A program made the translations under genes and the position numbers. A stretch of DNA of 45,673 nucleotides. It comes from Cyclobacteriaceae bacterium. Lineage in GTDB: Bacteria; Bacteroidota; Bacteroidia; Cytophagales; Cyclobacteriaceae. Location: the NCBI GenBank assembly GCA_016787605.1, contig JAEUUE010000176.1, forward strand, positions 1-45,673. Reading direction: 5' to 3'. Under the pieces are notes generated by a model. The model was given only the letters and a program-made list of their open reading frames with translations, searched no databases and was not told the origin of the DNA. Each line of letters starts with the position of its first letter. Position 1 is the stretch's first letter. This document shows positions 1-45,673 of the stretch, piece after piece.

Positions 1-749
1 TCCCGCCACATTTCAGGAAAGACACCCAACGGTTCTGATACGACGCTTCGGGCCGTATCACTGATTCTTCCCTTGAGATCAGGATTTATTTCCATGATGT
101 CGGTGGCCCGGATGCTATGATACAGCGTCGGCGCAGCGTTGTCGCTGGCATAGCGGACGGCATAAAGTGTGTTGCCATCTGTTACCCCCAGAGTCATCCA
201 CAGGGATTCGCTTACGCCTTTTTCCTTTCCTGCTTTCTCGATGAACCCGGCCATCCGTTCAAGCCCTCCAACCGGATCATCTTCAAGCCCAAAGGTCAGG
301 GCAAGGTGAAACATCAATTCGGAATCGGTGGAACCGAGGATATTGGAAAAATACCTGGGGCTGACTGCCATTAACAATTCCCGGTGAAACTTTTCGATCT
401 CGAAGACCTCTCCGTTGTGCACAAACAACCAGTTATTGTACCGGAACGGATGACAATTTGTTTCCTGGACCGTGGCCAGCGAGGTGGCGCGGACATGAGC
501 CATAAACAGGTGAGACTCAATATTCTCGGCCAGGTCCCGCAAGTTGAAGTCATTCCAGGCGGGCCGTATGCTCCGGAACAGGCCTGGGCGTGAATGGCGC
601 CCATACCAGCCCAATCCGAACCCATCGGCATTGGTCGGCGTTTCTGCTGACCGCGAACTCATACTTTGATCGATGAGGTTGTGTTTCGCCTTAAACAAGA
701 GTTCATCCAGTTGAATCTTGCCCCCGGTATATGCCATCCATCTGCACAT
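1..749 (-). CDS. Class II glutamine amidotransferase (YafJ/DUG3-like), 3' end outside window
   Basis: The reading frame is open from ATG at 749 to the left edge (249 codons), so the C-terminus is missing. It begins MCRWMAYTG, placing the N-terminal nucleophile Cys2 directly after the initiator Met, as in Ntn-type class II amidotransferases; this fixes the start. Other family signatures follow in order: TNADGFGLGWY (about 39-49), AHVRATS (84-90), NCHPF (98-102) and HNGEVFEI (111-118). Such proteins hydrolyse glutamine or a gamma-glutamyl amide; the stand-alone YafJ/DUG3/EgtC group acts on small gamma-glutamyl compounds, and the exact substrate cannot be read here. A weak promoter-like TACCTTCG lies at 784-777. 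The gene diverges from the phosphoesterase at 861. Family assignment is firm, substrate unknown. Confidence 0.9.
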   Translation of the reverse strand, partial: MCRWMAYTGGKIQLDELLFKAKHNLIDQSMSSRSAETPTNADGFGLGWYGRHSRPGLFRSIRPAWNDFNLRDLAENIESHLFMAHVRATSLATVQETNCHPFRYNNWLFVHNGEVFEIEKFHRELLMAVSPRYFSNILGSTDSELMFHLALTFGLEDDPVGGLERMAGFIEKAGKEKGVSESLWMTLGVTDGNTLYAVRYASDNAAPTLYHSIRATDIMEINPDLKGRISDTARSVVSEPLGVFPEMWR

Positions 750-860
750 GATGTCTTTGGTGGAATTGTTACGTGCCGAAGGTAGCGGATTTCGTTATAG
801 GTCGTATCCCAATTTCGGAATTCGATTATTGTCACGATATTCAACCAATAAGCCCCCAAT

Positions 861-1877
861 ATGAGACCTTCTCGTTTTCTTTTGATACCCGCATTCCTGG
901 TGTTCTTCGTCGCCTGCCAGCAGCGGACAGAGGTATTTACACACGGCTTGTCTGCGGGCAGTTCAGTCCCCTGGTTAAGTGAGACGTTTGACGATGCCGG
1001 CGAAAAGTTCACCTTCGGGATCGTCACGGACCTGAATGGTGGGGAGCGGGAGGGAATCTTTCAGATCGCGGTGGAACAACTGAACTTGCTCCGGCCTGAA
1101 CTCATCGTAACGGTGGGTGATCTTGTCGAGGGAACGTCTTCCAATGCCGACTCCATTGCTGCGGAGTACGATCATTTTGACGCCCGTGCCCGCAAGGCCA
1201 AAGCCCCGCTTTTCCACGTTGGCGGCAACCATGACCTGACGGATCCCGTGATGCGCCAGGTGTGGAAGGACCGCTATGGCGCCCACTACTACTATTTCGT
1301 CTACAAGAATGTCCTGTTTCTCATGCTCGACACGGAAGACCATACCGACGAGCGCCGGAGAGAAATCCATGAGGCCCGCCAGGCGGCTATCAAAGTAATG
1401 GACGGGCCGGAGCCGGAAAAAGCGCGGGACATGGAATATTTCAAGATGCCCGAACGAGTGACCGGAAACATCGGTGACGAGCAGGCGTCTTATTTTCAGA
1501 AAGTGATCGCCGACCATCCGGAAGTTTACTGGACCGTGTTGTTCATGCACAAGCCGGTCTGGAAGCGTGAGGGTGCAGGCAGCCTCGAACCGCTGGAGAA
1601 ATCCCTGGCCAATCGCCCGTATACCGTCTTTAATGGTCACTTTCATAGCTATTCCCATACGCTCAAGAATGACAAGGACCATATCATCCTGGGAACCACA
1701 GGCGGTCACCAGGGAGCGGACGATCCCAATTCCTTTGATCATGTTACCTTCGTGACCATGACCAAGGAGGGGCCATCGATTGCCAACCTCCGTTTGGATG
1801 GCATTCTCGATAAGACTGCCCATATTCCCCTCAAGGGAGACAGCGTCTGCTTCCAGGCTTCGCGGTGCGGTCATTAA
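861..1877 (+). CDS. Lipoprotein calcineurin-like metallophosphoesterase
   Basis: A 338-residue protein with a short signal peptide and lipobox ending FVAC (Cys19), so it should be lipid-anchored in the envelope. The calcineurin-like phosphoesterase motifs appear in order: VTDLNGG (55-61), VGDLV (85-89), GGNHD (121-125), FMHKP (228-232) and GHFHSYSH (259-266). These bind a dinuclear metal centre used for phosphoester hydrolysis. The first motif is D-x-N where D-x-H is usual, so one metal ligand may be replaced. The substrate is not evident. The next gene, another lipoprotein, starts 27 bases downstream on the same strand and is probably co-transcribed. The start at 861 is chosen because it gives a complete lipoprotein signal. 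Confidence 0.88.
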   Translation: MRPSRFLLIPAFLVFFVACQQRTEVFTHGLSAGSSVPWLSETFDDAGEKFTFGIVTDLNGGEREGIFQIAVEQLNLLRPELIVTVGDLVEGTSSNADSIAAEYDHFDARARKAKAPLFHVGGNHDLTDPVMRQVWKDRYGAHYYYFVYKNVLFLMLDTEDHTDERRREIHEARQAAIKVMDGPEPEKARDMEYFKMPERVTGNIGDEQASYFQKVIADHPEVYWTVLFMHKPVWKREGAGSLEPLEKSLANRPYTVFNGHFHSYSHTLKNDKDHIILGTTGGHQGADDPNSFDHVTFVTMTKEGPSIANLRLDGILDKTAHIPLKGDSVCFQASRCGH

Positions 1878-1904
1878 GCAAGAATAGGAGTGTTGAGAAG
1901 ACTT

Positions 1905-2531
1905 ATGAATCGTTTTGTCATTGGTTTGGCCAGTGCCGTGCTCCTGGCGTGTTCCGGGTCTTCCTCGAGCGAGGGCGATGATGCTTTCGACTCCGCGGAA
2001 TACTTGTTGCCGATCTCGTCGCCAGTGACTCAAGAGTTGGTGACCGCGACAGGCAAGAAGTGGCTGGTTCACCAGACTCCGTTGACTGACCCAGCCTATG
2101 TGGGCGTTTCAGTAGAAACGAAAGGTTTTGCCCGCGACCAGCAGGCACTGGATCTTGGGGAGATCGACCCGGTCATCCAGGTACGGCTGGCCGACCTGGA
2201 CAAGGATGGATTTGAAGAATTATACCTGGTCACCCAATCGAAAGGCCGGGAGTCTTACGGTACGGTTTATGGATTCTATTCCGATGCAGACAAGGACGTT
2301 TTGCTGATTTCCTTTGAAGGCGCGTCACCCTATACGACCAAGGAAGGAGGCCCGTTCGAAGGGTATCAGGGGGGAGACGTATTCCTGTTTAATGAAAACC
2401 AACTGATGGATTCATTTGATGCCCAGCTTCCACAGTTTGCCTCCCCGGTGAAGAAGAAGGTTTACTACAAATTGGTGAAGGAAGAAGGAGCGATTGTGCT
2501 TCGGCCGGATCGATGGGTGGCTGGGGAGTAA
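1905..2531 (+). CDS. Hypothetical lipoprotein with Asp-rich calcium-type loop
   Basis: I do not recognise this family. From ATG 1905 the product has 208 residues and starts MNRFVIGLASAVLLACS, a lipoprotein signal with lipobox LLAC. An upstream GTG at 1890 would only add five residues; AGGAG at 1886-1890 lies 14 bases before the ATG. Around residue 95 the segment LADLDKDGFEELYLV has the DxDxDGxxE spacing of EF-hand or FG-GAP calcium-binding loops. The rest is mixed alpha/beta with no membrane helix. It follows the phosphoesterase lipoprotein by 27 bases and probably shares its transcript, suggesting a linked envelope role. Function unknown. Confidence 0.75.
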   Translation: MNRFVIGLASAVLLACSGSSSSEGDDAFDSAEYLLPISSPVTQELVTATGKKWLVHQTPLTDPAYVGVSVETKGFARDQQALDLGEIDPVIQVRLADLDKDGFEELYLVTQSKGRESYGTVYGFYSDADKDVLLISFEGASPYTTKEGGPFEGYQGGDVFLFNENQLMDSFDAQLPQFASPVKKKVYYKLVKEEGAIVLRPDRWVAGE

Positions 2532-2636
2532 TCCCGGGATTCCGGTACCGTAAATTGGTACTTCACTAATGGTCACCTGTTTTTACTTAATCTTCGTGAA
2601 AGAATTCGCCGGAGTATGGAACTTTAGTGGTAGATT

Positions 2637-2669
2637 TTTGGAGTTTCTTGAGAATCTGGCTTATCTTTT
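2637..2669 (+). promoter_or_regulatory. Candidate Bacteroidota-type promoter for the gene at 2684
   Basis: TTTG at 2637-2640 (-33 element) is followed after 21 bases by TATCTTTT at 2662-2669, one base off the TAnnTTTG -7 consensus and followed by G. The predicted start of transcription falls about 10 bases before ATG 2684. The match is by eye only. Confidence 0.4.
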
Positions 2670-2683
2670 GATAGTCTTGTCCT

Positions 2684-3214
2684 ATGCGAGTGGGTTGTGC
2701 TTTGATCGTCAGTGTGTTGTTGCTTTCGGTGCGTGCAGGAATGGCTCAGGATGGGTCGTCTTCCTTAAGTCATGTATTTCGGGGGATAACCATCCATCGG
2801 GTGGAGGGACATAATGACCATTCCGGGGAAACCCACATTAAGTACCTGTCGCCGGCTTTGCTGAAAGAGGACGATCGTAAACGGGGAGAAAAGTACCATT
2901 GGACTGAAGAGCGCATCAAGGCGGAGGAAGCCAACATCGATCGCTTCTCCCCCGGTGGCGTGATCCAGGTCGACATCCTGAGGACGACGGAGGCGGCGGC
3001 CAATACCGGGAACTTTATCGTGGTCGTGATGGACAAAGAGGGGAAGGAACTCATGAGAAAGCCCCTGCCTGCTGAATCACACCTTACGCATCACGAGAAC
3101 TTCTTTGGCGCCATGGCCATGTGTACGATCAACCGAAAGATCGAGGGCTCCTTTTTTGTAGTGGTGATCGACCAGCACAGCAAGAAAGAATTCAAGTTTG
3201 AAGTGGTACCCTGA
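2684..3214 (+). CDS. Hypothetical exported protein
   Basis: A 176-residue protein of no family I recognise. The N-terminus (MRVGCALIVSVLLLSVRAGMAQ) is a Sec signal peptide with likely cleavage after GMA, so the product should be periplasmic or surface exposed. The mature part is rich in His, Glu and Lys, has a charged stretch around residues 65-85 (EDDRKRGEKYHWTEERIK), and ends in alternating beta-type segments such as NFIVVVMDKEGKE and GSFFVVVIDQHSKKEF. No catalytic motif or membrane helix is visible. It stands alone: a candidate promoter precedes it, and its stop lies 2 bases from the stop of the convergent rhodanese gene. Confidence 0.75.
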   Translation: MRVGCALIVSVLLLSVRAGMAQDGSSSLSHVFRGITIHRVEGHNDHSGETHIKYLSPALLKEDDRKRGEKYHWTEERIKAEEANIDRFSPGGVIQVDILRTTEAAANTGNFIVVVMDKEGKELMRKPLPAESHLTHHENFFGAMAMCTINRKIEGSFFVVVIDQHSKKEFKFEVVP

Positions 3215-3216
3215 TC

Positions 3217-3765
3217 CTATTTCTTGTGGACCTCGAAATGTTCTTTAAAGCAGGCTGACTTGAACAAGTCCCCGGCTTTCGATAGCCCCCCCGACATATT
3301 CTTGACCTTGTCGAAGCCCTGCATGTTCAGGTAGTAGGCCGCCCGGGGGCTTCTAAAACTTTGGCTGCAGTACACCAGGATTTCCTTGTCCTTGTATTTC
3401 TTCAATTCTTCCAGCCGCTTGCTGAGCTGATTGACATTTACGTTGATCGCCTTCCTGAAGCGTCCATAGGTTTCTACGCTGGAGGTGGTGCCTTCGAATT
3501 CCCCGGGAGAGCGGACATCCAGGATGACGACGTCGGGATTGGCCGCAATCCGCGCACAAAATTCTTTGGGAGTGAGGTTGACAAACTTCACGGAAGATTT
3601 CGGCACCATCGGCATCTGGCATGCCGGGCAAACCCCGCCCAATTCGCTGACTTTGGTATCACAGGGCAATCCGCAGGGCTGGCACAGGAATTCTTCCTTT
3701 TGTTGACTAAAGACGGATATCGACAACAGCGACAATCCGGCAAACAGTAAAATGTACCTGGTCAT
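3217..3765 (-). CDS. Exported rhodanese with Cys-rich N-terminal metal-binding segment
   Basis: A 182-residue protein with a signal peptide (cleavage near SVFSQ, residue 20), then a short Cys-rich segment with Cys28, Cys31, Cys35, Cys46 and Cys49 (CQPCGLPC, CPACQMPM), and a rhodanese domain from about 60 to 165. The rhodanese active Cys is Cys133 in VYCSQSFRS, within a six-residue loop typical of sulfur carriers or sulfurtransferases; LDVRSPGEF (82-90) is the other usual motif. The CPxCxMPM stretch resembles heavy-metal-binding modules of copper or mercury handling proteins. It is the last gene of a three-gene minus-strand operon, 7 bases after the isomerase gene. Periplasmic sulfur or metal handling is inferred; the substrate is unknown. 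Confidence 0.88.
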   Translation of the reverse strand: MTRYILLFAGLSLLSISVFSQQKEEFLCQPCGLPCDTKVSELGGVCPACQMPMVPKSSVKFVNLTPKEFCARIAANPDVVILDVRSPGEFEGTTSSVETYGRFRKAINVNVNQLSKRLEELKKYKDKEILVYCSQSFRSPRAAYYLNMQGFDKVKNMSGGLSKAGDLFKSACFKEHFEVHKK

Positions 3766-3772
3766 AGTTCTA

Positions 3773-4585
3773 TCAATCGTTATAGCGTGGAGTTCTCTTT
3801 TCCATGAGGGCCCGAAAGGTCTCCTTCAAGTCGTCCGATAGCAGGTGTTCGGCATTGTGGCGGGCAATGTACTCCAGTCCTTCTGCAACGGGGTGATCGG
3901 CCGCGTGGCGAAGAACCTCCTTGGTGCCGCGAATGGAGGCCGGCGATTTGGAGGCGATCTGGAGCGCCACCTGCTCCACATGGCTCAGCATCTCTTCCCG
4001 GGTGGCCAAACAAGCATTGACCAGCCCCAGTTCCACTGCCTCCCTGGCTTTCACGGCCCGGCCCGTATAGGCCATCTCGGCCACGGATGCGGGTCGCATG
4101 AACTTGGGCAACCGCTGAAGGGTGCCCAGGTCGGCCACCATGCCCATGTCGATTTCCTTGATGACAAAGTAGGCGTCCTCCGAACAGTAGCGGAGGTCAC
4201 ACGCGGCGATTATGTCTACGCCTCCGCCGATGCAGCCGTTATGAATCGCGGCCATGACCGGTTTACGACACCGCTCAATGGAAGAAACGCAATCCTGCAG
4301 TTTAATCACCATGGCGTAAAGCGACTCCCTCCGGTCGGCCGCCGACGGAATGGCCTCCAGGCGCTGGACTGACATCAGGAGCTCGAGATCGATACCGGCG
4401 CAGAACAGTTTTCCTTCGCCCGAAAGGACGACGACACGCACGTCAGCCCGCTGACCCATCTCTTCCATGACAGCCTTCAGCTCTTCCCACGCCGGAAGAT
4501 GCAGGGCGTTGGCTTTCTGAGGCCGGTTAATGGATACCCGGGCAATCTTCTCGCTGACGGTAACCTGGAAGTGTGCGTAACCCAT
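3773..4585 (-). CDS. Crotonase-family delta(3,5)-delta(2,4)-dienoyl-CoA isomerase (ECH1-like)
   Basis: This 270-residue protein belongs to the enoyl-CoA hydratase/isomerase superfamily: the CoA-binding and oxyanion segment KLFCAGIDLELL is at 59-70 and NGCIGGGVDIIAACDLRYC at 116-134. The three acidic residues that define the dienoyl-CoA isomerase ECH1 are present: Asp124 (GVD), Glu144 (KEID) and Asp152 (VADLGT), spaced 20 and 8 as in the mammalian enzyme. KEIDMGMVADLGTLQRLPKF strongly resembles ECH1. The known reaction shifts double bonds of 3,5-dienoyl-CoA to 2,4-dienoyl-CoA in beta-oxidation of odd-position unsaturated fatty acids. It is cytoplasmic. It sits 5 bases after the M13 peptidase gene and 7 before the rhodanese, an odd neighbourhood for beta-oxidation. 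Confidence 0.9.
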   Translation of the reverse strand: MGYAHFQVTVSEKIARVSINRPQKANALHLPAWEELKAVMEEMGQRADVRVVVLSGEGKLFCAGIDLELLMSVQRLEAIPSAADRRESLYAMVIKLQDCVSSIERCRKPVMAAIHNGCIGGGVDIIAACDLRYCSEDAYFVIKEIDMGMVADLGTLQRLPKFMRPASVAEMAYTGRAVKAREAVELGLVNACLATREEMLSHVEQVALQIASKSPASIRGTKEVLRHAADHPVAEGLEYIARHNAEHLLSDDLKETFRALMEKRTPRYND

Positions 4586-4590
4586 GTGGC

Positions 4591-6624
4591 TTACCAGATC
4601 TTGATTCGGTCTTCGGGTTTCTTGTACAGTTTGTCACCCGGCTTGATGTCAAATGCCTTGTACCAGGCATCCATGTTGACCGGGGCACCGATGGCCCGGT
4701 AGCTGTCCGGGGAGTGGGTATCGGTCACAATGAGTTGTGCGGCCCGGTCTGGCAAGGTATTGCTCCTCCAGATTTGTGCCCAGGCCAGGAAGAAACGCTG
4801 ATCGGGTGTGAAGCCGTCGATTTTCTCATTCGATTTTCCCTGCGGCGTCATCTTGAAGGCTTCGTACGCCGCATTCAGTCCGCCAAGGTCCCCGATGTTT
4901 TCACCCAGCGTAAGCTTGCCATTGACATGAAGGGAATCGAGGATGGTATAGGCATCGAATTGTTCCTGGAGCAATTTAGCCCTGGCCTCAAATTTCTTCC
5001 GGTCTTCGGGAGTCCACCAGTTGCGGAGCGAGCCGTCCTTGTCATATTGGCTGCCGGAATCATCGAAGCCATGCGAGATCTCGTGCCCGATTACCGCACC
5101 GATGGCGCCATAGTTGTAGGCATCGTCGGCCTCCGGGTGAAAGAAAGGAAACTGGAGGATCCCGGCAGGGAAGACGATTTCATTCATCACGGGTGAATAG
5201 TAGGCGTTCACCGTCGGAGGCGTCATCCCCCACCGTGTACGGTCAACGGGCTTGCCCAGTTGGCTCAGCATGTCATTGAACGACCAGCGGCTGGCGTTCT
5301 TTACATTGTCAAAGTAGGTGTCAGGCTTGATGACGAGCCCGGGATAGTCCTTCCACTTGTCCGGGTAGGCGATCTTGGGGGTGAAGGCCTTCAGTTTGGC
5401 GAGGGCCTTTTCTTTGGTGATGTCACTCATCCAATCCAGGTTTCGGATGCGGATTTCATAGGCCTTGATCAGGTTGCCGATCATCTCCTGCATCCGCGCT
5501 TTGGCTTGCGGCTTGAAATACTTTTCCACGTACAGCTGGCCCAGCAGGTCGCCGATGGAATTATCCACCCGGCTTGCGGCGCGATCCCAGCGCGGACGCT
5601 GAACTTTCTGCCCGGTGAGGGCCTGGTCGTAGGCAAAGCTGGCGTCGACGAAGGGTTTGCTCAGCAACGGGGCTGCGTTACGGAGAATGTTCCACTGGAG
5701 ATAGGCTTGCCACTCTGCTGCCGTGGTTTGCCTGACCAGGCTGTCAAGGGTAAGAAAGAACCGGGGTGAATTGACCAACACACTGTCGATGCCTGTAAGT
5801 TTCATTTTTCCGAAGAAGCGATTCCAGTCGACGGAAGGCGTGGTTTTTGCAAATTCGGAGACGGCAAATTTGTTGTAGGTCTTCTGGGGATCGCGCATTT
5901 CCACGCGGGCCATCTGCGCGCGGGCCAGCCGCTTCTCGAGTGCGAAAACGGCGTCTGCTTTGGTTTTGGCTTCTCCCTCCGGATTCCCGGAGAGCTTGAA
6001 CAGCGTAGTCATATACGCATTGAGCGCTTCCTGGGCCTTCCGGGAACGCGCATCGGACTTCAGGTAGTAGTCGCGATCGGGGAGGGTCGTGCCCCCCTGG
6101 CTGAGTTGTACGGCGTTCTTGGTGGGCAACTTGCGGTCTTGACCGATGAAGAATCCAAATAGCGGAGTGCCGAGTGCCTGGGCGCGCTGGTAGGCGGCTT
6201 CATCCAGGGCTTGTTGCCCGGTCTTGATTTCACCGGCCCGTTGGAGATCGGCCTGTATCGGTTGGAGCCCCAGTTTTTCGACGGTGAGGGAATCAAGGGC
6301 CGATGCGTAGAAGTCGCCGACCCGCCGTTTTACGCTTCCGGCCGGCGCCGACTTATCATTCATGGCATCCGTCAATATCGCCTGCATGGCTTTGACATTG
6401 AAGTCGCGCAACATATTGAAGCTTCCCCATCGTGTCTCTTTGGCGGGGACAGGGTTGTTCCTGAGCCATACGCCACCGGAGTAGTTGACAAAGTCATCGC
6501 CGGGACGAACCATAAGGTCCATATTGGCCGGATCCAGGAATTTGGGCTTCGGCACCTCCTGGCTCCTGGCCGGAATGGATACGGACAGGAGAACCAGCGC
6601 GATCAACAGGGAAGATAGTTTCAT
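4591..6624 (-). CDS. pepO: M13 family zinc metallopeptidase (neprilysin/PepO-like)
   Basis: From ATG 6624 the product is 677 residues with a Sec signal peptide (MKLSSLLIALVLLSVSIPARS). An upstream in-frame start would add 18 residues before the signal and overlap the promoter, so it is rejected. The M13 hallmarks are all present: NAYYSPVMNEIVFPAGILQ (473-491) for substrate binding, the zinc motif HEISH (514-518), the third ligand region ENIGD (575-579), and a C-terminal Trp as in neprilysins. The N-terminal peptidase_M13_N half spans about 35-415. Such enzymes cut small peptides and in Bacteroidota are periplasmic or envelope-bound. It leads a compact operon with the dienoyl-CoA isomerase and rhodanese. 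Confidence 0.95.
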   Translation of the reverse strand: MKLSSLLIALVLLSVSIPARSQEVPKPKFLDPANMDLMVRPGDDFVNYSGGVWLRNNPVPAKETRWGSFNMLRDFNVKAMQAILTDAMNDKSAPAGSVKRRVGDFYASALDSLTVEKLGLQPIQADLQRAGEIKTGQQALDEAAYQRAQALGTPLFGFFIGQDRKLPTKNAVQLSQGGTTLPDRDYYLKSDARSRKAQEALNAYMTTLFKLSGNPEGEAKTKADAVFALEKRLARAQMARVEMRDPQKTYNKFAVSEFAKTTPSVDWNRFFGKMKLTGIDSVLVNSPRFFLTLDSLVRQTTAAEWQAYLQWNILRNAAPLLSKPFVDASFAYDQALTGQKVQRPRWDRAASRVDNSIGDLLGQLYVEKYFKPQAKARMQEMIGNLIKAYEIRIRNLDWMSDITKEKALAKLKAFTPKIAYPDKWKDYPGLVIKPDTYFDNVKNASRWSFNDMLSQLGKPVDRTRWGMTPPTVNAYYSPVMNEIVFPAGILQFPFFHPEADDAYNYGAIGAVIGHEISHGFDDSGSQYDKDGSLRNWWTPEDRKKFEARAKLLQEQFDAYTILDSLHVNGKLTLGENIGDLGGLNAAYEAFKMTPQGKSNEKIDGFTPDQRFFLAWAQIWRSNTLPDRAAQLIVTDTHSPDSYRAIGAPVNMDAWYKAFDIKPGDKLYKKPEDRIKIW

Positions 6625-6647
6625 GCTTTTGGCTGTGGTTAGGGCCG

Positions 6648-6678
6648 CCAAGATACATAGGGAGGGCCCATCCATCAA
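6648..6678 (-). promoter_or_regulatory. Candidate promoter of the pepO operon
   Basis: On the minus strand TTG at 6678-6676 is followed after 20 bases by TATCTTGG (6655-6648), one mismatch from TAnnTTTG. It predicts a short leader of about 18 bases before the pepO ATG at 6624. Confidence 0.5.
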
Positions 6679-6717
6679 GGGTTAGGAAGCTGGACACCGG
6701 CCGGCCTCTAAAATGAG

Positions 6718-6743
6718 AAATCCCTCCATAGGGGGAGGGATTT
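6718..6743 (-). terminator. Hairpin terminator behind hsp20
   Basis: A perfect 10-bp stem (AAATCCCTCC at 6718-6727, GGAGGGATTT at 6734-6743) encloses a 6-base loop. Read on the minus strand it lies about 120 bases after the hsp20 stop and is followed by CTCATTTTAG; on the plus strand it is followed by CTTTCC. It separates hsp20 from the pepO promoter, so the minus-strand role is more likely, though the short T-run makes it an average terminator. Confidence 0.55.
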
Positions 6744-6759
6744 CTTTCCGGGAGTTGAA

Positions 6760-6827
6760 GCGGGTTTGTCGCGCATTACCAGTACACCAGGTTCTGAAGG
6801 AGCCTCGAAGATTGCGCGGAAACCCGC
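6760..6827 (-). repeat. Long inverted repeat in the hsp20 3' untranslated region
   Basis: GCGGGTTTGTCGCGCA (6760-6775) and TTGCGCGGAAACCCGC (6812-6827) are imperfect inverted copies that can form a long stem. The 36-base apex can fold into a smaller stem (GGTTC with GAGCC). It lies between the hsp20 stop codon and the terminator hairpin, so it would form in the 3' end of the hsp20 message. Confidence 0.5.
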
Positions 6828-6860
6828 CAAGACCCGGGTTTCATCAACTAACCGCCAACA

Positions 6861-7298
6861 CTAGACTACTTCAATGGCTTTTACATTCTTGGTCTTGTCA
6901 ACCAGTTTCTTCAGCAATTGAAGTTTCAGCAGGCCGTCTTCATAGTGTGCCTCCACTTTTTCTTCATTGACGTTTTCCGGGAGCATGAAAGAGCGGCTGA
7001 AGTTGGAATAGCTGAACTCCTTGCGGGTGAATTCTTTTTCTTTTTCCTCTTTCTCGATTTTCTTCTCCGCGGAGATGGTCAGCATGCCGTTTTCGATGGC
7101 AATCTTGAAATCCTTCTTGTTCAGGCCGGGAGCAGCCATTTCAATGAGGAATTCCTTGTCGGTCTCGCGAATGTTAACCGACGGAACGGTGATGCTCTTC
7201 ATCCAATCGGAATCGAAGAATTTTTCATTTTCGAAAAAGTCCGGAATCCAGCGATCGGTCAGCAGGGACGGGAATAACGGGTTTTTAAGCAGTTTCAT
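6861..7298 (-). CDS. Small heat shock protein, Hsp20/alpha-crystallin family
   Basis: A 145-residue ATP-independent holdase chaperone. The alpha-crystallin domain runs from about 36 to 130: VNIRETDKEFLIEMAAPGL, DFKIAIENGMLTI, and the closing motif YEDGLLKLQLLK, the family's conserved GxL element. The charged EKKIEKEEKEKEF loop (about 78-90) is the usual dimer-swap region. A strong Shine-Dalgarno sequence AGGAGG (7308-7303) lies 4 bases before ATG 7298, which decides the start and is unusual in this window. No clear promoter could be fixed in the roughly 140 bases upstream. The gene has its own terminator region. Heat or stress induction is known for the family but no CIRCE-like operator was seen. 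Confidence 0.95.
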   Translation of the reverse strand: MKLLKNPLFPSLLTDRWIPDFFENEKFFDSDWMKSITVPSVNIRETDKEFLIEMAAPGLNKKDFKIAIENGMLTISAEKKIEKEEKEKEFTRKEFSYSNFSRSFMLPENVNEEKVEAHYEDGLLKLQLLKKLVDKTKNVKAIEVV

Positions 7299-7302
7299 AC
7301 TA

Positions 7303-7308
7303 CCTCCT
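7303..7308 (-). promoter_or_regulatory. Strong Shine-Dalgarno site of hsp20
   Basis: AGGAGG, 4 bases upstream of the hsp20 ATG. It stands out because most starts in this window have no recognisable Shine-Dalgarno sequence, which is typical of Bacteroidota. Confidence 0.75.
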
Positions 7309-7439
7309 CTTTTGTGGTGGTTAATTGTTACAGGGCAACGATGTATTGTTGCTACTAAGCTAGCAGCAAGGATAGCGGGGAGGCAATGATGATTGAAGTT
7401 CCCGGGTCATGACGGAGATCACGACCGGTAAACGGATCG

Positions 7440-9674
7440 TCAGGGCTGGGCGGCGAATTCCGAGTAGAGCATGCGGATTTCATGCACGCCAGCCAGGATA
7501 TCCTTGGTTTCCAGGAGCAGGCGGATCTGCAGCAGGCCCATCCGGTTGCCCAGTTCATCTTGCTGTATCTTCTGGATTTGGTGATCCAGGCTCTTCTGGA
7601 TCAACCCGTTGAGTTTGACCCGGTGGTCCTCCAGTTCCTTGCCCTCTTTGAAATTCATGTGCTGGATGCTGTCCGTCACCTTGTCGATGTAGAGGGACAA
7701 TTCTTTTTCCACCTCATCGAGCACTTTCTGGAAGTCGCCTTTGGGCACGGAGTGGTGGTTGATGATGTGGTTGGTGGACACATCGCTGATCAGGTTGGCG
7801 CTCTGGTAAAGGTCCTGGATCAGGTCGAAGACCAGGATATACAGGCGGCCGGCGGCCAGGTGCCCTTTCTTCACGCGGCGAACGTACTTGATGATCTTGC
7901 TGTGGAGTTTTTCGTTCTGGGTCTTTAGTTTCTCCACCTCTTCCTTGGATTTCAGCAGTGTTTCCCGGTCGCCTTTCATGAGCGCCTTGAGGCAGTGCTG
8001 CGTAATCTTGCGTACCGACTTGAGGTTTTTCACCGTGCTCGATTTGCTCTCCTCAATCATCTGGTGCACATCCAGCTCCTCATCGGCAAAAGTCTGCTTG
8101 AGCACCTTTTCCTCTGCCTGCTTCCGGTTGAATACGACGTGGCTCCGGATAAGGAAGAATAACGCGATGGCAGCCAGCGCAAAGAAACCAATAAAGCCAG
8201 ACTGGTAGATGATCAAGGCCATGAGTGCACTGGAAATAAAGGCCACCACGGCCGTGATGAGCCAGCTCGTGATGACGTTCACCACGCCCGCTACGCGATA
8301 GACCGCGCTCTCCCTGCCCCAGGCCATGTCGGCAAAAGAGGTACCCATGGCTACCATGAACGTGACGAACGTGGTGGACAAAGGCAGTTTCTTGGAGGTC
8401 CCGTAAGCAATGAGCATGCTGGACACGAGCAGGTTGACCGAGGCCCGTAGGAGGTCGAATGAAGGAGTTTCACGGTCGCTGCGGTATTTGGTGGTCAGTT
8501 GGGCAAAGCGCTGACTCATGAACGTGGAAATATTCGTCGGGACCACGCTCTCTATCAGGTTGCCGATTTTAACGCCTGATCCTACAATGGCTCTTGATAT
8601 GAAATTCGCTTTAAATAATTCCTCGCCCTCGTCTTGCCGCCCCAGGGAGACCTCCGTCTCTGTTACTTTGCGACTCTTGGCGTTGGTCCACAAGGTGACG
8701 ATCATAATGAACCCTGAAATCAGCAGCAGGTAGTAGGGGGTGACAATCTGTTGCTTAAGAATGTCCATCGTCATTTCGTTCGCCGCCAGTCCGGAAGCCT
8801 GCCAGGCCTGGAATGAAAGCAGGCCAGCAACGGGAACACCGATGAAATTCACCAGGTCGTTGGCGGCAAAGGCCATGGCCAGGGAGAACGTGCCCAGCAA
8901 GACGACCATTTTGAGCGGATGGATCTTGATCCACCACATGAGCACCTGCACCAGGATGCTGAAGAAGACCACGGAGCCGATGAGAATGTTCTGCGTGTTG
9001 GCAATAATCCACTTCACCTGGCCATCGGTCAGCAGCACGCTTCCCTTGGCCCCTTTAATCAGCAGGAAGTAGATGATCGTCGAAATGGCCACACCGCTGA
9101 AGATGGCTCCGTATTTCTTCAGGCTCTTGTCCAGGTCGAAGGAAAAAATGATCCGGAGCACGTGCTGAATGGTGGAGCCAAATACGAAAGAGAGCAAAAC
9201 GGAAAGGAAGATCCCGCTAATGATGGTAATGGCGCTCGACATGTTGATCACTTCGTCCATGTTCGGAAGGCCGGCGGCCCGGTCCAGCGAAAGCAGTATG
9301 CCCGTTGCCGATGCGGCGCCGAGTATTTCAAAGACGAGTGATACGGTGGTGGAAGTGGGTAACCCGAGGGAATTGTATACGTCCAGAAGAACAATGTCGG
9401 TCAACATGACCGCCATGAAAATGATCATGACTTTCTCGAACGTAAAGAAGGAGGGATTGAAGAGGCCATTGCGGGCCACCTCCATCATGCCACTGGAGAA
9501 GGTGGAGCCAACCAGGACGCCCAAGCTGGCTACAATCAGGATAGTCCGGAAGGACCCTGCTTTGGAGCCGATGGCGGAGTTAAGAAAGTTAACGGCATCG
9601 TTGCTGACGCCAACAATAAGGTCAACGCAGGCCGTGGCCAGCAATACAACAACGAGAATCTGATAGGCTTCCAT
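7440..9674 (-). CDS. PiT-family inorganic phosphate transporter with C-terminal PhoU-like domain
   Basis: From ATG 9674 the product is 744 residues (an upstream frame start would add 11 residues with no signal). Two PiT signatures are visible in the membrane part: GVSNDAVNFLNSAIGSKAG (22-40) and FAANDLVNFIGVPVAGLLS (about 280-300), each in one half of the internally duplicated transporter. About a dozen hydrophobic segments run to about residue 525. The last 200 residues are soluble and helical (VKNLKSVRKITQHCLKAL, VEKLKTQNEKLHSKIIKYVR), resembling a PhoU/DUF47 domain. PiT proteins co-transport phosphate with cations; PhoU-like domains restrain uptake, so this fusion may be self-regulating. 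The divergent neighbour at 9915 shares a 240-bp intergenic region. Confidence 0.93.
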   Translation of the reverse strand: MEAYQILVVVLLATACVDLIVGVSNDAVNFLNSAIGSKAGSFRTILIVASLGVLVGSTFSSGMMEVARNGLFNPSFFTFEKVMIIFMAVMLTDIVLLDVYNSLGLPTSTTVSLVFEILGAASATGILLSLDRAAGLPNMDEVINMSSAITIISGIFLSVLLSFVFGSTIQHVLRIIFSFDLDKSLKKYGAIFSGVAISTIIYFLLIKGAKGSVLLTDGQVKWIIANTQNILIGSVVFFSILVQVLMWWIKIHPLKMVVLLGTFSLAMAFAANDLVNFIGVPVAGLLSFQAWQASGLAANEMTMDILKQQIVTPYYLLLISGFIMIVTLWTNAKSRKVTETEVSLGRQDEGEELFKANFISRAIVGSGVKIGNLIESVVPTNISTFMSQRFAQLTTKYRSDRETPSFDLLRASVNLLVSSMLIAYGTSKKLPLSTTFVTFMVAMGTSFADMAWGRESAVYRVAGVVNVITSWLITAVVAFISSALMALIIYQSGFIGFFALAAIALFFLIRSHVVFNRKQAEEKVLKQTFADEELDVHQMIEESKSSTVKNLKSVRKITQHCLKALMKGDRETLLKSKEEVEKLKTQNEKLHSKIIKYVRRVKKGHLAAGRLYILVFDLIQDLYQSANLISDVSTNHIINHHSVPKGDFQKVLDEVEKELSLYIDKVTDSIQHMNFKEGKELEDHRVKLNGLIQKSLDHQIQKIQQDELGNRMGLLQIRLLLETKDILAGVHEIRMLYSEFAAQP

Positions 9675-9788
9675 AGAGCAAAACGGCGGTTCGGGGGACC
9701 CAGGCAACCCGCGGCAAAATCTTCATTTTTCGCCAGCGGTCGCCTGACAATCGTCATCCCCTGAGGCCCAAATTTGTTGTCAAGGAAA

Positions 9789-9804
9789 TGCCCGAATTCG
9801 GGCA
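9789..9804. promoter_or_regulatory. Perfect 16-bp palindrome in a divergent intergenic region
   Basis: TGCCCGAATTCGGGCA is a perfect palindrome between the divergent phosphate transporter (start 9674) and ABC permease (start 9915). It has no loop, so it fits a dimeric operator site better than a terminator. No regulator gene is adjacent, and the role is inferred from position only. Confidence 0.4.
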
Positions 9805-9914
9805 AGATACAGCGAAAATGGACGCCCGGCCCAGCAAGCAGCCTCGTTTTTTGGCCAAGCAGGGATGTTTTGGGTTGGTCCGATTTTAGGGCAGGAGGTG
9901 CAAAAGAACTCCTC

Positions 9915-12347
9915 ATGCTTCGGAACCACTTCCTCATTGCCTTCCGCACCCTGATGGGTAACCGGATGTACTCCGTTATAAATGTGTTTGGTCTTACGGT
10001 GGGGATCGGCAGTTGCCTGGTCATTTTTCTCATCGTGCGCTTTGAATTGAGCTACAATCGCTCCATTCCGGCGGCCGAACGAATCTTCAGGGTTTATACC
10101 ACCTTTAGTGGCGACTTTGAGGGCAATAATCGAGGGGTGTCAACAGGTGTTCAGGGGGCGGTGACGGGCAGTTTTACAGGCCTGGCATCCTCCTTCGCTC
10201 TTCATGGCTGGGGAGCAAAAGTAACGCTGCCGGGACAAAAGAGCACTGACGACACAGAACGCCAGTCGCGGATCGCACTGACCACACCCGATTACTTTAA
10301 GATGATCCCGGTCTATTCGTGGATTCGTGGGTCGGCCTCATCGTTGGGTAAACCCGGGCACGTGGTGCTTACGGTCGACCAGGCAAGAAAGTACCTTGGG
10401 GAGGGATCGCCGGATGCATGGATGGGGCAAACGCTGCATTACAATGATTCGTTGATAGTATCGGTTGCCGGACTGGTGGTGCCCCACCCGGGAAATACCG
10501 ACTTCGAATTCACCGATTTCATCTCGCTTTCTACTATCCCGGCCACATGGCTAAAGGATCAAATCCCCCTGGACGATTGGGAAAGTACCAACAGCAGTGC
10601 GCAACTCTTTATCATGCTTGATGAAGATACTTCTCCGACCGATATGGAGAAACAGTTATTGTCACTTACGGAAGAATACCGTAAGCACAACAAGGAGAAT
10701 GACTGGAGGGCCACCTATACACTGCAACCCTTGAGCGACCTTCATTTCAATACCCGGATGGGCATTTTCGATTTCAGTCGCCCGGCCGCTCATCTTGGAA
10801 CATTAACCACACTTTCATTTGTCGCCGTAATTCTCGTGGTGCTGGCGACGATCAATTTCGTTAACCTGGAAACGGCGCGTGCTATGAAAAGGTCCCGTGA
10901 AGTGGGAATCCGTAAGGTGCTGGGAAGCACCCGTGGACAGCTGATGTGGCATTTTCTTGCACAAAGCATGCTCCTCACGTTTTTTGCTATCCTGGTAGCC
11001 ATCCCGGCGGCGGAAATGGGTTTGCTGTTGTTCCAGGATTTCATTCCCCAAGGGGTTACGCTCTCATTGACCGATGTCTGGACCCTATCATTTCTCGCGG
11101 GCGTTCTGCTGGTGGTAGGTTTTTTTTCCGGGCTCTATCCGGCCTTTGTATTGTCTTCCTTCCTCCCGGCGCTCGCGCTCAAAAACCAGGGGTTAAAGAT
11201 GGGGCACTCGGGATCCGCGATGTTCAGGAAAGGACTGATCGTATTTCAATTTGCCAGTGCACAGTTGCTGATCATCGGCACCCTGGTCATTGTGTCGCAA
11301 ATCGATTTCATGCTGAATAAGGATCTTGGCTTTGAAAAGGAAGCGGTTATTCATATTAACCCGCCCTGGAGGGCGGAGGAGGCGAAGCGCTTCACCTTGA
11401 AAAGCGAAATCGAAAGAATCCCTGGCGTCGACGTAGTTTCCCTCTGCCAGTCGGCACCCGCCACCAAAGGGTACAGCTCTAATGTTCTTTCCATCAAAAG
11501 GGAAGGTGAAGAGATCCGAAAGAGCGTGCTGAGAAAATTTGGAGATCCGAACTATCTCGCGGTGTATGGAATCAGGTTGATCGCTGGAAGGAATCTTACT
11601 CCTAATCACCGGTCTGAAATCCTCGTCAACGAAGCCTTTCTCAAGGAGTATGGGCTGGGTGTCGATGAGTCTTTGGGATATGAAGTGCGCCAGGGCGAGA
11701 AGGCATACTCCATAGTCGGCGTGATGAAGGATTACCACGTGTTCTCACTTCACGAACCCTATCAGGCGGTTTATATGTCGGGATGGGAAGAGGATCTCTA
11801 TGGCATCAGCGTTAAGTTGGCATCGGCGGAAGGTGGCAGGCAGGATTATCAGGAGGCCATTGCGGGAATGGAAGCGGCATGGAAAAAGGTGTATCCGGAG
11901 TATCGATTCAAGTACGAGTTTGTTGATGAAACGATTAGAAATTTCTATCAAACCGAACGCCGCATGTCCAGGTTGGCGGGTACCGCTATGGCCATCGCCA
12001 TAATTATTAGTTGCCTTGGATTGTTCGGCCTGGCTTCCTATACAGCAGTGCAACGCACTAAGGAGGTGGGTATTCGCAAGGTATTGGGAGCCACCGCAGA
12101 GAACATTCTCCTGCTCCTTTCCGGTGACTTTATTAAACTGGTGGCCCTTGCCTTCGTGGTGGCTTCTCCGCTAGCCTGGTGGGGCGCCAATAAGTTTCTT
12201 GGCAACTATTCCTTCCACACCACGCCAGGTATTTCCCTCTTTCTCCTGGCCGGCGGGAGTTCAATGCTTTTCGCCTTCCTTACCGTCTCTTACCAGGCAC
12301 TGAAAACCTCATTCATGAATCCTGTGGATTCACTGCGAACCGAGTAA
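9915..12347 (+). CDS. ABC transporter permease, FtsX/MacB type
   Basis: An 810-residue inner-membrane protein from ATG 9915, just before the first membrane helix (MYSVINVFGLTVGIGSCLVIFLIV). AGGAGG at 9893-9898 is too far (16 bases) to decide the start. It has the duplicated layout common in Bacteroidota: N-terminal helix, periplasmic MacB_PCD domain (about 45-270), an FtsX core of three helices, a second periplasmic domain (about 420-670) and a second FtsX core. Both cores begin with the family signature: RSREVGIRKVLGSTRGQL and RTKEVGIRKVLGATAENI. Such permeases work with an ATPase of the MacB/LolD type in extrusion or mechanotransmission; no ATPase gene is adjacent here, so it must use one encoded elsewhere. 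Substrate unknown. Confidence 0.93.
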   Translation: MLRNHFLIAFRTLMGNRMYSVINVFGLTVGIGSCLVIFLIVRFELSYNRSIPAAERIFRVYTTFSGDFEGNNRGVSTGVQGAVTGSFTGLASSFALHGWGAKVTLPGQKSTDDTERQSRIALTTPDYFKMIPVYSWIRGSASSLGKPGHVVLTVDQARKYLGEGSPDAWMGQTLHYNDSLIVSVAGLVVPHPGNTDFEFTDFISLSTIPATWLKDQIPLDDWESTNSSAQLFIMLDEDTSPTDMEKQLLSLTEEYRKHNKENDWRATYTLQPLSDLHFNTRMGIFDFSRPAAHLGTLTTLSFVAVILVVLATINFVNLETARAMKRSREVGIRKVLGSTRGQLMWHFLAQSMLLTFFAILVAIPAAEMGLLLFQDFIPQGVTLSLTDVWTLSFLAGVLLVVGFFSGLYPAFVLSSFLPALALKNQGLKMGHSGSAMFRKGLIVFQFASAQLLIIGTLVIVSQIDFMLNKDLGFEKEAVIHINPPWRAEEAKRFTLKSEIERIPGVDVVSLCQSAPATKGYSSNVLSIKREGEEIRKSVLRKFGDPNYLAVYGIRLIAGRNLTPNHRSEILVNEAFLKEYGLGVDESLGYEVRQGEKAYSIVGVMKDYHVFSLHEPYQAVYMSGWEEDLYGISVKLASAEGGRQDYQEAIAGMEAAWKKVYPEYRFKYEFVDETIRNFYQTERRMSRLAGTAMAIAIIISCLGLFGLASYTAVQRTKEVGIRKVLGATAENILLLLSGDFIKLVALAFVVASPLAWWGANKFLGNYSFHTTPGISLFLLAGGSSMLFAFLTVSYQALKTSFMNPVDSLRTE

Positions 12348-12356
12348 ACTGATTTC

Positions 12357-13973
12357 CTACTTGGAAGCCCCTCCGGCAGCCTGTTGCTGGCGGGCGAGGG
12401 CCAGGGACACGGCCGCCGCCGCATTGACCAGGCCGCCGGTGTTGCTGAGTTCGGCAAATGTGGCCTGGCCACCCCCCGGCTTGTTCACGGTGAGGCCGTC
12501 GAACTTACGGGTTGAAGTTTTTATTATATCGGCCACCTGCACGGCCGACAAGTCGGGGAAATACGACCACACCAGGGCGGCGATGCCGGTCACTACCGGG
12601 GCCGCCATGCTCGTCCCGCTCTTTTCTTCGTACCCGTTGTTGGGTACCGTGGAATAGATGTCCACCCCGGGCGCGAAAACATCAACCGTCTTCTTCCCGT
12701 AATTCGAAAATTCGGCTACAAACTCTTTCCCGCTGCCGGCGGACGTGGCGCCTACTTCGATCCAGTTGCGCGCTTGTTTTCCATTCCCATACACGCGGTT
12801 CGGGTAATTCCCCTCTTTGTCGTTGTCTTGTTTTTCGTTGCCCGATCCATGAACGAGCAGCACGCCTTTTCGCTCGGCGTAAGCCACCGCCTCATCCACC
12901 ACATTTTTGTCGGGGGAGATGGACTTTCCAAAGCTCATGTTGATGATTCGGGCGCCATTGTCCACGGCATAACGGATTGCGTTGGCGATATCCTTGTCGC
13001 GTTCGTCACCGTTGGGAACGGCACGCAGGCTCATAATGCGCACGTGATCGGCAATGCCCTGGATGCCCAGGTTATTCGTGCGGCTTGCCGCCACAATGCC
13101 GGCCACGTGGGTGCCGTGCATAGGGTCGGGCCCTTCGACGTTGTTGTTGCCATAGAAGCGTTCGTTGACATTGTCAGGGTTGTCGCCCACGAGCGCACGG
13201 GAATCGAAGTCCGTGTTGTATCCGTATTCAACAATAACCCGGTAATGATCCAAAGCCTCATCCAGGTCCTTGCGGATCTTTTCAAGATTTTCCCCTTCAT
13301 CGGCATTGCGAAGCAAGAGCAGTGCAAAACCCTTGGCGAAGCTCAGGGAGGGATTGGTGGATTGCAGCGTATCTACGGCTTCCAGGGTCAGCCGGTCTGT
13401 TTTCAGCACGGCACTTAAGGTGTCGATGCTGAACTTCAGGCTGCGACTCATTTTTTGGTAATAGTCGTATTCTTCGCGGTTCTCGTCGCGGAGCTTGGTG
13501 TATTTCTCTTTGATCGCGAGGTATTGGGCATATTCCTTTCGCTGCTTGCCCGGGATTTTGTTTTCCGTCAGCCCTCCATACTTCTTGTCCAGCCGAAGGT
13601 ACTGGCGTGTCAGCTCGTAGGTATCCTCGTTTACCTCGCCGTCCTTGCCGCCGATGAAGTTCCATCCGTGGACATCATCCACGTAACCATTCTTATCGTC
13701 ATCCAGGCCGTTGCCGGCCACTTCACGCGGATTGGTCCAGAGCACCTCCTTCAGGTCTTCATGATCGATGTCGATGCCGCTGTCGATAATGGCCACAATC
13801 ACCGGGTTGGCCGGCCGGCCTTTCAATTGCTCATAGGCCCGTTCCAGGCTGATCCCCTGCACCTGGTGGGTTTCGGGATCGAGCAAGTGCCATTCCTTGG
13901 GAATTTGCGCCCAGGCGTTTTCTCGCAGAAGCGCCAGGGCAAAGAGGAGGGCCAGCAGACGTGAAGAAATCAT
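12357..13973 (-). CDS. Exported S8 family serine peptidase (subtilase) with long insertion
   Basis: From ATG 13973 the product is 538 residues with a signal peptide (cleavage near NAWAQ, residue 23). A TTG five codons upstream overlaps the promoter and is rejected. The catalytic triad is complete: Asp64 (AIIDSGID), His286 (MHGTHVAGI) and Ser455 (GTSMAAPV), with the oxyanion Asn379 (GSGNE). About 220 residues separate Asp and His where about 30 are usual in subtilisins; this insert includes an Asp-rich stretch (NGLDDDKNGYVDD, 88-100) that may bind calcium and a highly charged helical part (about 125-250). No C-terminal sorting domain follows. It is a periplasmic or secreted protease; its stop lies 9 bases from that of the convergent permease. 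Confidence 0.94.
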   Translation of the reverse strand: MISSRLLALLFALALLRENAWAQIPKEWHLLDPETHQVQGISLERAYEQLKGRPANPVIVAIIDSGIDIDHEDLKEVLWTNPREVAGNGLDDDKNGYVDDVHGWNFIGGKDGEVNEDTYELTRQYLRLDKKYGGLTENKIPGKQRKEYAQYLAIKEKYTKLRDENREEYDYYQKMSRSLKFSIDTLSAVLKTDRLTLEAVDTLQSTNPSLSFAKGFALLLLRNADEGENLEKIRKDLDEALDHYRVIVEYGYNTDFDSRALVGDNPDNVNERFYGNNNVEGPDPMHGTHVAGIVAASRTNNLGIQGIADHVRIMSLRAVPNGDERDKDIANAIRYAVDNGARIINMSFGKSISPDKNVVDEAVAYAERKGVLLVHGSGNEKQDNDKEGNYPNRVYGNGKQARNWIEVGATSAGSGKEFVAEFSNYGKKTVDVFAPGVDIYSTVPNNGYEEKSGTSMAAPVVTGIAALVWSYFPDLSAVQVADIIKTSTRKFDGLTVNKPGGGQATFAELSNTGGLVNAAAAVSLALARQQQAAGGASK

Positions 13974-13985
13974 AAGTTGGAAACG

Positions 13986-13993
13986 CAAAAATA
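13986..13993 (-). promoter_or_regulatory. -7 element of the subtilase promoter
   Basis: TATTTTTG on the minus strand is a perfect match to TAnnTTTG and ends 12 bases before the ATG at 13973, predicting a very short leader. TTTG lies 23 bases further upstream, slightly beyond the usual -33 spacing. Confidence 0.55.
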
Positions 13994-14125
13994 CGGGGTT
14001 TGGCTCGCTACGGGATCAAATTTCTCAAAAGGTGTCAAAAACCTTACGCCAGATAGCTCGCCGCAAATACTCTACGCCCGAATTGGGGCCCTTTGGGGAG
14101 ATTTGAATAACAAATCAAAGAAGCC

Positions 14126-14239
14126 ATGGTACACCTCATCTTGCTGTCGGTTGGGTTTTTCTTCGCCCTCTTCTTCTATTATGCCGCACAGCTGAACCGC
14201 CAGCGTGACCTTGAATCGACGCCCCATTTGGCTGTTTGA
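14126..14239 (+). CDS. Possible 37-residue single-pass membrane protein
   Basis: A short frame begins MVHLILLSVGFFFALFFYYA and continues AQLNRQRDLESTPHLAV. It has one 20-residue hydrophobic helix followed by a positively charged flank, a layout seen in genuine small membrane proteins. A terminator-like hairpin (14301-14324) follows the stop on the same strand, and an inverted repeat GATTTG-aataa-CAAATC (14100-14116) precedes the ATG. No homologue is recognised and no ribosome binding site is clear. It may be a real small gene or chance. Confidence 0.4.
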   Translation: MVHLILLSVGFFFALFFYYAAQLNRQRDLESTPHLAV

Positions 14240-14300
14240 AGTGATTGATCGTGATATTGCTTGATTGGGCGGCGCTGAAAGCCGCAGGAATGAAAACAAC

Positions 14301-14326
14301 AAACCCACCTGAGTAGGTGGGTTTTT
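14301..14326 (+). terminator. Rho-independent terminator
   Basis: A 10-bp stem AAACCCACCT (14301-14310) / AGGTGGGTTT (14315-14324) with a GAGT loop and trailing T-run. The T-run is better on the plus strand, fitting termination after the small frame at 14126-14239. It is also part of a partial duplicate of the tRNA-Leu 3' end and terminator that follow at 14405. Confidence 0.65.
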
Positions 14327-14404
14327 AATGTGCCGAAGACGGGAATGGCTTCACTCCGCCCCTCAGGGTAAACTTCTCGTCCCATACAGTTTCAGACAAT
14401 AAAA

Positions 14405-14430
14405 AAACCCACCTGGTTAAGGTGGGTCTT
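14405..14430 (-). terminator. Rho-independent terminator of the tRNA cluster
   Basis: On the minus strand the stem ACCCACCT / AGGTGGGT (14427-14420, 14414-14407) with a 5-base loop is followed by seven T residues. It lies a few bases after the 3' end of tRNA-Leu(CAG), as expected for the end of the tRNA transcript. Confidence 0.8.
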
Positions 14431-14435
14431 TAACG

Positions 14436-14517
14436 TGCCGAAGGCGGGACTCGAACCCGCATACCTTGCGGCACACGCCCCTGAAACGTGCGTGTCTACC
14501 AATTTCACCACTTCGGC
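14436..14517 (-). tRNA. tRNA-Leu, anticodon CAG
   Basis: An 82-base class II tRNA. The acceptor stem GCCGAAG pairs with CTTCGGC and the discriminator is A; CCA is not encoded. The D-arm has AAATTGGTAGAC, the anticodon loop is TTCAGGG on a CACGT/GCGTG stem (anticodon CAG, reads CUG), a variable arm follows, and the T-arm reads GCGGGTTCGAGTCCCGC. It is the last of three tRNAs on the transcript and is followed directly by a terminator. Confidence 0.95.
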
Positions 14518-14566
14518 GGTACAACCTCTACTCGTTTCTCCCAGGGGAGAAACTCAGGGGGAGGTG

Positions 14567-14648
<82 letters not shown>

Positions 14649-14667
14649 AGGTCTTTGGCCCAACTTC

Positions 14668-14687
14668 GCCCCGACAGCAATCGGGGC
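14668..14687. repeat. Short hairpin GCCCCGA-N6-TCGGGGC
   Basis: A perfect 7-bp stem with loop CAGCAA between tRNA-Thr and tRNA-Leu(GAG). Similar CCCGAT-N-ATCGGG hairpins are dispersed in many Bacteroidota intergenic regions. In the precursor it may guide tRNA processing or be a passive repeat. Confidence 0.45.
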
Positions 14688-14750
14688 TTCGTCAGGCAGG
14701 CAAGGCGGCAAAGGTATAAAAGCTTTGTCGTCCTCCCAATATCTAGTTCA

Positions 14751-14798
14751 GGCTCCTCTGAGCCATTCGAAGGCTCGCCCTGAGCCCTGTCGAAGGGG

Positions 14799-14802
<4 letters not shown>
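14751..14802. repeat. Two imperfect copies of a dispersed palindromic repeat (CTGAGCC-n-TCGAAGG type)
   Basis: CTGAGCCATTCGAAGG and CTGAGCCCTGTCGAAGG occur in tandem next to the 3' end of tRNA-Thr. This matches the widespread intergenic element of the form CCCTTCGACAGGCTCAGGG found in many bacterial genomes. The copies can also form hairpins with flanking GGCTC and GAGCC. It lies in the spacer of the tRNA transcript. Confidence 0.6.
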
Positions 14803-14871
<69 letters not shown>

Positions 14872-14906
14872 TTTTCCTCTTTCCGGGCTACCCCGCGAAA
14901 GGGACA

Positions 14907-14914
14907 CAAAAGTA
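14907..14914 (-). promoter_or_regulatory. -7 element of the tRNA-Thr/Leu/Leu promoter
   Basis: TACTTTTG on the minus strand is a perfect TAnnTTTG match, ending 35 bases before tRNA-Thr. A clear -33 TTTG at normal spacing is not seen. Confidence 0.5.
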
Positions 14915-15002
14915 GAATTATTCACAAAAACTCGGTGATCCAAGGTCAGGGAAAATGCCAATTTCTTGGCCGATTGGGCTCTCTGATTAGCAGGAAGGGC
15001 CA

Positions 15003-15010
15003 TATCTTCG
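15003..15010 (+). promoter_or_regulatory. -7 element abutting the FAD monooxygenase start
   Basis: TATCTTCG, one mismatch from TAnnTTTG, ends 6 bases before ATG 15017, so the transcript would be leaderless or nearly so. Confidence 0.4.
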
Positions 15011-15016
15011 CCTGCG

Positions 15017-16168
15017 ATGAAAAACTTCGCCATCCTCGGCGGCGGCATCGGGGGCCTGTCGCTGGCAATCGCTCTCCAGAAAAAAGGTCTTCAGGTCACC
15101 GTCTATGAATCTGCCCCTGTCTACAAACCCTTGGGTGCCGGGCTTGGCCTGGCCGCCAATGCAGTAAAGGCCTACCAGGAAATCGGGATAAGTGATCGGG
15201 TGGTGGAGGCGGGAAAGAAACTCAAGCATGCTTTTGGCAAGGAACCGGACGGAAAGATCATCAGCCAGACGGACATCGAGGCAATGACGGACCGCTTTGG
15301 GGTCCTCAACAGCTTTACCATTCATCGCGCCGATCTTCACGAGGTACTCTTTGGTCTACTCAATCCAGGCACGGTCATCAACGGCAAATCGGCTGTGGGC
15401 GTCAGCCAGGATTCCGAAGGGGTCAGCGTTTCCTTCTCCGATGGCACCTCGGCAAAAGCCGACTACCTCATTGCCGCTGATGGGGTCCACTCGGTAGTCC
15501 GCCAGTCGCTCCTTCCCGGTTCCGCACCGCGGTACGCCGGCTATACGTGTTGGCGAGCCGTCACCGATGGTCTTCCGGAGGGAATGAACCCCGATGAAAT
15601 GAGCGAGACCTGGGGCCGTGGTCGACGTTTCGGGGTGGTGCCGCTTACCGGCAACCGGGTCTACTGGTTTGCAACACTGAATGCGCCGCCCAACGATCCG
15701 GCCATGCGCGCGGCAAGGCGAAACGAACTCAGGCAGTTCTTCGACGGTTTTCACTTCCCTATTCCACAATTGCTGGACATGACACGCGATGATCAGATCA
15801 TCTGGAATGACATCATTGACTTGAAGCCGATCAACCGGTTTGCTTTCGGTCGCATGGTATTGATCGGCGATGCGGCACACGCCACCACGCCCAACCTGGG
15901 TCAGGGGGCCTGCATGGCAATTGAGGATGCCGCTACGCTCGCTAACGCGCTGGAAGACTATGAACCCGAAATAGCCTTCCGGAAGTTCGAGTCTTTCCGC
16001 ATCCGCCGGACTACACAGATCGTAAATCAGTCCTGGAACTTAGGAAGGATTGCCCAACTCGAGAATCCCCTCCTCATGCGGCTTCGCAATGGAATCTTCC
16101 GACTGCTTCCTGAGTCGATGATCCACGCGCAACTTCGCGATCTCTACACGGTCTCCTTCCGACCGTAA
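15017..16168 (+). CDS. FAD-dependent aromatic-type monooxygenase
   Basis: A 383-residue flavoprotein of the class A (PHBH-like) monooxygenase family. The FAD-binding GxGxxG is at 8-13 (LGGGIGGLSLA), the DG motif in LIAADGVHSVVR at about 152-163, and the GD motif in VLIGDAAHATTPNLGQG at about 281-297; all three are intact. Members hydroxylate aromatic or polyketide-like substrates with NAD(P)H and oxygen, or epoxidise. It has no signal peptide and is probably cytoplasmic. It stands alone: tRNAs run away on the other strand and the branched-chain leader follows after 145 bases. The substrate cannot be inferred. Confidence 0.92.
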   Translation: MKNFAILGGGIGGLSLAIALQKKGLQVTVYESAPVYKPLGAGLGLAANAVKAYQEIGISDRVVEAGKKLKHAFGKEPDGKIISQTDIEAMTDRFGVLNSFTIHRADLHEVLFGLLNPGTVINGKSAVGVSQDSEGVSVSFSDGTSAKADYLIAADGVHSVVRQSLLPGSAPRYAGYTCWRAVTDGLPEGMNPDEMSETWGRGRRFGVVPLTGNRVYWFATLNAPPNDPAMRAARRNELRQFFDGFHFPIPQLLDMTRDDQIIWNDIIDLKPINRFAFGRMVLIGDAAHATTPNLGQGACMAIEDAATLANALEDYEPEIAFRKFESFRIRRTTQIVNQSWNLGRIAQLENPLLMRLRNGIFRLLPESMIHAQLRDLYTVSFRP

Positions 16169-16243
16169 TTGAAATCGTTTTCACCGGGCTAACGAGCATT
16201 GGGTAGTGCGCGCTGGCTCTACCTAACATTCGTTCTTTAAAAA

Positions 16244-16251
16244 TATTTTCG
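16244..16251 (+). promoter_or_regulatory. Weak candidate promoter of the branched-chain operon
   Basis: TATTTTCG, one mismatch from TAnnTTTG, lies about 60 bases before the leader peptide start. No TTTG is found at the expected -33 position, so the call is tentative. Confidence 0.3.
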
Positions 16252-16312
16252 CGTTCACTCATTGGATGTGCCGACAATTCTTTTCATTCTTGTTGCACGA
16301 GCACGACCTGGC

Positions 16313-16423
16313 ATGAGCAAGTCCATTCGCATCGATGAAAATTTTTGCACGACAGTGACTCCGTCATTGTCCGTCATTCGACTGCTTGTGCTGATTATTT
16401 GTCCACCAACCACGGGGCCCTGA
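16313..16423 (+). CDS. Branched-chain operon leader peptide
   Basis: A 36-codon frame in the leader of the ilv-leu block. It starts MSKSIRIDENF and its residues 21-29 are V-I-R-L-L-V-L-I-I: eight of nine codons call for valine, isoleucine or leucine, exactly the three end products of the operon. It ends CPPTTGP followed by TGA at 16421-16423, 29 bases before the terminator stem. This is the layout of ilv leader peptides in enterobacterial attenuation. The peptide itself is presumably without function; its translation is the sensor. A 9-bp hairpin (16351-16359 with 16363-16371) lies just ahead of the control codons. Confidence 0.85.
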   Translation: MSKSIRIDENFCTTVTPSLSVIRLLVLIICPPTTGP

Positions 16424-16481
16424 TGCGCAAACGCAGCATATGAATTCAACAGCCGCCCCGTCTTCGGGGCGGTTTTGTTTT
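16412..16481 (+). promoter_or_regulatory. Ribosome-mediated transcription attenuator of the ilv-leu block
   Basis: The terminator stem CCGCCCCG (16453-16460) / CGGGGCGG (16465-16472) has a TCTT loop and a TTTTGTTTT tail (16473-16481). ACGGGGC at 16412-16418, inside the end of the leader frame, is perfectly complementary to GCCCCGT at 16455-16461, the terminator's own 5' arm, so it can act as antiterminator. A ribosome stalled on the Val/Ile/Leu codons (16373-16399) would leave 16412-16418 free and allow readthrough; a ribosome reaching the stop at 16421 would cover it and let the terminator form. Geometry is read from sequence; the mechanism follows the classical attenuation model. Confidence 0.85.
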
Positions 16482-16517
16482 AATCACCCTTCAACCAACT
16501 AACGATTGTTATCATCC

Positions 16518-17411
16518 ATGCAAACTTATTACTCCGACGATACGACGCTCTTTCTTAATGGTGAATACGTTCCCGCCCGGGAGGCCGTGACCGACCTTTT
16601 TGGCCAGACCCTTCACTATGGGTATGGTGTCTTCGAGGGCATTCGCGCCTACCACACGGTTCATGGAACGAAAATATTCCAGGCGCAAGCCCACTTCGAC
16701 CGGCTGGCGGAGAGCTGCCGCCTGATGAATATTCCACTTACCTATTCTTCCGAAGAGCTTACCCAGGCTTCTTACCAGGTGTTGAAACGCAACCGGTTGT
16801 CCAATGCTTACCTCCGTCCGCTGGTGTTCTGCAGTCCCAATATGTCGCTGACGGCGCCGCGGGAAGTGTCGGTCATGATCACGGCCTGGGACTGGGGCAA
16901 GTACTTCGGGAATTCTTCTCTCCGTGTCTGCCTGTCTTCCTACCAGCGGCCCAATCCGAAATCGATACGTGTGGAGGCGAAGACGTGTGGCAACTACGTG
17001 AACTCGATACTCGCGACGTCCGAGGCGAAAGCGCTCGGATACGATGAAGCCCTCATGCTGGATATGAAAGGACATGTCGCGGAGGGGCCGGGCGCCAACT
17101 TCTTTCTCGAGAAGGACGGCCAACTCATCACCCCGCAGACTGGCCACATTTTGCCCGGCATCACCCGCCGGGTAGTCCTGGAGATCGCCAACGAATTGGA
17201 CATCCCCGTTGAGGAACGCCCGGTATCGCCCCAGGAATTGGAGGGTGCCGATGCCGCATTCTTTTGTGGCACGGCCGCGGAGATCACACCTATTGAATCG
17301 ATCGACGGGAAACCGTTTGCCAAGCCGTGGAAGAAGTCGGTGAGCCGCATCATCCAGGAGGCGTACCAGGCACTGGTGCTCGATAAGAATTACAGTTACG
17401 TTATCGTCTGA
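16518..17411 (+). CDS. ilvE: Branched-chain amino acid aminotransferase
   Basis: A 297-residue fold-type IV PLP enzyme that transfers the amino group from glutamate to the keto acids of valine, leucine and isoleucine. Family motifs are visible: LHYGYGVFEGIRAY (about 31-44), the PLP-lysine region EAKTCGNYVNSILA (about 155-168), DEALMLDMKGHVAEGPGANF (about 175-194) and ILPGITRRVVLE (about 210-221). An upstream in-frame TTG at 16506 is rejected in favour of ATG 16518. It is the first structural gene after the attenuator; the next gene starts 4 bases after its stop. Confidence 0.95.
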   Translation: MQTYYSDDTTLFLNGEYVPAREAVTDLFGQTLHYGYGVFEGIRAYHTVHGTKIFQAQAHFDRLAESCRLMNIPLTYSSEELTQASYQVLKRNRLSNAYLRPLVFCSPNMSLTAPREVSVMITAWDWGKYFGNSSLRVCLSSYQRPNPKSIRVEAKTCGNYVNSILATSEAKALGYDEALMLDMKGHVAEGPGANFFLEKDGQLITPQTGHILPGITRRVVLEIANELDIPVEERPVSPQELEGADAAFFCGTAAEITPIESIDGKPFAKPWKKSVSRIIQEAYQALVLDKNYSYVIV

Positions 17412-17414
17412 GAA

Positions 17415-19097
17415 GTGAACACCCTTAATAAATACAGCAGGACTCTTACCCAGGACCCGACGTTGCCGGCCTCGCAGGCGATGCTGTACGGCATCGGCCT
17501 TACGGAGCACGACATGCAAAAGGCCCAGGTGGGGATTGTCAGCACGGGCTTCGACGGTAATACCTGTAACATGCATCTCAACGGCCTGGCCGCCGAAGTG
17601 AAAACGGGCGTCTGGGACCAGGAACTCGTCGGTCTGATCTTCCACACCATCGGCGTGAGCGACGGCATCTCCAACGGAACGGCCGGCATGCGCTACTCCC
17701 TCGTGAGCCGGGAGATCATCGCCGATTCCATTGAGGCTGTCTGCGGCGCCCACTATTATGATGGCCTCATCGCCGTGGTGGGATGCGACAAGAACATGCC
17801 GGGTTCACTCATGGCCATGGGCAGACTCAACCGTCCTTCCATCATGGTGTACGGAGGTTCAATCGCCGGCGGTCACTGGAAGGGCAAATCACTGAACATC
17901 GTGTCGGCATTCGAAGCCCTCGGAGAAAAGTTGTCGGGCACGTTGTCGGAAGAAGACTACAAGGGTATCATCCAGCATGCCTGCCCGGGAGCAGGCGCCT
18001 GCGGGGGAATGTACACGGCCAACACGATGGCCAGCGCCATTGAAGCCCTCGGAATGGCTTTGCCCGGCTCCTCTTCTTTCCCGGCGCGAAGTGAAGAAAA
18101 ACTGGCCGAGTGCCGAAGAGCCGGACAGGCGATCCGATTGCTGCTGGAGAAAGACATCAAGCCCCGGGATATCATGACTCGCGAGGCCTTTGAAAACGCC
18201 GTGATCACAGTCATGGCACTCGGTGGATCCACCAATGCTGTCCTTCATCTCATCGCCATGGCAAAGACCGTGGGCGTGCCGCTTTCACTCGATGACTTCC
18301 AGCATATTTCCGACCGGACTCCGCTGCTCGCCGACCTCAAGCCGAGCGGTAGGTACCTCATGGAAGACTTGCACCAGATAGGAGGCACGCCGGTGGTTTT
18401 AAAATACCTGCTACAGAAGGGGTTCCTGCACGGCCATTGTCTCACGGTGACGGGGAAAACACTGGCTGAAAACCTGTCGGAGGTTCCGGACCTCGATTTT
18501 CAAAAACAGCAGGTTGTATTTCCGGTGGATAAACCCATCAAGAAGACAGGTCACCTGCAGGTGCTGTACGGCAACCTGGCGACGCGTGGTTCGGTAGCCA
18601 AGATCACCGGCAAGGAAGGAGAAAAATTCAAGGGCCGCGCCTGCGTCTTCGAAGGAGAGTTCGAGGTGGTCGACGCGATCAAGTCTGGAAAAATCAAGGC
18701 CGGATCCGTGGTCGTCATCCGGAACGTGGGGCCAAAGGGCGGTCCCGGCATGCCGGAAATGCTCAAGCCCACAAGCCTCATCATGGGCGCCGGGCTTGGC
18801 AAGTCGGTCGCGCTGATTACGGACGGACGTTTTTCCGGGGGATCCCATGGGTTCGTCATCGGCCACGTCACGCCGGAAGCGGTGGATGGCGGACTGATCG
18901 GCCTGGTCGAGGAGGGAGACTGGATCGAGATCGATGTGAAGTCGCACGAGGTGAACCTGCTGGTCGACGAAAAGACACTCGCGTTGAGAAAATCAAAGCA
19001 ACGTGCCTGGGCAGGCCCGCAGGGGAACGGTGTTCTATATAAATATGCCAGACTGGTGAAGACCGCAACCGATGGATGTGTTACCGATGAAGAATAA
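17415..19097 (+). CDS. ilvD: Dihydroxy-acid dehydratase
   Basis: A 560-residue iron-sulfur enzyme converting 2,3-dihydroxy-isovalerate and -methylvalerate to the keto acids of valine and isoleucine. The start is GTG 17415. Cluster cysteines are in GNTCNMH (about 50-54), VGCDKNMPG (about 121-129) and [16 protein letters not shown] (about 193-208). The C-terminal IlvD/Edd signatures [12 protein letters not shown] and [21 protein letters not shown] are complete. The gene overlaps ilvB by 11 bases, so the two are probably translationally coupled. Confidence 0.97.
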
Positions 19098-20823
19098 GGA
19101 CGAATACTTGCTGAGCGGCGCGGAGATCCTCCTGCAGGGCCTGGTGGCGGAAGGCGTGGATACCTTGTTTGGATATCCCGGCGGCGCCATCATGCCGGTT
19201 TACGATGCGTTGTATGACTATAACGACCGGCTTCGCCATATCCTTGTCCGGCACGAACAGGGTGCGGTGCATGCCGCGCAGGGTTATGCGCGTGCCTCCG
19301 GTCGGGTAGGGGTGGCGCTGGCCACTTCGGGACCTGGCGCCACCAACCTGATTACCGGCCTGGCTGACGCCATGATCGACTCGACGCCTATTGTCTGCAT
19401 CACCGGACAGGTGTTCGCGCATCTTCTCGGCACGGATGCTTTCCAGGAAATCGATGTAGTCAACACCACGAATCCTGTAACAAAATGGAACGTCCAGGTT
19501 ACGGAAGCGGCGGATATCGTTCCGGCCTTGTCGAAAGCATTCTTCATTGCCCGCACGGGACGACCCGGGCCGGTATTAGTTGACATAACCAAGAATGCTC
19601 AGAATGAAAGGATAACTCCGCCGGAGTACAGGCCTTGCCGGTCTCTCCGGACGTACTCGCCGAAACCGGAATTGCAGCCGTCGCAGGTATTGGCCGCCGC
19701 TGCGCTGATCAACGAAGCCAAAAGACCCTACTTGCTCGCCGGGCAGGGCGTGATCTTGTCCGGGGGAACCGATGCCTTACGGGCCTTCGCCGAGAAGACG
19801 GGAATCCCCGTGGCTTGCACGTTGTTGGGATTGGGCGCATTTCCAACCGGGCATCCGTTGTACGCGGGTTTCCTGGGAATGCATGGCAACTATGCCGCCA
19901 ACGTCAACACGAATGTGTGTGATTTGATTATCGCTGTCGGGATGCGATTCGACGATCGCGTGACCGGCAACGTGGCTACCTATGCCCGTCAAGCCCGGAT
20001 CATCCATGTGGATATTGACAAAGCGGAGATCAACAAGATCGTTCGGGCCGACGTGGCCGTTCACGCCGACGCCCGCGAGGCGCTCGAAGCGTTGACGGCG
20101 CAATGTTTGCCCAACCGTCATGACGAATGGTTGTCCTCCTTCCGCCAGTTGAGCGAGGTGGAAGATGCGAAAGTTATGCGGCAAGAGGCCCTGCGCGACG
20201 GACCTGTTCGGATGACGGAAGTCGTCCATGACCTGTTCAGGCAAGCGCCGGAGAACACCATCATTGTCACCGATGTCGGACAGCACCAGATGGTGACGTC
20301 GCGGTATTTTGGATTTCTCCGACCTCGTACCCACATCACCTCCGGGGGTGCAGGCACCATGGGCTTTGCCCTTCCGGCCGCCATAGGGGCGGCCCTGGCG
20401 ATGCCCGGCACGCCCGTCGTGGCGGTGGTGGGAGATGGAGGATTCCAAATGACGATGCAGGAGCTCGGAACGATCATGCAATACCGGATCCCGGTCAAGA
20501 TCGTGCTGCTCAACAACTCCTTCCTGGGCATGGTGCGCCAATGGCAGCAACTGTTTCATGGGGCGAGGTATTCGTTTACCGAGATAGAGAATCCTGATTT
20601 TGTGCAGGTGGCGAGAGCCTACAACATCCCGGCCACACGGATCGACCAGCGTGAAGAACTGCCCGATGTCATCCAGGACCTGCTTGCCGCCGAGGGCCCC
20701 TTCTTCCTGGAAGTCGTCGTCGCCAAAGAAGATAATGTGTTCCCCATGGTTCCCGCCGGCGCAGGCGTGGCCGACATGCTGCTGGAATTACCCGTCACCC
20801 GGGCCCCCATACAAACCGAATGA
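19087..20823 (+). CDS. ilvB: Acetolactate synthase large (catalytic) subunit
   Basis: A 578-residue thiamine diphosphate enzyme that makes acetolactate or acetohydroxybutyrate, the first common step of valine, leucine and isoleucine synthesis. The catalytic Glu is in [18 protein letters not shown] (about 48-65) and the ThDP-magnesium motif [12 protein letters not shown][10 protein letters not shown] is near 450-485. ATG 19087 is preferred (starts [16 protein letters not shown]); ATG 19072 is an alternative with five more residues. It overlaps the end of ilvD by 11 bases, and its stop codon overlaps the ilvN start (ATGA), so subunits are made in step. Confidence 0.96.
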
Positions 20824-21137
20824 AACAAGATATCAATATGTTCCTGATCGCGGAGAACAACTTCTCCGTCCTCAACCGGATCGTCAACATCCTCAACCGG
20901 CGACGGGTGCGGATACGGCGGATTTCTGCCCACGAAGAGCCGGACAATTTCCGCCGGGGCAGTGTGTCTATGGTTATTCATACCACCACCGACATGGCGG
21001 AGAAAGTCAAACTTCAACTGGAGAAACTTATTGAAGTGGAAGCGGTCAGCTATCACCTGCAGCCGCCGTTGCTGGAAACCCTGGCGGTCACCACAATGAA
21101 TTATCCGATGGCCGCCTCGGCCACGCAAATCCTGTAA
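20820..21137 (+). CDS. ilvN: Acetolactate synthase small (regulatory) subunit, short form
   Basis: A 105-residue protein with a single ACT domain (about 4-75: MFLIAENNFSVLNRIVNILNRRRVRIRRISA). It should bind the large subunit and carry valine feedback. Most small subunits outside enterobacteria are about 160-190 residues with a second domain; this one ends soon after the ACT domain, like E. coli IlvN (about 96 residues). The start overlaps the ilvB stop as ATGA. The usual G-x-L after N in the effector loop reads NNFSVLNR, so effector binding may differ. Confidence 0.88.
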   Translation: MKQDINMFLIAENNFSVLNRIVNILNRRRVRIRRISAHEEPDNFRRGSVSMVIHTTTDMAEKVKLQLEKLIEVEAVSYHLQPPLLETLAVTTMNYPMAASATQIL

Positions 21138-21170
21138 AAAATTACCCAATACCCAAACTACAAACACACT

Positions 21171-22244
21171 ATGGCTAAGATCAATTTTGGAGGAACCCTG
21201 GAAGAAGTCGTCACCCGTGAAGAATTCCCGATGGAAAAGGCGCTTGACGTGTTACGCAACGAGACCATCGCCATCATCGGCTACGGGGTGCAGGGCCCGG
21301 CCCAGTCACTCAACCTTCGCGACAACGGTTTCCACGTCATCGTCGGGCAGCGGGAAGGCGGAGCCAGCTGGGCAAAAGCCATTCAACATGGGTGGATTCC
21401 CGGGGAGACGCTGTTTCCCATCGAGGAAGCCTGTCGCCGCGCGACGATCATCCAGTTGTTGCTGTCGGATGCCGGACAGATTTCCGCCTGGCCGGAAGTG
21501 AAGCCCCACCTGACCAAGGGTAAGGCGCTGTATTTCTCCCACGGCTTCGGCATCACATTCTCCGACCAAACGGGGATCATCCCGCCCAAGGATATTGATG
21601 TGATCCTGGCCGCACCGAAAGGATCAGGCACATCCGTGAGGCGCCTGTTCCTGCAGGGCAAGGGCATCAACAGCAGTTATGCCATCTACCAGGATGCCAC
21701 CGGACGCGCCCGCAACAGGGTCATTGCGCTGGGTATTGGCGTAGGGTCGGGCTACTTGTTTGAAACCGATTTCCGTAAAGAAGTGTACTCCGACCTCACA
21801 GGGGAGCGCGGCACGCTGATGGGCGCCATCGCCGGAATCTTTGAAGCGCAATACGAAGTGCTCCGGTCGAAAGGCCACAGTCCTTCCGAGGCCTTTAACG
21901 AGACGGTCGAAGAACTGACGCAAAGCCTGATGCCGTTGGTGGCTGAAAACGGGATGGACTGGATGTATGCCAACTGCTCGACCACGGCTCAGCGCGGCGC
22001 GCTCGACTGGAAGAAACGGTTCAAGGAAGCTACACTTCCCGTCTTCAACGAACTTTACGAAAGCGTTCGCAGCGGGGCGGAAGCCAAACGTACCATTGAG
22101 TCGTGCAGCCAGCCCAACTACCGGGAAAAACTTGCCGAGGAACTGAAAGAATTGCGTGAAAGCGAATTGTGGCAGGCCGGCCAGGCGGTTCGTTCCCTGC
22201 GGCCGGAAAAAAATGCTGTGGAGGCGAGCATGATTGACGCCTGA
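21171..22244 (+). CDS. ilvC: Ketol-acid reductoisomerase
   Basis: A 357-residue magnesium- and NADPH-dependent enzyme that isomerises and reduces acetolactate or acetohydroxybutyrate. The Rossmann motif is IGYGVQGPAQSLNLRDNG (about 36-53), followed by the cofactor-choosing loop VGQREGGASWAKA. Metal ligands lie in YSDLTGERGTLMGA (about 206-219). It is 34 bases behind ilvN. It differs from typical short class I forms in the loop and C-terminal part, resembling the form common in Bacteroidota. It is the last ilv gene before a hairpin region and the leu genes. Confidence 0.94.
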   Translation: MAKINFGGTLEEVVTREEFPMEKALDVLRNETIAIIGYGVQGPAQSLNLRDNGFHVIVGQREGGASWAKAIQHGWIPGETLFPIEEACRRATIIQLLLSDAGQISAWPEVKPHLTKGKALYFSHGFGITFSDQTGIIPPKDIDVILAAPKGSGTSVRRLFLQGKGINSSYAIYQDATGRARNRVIALGIGVGSGYLFETDFRKEVYSDLTGERGTLMGAIAGIFEAQYEVLRSKGHSPSEAFNETVEELTQSLMPLVAENGMDWMYANCSTTAQRGALDWKKRFKEATLPVFNELYESVRSGAEAKRTIESCSQPNYREKLAEELKELRESELWQAGQAVRSLRPEKNAVEASMIDA

Positions 22245-22292
22245 GGTTCTAACTAACAATCGTAAGCGACAATTTTTTTTGAAGTCGGTTCA

Positions 22293-22380
22293 CTGAAAGA
22301 AAAAAACTTTCAGACCTTAGCGATCACATCAAACAATCGCCCTGCCGGTAGCAAAAACTCCGGCAGGGCGGTTTCGTTTG
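22293..22380 (+). terminator. Hairpin pair between ilvC and leuC, terminator or attenuator
   Basis: Two hairpins lie in the 165 bases between ilvC and leuC. The first is CTGAAAG/CTTTCAG (22293-22299, 22307-22313) with an A7 loop. The second has an 11-bp perfect stem CGCCCTGCCGG/CCGGCAGGGCG (22338-22348, 22360-22370) followed by GTTTCGTTTG, much like the two attenuator terminators in this window. GCGAT (22320-22324) can pair with ATCGC (22336-22340), overlapping the stem. No promoter is visible between the second hairpin and leuC, 30 bases further on, and no ATG-initiated leader frame precedes it. Confidence 0.6.
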
Positions 22381-22409
22381 GTGGTGCTTGTAGCAAACGA
22401 ACAGTTGTT

Positions 22410-23819
22410 GTGGAGCCAAAAACACTATTTGACAAGATTTGGGATGCTCACGTGGTGAAACGCGCCGACGGTTTTCCGCATGCGCTGTTTATCGACCGGC
22501 ATTTTATCCATGAGGTGACCAGCCCCCAGGCGTTTGACGGCCTGCGTGCCCGCGGCATACCGGTCTTCAACACGAGACGCACCACCGCGACAGCCGATCA
22601 TAACGTCCCGACCAAAGATCAGCATCTCCCCATCCGCGAAGCCTTGTCGCGCCACCAGGTGGAGACACTCCGCAAAAATTGCAAGGAGTTCGGAGTCGAC
22701 TTGTATGACCTCGGGCATCCTTACCAGGGGATTGTGCACATCATCGGGCCCGAGCTTGGCCTCACGCTTCCCGGCATGACGATCGTGTGCGGCGACAGCC
22801 ACACCTCGACACATGGAGCGTTCGGCAACATCGCGTTCGGCATAGGGACCAGCGAAGTAGAGCAGGTGCTGGCCACCCAGTGCGTACTGCAGCACAAGCC
22901 CAAAACGATGCGCATCGAAATCAACGGCCAGCTCGGCCGGGGCGTCGTGAGCAAAGACATCATTCTCTATATCATCTCGAAGATTTCCAGCAGCGGCGCG
23001 ACGGGCTACTTCGTAGAATATGCCGGCGAGGCAATCCGCGGCCTGTCGATGGAGGCTCGTATGACCGTCTGCAACATGAGCATTGAAATGGGCGCTCGCG
23101 GCGGACTGATCGCTCCCGATCAAACCACCTTCGATTATATCCGCGGACGGAAGTTCGCACCCCAGGGTCAGGCCTTTGAACAGGCTGTTGAAACGTGGAA
23201 GGCATTGATTACCGATCCGGGGGCCCGTTACGACAAGGTCCTCACGTTTGACGCGGCCGACATCGGGCCCATGATCACCTACGGAACCAACCCCGGCATG
23301 GGGATGTGCGTCACCGACCGGATTCCGACCGCGAAAGAACTGGCTTCCCTGGGAGATACCACCTCCTTCACCAACTCCCTCGAGTACATGGGCCTGGCAC
23401 CCGGCGATTTTCTGTTGGGGAAGCCTGTTGACTACGTGTTCATCGGGAGCTGCACGAATGCCCGCATCGAAGATCTCCGGCAGGTAGCCCGGCTGGTCAA
23501 AGGCAAGAAGCGCGCTGAAAGTGTGGAGGTGTGGGTGGTGCCCGGATCCAAGCAGGTGGAGGCGCAGGCAAGAAAGGAAGGATTGGACAAGATTTTTGAA
23601 GAGGCTGGATTCGAACTCCGCAGCCCGGGATGTTCGGCGTGCCTCGGCATGAATGAAGACAAGGTGCCCCCGGGCAAGTATTGCATCTCCACCTCCAACC
23701 GGAATTTCGAAGGTCGCCAGGGCCCCCGGTCACGAACCTTTCTGGCCAGCCCGCTGAGCGCCGCTGCCGCGGCCATCACCGGCAAAGTAACCGACATACG
23801 AACCTGGATGGAAAACTGA
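22410..23819 (+). CDS. leuC: 3-isopropylmalate dehydratase large subunit
   Basis: A 469-residue aconitase-family protein that, with LeuD, isomerises 2- to 3-isopropylmalate in leucine synthesis. It starts with GTG at 22410 ([16 protein letters not shown], the family's usual beginning). The [4Fe-4S] cluster ligands are in [12 protein letters not shown] (about 347-358) and [11 protein letters not shown] (about 407-417); [12 protein letters not shown] (about 128-139) is the substrate-binding signature. It is the first leu gene and sits just behind a terminator-like hairpin. leuD begins 5 bases after its stop. Confidence 0.97.
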
Positions 23820-23823
23820 AGCT

Positions 23824-24432
23824 ATGGCCAAAGAGAAACTATCTACGCTGATTTCAACGGCCGTTCCGCTGCTCATCGAGAACATCGACACGGATCAGAT
23901 CATACCGGCTCGTTTTCTCAAAGCCACCACACGTGAGGGTTTCGGTGAAAATCTTTTCCGCGACTGGCGGTTCGATGCGGCCAACCAGCCCGTTCGGGAT
24001 TTTGTGCTCAACAACCCCCGCTACTCAGGGAAGATCCTGGTCACCGGGAAAAACTTCGGTTGCGGGAGCAGTCGCGAACATGCGGCTTGGGCGATTTACG
24101 ACTTTGGTTTCCGCGTGGTGATCTCGAGCTTCTTCGCCGATATCTTCAAGAACAATGCCTTGAACAACGGCCTCCTGCCGCTCGTCGTGAGCGAGAATTT
24201 CCTGAAGAAGTGCCTGGAGCGGGTGACGGCTGAGCCGGCGACCCCGATCACGGTGGATTTGCCCAACCAGGTGGTCTCCATTACCGGCGGACCTTCGGAG
24301 CATTTCGAAATCAATCCTTACAAGAAGGCAAGCCTGATCAACGGGCAAGATGATATTGACTACCTCCTGAGTCTTCGTGACGAAATCCGAGAATTTGACA
24401 ACGCCCGCCAGCGTGTGGCGCCCCTCCCATGA
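23824..24432 (+). CDS. leuD: 3-isopropylmalate dehydratase small subunit
   Basis: A 202-residue swivel domain partner of Leu[13 protein letters not shown] (about 22-33) and [17 protein letters not shown] (about 76-92) are the diagnostic motifs. The start follows leuC by 5 bases and its stop overlaps the leuB start as ATGA, indicating coupled translation. Cytoplasmic; acts in leucine biosynthesis. Confidence 0.97.
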
Positions 24433-25526
24433 AAAAGAAGATCATCGTGCTCCCCGGCGACGGCATCGGACGTGAAGTGACGTCGGAAGGAAAGCGTGTG
24501 CTCGAAGAAATTGGCCGGCAGTTTGGCCGTGAGTTTGAATTCGGGGAAGGAATAATCGGTCACGAAGCCATCGAGAAAACCGGTACCGCTCTTCCCGATG
24601 AAACACTGGAGAAGCTCCGTGCGGCCGATGCTATCCTGTTCGGCGCCGTGGGTCACCCGAAATATGACAACGATCCCTCGCTGCCGGTGCGCCCGGAGCA
24701 GGGCTTGCTGAAAATGCGCAAGGAACTGGGCCTCTATGCCAACCTGCGCCCGATCCGCCTCTTCGATGAGTTGCTCGGTGCCTCCAGCATCAAGCCCGAA
24801 GTCCTTCGCGGTGCAGACATTCTCTTCTTCCGCGAATTGACGGGCGACGTGTACTTCGGCGAAAAAGGAAAGAAGAACGACGGTCAGACGGCCTACGACA
24901 TGATGATCTATCATGCCTATGAAGTGGAGCGGATTGCCCATAAGGCCTTCCAGGCGGCCCGGGCCCGGCGAAAGAAAGTGACTTCCGTAGACAAGGCCAA
25001 CGTGCTGGAAAGTTCCCGGCTGTGGCGTCGCGTAGTCCAGGAAGTCGGGAAACAGTACCCCGACGTGGAACTGGAACACGAGTTTGTCGACGCAATGGCC
25101 ATGAAACTCATTCAGCAGCCGCGTCGCTATGATGTGGTGGTGACCGGCAACCTTTTTGGTGATATCCTCACCGATGAGGCCTCCCAGATCGCGGGCTCCA
25201 TGGGGATGCTCGCCTCGGCCTCGGTGGGTGATTCCGTCGGCTTGTACGAGCCGATCCACGGAAGTGCCCACGACATTACCGGCAAAGGGATTGCCAACCC
25301 GCTCGCTTCCATTCTCTCCGTCGCCCTGATGCTGGAAATCTCCTTCGGATGGAAATCGGAGTCCGAGGCGGTTGTCGACGCGGTGCGGCAGGTATTGAAG
25401 TCCGGTTACCGTACGGCCGACATCGCCGACGCTTCGACGCCGAAGGAGAAGATTCTCAACACTCGCCACATGGGCGATCGTGTAGTGATCCAGTTAACGC
25501 AAAGCACCGTTCCCTCCACCCATTAA
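24429..25526 (+). CDS. leuB: 3-isopropylmalate dehydrogenase
   Basis: A 365-residue NAD-dependent beta-decarboxylating dehydrogenase that oxidises 3-isopropylmalate to 2-oxoisocaproate. Motifs: [10 protein letters not shown] (7-16), the substrate-binding Arg region [16 protein letters not shown] (about 97-112), [12 protein letters not shown] (about 138-149), VDKANVLE, and [25 protein letters not shown] (first part about 240-252), the last giving metal-binding Asp residues. The start overlaps leuD by 4 bases. Confidence 0.97.
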
Positions 25527-25546
25527 CAGACTTAAACCATTACGCC

Positions 25547-26707
25547 ATGAGCCAGAAAGTCCAGATTTTTGACACCACCCTTCGCGACGGCGAGCAGGTG
25601 CCCGGTTGCCAGTTGAAGACCGAAGAGAAGGTCGTTATCGCCAAAGAGCTCGAAGCATTGGGTGTCGATGTCATTGAAGCGGGCTTCCCGATTTCAAGTC
25701 CCGGCGACTTCCTGTCCGTGGTGGAGATTTCGAAAGCGGTGAAGCACACTACCGTATGCGGGCTCACCCGCGCCAAAAAGGATGACATTGACGTGGCGGC
25801 GGAAGCCCTCCTTCACGCGAAGCACGGACGCATCCATACCGGCATCGGCTCGTCTGACGTGCACATCAAGCATAAATTCAAATCGACGCGCGAACAGGTG
25901 CTGGAGCAGGGGGTATGGGCGGTGACCTATGCGAAGCAGAAGAACTATGAGGTAGAATTTTATGCCGAAGACGCCGGCCGTGCCGACCTGGAATTCCTGG
26001 CTCGCATGATCGAAGCGGTCATTGCCGCCGGGGCCGATGTCGTTAACATTCCCGATACCACCGGCTATTGCCTCCCGCACCTTTACGGCAAACGGATTCA
26101 ATACCTCTTCGAGCACGTCAGCAACATCCACAAAGCGGTCGTATCTGTGCACTGCCACAATGACCTGGGTATGGCGACTGCCAACACCATCTCCGGCCTC
26201 ATCAATGGCGCGCGCCAGGCCGAAGTGACTGTCAATGGCATCGGGGAGCGGGCCGGAAACACCTCGCTGGAAGAGGTGGCCATGACGCTCCAAACGCACA
26301 AGGACCTCGGGCTTTACACAGACATCAAATCGGAGCGGATCTATGACATCAGCCAGATGGTGAGCGAAATGATGCGCATGCCCGTCCAGCCCAACAAGGC
26401 CATCGTGGGACGGAATGCCTTCGCGCATTCTTCCGGAATTCACCAGGATGGCTTCCTGAAGCATGCCGAAAACTACGAGATCATCAATCCCGCCGACGTC
26501 GGTGTTCCGTCGTCTTCCATCGTGTTGACCGCCCGCAGCGGCCGCGCGGCATTGAAGCATCGGCTTGAATTGCTGGGTCACAAGGCGGAAGGCCAGGAAC
26601 TCAACAACCTGTATGAGCATTTCCTGTTGGTGGCCGACGAGAAGAAGATGGTGGACGACAACGACCTGCAGGCCCTTGTGGCCAGCCACCTGGTGCTGGT
26701 GAAGTAA
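25547..26707 (+). CDS. leuA: 2-isopropylmalate synthase, short form without allosteric domain
   Basis: A 386-residue protein from ATG 25547, 20 bases after leuB. The frame stays open upstream into leuB, but the family N-terminus ([15 protein letters not shown]) fixes this start. It condenses acetyl-CoA with 2-oxoisovalerate, the committed step to leucine. The HMGL-like TIM barrel spans about 4-275 with metal ligands in DTTLRDGEQ and [14 protein letters not shown] (about 199-212), and [10 protein letters not shown] lies near 297-306. The ring ends near VLVK: the about 110-residue C-terminal LeuA regulatory domain of the roughly 510-residue enzymes is absent, so classic leucine feedback through that domain is not possible. 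Confidence 0.93.
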
Positions 26708-26773
26708 CTCCAGCGCCGAAGAATTTCCATAAACGATTCTCCCGGCCTACCTTGCGCCGTTTTTAAACTGAAC

Positions 26774-27292
26774 ATGGCGCTGCTGGAGAAACATTTATAC
26801 GTGAAGAGATCACTCTTGCCCGGGGCAGGACGCGGGCTGTTCACCAAAGTTCCAATCAAGAAAGGAACCCGGATTGTCGAGTACAAAGGGGAGATCATGA
26901 CCTGGAAGGACGTAGAGAAGATGCCCGACTACCGCAACGGGTACGTTTTCTACTTCAACCTCAAGTATGTGATTGATGCCTGGCGCACCAAAAAGTCGGT
27001 GGCGCATTTTGCCAACGATGCTGCGGGGATTGTGCGGGTGAAGGGGTTAAAGAACAATTCGGAATACACGACCAAAGGCAAGCGGTGCTTCATTACGGCG
27101 ACGGAGGATATCCCCGCGAAAGCGGAGATCCTGGTCGACTATGGCCGCGAATACTGGCAGGCGATCCGCTACAACATCCGCGAGGAGAAAAGGAAGAACG
27201 AGCGGGCCGGAAAGAAAAACAAGGCGGGAACGCTTCCCCACCAGTCGGCCTCACGCACGCCGAAACGCACGAATCACCACCGGTCAGTTTGA
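26774..27292 (+). CDS. SET-domain protein, probable lysine methyltransferase
   Basis: A 172-residue protein with a compact SET domain over about 8-130. SET motifs are visible: GAGRGLFTKVPIKKGTRI (18-35), VEYKGEIM, HFANDAAG (about 76-83; the usual NHSC-type SAM/knot motif is changed) and ILVDYGREYW (about 116-125), the C-terminal catalytic Tyr region. The last 45 residues are basic and disordered (EEKRKNERAGKKNKAG, TPKRTNHHRS), suited to binding nucleic acid or acidic partners. Targets of bacterial SET proteins are poorly known; histone-like proteins and ribosomal proteins are possible. It follows leuA by 66 bases, and its last 9 bases overlap the convergent lipoprotein gene. Confidence 0.85.
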   Translation: MALLEKHLYVKRSLLPGAGRGLFTKVPIKKGTRIVEYKGEIMTWKDVEKMPDYRNGYVFYFNLKYVIDAWRTKKSVAHFANDAAGIVRVKGLKNNSEYTTKGKRCFITATEDIPAKAEILVDYGREYWQAIRYNIREEKRKNERAGKKNKAGTLPHQSASRTPKRTNHHRSV

Positions 27293-27721
27293 GCCTTTCT
27301 CCGAGGCGATGGCTTCCAGGATGGCTTCACGAACCTGCTTGATTTTTTCCATCTGCGTCTCCAGGTATTCGCGCCTGGCTTCGTCAGTCAGGCTGTCGGG
27401 CAGGTCGAAGTAATGCATCCAATCCATCATCATCTTGTCCACCGAATCCAGGCGGGCAATGCGGCGTTCCAGCTTCTGCCGTTCTTCAACCACCATATCG
27501 GGAGTCGCTGCGATTTGTTCCTGGAGCTTCTTCTTCAGGTTGTGAAGGTCTTCCGTTCGGGGCATCACCTCGTCATGAATGTCCATCACCTGGTCGTAAA
27601 GTACCTGGTTAGGGTCGTTGTTGACGGCATCCGAGTCGCCCTGTTGACCCTCCTTCGACGGTCCGCCGCAGCCGGCCAGCGCAAAGGCCAGCACGGAAAT
27701 GAAAAGGAATAGCTTCTTCAT
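27284..27721 (-). CDS. Coiled-coil lipoprotein of unknown function
   Basis: A 145-residue lipoprotein: signal MKKLFLFISVLAFALAGCG with Cys18. The mature part starts with a short Ser/Gly/Asp-rich linker and then is almost entirely charged amphipathic helix (about 40-140), with heptad-like stretches such as LHNLKKKLQEQI and ERQKLERRIARLDSVDKMM. MMMDWMHYFDLP is a distinctive middle motif. Similar short helical lipoproteins are common in Cytophagales, without known function. A perfect TACCTTTG lies 4 bases before the ATG, pointing to a leaderless transcript. The 3' end overlaps the SET gene by 9 bases. Confidence 0.82.
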   Translation of the reverse strand: MKKLFLFISVLAFALAGCGGPSKEGQQGDSDAVNNDPNQVLYDQVMDIHDEVMPRTEDLHNLKKKLQEQIAATPDMVVEERQKLERRIARLDSVDKMMMDWMHYFDLPDSLTDEARREYLETQMEKIKQVREAILEAIASEKGSN

Positions 27722-27725
27722 GGGT

Positions 27726-27733
27726 CAAAGGTA
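27726..27733 (-). promoter_or_regulatory. -7 element of a leaderless promoter
   Basis: TACCTTTG, a perfect TAnnTTTG match, ends 4 bases before the ATG at 27721, so transcription should begin at or within a base or two of the start codon. Confidence 0.5.
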
Positions 27734-27945
27734 CAGCGGCCCCGCATCTTTGGGTCCAGCATAGGAGTACTATTTTCCGTACAAAATAGTCGTATCCGAT
27801 CCCGAATTTTGACACCCCGGGGTCGTCCTGCCACCCTGGATAACATCGGTACCCCGCCTAACGGCAGTTCGTACGGCAGTAAAAAAGTTCCGGGGTAAGG
27901 CATGTCCGGGTTGGACAATCGGATAATTTCTCTTTTCTTGCTGTC

Positions 27946-28026
27946 ATGATCGCGAAACGATTTTACTTCTACGGTTTCTTTTATCGGGTCCAGACGGGAC
28001 TTGATGGAATCGTGCATCGTTCGTAA
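27946..28026 (+). CDS. Phe/Tyr-rich leader peptide of the aromatic operon
   Basis: A 26-codon frame, MIAKRFYFYGFFYRVQTGLD then GIVHRS and TAA. Residues 6-13 read F-Y-F-Y-G-F-F-Y: seven of eight codons need phenylalanine or tyrosine, the products of the genes just downstream. It is the aromatic counterpart of the branched-chain leader at 16313 and resembles pheA leader peptides of enterobacteria in role. Codons 6-13 occupy 27961-27984, about 70 bases before the terminator stem. No Shine-Dalgarno sequence is evident. The peptide is too short for automatic gene calling. Confidence 0.88.
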   Translation: MIAKRFYFYGFFYRVQTGLDGIVHRS

Positions 28027-28082
28027 TCAAACATGAACAAGCATCACCAGAGAGTCCCGCCAGAAGCGGGACTTTTTGTTTT
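27995..28082 (+). promoter_or_regulatory. Ribosome-mediated transcription attenuator of the aromatic operon
   Basis: The terminator has stem AGTCCCGC (28053-28060) / GCGGGACT (28066-28073), loop CAGAA, and T-rich tail ending at 28082, directly before the pheA ATG at 28083. CGGGACT at 27995-28001, inside the leader frame just past the Phe/Tyr codons, is fully complementary to AGTCCCG (28053-28059) of the terminator arm and can form the antiterminator. ACGATT (27957-27962) is complementary to AATCGT (28008-28013), giving a possible competing 1:2 pairing. Low charged tRNA-Phe or tRNA-Tyr would stall the ribosome and favour readthrough; the exact switching order is inferred. Confidence 0.85.
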
Positions 28083-28970
28083 ATGACCATGAAAAAGAAC
28101 GGAACAGCAAGAAAGACAATCGCCAGGCGACCGAAACGAGTGGACCCACTTCGCGTGGCCATCCAGGGGATAGCCACCAGCTTTCACGAAGTGGCGGCAC
28201 TGACGCATTTTGACGAACCGGTCGACACCGTAGAGTGTCTCAGCTTCCCCGAACTCTGTGAGGCCCTGAAGAATGACCGGGCCGACTATGCGGTGATGGC
28301 GATCGAGAACTCCATCGCGGGAAGCATCCTTCCGAACTACTTTCTCCTCCAGCAATATCATTTCTCCATCGTGGGGGAGCTCTACCTTCCCATACACCTG
28401 CACCTGGCGGCCCTGCCCGGCGTCAGGCTGGCCGACATCCGCACCGTGGAATCACACCCGATGGCCATCCGCCAATGCACGGAATACCTCCAGCAATTGG
28501 CTGGCGTTGCCGTGCGGGAGAGCGAGGACACTGCCTTGTCTGCCAAACGGATCCGCGATCTCCGGCTCAAGGATGTGGCTGCCATCGCCAATGCCCAGGC
28601 GGCTGAGAAGTTCGGCCTGCAGATCCTGGAGAAGCGCATCGAAACCCATCGCAAGAATTTCACCCGGTTCCTGGTGCTTACCCGCGAGCGGGGAGAAGTG
28701 CGCGACAGCAACAAGGCCTCCCTCTCATTTGAGGTGGCCAACGAGGCGGGAAGCCTCGCCAGGGTGTTGGTGATATTCAGTGATTCGGGCATCAACCTGA
28801 CCAAAATTCAATCCATACCCATCGTCGGGAGACCCCAGGAGTACACCATTCACGTCGACGTGGAATGGTCGAGGAGAGCGGCCTATGACCAGGCGATGTG
28901 CCAGGTGATGAGGAAAACCCGCAACCTGAATGTGCTCGGAGAATACAAGAAAGCAACCTTAACGTTTTAG
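28083..28970 (+). CDS. pheA: Prephenate dehydratase with C-terminal ACT domain
   Basis: A 295-residue protein without a chorismate mutase domain. The dehydratase domain spans about 23-200 with ENSIAGSI (78-85) and the catalytic TRF motif in NFTRFLVL (about 194-201). The ACT domain (about 212-285) starts GSLARVLVIFSDSGINL and has KIQSIPI where the enterobacterial Phe-binding motif is ESRP, so allosteric detail may differ. It converts prephenate to phenylpyruvate. ATG 28083 abuts the attenuator's T-run; ATG 28089 is an alternative. It is the first structural gene of the aromatic operon and is 2 bases from the next. Confidence 0.95.
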   Translation: MTMKKNGTARKTIARRPKRVDPLRVAIQGIATSFHEVAALTHFDEPVDTVECLSFPELCEALKNDRADYAVMAIENSIAGSILPNYFLLQQYHFSIVGELYLPIHLHLAALPGVRLADIRTVESHPMAIRQCTEYLQQLAGVAVRESEDTALSAKRIRDLRLKDVAAIANAQAAEKFGLQILEKRIETHRKNFTRFLVLTRERGEVRDSNKASLSFEVANEAGSLARVLVIFSDSGINLTKIQSIPIVGRPQEYTIHVDVEWSRRAAYDQAMCQVMRKTRNLNVLGEYKKATLTF

Positions 28971-28972
28971 TG

Positions 28973-30178
28973 ATGATTCAGCCTGCCAAACGAATCCAAC
29001 AAGTGGAAGAGTATTACTTCAGCCGCAAACTGGCGGAAGTAAGAAAACTGGACCGACCCGAAGCCCCGGTCATCAACCTGGGCATCGGCAGCCCGGACCT
29101 GGCGCCTTCCCCCGAAACCATCCAGGCGCTTTCTGCCTCGGCGGAGAAGCCGGCTCATCACGGGTACCAGAACTACAAAGGCATACCCGCCCTTCGGCAG
29201 GGCATTGCGGAGTTCTACCGATCGATCTACGGCGTATCGCTGCAGCCGGACTCGGAGGTATTGCCGCTGATGGGTTCCAAGGAAGGAATTTTTCATATTT
29301 CGATGGCCTTCCTAAACGAGGGCGACGAAGTGCTCATTCCGGATCCTGGTTATCCGACGTACGCGTCGGCCGCGCGACTCGCCGGAGGAGCAGTGCGTAC
29401 GTATGCCATGAATGAGTCGCTTGGGTGGGGCATTGACATCGAGGCGTTGTCTCGCCAGGATCTTTCGCGCGTACGCATCATGTGGGTCAATTTCCCGCAC
29501 ATGCCCACGGGCCGTGTGGCTTCAACGGATGAATTGACCGCGTTGGTCGACCTCGCCAGGAAGAATCACTTTCTTATCGTCAACGACAATCCGTACAGCC
29601 TGATCCTCAACGAGGCTCCCCGCAGTATCCTGGCTGTTCCCGGTGCCGATGAGGTGGCCATGGAGCTCAACTCTTTGAGCAAGTCCCACAACATGGCGGG
29701 TTGGCGCATCGGCTGGGTAGCCGGTCGTCGCGAATATATCGATGCCGTCCTGAAGGTAAAAAGCAACATGGACTCGGGGATGTTTCTCAGCCTTCAGCAC
29801 GCGGCGGTGGAAGCGCTCAAACTCGGTCCCGGATGGTTTGAACAACTCAATCAAACGTACCGGCAACGGCGGAAGAAAGGCGAGAGCCTGTTGCGGGCGC
29901 TCGGGTGCTCTTTTGAGGAAAACCAGAGCGGACTTTTTCTCTGGGCTCGCGTGCCTTCGATAATCGAGGATGTTGAAGCGTGGGTGGATGACCTTCTTTA
30001 CGGCGCACGCGTGTTCATCACGCCCGGTACGGTTTTTGGCCCGGCAGGCAAGAGGCATGTTCGCCTGTCGTTGTGTGCCACGGAATCCATCATGGATGAA
30101 GCCTGCCTGCGCATCCAGCGTTGGAAGGCGGGAGTCGCCGACTTTGGTTCCCTTGACCCTAAAATGGACGCCGCATGA
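28973..30178 (+). CDS. PLP-dependent aminotransferase class I/II, probable aromatic aminotransferase
   Basis: A 401-residue fold-type I aminotransferase. The PLP lysine is in SLSKSHNMAGWRIGW (about 237-251), HGYQNYKGIPALR (about 60-72) is the substrate-loop motif, and NFPHMPTG (about 172-179) replaces the usual NxPNNPTG. The position between pheA and tyrA, with 2-base and overlapping junctions, supports transfer of amino groups to phenylpyruvate and 4-hydroxyphenylpyruvate; by sequence it could equally be called an aspartate- or LL-DAP-like aminotransferase. The frame is open upstream, but ATG 28973, just after the pheA stop, fits the family start. Confidence 0.9.
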   Translation: MIQPAKRIQQVEEYYFSRKLAEVRKLDRPEAPVINLGIGSPDLAPSPETIQALSASAEKPAHHGYQNYKGIPALRQGIAEFYRSIYGVSLQPDSEVLPLMGSKEGIFHISMAFLNEGDEVLIPDPGYPTYASAARLAGGAVRTYAMNESLGWGIDIEALSRQDLSRVRIMWVNFPHMPTGRVASTDELTALVDLARKNHFLIVNDNPYSLILNEAPRSILAVPGADEVAMELNSLSKSHNMAGWRIGWVAGRREYIDAVLKVKSNMDSGMFLSLQHAAVEALKLGPGWFEQLNQTYRQRRKKGESLLRALGCSFEENQSGLFLWARVPSIIEDVEAWVDDLLYGARVFITPGTVFGPAGKRHVRLSLCATESIMDEACLRIQRWKAGVADFGSLDPKMDAA

Positions 30179-31053
30179 ACTTCTGCATCGTTGGTCTCGG
30201 ACTTATTGGCGGTTCCGTCGGCCTTGATCTGAAGGGAAAACCCGGGATCATTCGCGTTGGAGTGGATCTCCATCCGGAGAATGCACAGGAAGCGCTCTCC
30301 CTTGGACTGGTCGACCGCATCGAAGAGGAAGGTAAAGCGTTGACCGAAGCGGATGTCGTACTCCTCACCATACCCGTGAATGCAATCAAGGCGCTTCTTC
30401 CCCAGATTCTCGACGTGGTCAAGCCCGATGCCACCGTGATCGACCTGGGTTCGACGAAATCGGTCATCGGCCGCGAGGTGGCCGCACATCCCCGTCGTCA
30501 TCAATACGTGGCTGCGCATCCCGTAGCCGGAACGGAGAACTCGGGGCCGCGTGCCGCCGTTCGGGGTTTGTTTAACGGGAAAGTCAATATTATATGTGAC
30601 CGGGAGCTTTCCGGGGAACACCACCGGGCGCTGGCAGAAAATATCTTTTCCATGCTGGGCCTGAAAACTATCTTTATGGGGGCCGACGAGCACGACAAGC
30701 ATGTGGCGTATGTCAGTCACTTGTCACACGTAAGTTCCTTTCTGCTTGGCCAAACCGTGCTCGACATGGAGAAGGACGAAAAACAGATCTTCAACCTGGC
30801 GGGCAGTGGCTTTGCAAGCACCGTGCGCCTGGCCAAGAGTTCGCCGGACATGTGGACACCGATCGTGGAGCAGAACGCGGAGTATTTGGGTCAAGCCCTT
30901 GCCGAGTACATCATGCACCTGCAGCGTTTTCAGTACCACCTGATGAAACGAAACACGCGGGAAATTCATGCAGTGCTCCGGGAAGCCAACCAGATTCGGC
31001 GTGTGTTGGATAGACAGGAACAGGAACCGAAAGCCGAAATTGTTGTTAAGTAA
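30175..31053 (+). CDS. tyrA: Prephenate dehydrogenase
   Basis: A 292-residue NAD(P)-dependent enzyme making 4-hydroxyphenylpyruvate for tyrosine. The nucleotide-binding GLGLIGGSVGLDL is at 6-18, and the catalytic His lies in AHPVAGTENSGP (about 112-123). The helical dimer domain follows with HDKHVAYVSHLSHVSSF. No ACT or chorismate mutase domain is attached. The start overlaps the aminotransferase stop as ATGA. It is the third gene of the attenuator-controlled aromatic operon. Confidence 0.95.
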   Translation: MNFCIVGLGLIGGSVGLDLKGKPGIIRVGVDLHPENAQEALSLGLVDRIEEEGKALTEADVVLLTIPVNAIKALLPQILDVVKPDATVIDLGSTKSVIGREVAAHPRRHQYVAAHPVAGTENSGPRAAVRGLFNGKVNIICDRELSGEHHRALAENIFSMLGLKTIFMGADEHDKHVAYVSHLSHVSSFLLGQTVLDMEKDEKQIFNLAGSGFASTVRLAKSSPDMWTPIVEQNAEYLGQALAEYIMHLQRFQYHLMKRNTREIHAVLREANQIRRVLDRQEQEPKAEIVVK

Positions 31054-31080
31054 AAGGAGAGGATCCGAAAGAAGAGAGTT

Positions 31081-32175
31081 ATGAATTCAGCATCAACCAC
31101 CATCAGCGGTACCTTCGGCAAGCAGCGCCCGTTCGTCATCAGTGGCCCTTGCAGCGCCGAAACAGAAGCTCAAATGATCACCACGGCGAAGCTCCTGGCG
31201 GCTACCGGCAAGGTGGATGCCATCCGGGCCGGCATCTGGAAGCCCCGCACCCGACCGGGTCAGTTTGAGGGTGCAGGTCTCGAAGGACTGAAGTGGCTGG
31301 CCATGGCCAAGCAGGAGACCGGGCTGCCGATCACGACGGAGGTCGCCAACGCCGGGCACGTGGAGGCTTGCCTCAAGGCCGGAGTGGATATTCTCTGGAT
31401 CGGGGCACGGACCACCGTGAATCCATTTTCCGTCCAGGAAATTGCCGATGCCCTGAAAGGTGTCGATATCCCCGTAATGGTGAAGAACCCCGTTAACCCG
31501 GACCTGGAGTTGTGGATGGGCGCCCTGGAGCGCATCGAGCGTGCCGGGATAAAGAAGATCGCCGCCATTCTCCGGGGCTTCTCCTCTTTTGAAAAGGGGC
31601 CCTTTCGCAATGCGCCGATGTGGGACCTGGCCATCGAATTGAAGACGCGAATACCCGGACTGGAAATGTTCTGCGACCCGAGCCACATTTCAGGAAACCG
31701 TGAGTTGATCGGGATGATCAGCCAGAAAGCGCTTGACCTCGACATGGCCGGGTTGATGATCGAGAGTCATCCTAACCCGGATGCGGCGTGGAGCGATGCC
31801 AGGCAGCAAGTGACGCCGTCCGCACTGGCGGCCCTCCTCGATGCACTTGTGGTGCGTTCGGTATCCACCGATGACCGGTCCTTCAAGGACACGCTCGCCG
31901 TGCTGCGCGATCAGATCGACCAGATCGACGACGAAATCATGCAGAAGATGGCGAACCGGATGAAGATCTCCCGGCAGATCGGCCAGTACAAGAAGGATAA
32001 TAATGTCACCATCCTGCAGGTGAGCCGGTGGGAAGAGATCGTGCACACCCGGGTGTCATTGGGCAAGGCCATGGGGCTGGATGAGGGATTCACCCGCGAC
32101 CTGCTGCGGCTTATTCACCACGAATCCATCCAGGTGCAGACCAAGGTGATGAATGAGGCCGCGGTGAAGGTTTAG
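31081..32175 (+). CDS. Bifunctional DAHP synthase (type I beta) / chorismate mutase
   Basis: A 364-residue fusion. Residues about 15-262 are a KDO8P-like DAHP synthase: SGPCSAE (20-26), GIWKPRTRPGQFEG (about 51-64), TTEVANAGHVEACL, VMVKNPVNPD and CDPSHISGN carry the PEP, metal and phosphate ligands. Residues about 275-360 are an AroQ-type chorismate mutase (LRDQIDQIDDEIMQKMANRM, ISRQIGQYK). The N-terminal regulatory domain of type I alpha enzymes is absent; in such fusions, known from Bacteroidota and Bacillus (in the other order), prephenate-type feedback works through the mutase domain. It controls entry to the shikimate route and chorismate use. It sits 27 bases after tyrA and closes the operon. 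Confidence 0.94.
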   Translation: MNSASTTISGTFGKQRPFVISGPCSAETEAQMITTAKLLAATGKVDAIRAGIWKPRTRPGQFEGAGLEGLKWLAMAKQETGLPITTEVANAGHVEACLKAGVDILWIGARTTVNPFSVQEIADALKGVDIPVMVKNPVNPDLELWMGALERIERAGIKKIAAILRGFSSFEKGPFRNAPMWDLAIELKTRIPGLEMFCDPSHISGNRELIGMISQKALDLDMAGLMIESHPNPDAAWSDARQQVTPSALAALLDALVVRSVSTDDRSFKDTLAVLRDQIDQIDDEIMQKMANRMKISRQIGQYKKDNNVTILQVSRWEEIVHTRVSLGKAMGLDEGFTRDLLRLIHHESIQVQTKVMNEAAVKV

Positions 32176-32189
32176 GGGATGTTTTGATG

Positions 32190-32220
32190 TTTCGGTCCCG
32201 CCTTATTTTCCCTACTTTTG
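32190..32220 (+). promoter_or_regulatory. Promoter of the desaturase gene
   Basis: TTTC at 32190-32193 and a perfect TACTTTTG at 32213-32220 are separated by 19 bases, the usual Bacteroidota spacing. Transcription should start about 8-10 bases before ATG 32234, so the desaturase is probably not just read through from the aromatic operon. Confidence 0.65.
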
Positions 32221-32233
32221 CCACGCTTAATCA

Positions 32234-33250
32234 ATGGACATCATGGCAGTAACGTCAGCCTTCCGGTTTTCTAACGCCCCCGAACCTCATCGCACGCGCA
32301 CCCGTGAAATCATGGTCAAACACCCGCAGGTGAAGACCCTGATCAGCAAAAACCCCATGACCTTCGTCGCCATCCTGGGCCTGGTAGGCGGAATGATTGC
32401 CGGCGCGTGGCTGGTGCGAGACGCCTCCTGGTGGATCGTGGTGCTGGCTGCCTACTTCGGAGGCGCATTTGCCAACCATGCTCTGTTTGTGATGATTCAT
32501 GAATGCACGCATCATCTTCTTTTCAAGAATAAATCACTGAACCAGGCCTCGGCCATCCTGGCGAACCTGCCGCATATGCTGCCCAGCGCCATTTCCTTTG
32601 CGCGCTACCATATCAAGCATCACGCCTTCCAGGGAGTGCATGAGCTGGATGCCGACCTTCCGGATTATTGGGAAGCCCGGCTCATCAATCATTCGGTTTT
32701 CGGAAAGGCCCTGTGGCTACTTTTCTTCCCGATCTTCCAGGCGATCCGCACCGTACGGCTGCGCGAAATCAAGCCGGTGGACGGATGGATCGTGGCGAAC
32801 TGGATAGCCCAGATTGTATTCGACGTCGCCATCTGGATGCTGCTGGGTCCCAAGGCATTCTTCTTCCTCCTCTTCAGTTTCTTTTTTTCTGTGGGGCTGC
32901 ATCCCCTCGGCGCCCGCTGGATCCAGGAGCACTACCTCACCCTGGATGAAAAGCAGGAGACGTACAGTTACTACGGTCCCCTGAATGTGGTCGCCTTCAA
33001 CGTGGGTTACCACAATGAGCATCACGATTTCCCTTCCATTCCCTGGAATAGATTACCCGATCTCAAGAAAGAGGCCCCGGAGTACTATGACACCTTGAAG
33101 TACCACACTTCGTGGACCCGGCTCTTCTTCCGCTTTCTCTTCGACCGCAACATCTCCCTGTACAGCCGGATTGTCCGACAGGAGCGCGGCAAAGTAGCGC
33201 TGAACGACGAGTCGAAGCCCGACACCGAGTTGGCGGCCACAAAAGCATAA
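32234..33250 (+). CDS. Sphingolipid delta(4)-desaturase-like fatty acid desaturase (DEGS1-like)
   Basis: A 338-residue di-iron membrane desaturase with four to six hydrophobic segments. Histidine boxes are HECTH (89-93), HIKHH (126-130) and HNEHH (260-264), in nearly the spacing of human DEGS1. The N-terminal Lipid_DES-type segment RTREIMVKHPQVKTL (about 21-35) and the stretches ETYSYYGPLNVVAFNVGYHN (242-261) and HDFPSIPWNRLPDL match DEGS1 closely. DEGS1 converts dihydroceramide to ceramide. The product is an inner-membrane enzyme needing a reductase, not encoded nearby. A bacterial ceramide or other lipid substrate is inferred. ATG 32243 is an alternative start. The next gene starts 5 bases after its stop. 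Confidence 0.9.
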   Translation: MDIMAVTSAFRFSNAPEPHRTRTREIMVKHPQVKTLISKNPMTFVAILGLVGGMIAGAWLVRDASWWIVVLAAYFGGAFANHALFVMIHECTHHLLFKNKSLNQASAILANLPHMLPSAISFARYHIKHHAFQGVHELDADLPDYWEARLINHSVFGKALWLLFFPIFQAIRTVRLREIKPVDGWIVANWIAQIVFDVAIWMLLGPKAFFFLLFSFFFSVGLHPLGARWIQEHYLTLDEKQETYSYYGPLNVVAFNVGYHNEHHDFPSIPWNRLPDLKKEAPEYYDTLKYHTSWTRLFFRFLFDRNISLYSRIVRQERGKVALNDESKPDTELAATKA

Positions 33251-33255
33251 GTAAG

Positions 33256-33684
33256 ATGGCGCGTTGGCTGGCCTTGGGACTTCTCTGCTTCATGCCCCTT
33301 GCGGCCCTGGCCCAGTCTTCGGACGAGCAGTTTATCCTTGACCTTTCACGGCGTAAGTTTGACTGGCTGATACGCGGAAACGCCGACTCCCTGGATCGCG
33401 TTCTCGACGAACGCCTGGAGTACATTCACTCCAACGGCTGGGTGCAGACGCGTTCCGAGGTCTTGGCCGACATGAAGAGCGGCAAATTGGTCTACCAGCA
33501 AGTTTCCATCAAGTCGGCTTCCGTGCGCCGATATGGGCAAACGGCTGTAGTGACCGGCCTGGGGACATTCGAAGGCATCAATTCCGGGACACCGTTCAAG
33601 CTTGATTTGCGCTACACTGAAGTCTACGTCCTCTCCGGCAATCGTTGGAAATTGGTTTCGAGGCACTCAAACCGAATGCCTTAG
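33256..33684 (+). CDS. Exported NTF2/SnoaL-like (DUF4440-type) protein
   Basis: From ATG 33256 the product is 142 residues with a signal peptide (cleavage near ALAQS, residue 20). The mature part has the cone-shaped fold's pattern: an N-terminal helix (FILDLSRRKFDWLIRGNADSL), LDERLEYIHSNGWVQTRSEVLADMKSGKL, then beta strands ending RWKLVSRHSNRMP. The fold binds small hydrophobic ligands or acts as a simple enzyme, but no catalytic residues can be named. It begins 5 bases after the desaturase and is almost surely co-transcribed, so a link to the desaturase's lipid is possible. A far-upstream in-frame start overlapping the desaturase is rejected. Confidence 0.85.
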   Translation: MARWLALGLLCFMPLAALAQSSDEQFILDLSRRKFDWLIRGNADSLDRVLDERLEYIHSNGWVQTRSEVLADMKSGKLVYQQVSIKSASVRRYGQTAVVTGLGTFEGINSGTPFKLDLRYTEVYVLSGNRWKLVSRHSNRMP

Positions 33685-33796
33685 TTCTCTCCTGGTCCTC
33701 CCTGCCTCAAGGGCTTCTCATGTAAGGTTTTAAGCCAAAATACAGTATATTTATTGGTGGAGGGTCCTAATATTGTATCCAAACTAACCACCCATC

Positions 33797-34681
33797 ATGA
33801 AGACTATTGTCTTATTTTTTTTCATGCTCGGTACTTTTGGAGCTTCGATAGCTCAGACCGATGGCGCAGAACCTGACAATTACATTGTGGTGATCGGCGC
33901 ATTTTCGAACCCGGATAACGCAAACCGCTTCGTGAAGCTCAGCAAGAAGTACAAGGTGGAGGCCAAATCGGAGTTCAACAAGATCCGCAGCCTCTACTAT
34001 GTCTATGTGCTGCAGACTGGCGATAAGACCTCAGCAGTAATTGAGGCGGAACGACTGCGCGAGGAGACCCCGATGAAAGACACGTGGGTGTACAACGGCA
34101 CGTTGGGTGATGTATTGGTCCGGGTTCCTGAACCGGAGCCGGCTCCGGTTCAATCGGCGCCCGTGGAGGAAGTGAAGGTGGTGACCCCGGAGCCCACGCC
34201 TCCTCCCGTGAAGACGGAAGAGGAGAAGATCAAGGAAGCGGTTGAAGGCAAGTCCAAAGTCCTGAAGCGGGGCGAGATGGAGACCTTGCACCATCTCTAT
34301 TTCTTTCGTGACGCAGCCATCCTTCGGCCCGAGTCCAAGTACGAGGTGGATCGCCTCGTCGAACTGCTCAAGTCGCATCCCAATGAAACCATCCGGATTC
34401 ATGGTCATACCAACGGCAACGACAAGGGGCCGATTATCCGGCTCCCGGAGGGTTCAAAAGATTTCTTTTCCATGGACAACGCCGTTCAGGACTACGGCTC
34501 TGCGGTGAAACTTTCCGAGTTGCGCGCCCTGGTAATTCGCGATTACCTGGTGGCCAACGGCATTGATGCCAAACGGATGAAGATCAAAGCCTGGGGCGGA
34601 AAGAAGCCCCTGTACGAGGTGGATGACGACAAGGCCGAAGCAAACGTACGGGTAGAGATCGAGGTATTGCACCCGGAATAG
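33797..34681 (+). CDS. Exported SPOR-OmpA protein, shorter paralogue
   Basis: A 294-residue periplasmic or outer-membrane-associated protein. Signal peptide 1-20 (ends SIAQ); SPOR-like domain about 28-105 (YIVVIGAFSNPDNANRFVK, YYVYVLQTGDKTSAVIEAERL); Pro/Glu-rich linker about 110-145; OmpA-like peptidoglycan-binding domain about 170-292 (HLYFFRDAAILRPESKYEVD, IRIHGHTNGN, ELRALVIRDYLVANGID, RVEIEVL). SPOR domains bind denuded glycan at division sites and OmpA domains bind diaminopimelate in peptidoglycan, so it is a cell-wall anchor. The OmpA domain holds an extra loop (about 212-235). It forms a tandem pair with the gene at 34792. Confidence 0.9.
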   Translation: MKTIVLFFFMLGTFGASIAQTDGAEPDNYIVVIGAFSNPDNANRFVKLSKKYKVEAKSEFNKIRSLYYVYVLQTGDKTSAVIEAERLREETPMKDTWVYNGTLGDVLVRVPEPEPAPVQSAPVEEVKVVTPEPTPPPVKTEEEKIKEAVEGKSKVLKRGEMETLHHLYFFRDAAILRPESKYEVDRLVELLKSHPNETIRIHGHTNGNDKGPIIRLPEGSKDFFSMDNAVQDYGSAVKLSELRALVIRDYLVANGIDAKRMKIKAWGGKKPLYEVDDDKAEANVRVEIEVLHPE

Positions 34682-34791
34682 CCACTGCGCGGTTACCCTT
34701 AAGCAGTCTGTCAGATTCAGTATACCCCGCCACGGGTGTGGCGTTTGAGGGTATTTTGCTATCTTCGAAGATTACTATCGTGCTTTCCTAT

Positions 34792-35994
34792 ATGAAGGTC
34801 TTGATCCGCCGCCTGCCCGTTATCCTGTTCCTGGTAATTTCAACGCCCGTCGCCCTGTTTGCCCAGGAGGATGAATATTACGTCACCATTGGCGTCTTTG
34901 CTGTTCACAACAACGCGATCCGGTTTACGGCCAAAGCCAACAAGGCGGGCTTCAATGCCCAATATGCCATTAACCCCAAGCGCAATCTGTATTACGTGTA
35001 CTTGCTTGAATCAACGGATCGTCGTAAGGCGGTTAGTTTCATGATGAAAGTTCGGGCGGAATCAGATTATAAGGACGCGTGGATTTTCTTTGGCCGTCTG
35101 GGGACCGATGCGCCCGCCGAAGTGAAGACCACTCCGGCTCCAACCCCGGCAGAGAAGACGGAGGTGACCCCCGTAGTGGTAGCCCCCATTGTGGTGGAAG
35201 AGACGAAGACAGAAACGGCTCCCGTGGCCCCTGCTCCAGCTAAAGCAGATAGCGTGGTGGCAGCCAAGCCGCCGGTCAAGCGGGTGGTGAAGGGCAAACT
35301 CTTCACCTTCAAATTCATCAATGCCGATAACGGAAACGAAATCCGGGGTGAGATTCACTTTTCCGAGTCCAAGAAAGCCACCCAATACCAGGCTTTCAAA
35401 GCCGACGAGGCGATCGACTTGCTCGCACCGAAAAACCCGGCCGGCATCTACTACATCACCACCATCGCGCCGGGTTATAAGCCCATCACCACGCAATTCA
35501 ATTACAAGGATCCTGTGCCGGTATCTTCAGGAACCGGACCGGAGGGAGAGTTGATCATTCCGCTCAGTCTTGAGCGCGCCAAGCGGGGCGACTACATCGA
35601 ATTTACCAACGTCAGCTTTTACCGGAATTCCGTGGTACTGCACCCGCAATCAGAAATTGAACTGCTGGGGCTCGCCGATTTGATGAAGGAACACAAGGAT
35701 TATAAAGTCAAGGTGCACGGTCACTGCAATGGCACGGAGTCACGGGACATCATCACACTGGGTACCAGTACCAAATTCTTTGCGAGCGATCCCGGCAATC
35801 AGAAAAAGAGAGCGAGCGACAAGGAGCTGACGACGCTCAGGGCGGAAGCCGTGAAGAGCTACCTCGTCTCCCAGGGCGTGGAAGCCGACCGCATCAGCGT
35901 AAAAGGTGAAGGAGGCAAACTGATGATTTACCCCCAAAACAGCGTCTACGCCAACTACAACGATCGCGTGGAAGTGGAGATCACCCGCCACTGA
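34792..35994 (+). CDS. Exported SPOR-OmpA protein with extra middle domain, longer paralogue
   Basis: From ATG 34792 the product is 400 residues: signal peptide to about residue 23 (ALFAQ), SPOR-like domain about 26-100 (YYVTIGVFAVHNNAIRFTAKA, NLYYVYLLESTDRRKAVSFM), a Pro/Ala/Val-rich linker about 110-170, a beta-sandwich-like middle domain about 175-280 (GKLFTFKFINADNGNEIRGEI, GIYYITTIAPGYKPI, resembling carboxypeptidase-regulatory or Peg-type modules) and a C-terminal OmpA domain about 285-400. It is a paralogue of the preceding gene that keeps the same loop in the OmpA part. The start at 34738 would add residues before the signal peptide and is rejected. Confidence 0.9.
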   Translation: MKVLIRRLPVILFLVISTPVALFAQEDEYYVTIGVFAVHNNAIRFTAKANKAGFNAQYAINPKRNLYYVYLLESTDRRKAVSFMMKVRAESDYKDAWIFFGRLGTDAPAEVKTTPAPTPAEKTEVTPVVVAPIVVEETKTETAPVAPAPAKADSVVAAKPPVKRVVKGKLFTFKFINADNGNEIRGEIHFSESKKATQYQAFKADEAIDLLAPKNPAGIYYITTIAPGYKPITTQFNYKDPVPVSSGTGPEGELIIPLSLERAKRGDYIEFTNVSFYRNSVVLHPQSEIELLGLADLMKEHKDYKVKVHGHCNGTESRDIITLGTSTKFFASDPGNQKKRASDKELTTLRAEAVKSYLVSQGVEADRISVKGEGGKLMIYPQNSVYANYNDRVEVEITRH

Positions 35995-36000
35995 CCGGGG

Positions 36001-37371
36001 TCACTGCGTCATGGCTTTCAGGATGTCGTGCTGGGTGATGATGTGCACCCGCTCCTGATCATCGCGTACCAATACGGCCTTATTGTTCCGGTTGAGCATG
36101 GAGGAGAGGACATCGAGCGTGGTGTCCTGCGCGACAAACTGCATGGGCTTGTCCATCAAATCAGAGACACGGCTTTCCGTCGCCCTGGGATCGGTGATGA
36201 TCTTTTCCAACAGGCTTGACGAGGCGATGCTGCCCACGAATTCGCCGTTATCTACCACGGGCACCTGGTCGATGCCTTGCTGATTCATGATGCGTATGGC
36301 GTCGCCGATCAGGGCATTGCGTTCCACGGTGAAGAGGCCCCCTTTGTCCTTGCGTTTGCTGAGGATATCACGTGCGGAGGCGAAAGCGCGCTCTTCCAGG
36401 AAACCGTGATCCTTCATCCAGTTGTCATTATACACCTTGTTCAGGTATCGGGTTCCGTGATCGGGAAGCAAGACCACCATGACGTCGTCTTTCTTGAGGT
36501 GGGTGCGTGCATACTCGAGCGCGCCATGAATGGCCGACCCGCTGCTCCAGCCTACGAAGAGACCCTCTTCACGGCTTAGCCGGCGGGCGGCAATGGCCCC
36601 GTCCTTATCGGTCACCTTGATGAATTGATCGATCACGTCGAAGTCGACGTTCTTCGGCAGGATGTCCTCTCCGAAGCCTTCCGTGAGGTACGGATAGATT
36701 TCGTTTTTGTCGAATATGCCGGTCTCCTTATACTTCTTAAAGACCGAGCCGTAGGTATCTATGCCTACGGTGACCAGGTTGGGATTCTTCTCTTTCAGGA
36801 AACGGGCCGTTCCGCACATCGATCCCCCGGTACCTACGGTCGCCACATAGTGGGTGATCTTTCCGCCGGTTTGCTGCCAGATTTCGGGCCCCGTAGTTTC
36901 ATAATGGGCCTTGGCATTGGACGGGTTGTCGTACTGGTTAGGGTAGTAAGAGTTCGGGATCTCCTTGTTGAGTTTGCGGGCGACCGAGTAGTAGGATCGG
37001 GGATCGTCGGGCTCCACGTTGGTCGGGCACACGACCACTTCAGCGCCTACTGCCTTGAGGATATTGATTTTTTCCTGTGATTGCTTGTCGGCCATGGTGA
37101 AGATGCAGCGATAGCCTTTGGCCACCGCCGTAAGGGCCAGGCCCATCCCGGTATTTCCGGAGGTTCCTTCAATGATGGTGCCCCCGGGCTTGAGGAGGCC
37201 CGCTTTTTCCGCGTCTTCAATCATTTTGATCGCCATCCGGTCTTTCGTGCTGTTGCCGGGGTTGAAGTATTCGACTTTGGCAAGAATAGTTCCCGGGATG
37301 CCCTTGGCGATGCGATTCAGGCGTACCATGGGCGTGTTGCCGATGGTCTCAACGATGGAATTGTAAATCAT
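36001..37371 (-). CDS. Cystathionine beta-synthase with C-terminal CBS pair
   Basis: A 456-residue PLP enzyme of the tryptophan synthase beta family. The PLP lysine is in NPGNSTKDR (about 38-46), EGTSGNTGMGLAL (about 69-81) is the substrate loop and VGTGGSMCGT (about 179-188) binds the phosphate. A CBS pair follows (about 340-455: GDAIRIMNQQGIDQVPVVDNGEFVG and DVLSSMLNRNNKAVLVRDD). It condenses serine with homocysteine to cystathionine; cysteine synthase activity is possible, but the CBS pair favours cystathionine beta-synthase. A perfect TACCTTTG lies 5 bases before ATG 37371. The gene stands alone and converges on the SPOR-OmpA gene. Confidence 0.93.
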   Translation of the reverse strand: MIYNSIVETIGNTPMVRLNRIAKGIPGTILAKVEYFNPGNSTKDRMAIKMIEDAEKAGLLKPGGTIIEGTSGNTGMGLALTAVAKGYRCIFTMADKQSQEKINILKAVGAEVVVCPTNVEPDDPRSYYSVARKLNKEIPNSYYPNQYDNPSNAKAHYETTGPEIWQQTGGKITHYVATVGTGGSMCGTARFLKEKNPNLVTVGIDTYGSVFKKYKETGIFDKNEIYPYLTEGFGEDILPKNVDFDVIDQFIKVTDKDGAIAARRLSREEGLFVGWSSGSAIHGALEYARTHLKKDDVMVVLLPDHGTRYLNKVYNDNWMKDHGFLEERAFASARDILSKRKDKGGLFTVERNALIGDAIRIMNQQGIDQVPVVDNGEFVGSIASSSLLEKIITDPRATESRVSDLMDKPMQFVAQDTTLDVLSSMLNRNNKAVLVRDDQERVHIITQHDILKAMTQ

Positions 37372-37376
37372 GCCGG

Positions 37377-37384
37377 CAAAGGTA
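37377..37384 (-). promoter_or_regulatory. -7 element of a leaderless promoter for cystathionine beta-synthase
   Basis: TACCTTTG matches TAnnTTTG perfectly and ends 5 bases before the ATG at 37371, the same arrangement as at 27726-27733. Confidence 0.5.
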
Positions 37385-37403
37385 AGAAACTCCGCCGAGG
37401 AGA

Positions 37404-38330
37404 TCAGGACGCGGTGCCCGCGAGCAGGTACATGACGGCCATCCGAACCGCCACGCCGTTTTCCACCTGGTCGAGGATGATGGAATGCCGGGAGTCAGCC
37501 GCATCGCTGCTCAATTCCACGCCGCGGTTGATGGGGCCCGGATGCATAAGCACGATGGGTTTCTTCAGCGCATCGAGCCGCTCGCGCGTGATGCCGTAGT
37601 ACAGCGAATATTCCCGGAGCGACGGAAAGTACTTCAGTTGCTGGCGCTCCAGCTGGATGCGGAGTACGTTGGCCACATCGCACCAGGCCAGTGTTTTTTG
37701 AAGATCAAGCTCCACGTTTACGCCCAGTTTGGAGATGTACTTGGGAAGAAGCGTGGGAGGTCCGCAAACCGTTACCTGGGCGCCCAGCTTGTTGAGCGCG
37801 AAGATGTTGGACAAGGCTACGCGGGAATGAAGAATGTCTCCGATAATAGCCACCTTTTTTCCCTTGACGCCATTGAGTTTCTCGCGAATGGAAAAAGCGT
37901 CAAGGAGCGCCTGCGTAGGGTGCTCATGGGTGCCGTCGCCGGCATTGATGATATTGGCCTTGATGTGCCGGGACAGGAAATGGGGGGCTCCTGCGCTGGC
38001 ATGCCGCATGACAATCATGTCGACTTTCATGGCCAGGATGTTGTTGACGGTATCGAGCAGGGTTTCGCCTTTCTTCACCGAGCTGGTCGAGGCTGAAAAG
38101 TTGATCACGTCGGCCGAAAGTCGCTTCTGGGCCAACTCGAACGACAACCGCGTCCGCGTTGAGTTTTCAAAGAATACGTTGGCGATGGTCACATCGCGCA
38201 GCGAAGGTACTTTCTTGATTGGGCGGTTAATGACTTCTTTGAAGTTGTCAGCCGTTTCAAAAATGAGTTCAATATCCCGGAGGGTGATGTTCTTGATGCC
38301 CAGCAGGTGGGGTTGACTCAGGCGCGGCAT
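37404..38330 (-). CDS. pyrB: Aspartate carbamoyltransferase catalytic subunit
   Basis: A 308-residue enzyme joining carbamoyl phosphate and aspartate in pyrimidine synthesis. The carbamoyl phosphate motif FFENSTRTRLSFE is at about 53-65, and HPTQALLDAFSIRE (about 136-149) and MHPGPINRGVEL (about 265-276) are the other active-site segments. It begins 4 bases after pyrR on the same strand. No pyrI regulatory subunit gene lies beside it. The last codon is followed by the CBS gene promoter region. Confidence 0.96.
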   Translation of the reverse strand: MPRLSQPHLLGIKNITLRDIELIFETADNFKEVINRPIKKVPSLRDVTIANVFFENSTRTRLSFELAQKRLSADVINFSASTSSVKKGETLLDTVNNILAMKVDMIVMRHASAGAPHFLSRHIKANIINAGDGTHEHPTQALLDAFSIREKLNGVKGKKVAIIGDILHSRVALSNIFALNKLGAQVTVCGPPTLLPKYISKLGVNVELDLQKTLAWCDVANVLRIQLERQQLKYFPSLREYSLYYGITRERLDALKKPIVLMHPGPINRGVELSSDAADSRHSIILDQVENGVAVRMAVMYLLAGTAS

Positions 38331-38334
38331 AACG

Positions 38335-38874
38335 TCATTCTTTATTGATCAGCCAGATTCGGTTATGTTGATGTTCGGTATCCAGCTCAACCAGCACTTT
38401 TTGCGTGTCGAGCGTATTGACGTATTGGCCGACGTAATCGGCCGCAATGGGAAGCTCGCGGGTGCGTTTACGGTCGATCAGCACCAGCAACTCGACTTTT
38501 TCGGGCCTTCCGAAAGCCATCATCGCGTCGAGTGCGGCGCGCACGGTTCTCCCGGTATAGAGCACATCATCGATGAGCACCACATTCTTGCCCTCGATGA
38601 GAAAAGGCACGCGGGTTTCGCTGGCCTTGGGGGGCTCTTCGCGCCGGCGGAAATCGTCGCGATGAAACGTGGCATCGAGGTATCCCAGGGGGATCTCTTT
38701 CCCGCTGGCTTTGGACAGATTTTCACGGATACGCTCGGCGAGGAAGATGCCCCGGGGCTGAAGGCCGAGAAGTACAGTTTGACTGAAGTCGGCGTGGTTT
38801 TCGATCAATTCCTGACAAAGGCGGTCGATCGTCACGCGAAGAAGATCGGAGTCAAGAATGAGTTTTTTCTGCAT
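38335..38874 (-). CDS. pyrR: PyrR: pyr regulator / uracil phosphoribosyltransferase
   Basis: A 179-residue type I phosphoribosyltransferase fold. The PRPP-binding motif is VVLIDDVLYTGRTVRAALD (about 97-115), and GLQPRGIFLAERI and LIDRKRTRELPI are PyrR features. PyrR binds pyr leader RNA in Bacillus and also has UPRTase activity. It leads a two-gene unit with pyrB. The promoter box TATATTTG ends only 10 bases before the ATG, leaving no room for the classical PyrR-binding loop upstream of pyrR, so here either the enzyme role dominates or the RNA target lies elsewhere. Confidence 0.94.
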   Translation of the reverse strand: MQKKLILDSDLLRVTIDRLCQELIENHADFSQTVLLGLQPRGIFLAERIRENLSKASGKEIPLGYLDATFHRDDFRRREEPPKASETRVPFLIEGKNVVLIDDVLYTGRTVRAALDAMMAFGRPEKVELLVLIDRKRTRELPIAADYVGQYVNTLDTQKVLVELDTEHQHNRIWLINKE

Positions 38875-38884
38875 GCCTCGGCCG

Positions 38885-38892
38885 CAAATATA
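38885..38892 (-). promoter_or_regulatory. -7 element of the pyrR-pyrB promoter
   Basis: TATATTTG, a perfect TAnnTTTG match, 10 bases before the pyrR ATG. No clear -33 TTTG. The implied leader of a few bases excludes a leader-RNA attenuator. Confidence 0.55.
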
Positions 38893-38919
38893 GCGGTTTC
38901 CGCACCATGCCGTAAGGGT

Positions 38920-40401
38920 TCAGCGGTAAGTAATTTTGTGAATGAAGAACACCTGCCGATAACCTCCCCGGCGGCCTTTCAGGCTTTGCGTCCCTGAAGC
39001 GTAGAAGTAATCGCCGTACCAGGCATCCAGTTTCTCCGTGTTCTCCTCTTCCCGGTCCAATTCTTCATGGTCGGCCCCTGTTCGGATTTTCTCCGTGGTT
39101 TTTCCCTCCAGTACCTGGTCGTTGAGGATAATCTTGGTTCGGACCACATTGTCGAAGAGGTACATCAGCAGGATTTTGTCCTTGTCCGGCTGGACCCTGA
39201 CAAACTGCTGCAGTTGATAGGTCTTCACGTCGTTGATCTCAAAGCTGTTATCCCAGGCCAAAGCCGCGTCCTTGCGGAAGGCAATGACGACGGCGTGGGT
39301 GTATTTGTAGCCGTCGAATATCCGCTCCTGTCGTGCCTGGGGATTGTAATTCTTGGGATATACGTAGTGCGGGTAAAAGGCTTCCCCGATCAGGAGAAAC
39401 TCATTGTTGTAGTCGATCAGGTCGTGAACCAGCAGCCGGTAATTGAATTTGATCTTTTTGCCCTTGATGGTCTTTCGTTCTATCCGTTCCTTCACCCGTT
39501 GCTGCTGGCGGGCGCGCATGTAGCTGAAGAAGTTCTTCAGTTCCGCGAAGTTGTAGTACTTGATCGAGTAGGTTCCCCCGGCGTCCACCAGGGCCACGAA
39601 AACTCCCCGCGAATATTCGGTAAACCGGCCATAAATGCCGGCTACCAGATGGCGGCCGTCGGGCAGTTTTATGGAGCGGCCAAACAGCAGGTGCTTGTCT
39701 TCATCGGGTTGCAGAATCGTTGTCCGCAGGAGTTCGCCCTGGGCGTCATACGTGCGAATCCACAACGCCCGCCTCTTTTCGAAGTTTCTGGCGCTGACCA
39801 CAATGTCGGTGGTCCCGTCCCCGTTGAGTTTGATCTGGTCCAATTCTCCGGGGGAGTTGAAGAAACCGGGCAGGATGCGGGCGCTTTGCTGTTCGAAACT
39901 GTACTGCAGCACCAGCGGCCGGCTGTTGAAGTATCCACCGATCAGCGCTGATTTTCCCGTGAGGACAAATTCAGCCGGGTAAAAGGGAATAATGTTCTTG
40001 ACCGGGTAAGCCCGGTAGGAGCTGTTGGTTTGATTGATGGCCACGATCACGAAGTCCTTGCCGATGTAGCCCGGATCCTTCAGCAGCATGTAGAAGGTGT
40101 TGTTGGCCGATTTGGTCTGCACGACATCGAGTTTCTTGCTTACCGTGATGGATCCTTTCCATTGTTCCCGCAGCAACGTGTCCAGTTTGATGAGCTCGAA
40201 CTGATCATCCTTTTTTCCGATGGTCCGGCGGTAGATCATCATTCCGTGTATTCCGAGGCGCACGGCATTATAGCGGGGTTCGTTCCGTTCGAGGATGGGA
40301 ATCTCGTAGCGGGCAATTTGCTGAACCTGCGCCGTTGCCGGGAAGGAAAGCCCCAGCATCAGGATAAGCCGTACAGGGTTAGAAATCCAGCCGGTTGACA
40401 T
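38920..40401 (-). CDS. Exported protein of unknown function, paralogue B of a tandem pair
   Basis: From ATG 40401 the product is 493 residues with a signal peptide (MSTGWISNPVRLILMLGLSFPATAQ). I do not recognise the family. The mature part is a succession of beta segments (FELIKLDTLLREQW, TFYMLLKDPGYIGKDFVIVAIN, SALIGGYFNSRPLVLQYSF, ILPGFFNSPGELDQIKLNGD), suggesting a propeller or similar repeat fold, followed by a Lys/Arg-rich helical region (RARQQQRVKERIERKTIKG) and a C-terminal motif WYGDYFYASG. The same order of motifs appears in the upstream gene at 40379-41953. The start lies inside that gene's end (overlap of about 23 bases), so translation is probably coupled. ATG 40410 is an alternative. 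Confidence 0.8.
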   Translation of the reverse strand: MSTGWISNPVRLILMLGLSFPATAQVQQIARYEIPILERNEPRYNAVRLGIHGMMIYRRTIGKKDDQFELIKLDTLLREQWKGSITVSKKLDVVQTKSANNTFYMLLKDPGYIGKDFVIVAINQTNSSYRAYPVKNIIPFYPAEFVLTGKSALIGGYFNSRPLVLQYSFEQQSARILPGFFNSPGELDQIKLNGDGTTDIVVSARNFEKRRALWIRTYDAQGELLRTTILQPDEDKHLLFGRSIKLPDGRHLVAGIYGRFTEYSRGVFVALVDAGGTYSIKYYNFAELKNFFSYMRARQQQRVKERIERKTIKGKKIKFNYRLLVHDLIDYNNEFLLIGEAFYPHYVYPKNYNPQARQERIFDGYKYTHAVVIAFRKDAALAWDNSFEINDVKTYQLQQFVRVQPDKDKILLMYLFDNVVRTKIILNDQVLEGKTTEKIRTGADHEELDREEENTEKLDAWYGDYFYASGTQSLKGRRGGYRQVFFIHKITYR

Positions 40402-41953
40402 AAAATACATATCGTGACTCGGTATTGTCGCCCACCGTGGCCCGTACCCGCCGGTAGCCCCAGGCGTAGAAGCTTTGTCCATACCAATACCGAAGCCCGC
40501 CTTCGTCCTCTTCATCCTTCAGTGCATCCGATGACTGCAGGAGGCGGATGGTGGCTTTTTGGGAAGCTGGCCGGGAGGCGATGTCTTCGGGCTCTCCCAG
40601 GTAAAGGATGTCAGACTTGAATTTGTAACATAAAAGCATGGAGTCTTTCCGAATCAGGAAGTCTCCCGTTTGATCAAGCATGGGTCGTTTCACCTCCTGG
40701 TAAGGAAGGGTGAGGCCTACAGGCGCTGCCTGGGGTAGGCTGAAGCGAAGGGCCACCGATTGGATCATGCGTACCTCGCTGTTGCGCTGGGGTTCGTTGT
40801 AAAAGGGAGCGTCGTAGCCGTACGGCCGATAGGGGTAGCCGGGTGTGCCAAAAGGATTGTTGTAGTAATTGTAATTCCAGTTTGGGCTGCCGTACGGATA
40901 GTACGTCATGTTGCTCGGCGGGTGAAACATTTCGGCAAAGAGGAAATATCCCCCATTGAATTCCTCCAGCCGGATGGGGAGCAGGTTGGCTTTGTACCGG
41001 GGCATCCTGCCTTCCGTCCGCTCGCGAGCGGCTTTGTCCAGGATTTTCTTTGCCTTCTTTTCAGGCAGGTAGTCCAGGAAATGCGAAATGCTGGCTAAGT
41101 CGGTATACCGGACAGGCTGCTCCTGGAACGGATCGACGATACAGGAATAGAAGCCCAGCACCTGGTTAGAGTTGCCCTGTCCGTAGGTGCCGACGAGGAT
41201 CATGTCATCATGAACCAGTCGGCTGGTGAGTCCGGACAACACCGTATACCGGTCATCGAAGGGAATCACGTCATCCACCAGCAGGTTGCCGGCTCCGTCA
41301 AAGGTCCGCAGGGTAATCCGCTGGGCCATTCCTTTCCGATTCTCAACCAGCAGCATATTAAAACTCCCGTTGTGGTTGGCGCGAAGATCGAGTAACGAGA
41401 TGTCTTTGGTAAACAGTCCGGGCAATACCTTGGGGTGATCACTGGTGTGGTCGTAGAGCAGCACGGCCGGTTCCGAATTGATATACCCGCCGAATAGCGC
41501 CGTCGTCCCGGCTACGGTGAAGTGGGTAAGCTGAAAATTGAGATCGAAGCGGATTCGCTCGCTGCCTGAATTGCGCTTGACCAAATCCAGGGTGACCAGC
41601 TGGAAATTGTAATAGGTGGTCTGGCTTTCACGGAACAGCAGGTAGAGGGTCCCCGGAACATGCTCAAAACCCACCAGGTTCAGGCGATTGTCGAGGTCGA
41701 GATCGGTCGACCAGAACCGACTCAGTACCGTGTCCAGCAATTCAACGCGCCATTTCTTGTTCCCGTGGGCGAACTCCTGGAGGTCCTGCACCAGCGCCAA
41801 CCCTTCGCTACCCATGGAAATCAGTTCAAAGGGTTTGTCGGCCGCCTTCCCGGGAATTTCCATCCGAAAATCCTGCGCGGGCTGCGCCTCCAGGCGAATC
41901 ACCGGGACGAGCAAGAGGCAAATGAGAATCGAACGGAGGACAAGGCGGATCAA
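40379..41953 (-). CDS. Exported protein of unknown function, paralogue A of a tandem pair, TTG start
   Basis: A 524-residue protein with signal peptide (IRLVLRSILICLLLVPVIRLEA); the only upstream start giving a signal is TTG 41953, which overlaps the EVE stop codon as TTGA, so it depends on coupling. Like paralogue B, it has beta-rich repeats (TALFGGYINSEPAVLLYDH, KVLPGLFTKDISLLDLRANHNGS), a central helical linker (about 290-320), a Tyr/Asn/Pro-rich low-complexity stretch (about 350-390, NYNYYNNPF) and an ending WYGQSFYAWGYRRVR. The shared motif order shows an old duplication. It is exported, perhaps a surface or periplasmic propeller; function unknown. Confidence 0.8.
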   Translation of the reverse strand: MIRLVLRSILICLLLVPVIRLEAQPAQDFRMEIPGKAADKPFELISMGSEGLALVQDLQEFAHGNKKWRVELLDTVLSRFWSTDLDLDNRLNLVGFEHVPGTLYLLFRESQTTYYNFQLVTLDLVKRNSGSERIRFDLNFQLTHFTVAGTTALFGGYINSEPAVLLYDHTSDHPKVLPGLFTKDISLLDLRANHNGSFNMLLVENRKGMAQRITLRTFDGAGNLLVDDVIPFDDRYTVLSGLTSRLVHDDMILVGTYGQGNSNQVLGFYSCIVDPFQEQPVRYTDLASISHFLDYLPEKKAKKILDKAARERTEGRMPRYKANLLPIRLEEFNGGYFLFAEMFHPPSNMTYYPYGSPNWNYNYYNNPFGTPGYPYRPYGYDAPFYNEPQRNSEVRMIQSVALRFSLPQAAPVGLTLPYQEVKRPMLDQTGDFLIRKDSMLLCYKFKSDILYLGEPEDIASRPASQKATIRLLQSSDALKDEEDEGGLRYWYGQSFYAWGYRRVRATVGDNTESRYVFYVNRLDF

Positions 41954-42354
41954 GGCGTTGCGCTTAAATCAAGGATGTGTTTGAATTCCTCGGCGGTGAC
42001 GGGTTGAACGGACAGGCGAGCCGCTTTGACCAACACCATCTTCTGGAGGGATTTGTTTTTCTTGATTTCAGCCAGCGATACGGGTCGCTTGAGTGGCTTT
42101 TCCGGTGCCAGGTCAACAGCCACCCAGGCCGGATCTTTGGGCTCCGGGTAGGGTCCCCGGGTAACCACGGCAATTCCCGTGATGGCCTTTTCCTCCCCGG
42201 TATGGTAGATCAGCGCCTTGTCGCCTTTGGCCATGCTGCTCAAGTGCTTGCGCGCCTGGAAATTGCGAACGCCATCCCAGGTTCCTTTTTTGTCCCGGAC
42301 CAGGTCGCCCCAGGCGTAGGTGTCGGGCTCCGTTTTCAATAGCCAGTAGTTCAT
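41950..42354 (-). CDS. EVE domain-containing protein
   Basis: A 134-residue EVE protein from ATG 42354 (MNYWLLKTEPDTYAWGDL); ATG 42369 would add five residues. WDGVRNFQARKHLSSMAKGDKALIY (in two parts, about 26-50) is the family's core, related to the PUA fold that binds modified bases or RNA. EVE proteins are linked to DNA/RNA base modification sensing. Its stop codon overlaps the TTG start of the exported paralogue A, making an EVE-paralogue A-paralogue B unit of apparently unlike proteins. A TACTTTAG box (42380-42373) is the probable promoter. Confidence 0.93.
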   Translation of the reverse strand: MNYWLLKTEPDTYAWGDLVRDKKGTWDGVRNFQARKHLSSMAKGDKALIYHTGEEKAITGIAVVTRGPYPEPKDPAWVAVDLAPEKPLKRPVSLAEIKKNKSLQKMVLVKAARLSVQPVTAEEFKHILDLSATP

Positions 42355-42372
42355 AATCCGATCAATCAACTT

Positions 42373-42380
42373 CTAAAGTA
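42373..42380 (-). promoter_or_regulatory. -7 element of the EVE operon promoter
   Basis: TACTTTAG on the minus strand, one mismatch from TAnnTTTG, with TTTT about 20 bases upstream. It faces away from the GT9 promoter at 42446. Confidence 0.4.
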
Positions 42381-42445
42381 GCAATTTGGTTTTTGAAAAG
42401 ATGTAGAAATTACTACCCCTGAACAGGGTATTGTCGTGTATGGTG

Positions 42446-42453
42446 TAAATTTG
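42446..42453 (+). promoter_or_regulatory. -7 element of the GT9 promoter
   Basis: TAAATTTG is a perfect TAnnTTTG match ending 14 bases before ATG 42468. No -33 TTTG at the proper spacing. Confidence 0.45.
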
Positions 42454-42467
42454 AAGACTGCGGCGAC

Positions 42468-43475
42468 ATGAAAATTCTTATCCTCCGGTTCTCCTCCATT
42501 GGCGATATCGTACTGACGACGCCGGTCATCCGCACGGTGAAGACACAGCTGGACAAAGCGGAGGTTCATGTGGCCACCAAGAGGCAGTACCGCGATCTCT
42601 TCGAGGCCAATCCTTATGTTGATAAGATGCACTACCTGGACGACAGCCTTGCGGATTTGATTGCTGCCTTGCGCCAGGAACAATTTGATTATGTGATTGA
42701 CTTGCACCACAACCTTCGCACCATGCGGGTGAAGCGCGCCTTGGGGGTGAAGTCGTTCAGCTACAACAAGCTCAACGTGGAGAAATGGCTGAAAGTCAAT
42801 TTGAAAATTGACCATCTGCCCAATGTGCATATTGTTGATCGGTACATGAAGACGGTCGAGCCGCTGGGCGTACACATGGATGCGCTGGGCCTCGACTATT
42901 TCATCCCCGAGAAAGATGAGGTTCCGGTGGAGTGGCTTCCCGAAGGTTTCCGGGGTGAGTACGTCGTGTATGCGATTGGAGCCCAGCATGGCACCAAGAA
43001 GTTGCCGGTCAACAAGATGATTGAGCTTTGTGATCGGATCAACAAGCCGGTGGTTTTGCTCGGGGGGCCGGAAGATGCGGAAACTGGCGATAAGGTGGCT
43101 GGCTTCTTTAGCCGGGAAGGAGAGAGCGCCGAGACCGGTGATGGACTAAGACGGATGGGCAAGAAGGCGACTGTCTATAATGGCTGCGGCAAATTCAGCA
43201 TTAACCAGTCGGCGAGCGTCATCAAGAAAGCCCGCTATGTATTTACTCACGATACTGGCCTGATGCACATTGCGGCGGCTTTCAAGAAGGAGATTTTCAG
43301 TATTTGGGGTAACACCATTCCCGCGTTTGGAATGTATCCCTACCGTACCAAGTTTACGGTGCTGGAGAACAACCGGGTTTCCTGTCGTCCTTGCTCAAAA
43401 ATCGGGTATGACAAGTGCCCGAAGGGGCATTTCAAGTGCATGAATGAGCTGGTTCTTGACTTTTACCTTCCTTGA
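42468..43475 (+). CDS. Glycosyltransferase family 9 protein (heptosyltransferase-like)
   Basis: A 335-residue GT-B enzyme. The N-terminal GT9 motif ILILRFSSIGDIVLTTPVIR is at 2-21 and the C-terminal nucleotide-sugar motif FTHDTGLMHIAAAFKK at about 258-273. GT9 enzymes transfer heptose (or related sugars) to the LPS core on the cytoplasmic side of the inner membrane; the exact donor is not given by sequence. A Cys-rich tail (CRPCSKIGYDKCPKGHFKCM) is common in Bacteroidota members and may bind zinc. A promoter box precedes it and the surface protein follows after 117 bases. Confidence 0.92.
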   Translation: MKILILRFSSIGDIVLTTPVIRTVKTQLDKAEVHVATKRQYRDLFEANPYVDKMHYLDDSLADLIAALRQEQFDYVIDLHHNLRTMRVKRALGVKSFSYNKLNVEKWLKVNLKIDHLPNVHIVDRYMKTVEPLGVHMDALGLDYFIPEKDEVPVEWLPEGFRGEYVVYAIGAQHGTKKLPVNKMIELCDRINKPVVLLGGPEDAETGDKVAGFFSREGESAETGDGLRRMGKKATVYNGCGKFSINQSASVIKKARYVFTHDTGLMHIAAAFKKEIFSIWGNTIPAFGMYPYRTKFTVLENNRVSCRPCSKIGYDKCPKGHFKCMNELVLDFYLP

Positions 43476-43592
43476 GGGGTTACTTTTTGGCGTTTCTTGA
43501 CTTCAACGTAAGGTTTTTGCTGGTTTTCAAGGGTTTCCAGAAGGGAAAGCTGCCAAATACCTGCTATTTTGCCCGTTGATATCCGTTTGTCT

Positions 43593-45673
43593 ATGCGTTT
43601 TGGTTGGTTAATCCTGGGGTTTCTTTTGGCTCCGCTAGCTTCTTTGGCCGCGACCATCACCTCTACCGGAGCTGGTGGCGATTGGAATGTCGGCGCGTCC
43701 TGGGTGGGAGGAGTAGTGCCGGTGGCTACTGATGACGTGATTATCGCCAGCGGAGCCACTATCAATGTCACCACCAATCAGGCTTGTGCCACGCTGACCA
43801 TCAACGGCACGGGGATTCTCAATTTCCCCACCAACAACCGTACACTGACAGTCAACGGAACGATGACCATGAACGGCAACAGCCAGGTCACGGGCAACAA
43901 CAATAACAGGATCCTGAGCCTTCAAGGCGACTTTAACATCCCCTCTGGTCAGGCTGCTTCGATCGGGGGCGTGCGGGTGACTCAAGTCATCACGGGAACA
44001 TTCAATCTTGCCGGCACCTTTACTCCGACGGATAATACAGGCCAGAAGACTTTTGGGAATGCCAATTTCTACGACGGATGTCTCATTGACGCTACAGTAA
44101 CCGAAGCCATCACGATCGCAGGTAATCTGAATGTTCTTCCGGCGACCCCTGGACAGCATGCCCGGATCGGCAGGCTGTCAATGACGGTAACAGGTACGAC
44201 TACGGTGACAGGCTACCTGGAGTTTGCCAACTCGGGAGTCGGGACCAAAACGTTTAATAACACCATCACGGTGGCGGCGGGTGGAACGTGGGACAATATT
44301 ATCGGCGAAGACCCGGTGATCAACTGCAGTATCGTGAATAATGGAGTGTGGCCGCAGCCCACCGGCGGAAACGGTCGCTATGATGTGAACGTGGCCGGCA
44401 CGTATACCTATTCGGGCTCTAAAGAAATCGCCTTTACCCGGCTCCGGATCCAGACCAACGCCGTAGTGACCAACAACACCAGTCTCCTGCTTTCCCATAC
44501 CGGGAATGCCGCGCTGACGGTCAATGGCGGCGGGACCTTTATTAATGGAGATGGAATTGTGACAGCCGTGCTCACCTTTACCGGCTATGCCGATGTGGTA
44601 AGTCTCGGCGGCGGCGGAAGCGCGGTGGATTTTGACAATATCGGAAACACCGTGATTTATGATGGTCTCGCCAATCAGAACATCCATCCCACCACGTACC
44701 ACCACCTGACCTGCAACAGCGACCTGACGGCTTCGGTCAATGGAGCAACCGTCGTTAATGGAACGCTGACTATTTCAGGGACTACCGTGGTCGATGTAAC
44801 CGGCGGTACGGACCTTACCGGCCCCGGAGACCTCGTGATGACGGGAACCAGTAGGTTGCGAATTTCTTCTGCCGGTACCGTTCCCGCACTCACGGGCGCC
44901 GGGCATTCCCTGGACCCTGGCACGACCATTGAATTCTACCGCGCCGGGGCGCAGACCGCCGCCAGCAGCGCATCGTATCCTTACCAGAATGTACTCATCA
45001 GCGGAAATGTGGGATCGGCGGTCAACCTGAATACGGTGTCGACTATCCTTGGCGACCTCACGGTGACGAATGCCGGTACCTTCAATAATGCCGCCGGAAC
45101 CCCGGCGCTGATCAGTGTAACCGGTGACTTCAGTTATGGATCAACGCAAGCTACGACCCTCAATACCAACCTCGCAGCCGGCAGTGTCACTATATCCTCG
45201 ACGGGCACTTTCACGTATTCTAACCGTACCATTACCATCAACCAGAATGACGGTTTCTGGGCAGTGACGGGCGCTCCGACCATTACGGCAGCCGGTACCG
45301 CCACGGTGGCCTTTACCACCGGGACCAACCAGACCATTGCCGGTACCGTGGCTCCATCCTTCAACCGGCTGACGATCAATAATGCCAATGACGTGACGCT
45401 GGCGGTTACTCCCGTGACGGTAACGGGAACACTCACGCTGACATCGGGTCGTCTGATCACCGGGGCCAACACGGTAGTGATGGCCACCGGCTCAACCGTC
45501 GCCCGGACCACGGGATTCGTGGAGGGTAACCTCAACAAGGGGTTTGCGGTGGGCACTTCCACTCAGACCTACGAGGTGGGAACAAATACCGACTACACCC
45601 CGGTTTCCGTGACCTGCACCTCCGTAACAACAGCAGGAACACTGACGGTTGCCTCTGTGGACGGTGATCATCC
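43593..45673 (+). CDS. Large repetitive exported protein, 3' end outside window
   Basis: The frame runs from ATG 43593 to the right edge (693 complete codons, no stop). It starts with a signal peptide (MRFGWLILGFLLAPLASLAA), followed by GAGGDWNVGASWVGGVVPVATDDVIIASG (in two parts), a typical start of Bacteroidota surface proteins with G8/beta-helix-like repeats. The body is Thr/Gly/Asn/Val-rich with repeated short strands such as LTVNGTMTMNG, NGTLTISG and VTGTLTLTSG, pointing to a right-handed beta-helix or adhesin stalk. The C-terminus, where a type IX sorting domain would be expected, is missing. A surface adhesin or secreted matrix protein is inferred. Confidence 0.85.
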   Translation, partial: MRFGWLILGFLLAPLASLAATITSTGAGGDWNVGASWVGGVVPVATDDVIIASGATINVTTNQACATLTINGTGILNFPTNNRTLTVNGTMTMNGNSQVTGNNNNRILSLQGDFNIPSGQAASIGGVRVTQVITGTFNLAGTFTPTDNTGQKTFGNANFYDGCLIDATVTEAITIAGNLNVLPATPGQHARIGRLSMTVTGTTTVTGYLEFANSGVGTKTFNNTITVAAGGTWDNIIGEDPVINCSIVNNGVWPQPTGGNGRYDVNVAGTYTYSGSKEIAFTRLRIQTNAVVTNNTSLLLSHTGNAALTVNGGGTFINGDGIVTAVLTFTGYADVVSLGGGGSAVDFDNIGNTVIYDGLANQNIHPTTYHHLTCNSDLTASVNGATVVNGTLTISGTTVVDVTGGTDLTGPGDLVMTGTSRLRISSAGTVPALTGAGHSLDPGTTIEFYRAGAQTAASSASYPYQNVLISGNVGSAVNLNTVSTILGDLTVTNAGTFNNAAGTPALISVTGDFSYGSTQATTLNTNLAAGSVTISSTGTFTYSNRTITINQNDGFWAVTGAPTITAAGTATVAFTTGTNQTIAGTVAPSFNRLTINNANDVTLAVTPVTVTGTLTLTSGRLITGANTVVMATGSTVARTTGFVEGNLNKGFAVGTSTQTYEVGTNTDYTPVSVTCTSVTTAGTLTVASVDGDH

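Follow-up and report, generated by a model that had tools for sequence, protein, structure and literature searches.

The window, by which we mean the whole analysed stretch of 45,673 nucleotides from a Cyclobacteriaceae bacterium, encodes a protein that, judged from its sequence, is almost certainly a member of the DEGS family of sphingolipid delta-4 desaturases. The family is a known one, and the protein is a bacterial branch of it. We find it likely that this protein desaturates a sphingoid-type lipid. Its interest lies in the test that it offers of sphingosine-type lipids in Bacteroidota, and in the existence of eukaryote-like copies of the same gene elsewhere in the phylum. The coordinates of the features discussed below are collected in Table 1.

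Table 1. Position of the desaturase gene, of its domains and motifs, and of genes in other loci (window positions unless a locus is named).
Feature	Location	Strand	Basis
DEGS-family desaturase CDS, 338 aa	32234..33250	+	ORF, ATG start, then stop
Lipid_DES (PF08557) N-terminal domain, residues 10-41	32261..32356	+	Pfam
FA_desaturase (PF00487) core, residues 65-287	32426..33094	+	Pfam
Histidine box 1 HECTH, residues 89-93	32498..32512	+	located in translation
Histidine box 2 HIKHH, residues 126-130	32609..32623	+	located in translation
Histidine box 3 HNEHH, residues 260-264	33011..33025	+	located in translation
DEGS signature stretch ETYSYYGPLNVVAFNVGYHN, residues 242-261	32957..33016	+	column identity with three eukaryotic yardstick sequences
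Eukaryote-like f42 copy, G245	L168:4820-5764	+	tree
Eukaryote-like f42 copy, G144	L158:5113-6087	-	tree
Eukaryote-like f42 copies	L202, L203, L204		tree, 100/100
GNAT acyltransferase behind serine palmitoyltransferase	L105:2570-3688	+	adjacency

Membership of the DEGS family

The protein matched the Lipid_DES domain well above the Pfam cut-off (E 1.6e-10, 40.7 bits against 23), which gives a name to the N-terminal family segment that the first-pass annotation had pointed out, and it matched the FA_desaturase core with an E-value of 1.3e-28. The three histidine boxes lie exactly where that annotation had put them. Both domains were present in all 61 rows of an alignment (A1) made of the window protein and 60 of the 80 retained relative loci (E ≤ 0.001 for Lipid_DES), and at the same threshold none of the 14 control genomes had a Lipid_DES match. 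One might still think of an ordinary acyl-lipid desaturase that merely resembles DEGS, because the FA_desaturase domain is common to seven other matches elsewhere in the genome. This is hardly credible, since the gene is alone in its genome in having a Lipid_DES match (E ≤ 0.001) and no curated NCBIfam model fits the protein. The best of these models, the acyl-lipid desaturase DesA, reached 25.3 of the 500 bits that its cut-off demands; the DesB model gave 13.8 of 500 bits, also below its cut-off.

Comparisons with eukaryotic enzymes used human DEGS1, human DEGS2 and fly DES1 as yardsticks, all three as unverified sequences. The window protein is 39-40% identical to these yardsticks, the alignments covering 314-321 positions with E-values from 2e-68 to 2e-78, and its alignment to DEGS1 runs the full length (39%, E 2e-78), which bears out the earlier statement that the resemblance extends along the whole protein. 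The same yardsticks gave E 2e-4 at best against 22 non-DEGS desaturase paralogs from six genomes. A tree including 17 of these 22 paralogs, in which the outgroup branches reach 9.95 changes per column and the root was not used, set all DEGS-type rows and the three eukaryotic yardsticks on one side and the 17 paralogs on the other. The window copy thus groups with DEGS and apart from the ordinary desaturases, the opposite of the placement that the first-pass annotation had named as fatal to its claim. These comparisons rest on unverified yardstick sequences, and Lipid_DES independently leads to the same conclusion.

The residues conserved in the family point the same way. Across the 54 bacterial rows of the main clade (see below) we found 78 near-invariant columns, 56 of which are identical in the three eukaryotic yardsticks; 14 of these 56 are common to at least nine of the 17 ordinary paralogs and 42 are not. 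The metal-ligand histidines are conserved: H89 and H93 of the first box, for example, belong to the near-invariant positions of the main clade, and the yardsticks have the same residues there. Within the signature stretch, E242, T243, S245, Y246, Y247, G248, N251, N256, G258 and H260 are identical in all three yardsticks.

The predicted model of the protein has a mean pLDDT of 72, with values below 50 at residues 256-263, adjoining the third histidine box, which counts against our main reading. In a fold search the model matched a solved member of the membrane di-iron desaturase/hydroxylase fold. A sequence search of solved structures returned three matches only (E 0.48-0.58), and a viral fold library gave distant desaturases only. 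The closest nameable solved enzyme by fold is the hydroxylase AlkB, a likeness at the level of the superfamily. This likeness would suit a C4-hydroxylase, or a mixed hydroxylase-desaturase resembling DEGS2, that produces phytoceramide-type bases, but the third box, HNEHH, is the same as in DEGS1, and we regard such an activity as rather improbable. The top fold matches, 8xks_K and 8xqw_M, come from FtsHi motor complexes of the chloroplast, of which they are subunits, and hint at a desaturase-fold protein in that complex.

Candidate substrates and the proposed reaction

With moderate confidence, we read the protein as a DEGS-family C4-C5 desaturase that would act most likely on dihydroceramide in this organism, with N-acyl-capnine as a possible second substrate, or the sole one in some relatives. 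A membrane-bound di-iron desaturase of this kind would use O2 and electrons from a donor to remove two hydrogens at C4-C5 in the long-chain base. The lipid would be of the sphingoid type, amide-linked and 3-hydroxylated, and the result would be a trans allylic double bond. The sequences themselves show the family membership, the conserved metal-ligand histidines, the first gene of the pathway and the wide spread; from these we infer the reaction, the position and geometry of the double bond, the substrate and the use of an electron donor. The dihydroceramide would be supplied by serine palmitoyltransferase and probably by an acyltransferase encoded beside it. The sulfonolipid precursor N-acyl-capnine may be a second substrate, or the only one in relatives devoid of serine palmitoyltransferase.

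Dihydroceramide is a plausible substrate because the genome has serine palmitoyltransferase, the first gene of the pathway. Its product scored 670.6 bits with NF047600 (cut-off 640), and its best solved match is the serine palmitoyltransferase 8guh/3a2b (527 bits). The lack of sphingolipid synthesis genes, which had been put forward as grounds for dismissing a sphingolipid desaturase, does not apply to this genome. A gene for a GNAT acyltransferase of 373 amino acids starts 13 bases after the last sense codon of the transferase gene, and of the 13 related genomes that bear the transferase, 10 have the two genes side by side. This acyltransferase is probably the N-acyltransferase, and so a candidate ceramide synthase; no curated family names it as such, and solved structures gave no relative of it at E ≤ 0.01.

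The association between desaturase and serine palmitoyltransferase is uneven. Among 101 genomes of the window's class, counting transferases at 490 bits or more, nine have both genes, six the desaturase only, 10 the transferase only and 76 neither (Fisher p 1.2e-4). Among 58 related genomes, counting at 511 bits or more, the corresponding numbers are seven, 11, six and 34 (p 0.085); the shared ancestry of the genomes makes both p values too small. The weak link in these 58 relatives speaks against the dihydroceramide reading, and so do five near-complete carriers of the desaturase (G005, G011, G025, G031 and G054, 97-100% complete) that have no serine palmitoyltransferase match above 260 bits. 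Outside the window's class, a transferase-like gene (E ≤ 1e-95) is present in every one of the 26 carriers and in 261 of the 271 genomes as a whole. Five such examples, four of them from carriers, scored 497-504 bits against the cut-off of 640, and their activity is unsure.

The sulfonolipid is a live alternative because six of the 15 carriers in the window's class lack serine palmitoyltransferase, while all 15 have a gene resembling cysteate fatty acyltransferase. The window's genome has such a gene, of the CapB/SulA type, whose product scored 585 bits with 7u7h, 573 with 28eh, the solved cysteate-C-fatty acyltransferase, and 222 with serine palmitoyltransferase; these scores express similarity only. 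Unsaturated natural capnoids, among them Salinibacter halocapnine and RIF-2, are known from Salinibacter and Algoriphagus. In Alistipes, cysteate fatty acyltransferase starts sulfonolipid synthesis (PMC9304779), and the sulfonolipids of S. ruber are described only as varying in saturation (PMC2596770).

These facts could mean that the enzyme performs the same reaction on N-acyl-capnine only, yielding 4,5-unsaturated capnoids while ceramides stay saturated. The cysteate fatty acyltransferase-like gene accompanies the desaturase in all 15 class carriers, in all nine f42 carriers (f42 belongs to another class of Bacteroidota) and in 15 of the 18 relatives that bear the desaturase, one of which has a mere piece of it at the edge of a contig; the three exceptions (G006, G010 and G029) are assemblies of 530-810 contigs. 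Yet 94 of the 101 class genomes contain the gene, so that finding it in carriers makes a capnoid substrate possible and no more. The gene was found at E ≤ 1e-110 in none of the 17 carriers of f35, f53 and f61, which with the nine of f42 make up the other-class carriers. The curated cysteate synthase CapA was found in none of 58 desaturase-bearing genomes at E ≤ 1e-150, and the controls were equally silent. On balance we judge an exclusive action on N-acyl-capnine unlikely. Serine palmitoyltransferase is present in each of the seven class genomes that lack the cysteate fatty acyltransferase-like gene, and the two first-step genes look complementary in this class.

Two further candidates in the sulfonolipid route were set aside. 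The CBS-type gene at 36001-37371(-) does not qualify as a cysteate synthase, given 514.6 bits against the cystathionine beta-synthase cut-off of 510.25 and 467.3 of 600 bits with CapA; the closest solved relative of its product is 9k2p, a PLP-dependent beta subunit. The clade-specific basic residues K128, R175 and R228 of the desaturase were considered as a sulfonate-binding site and rejected, because the main clade keeps them nearly invariant throughout, the f35 and f53 carriers without the cysteate fatty acyltransferase-like gene included.

We also dropped the genomic neighbourhood as evidence of a sphingoid pathway. Within flanks of up to 6 kb (less at stretch ends) of 93 loci and the window, 94 stretches in all, there was no homologue of serine palmitoyltransferase, the GNAT acyltransferase or the cysteate fatty acyltransferase-like protein (E ≤ 1e-10), which also counts against our main reading. 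The absence of neighbours tying the desaturase to sphingolipids, together with its loose link to serine palmitoyltransferase, would fit an enzyme of DEGS fold that has come to act on a different 3-hydroxy amide lipid, such as glycine or ornithine lipids with 3-hydroxy iso-fatty acids. Yet the N-terminal domain of sphingolipid desaturases and the signature stretch are kept, and nothing positive speaks for such substrates; we think this recruitment quite improbable.

Distribution, age and eukaryote-like copies

The family is widely spread in the phylum. A scan of genome contigs matched at least 593 stretches, at least 584 of them encoding a relative, and the best 80 of these relatives were all from Bacteroidota. 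Among 372 Bacteroidota genomes at least 95% complete, 41 carry a relative at E ≤ 1e-20, each with at least 243 bits: 15 of the 101 in the window's class (presumably Bacteroidia) and 26 of the 271 in other classes. In the 58 related genomes, the window's own included, 20 had a match at E ≤ 0.001, which reached at least 429 bits in 18 and at most 35 bits in two. Cultured species with the gene include Mucilaginibacter oryzae (L070), Chitinophaga japonensis (L061) and Fibrisoma limi (L100). Pattern scans of viral contigs found no relative, and neither plasmids (E ≤ 1e-15) nor phages (E ≤ 1e-10) had a match to the desaturase.

A tree of 62 rows, built from 17 of the 80 retained loci and other DEGS rows from genome searches and retrieved stretches, without paralogs, contains a main bacterial clade of 54 rows that are mostly grouped by class: 34 of the window's class (as far as codes and titles show), 15 of f35 and f53, four of f42 and one of f61. 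Because this clade divides by class, the window copy looks old rather than recently imported. The pattern suits an old gene of Bacteroidota with many losses, and favours this history for the window desaturase. A recent transfer from eukaryotes to the window's lineage is rejected, since in the tree the window copy is surrounded by relatives from its own class, and it is also opposed by an ordinary GC content (0.557, against 0.538-0.595 in seven neighbouring genes) and by synteny with the closest relative among the retained loci (L022, 84%). The same genes flank the desaturase on both sides in L022, so that the gene is not an assembly accident. An open frame at 33091-33681(+) overlaps the 3' end of the desaturase and continues beyond it; a relative of this frame, 49-56% identical, adjoins the desaturase in three other loci (L023, L024 and L025).

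Five copies in f42 (G144, G242, G245, G316 and G424) have a different placement. All five group with the three eukaryotic yardsticks at 100/100, apart from the 54 rows of the main clade; long branches were flagged near this join, which involves three animal sequences only. For two of them, L158 and L168, identity to these animal enzymes is 43-51%; the two of the five that were scanned have the same two Pfam domains as the window protein. Hence f42 has two kinds of copy, as illustrated by G245, a single-contig genome with the eukaryote-like kind, and its genus-mate G132, with the other. A single topology holding all nine f42 rows together was rejected (p-AU 8e-5), the group having been named after the tree was seen. 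Given this split, a transfer between eukaryotes and bacteria, in either direction, would be the simplest account of the eukaryote-like copies. Where the first-pass annotation had left both a horizontal and an ancient origin possible, the tree thus sides with the ancient one for the window copy and indicates transfer only for a small separate group in another class. A bolder proposal is that DEGS is an old Bacteroidota enzyme making the allylic double bond of bacterial sphingolipids and sulfonolipids, and that the final step of ceramide synthesis in eukaryotes was born in bacteria, with the eukaryote-like f42 copies on the donor side; we consider it a long shot.

Bacterial sphingolipids and the known desaturases

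Accounts of bacterial sphingolipids usually present them as simple and saturated. A 2025 paper holds that bacteria generally lack desaturases for higher sphingolipids, a statement that tells against our main reading, yet it reports that Sphingobacterium detergens has a d18:1/24:1 ceramide along with dihydroceramide and quotes such a ceramide for Bacteroides thetaiotaomicron (PMC12724326). Such d18:1 reports alone do not prove a bacterial enzyme of the DEGS type. Varied unsaturation was described in bacterial sphingolipids of the Black Sea, in a paper whose main text does not contain the string 'desatura' (PMC11334938). Among titles and abstract openings, in a literature search of incomplete coverage, we found no report of a bacterial member of the DEGS family. 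The widespread bacterial family makes the presence of 4,5-unsaturated ceramides or sulfonolipids in aerobic Bacteroidota directly testable. If they are made there, a eukaryotic source could no longer be taken for granted when unsaturated sphingoids turn up in samples of soil, water or hosts. The bacterial sequences also serve the question of the origin of the eukaryotic enzyme.

One study describes the delta-4 sphingolipid desaturases as one cluster of membrane desaturases, with no known substrates other than sphingolipids (PMC5037126). The solved structures of AlkB and stearoyl-CoA desaturase 1, whose substrates differ, gave no phmmer match to the window protein at E ≤ 1. Beyond its overall identity, the window protein shares with animal DEGS1 the Lipid_DES domain, the three histidine boxes, the HNEHH form of the third box and the YSYYGPLN signature. 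It differs in lacking the N-terminal MG of DEGS1, a myristoylation site, in its second box (HIKHH instead of HMDHH), and in R228, W229, Q231 and W271 of the bacterial clade, positions at which the eukaryotic yardsticks carry H, F, A/S and G. The DEGS2 yardstick is 40% identical to the window protein and has HVEHH as its third box, where the bacterial enzyme has the HNEHH of DEGS1.
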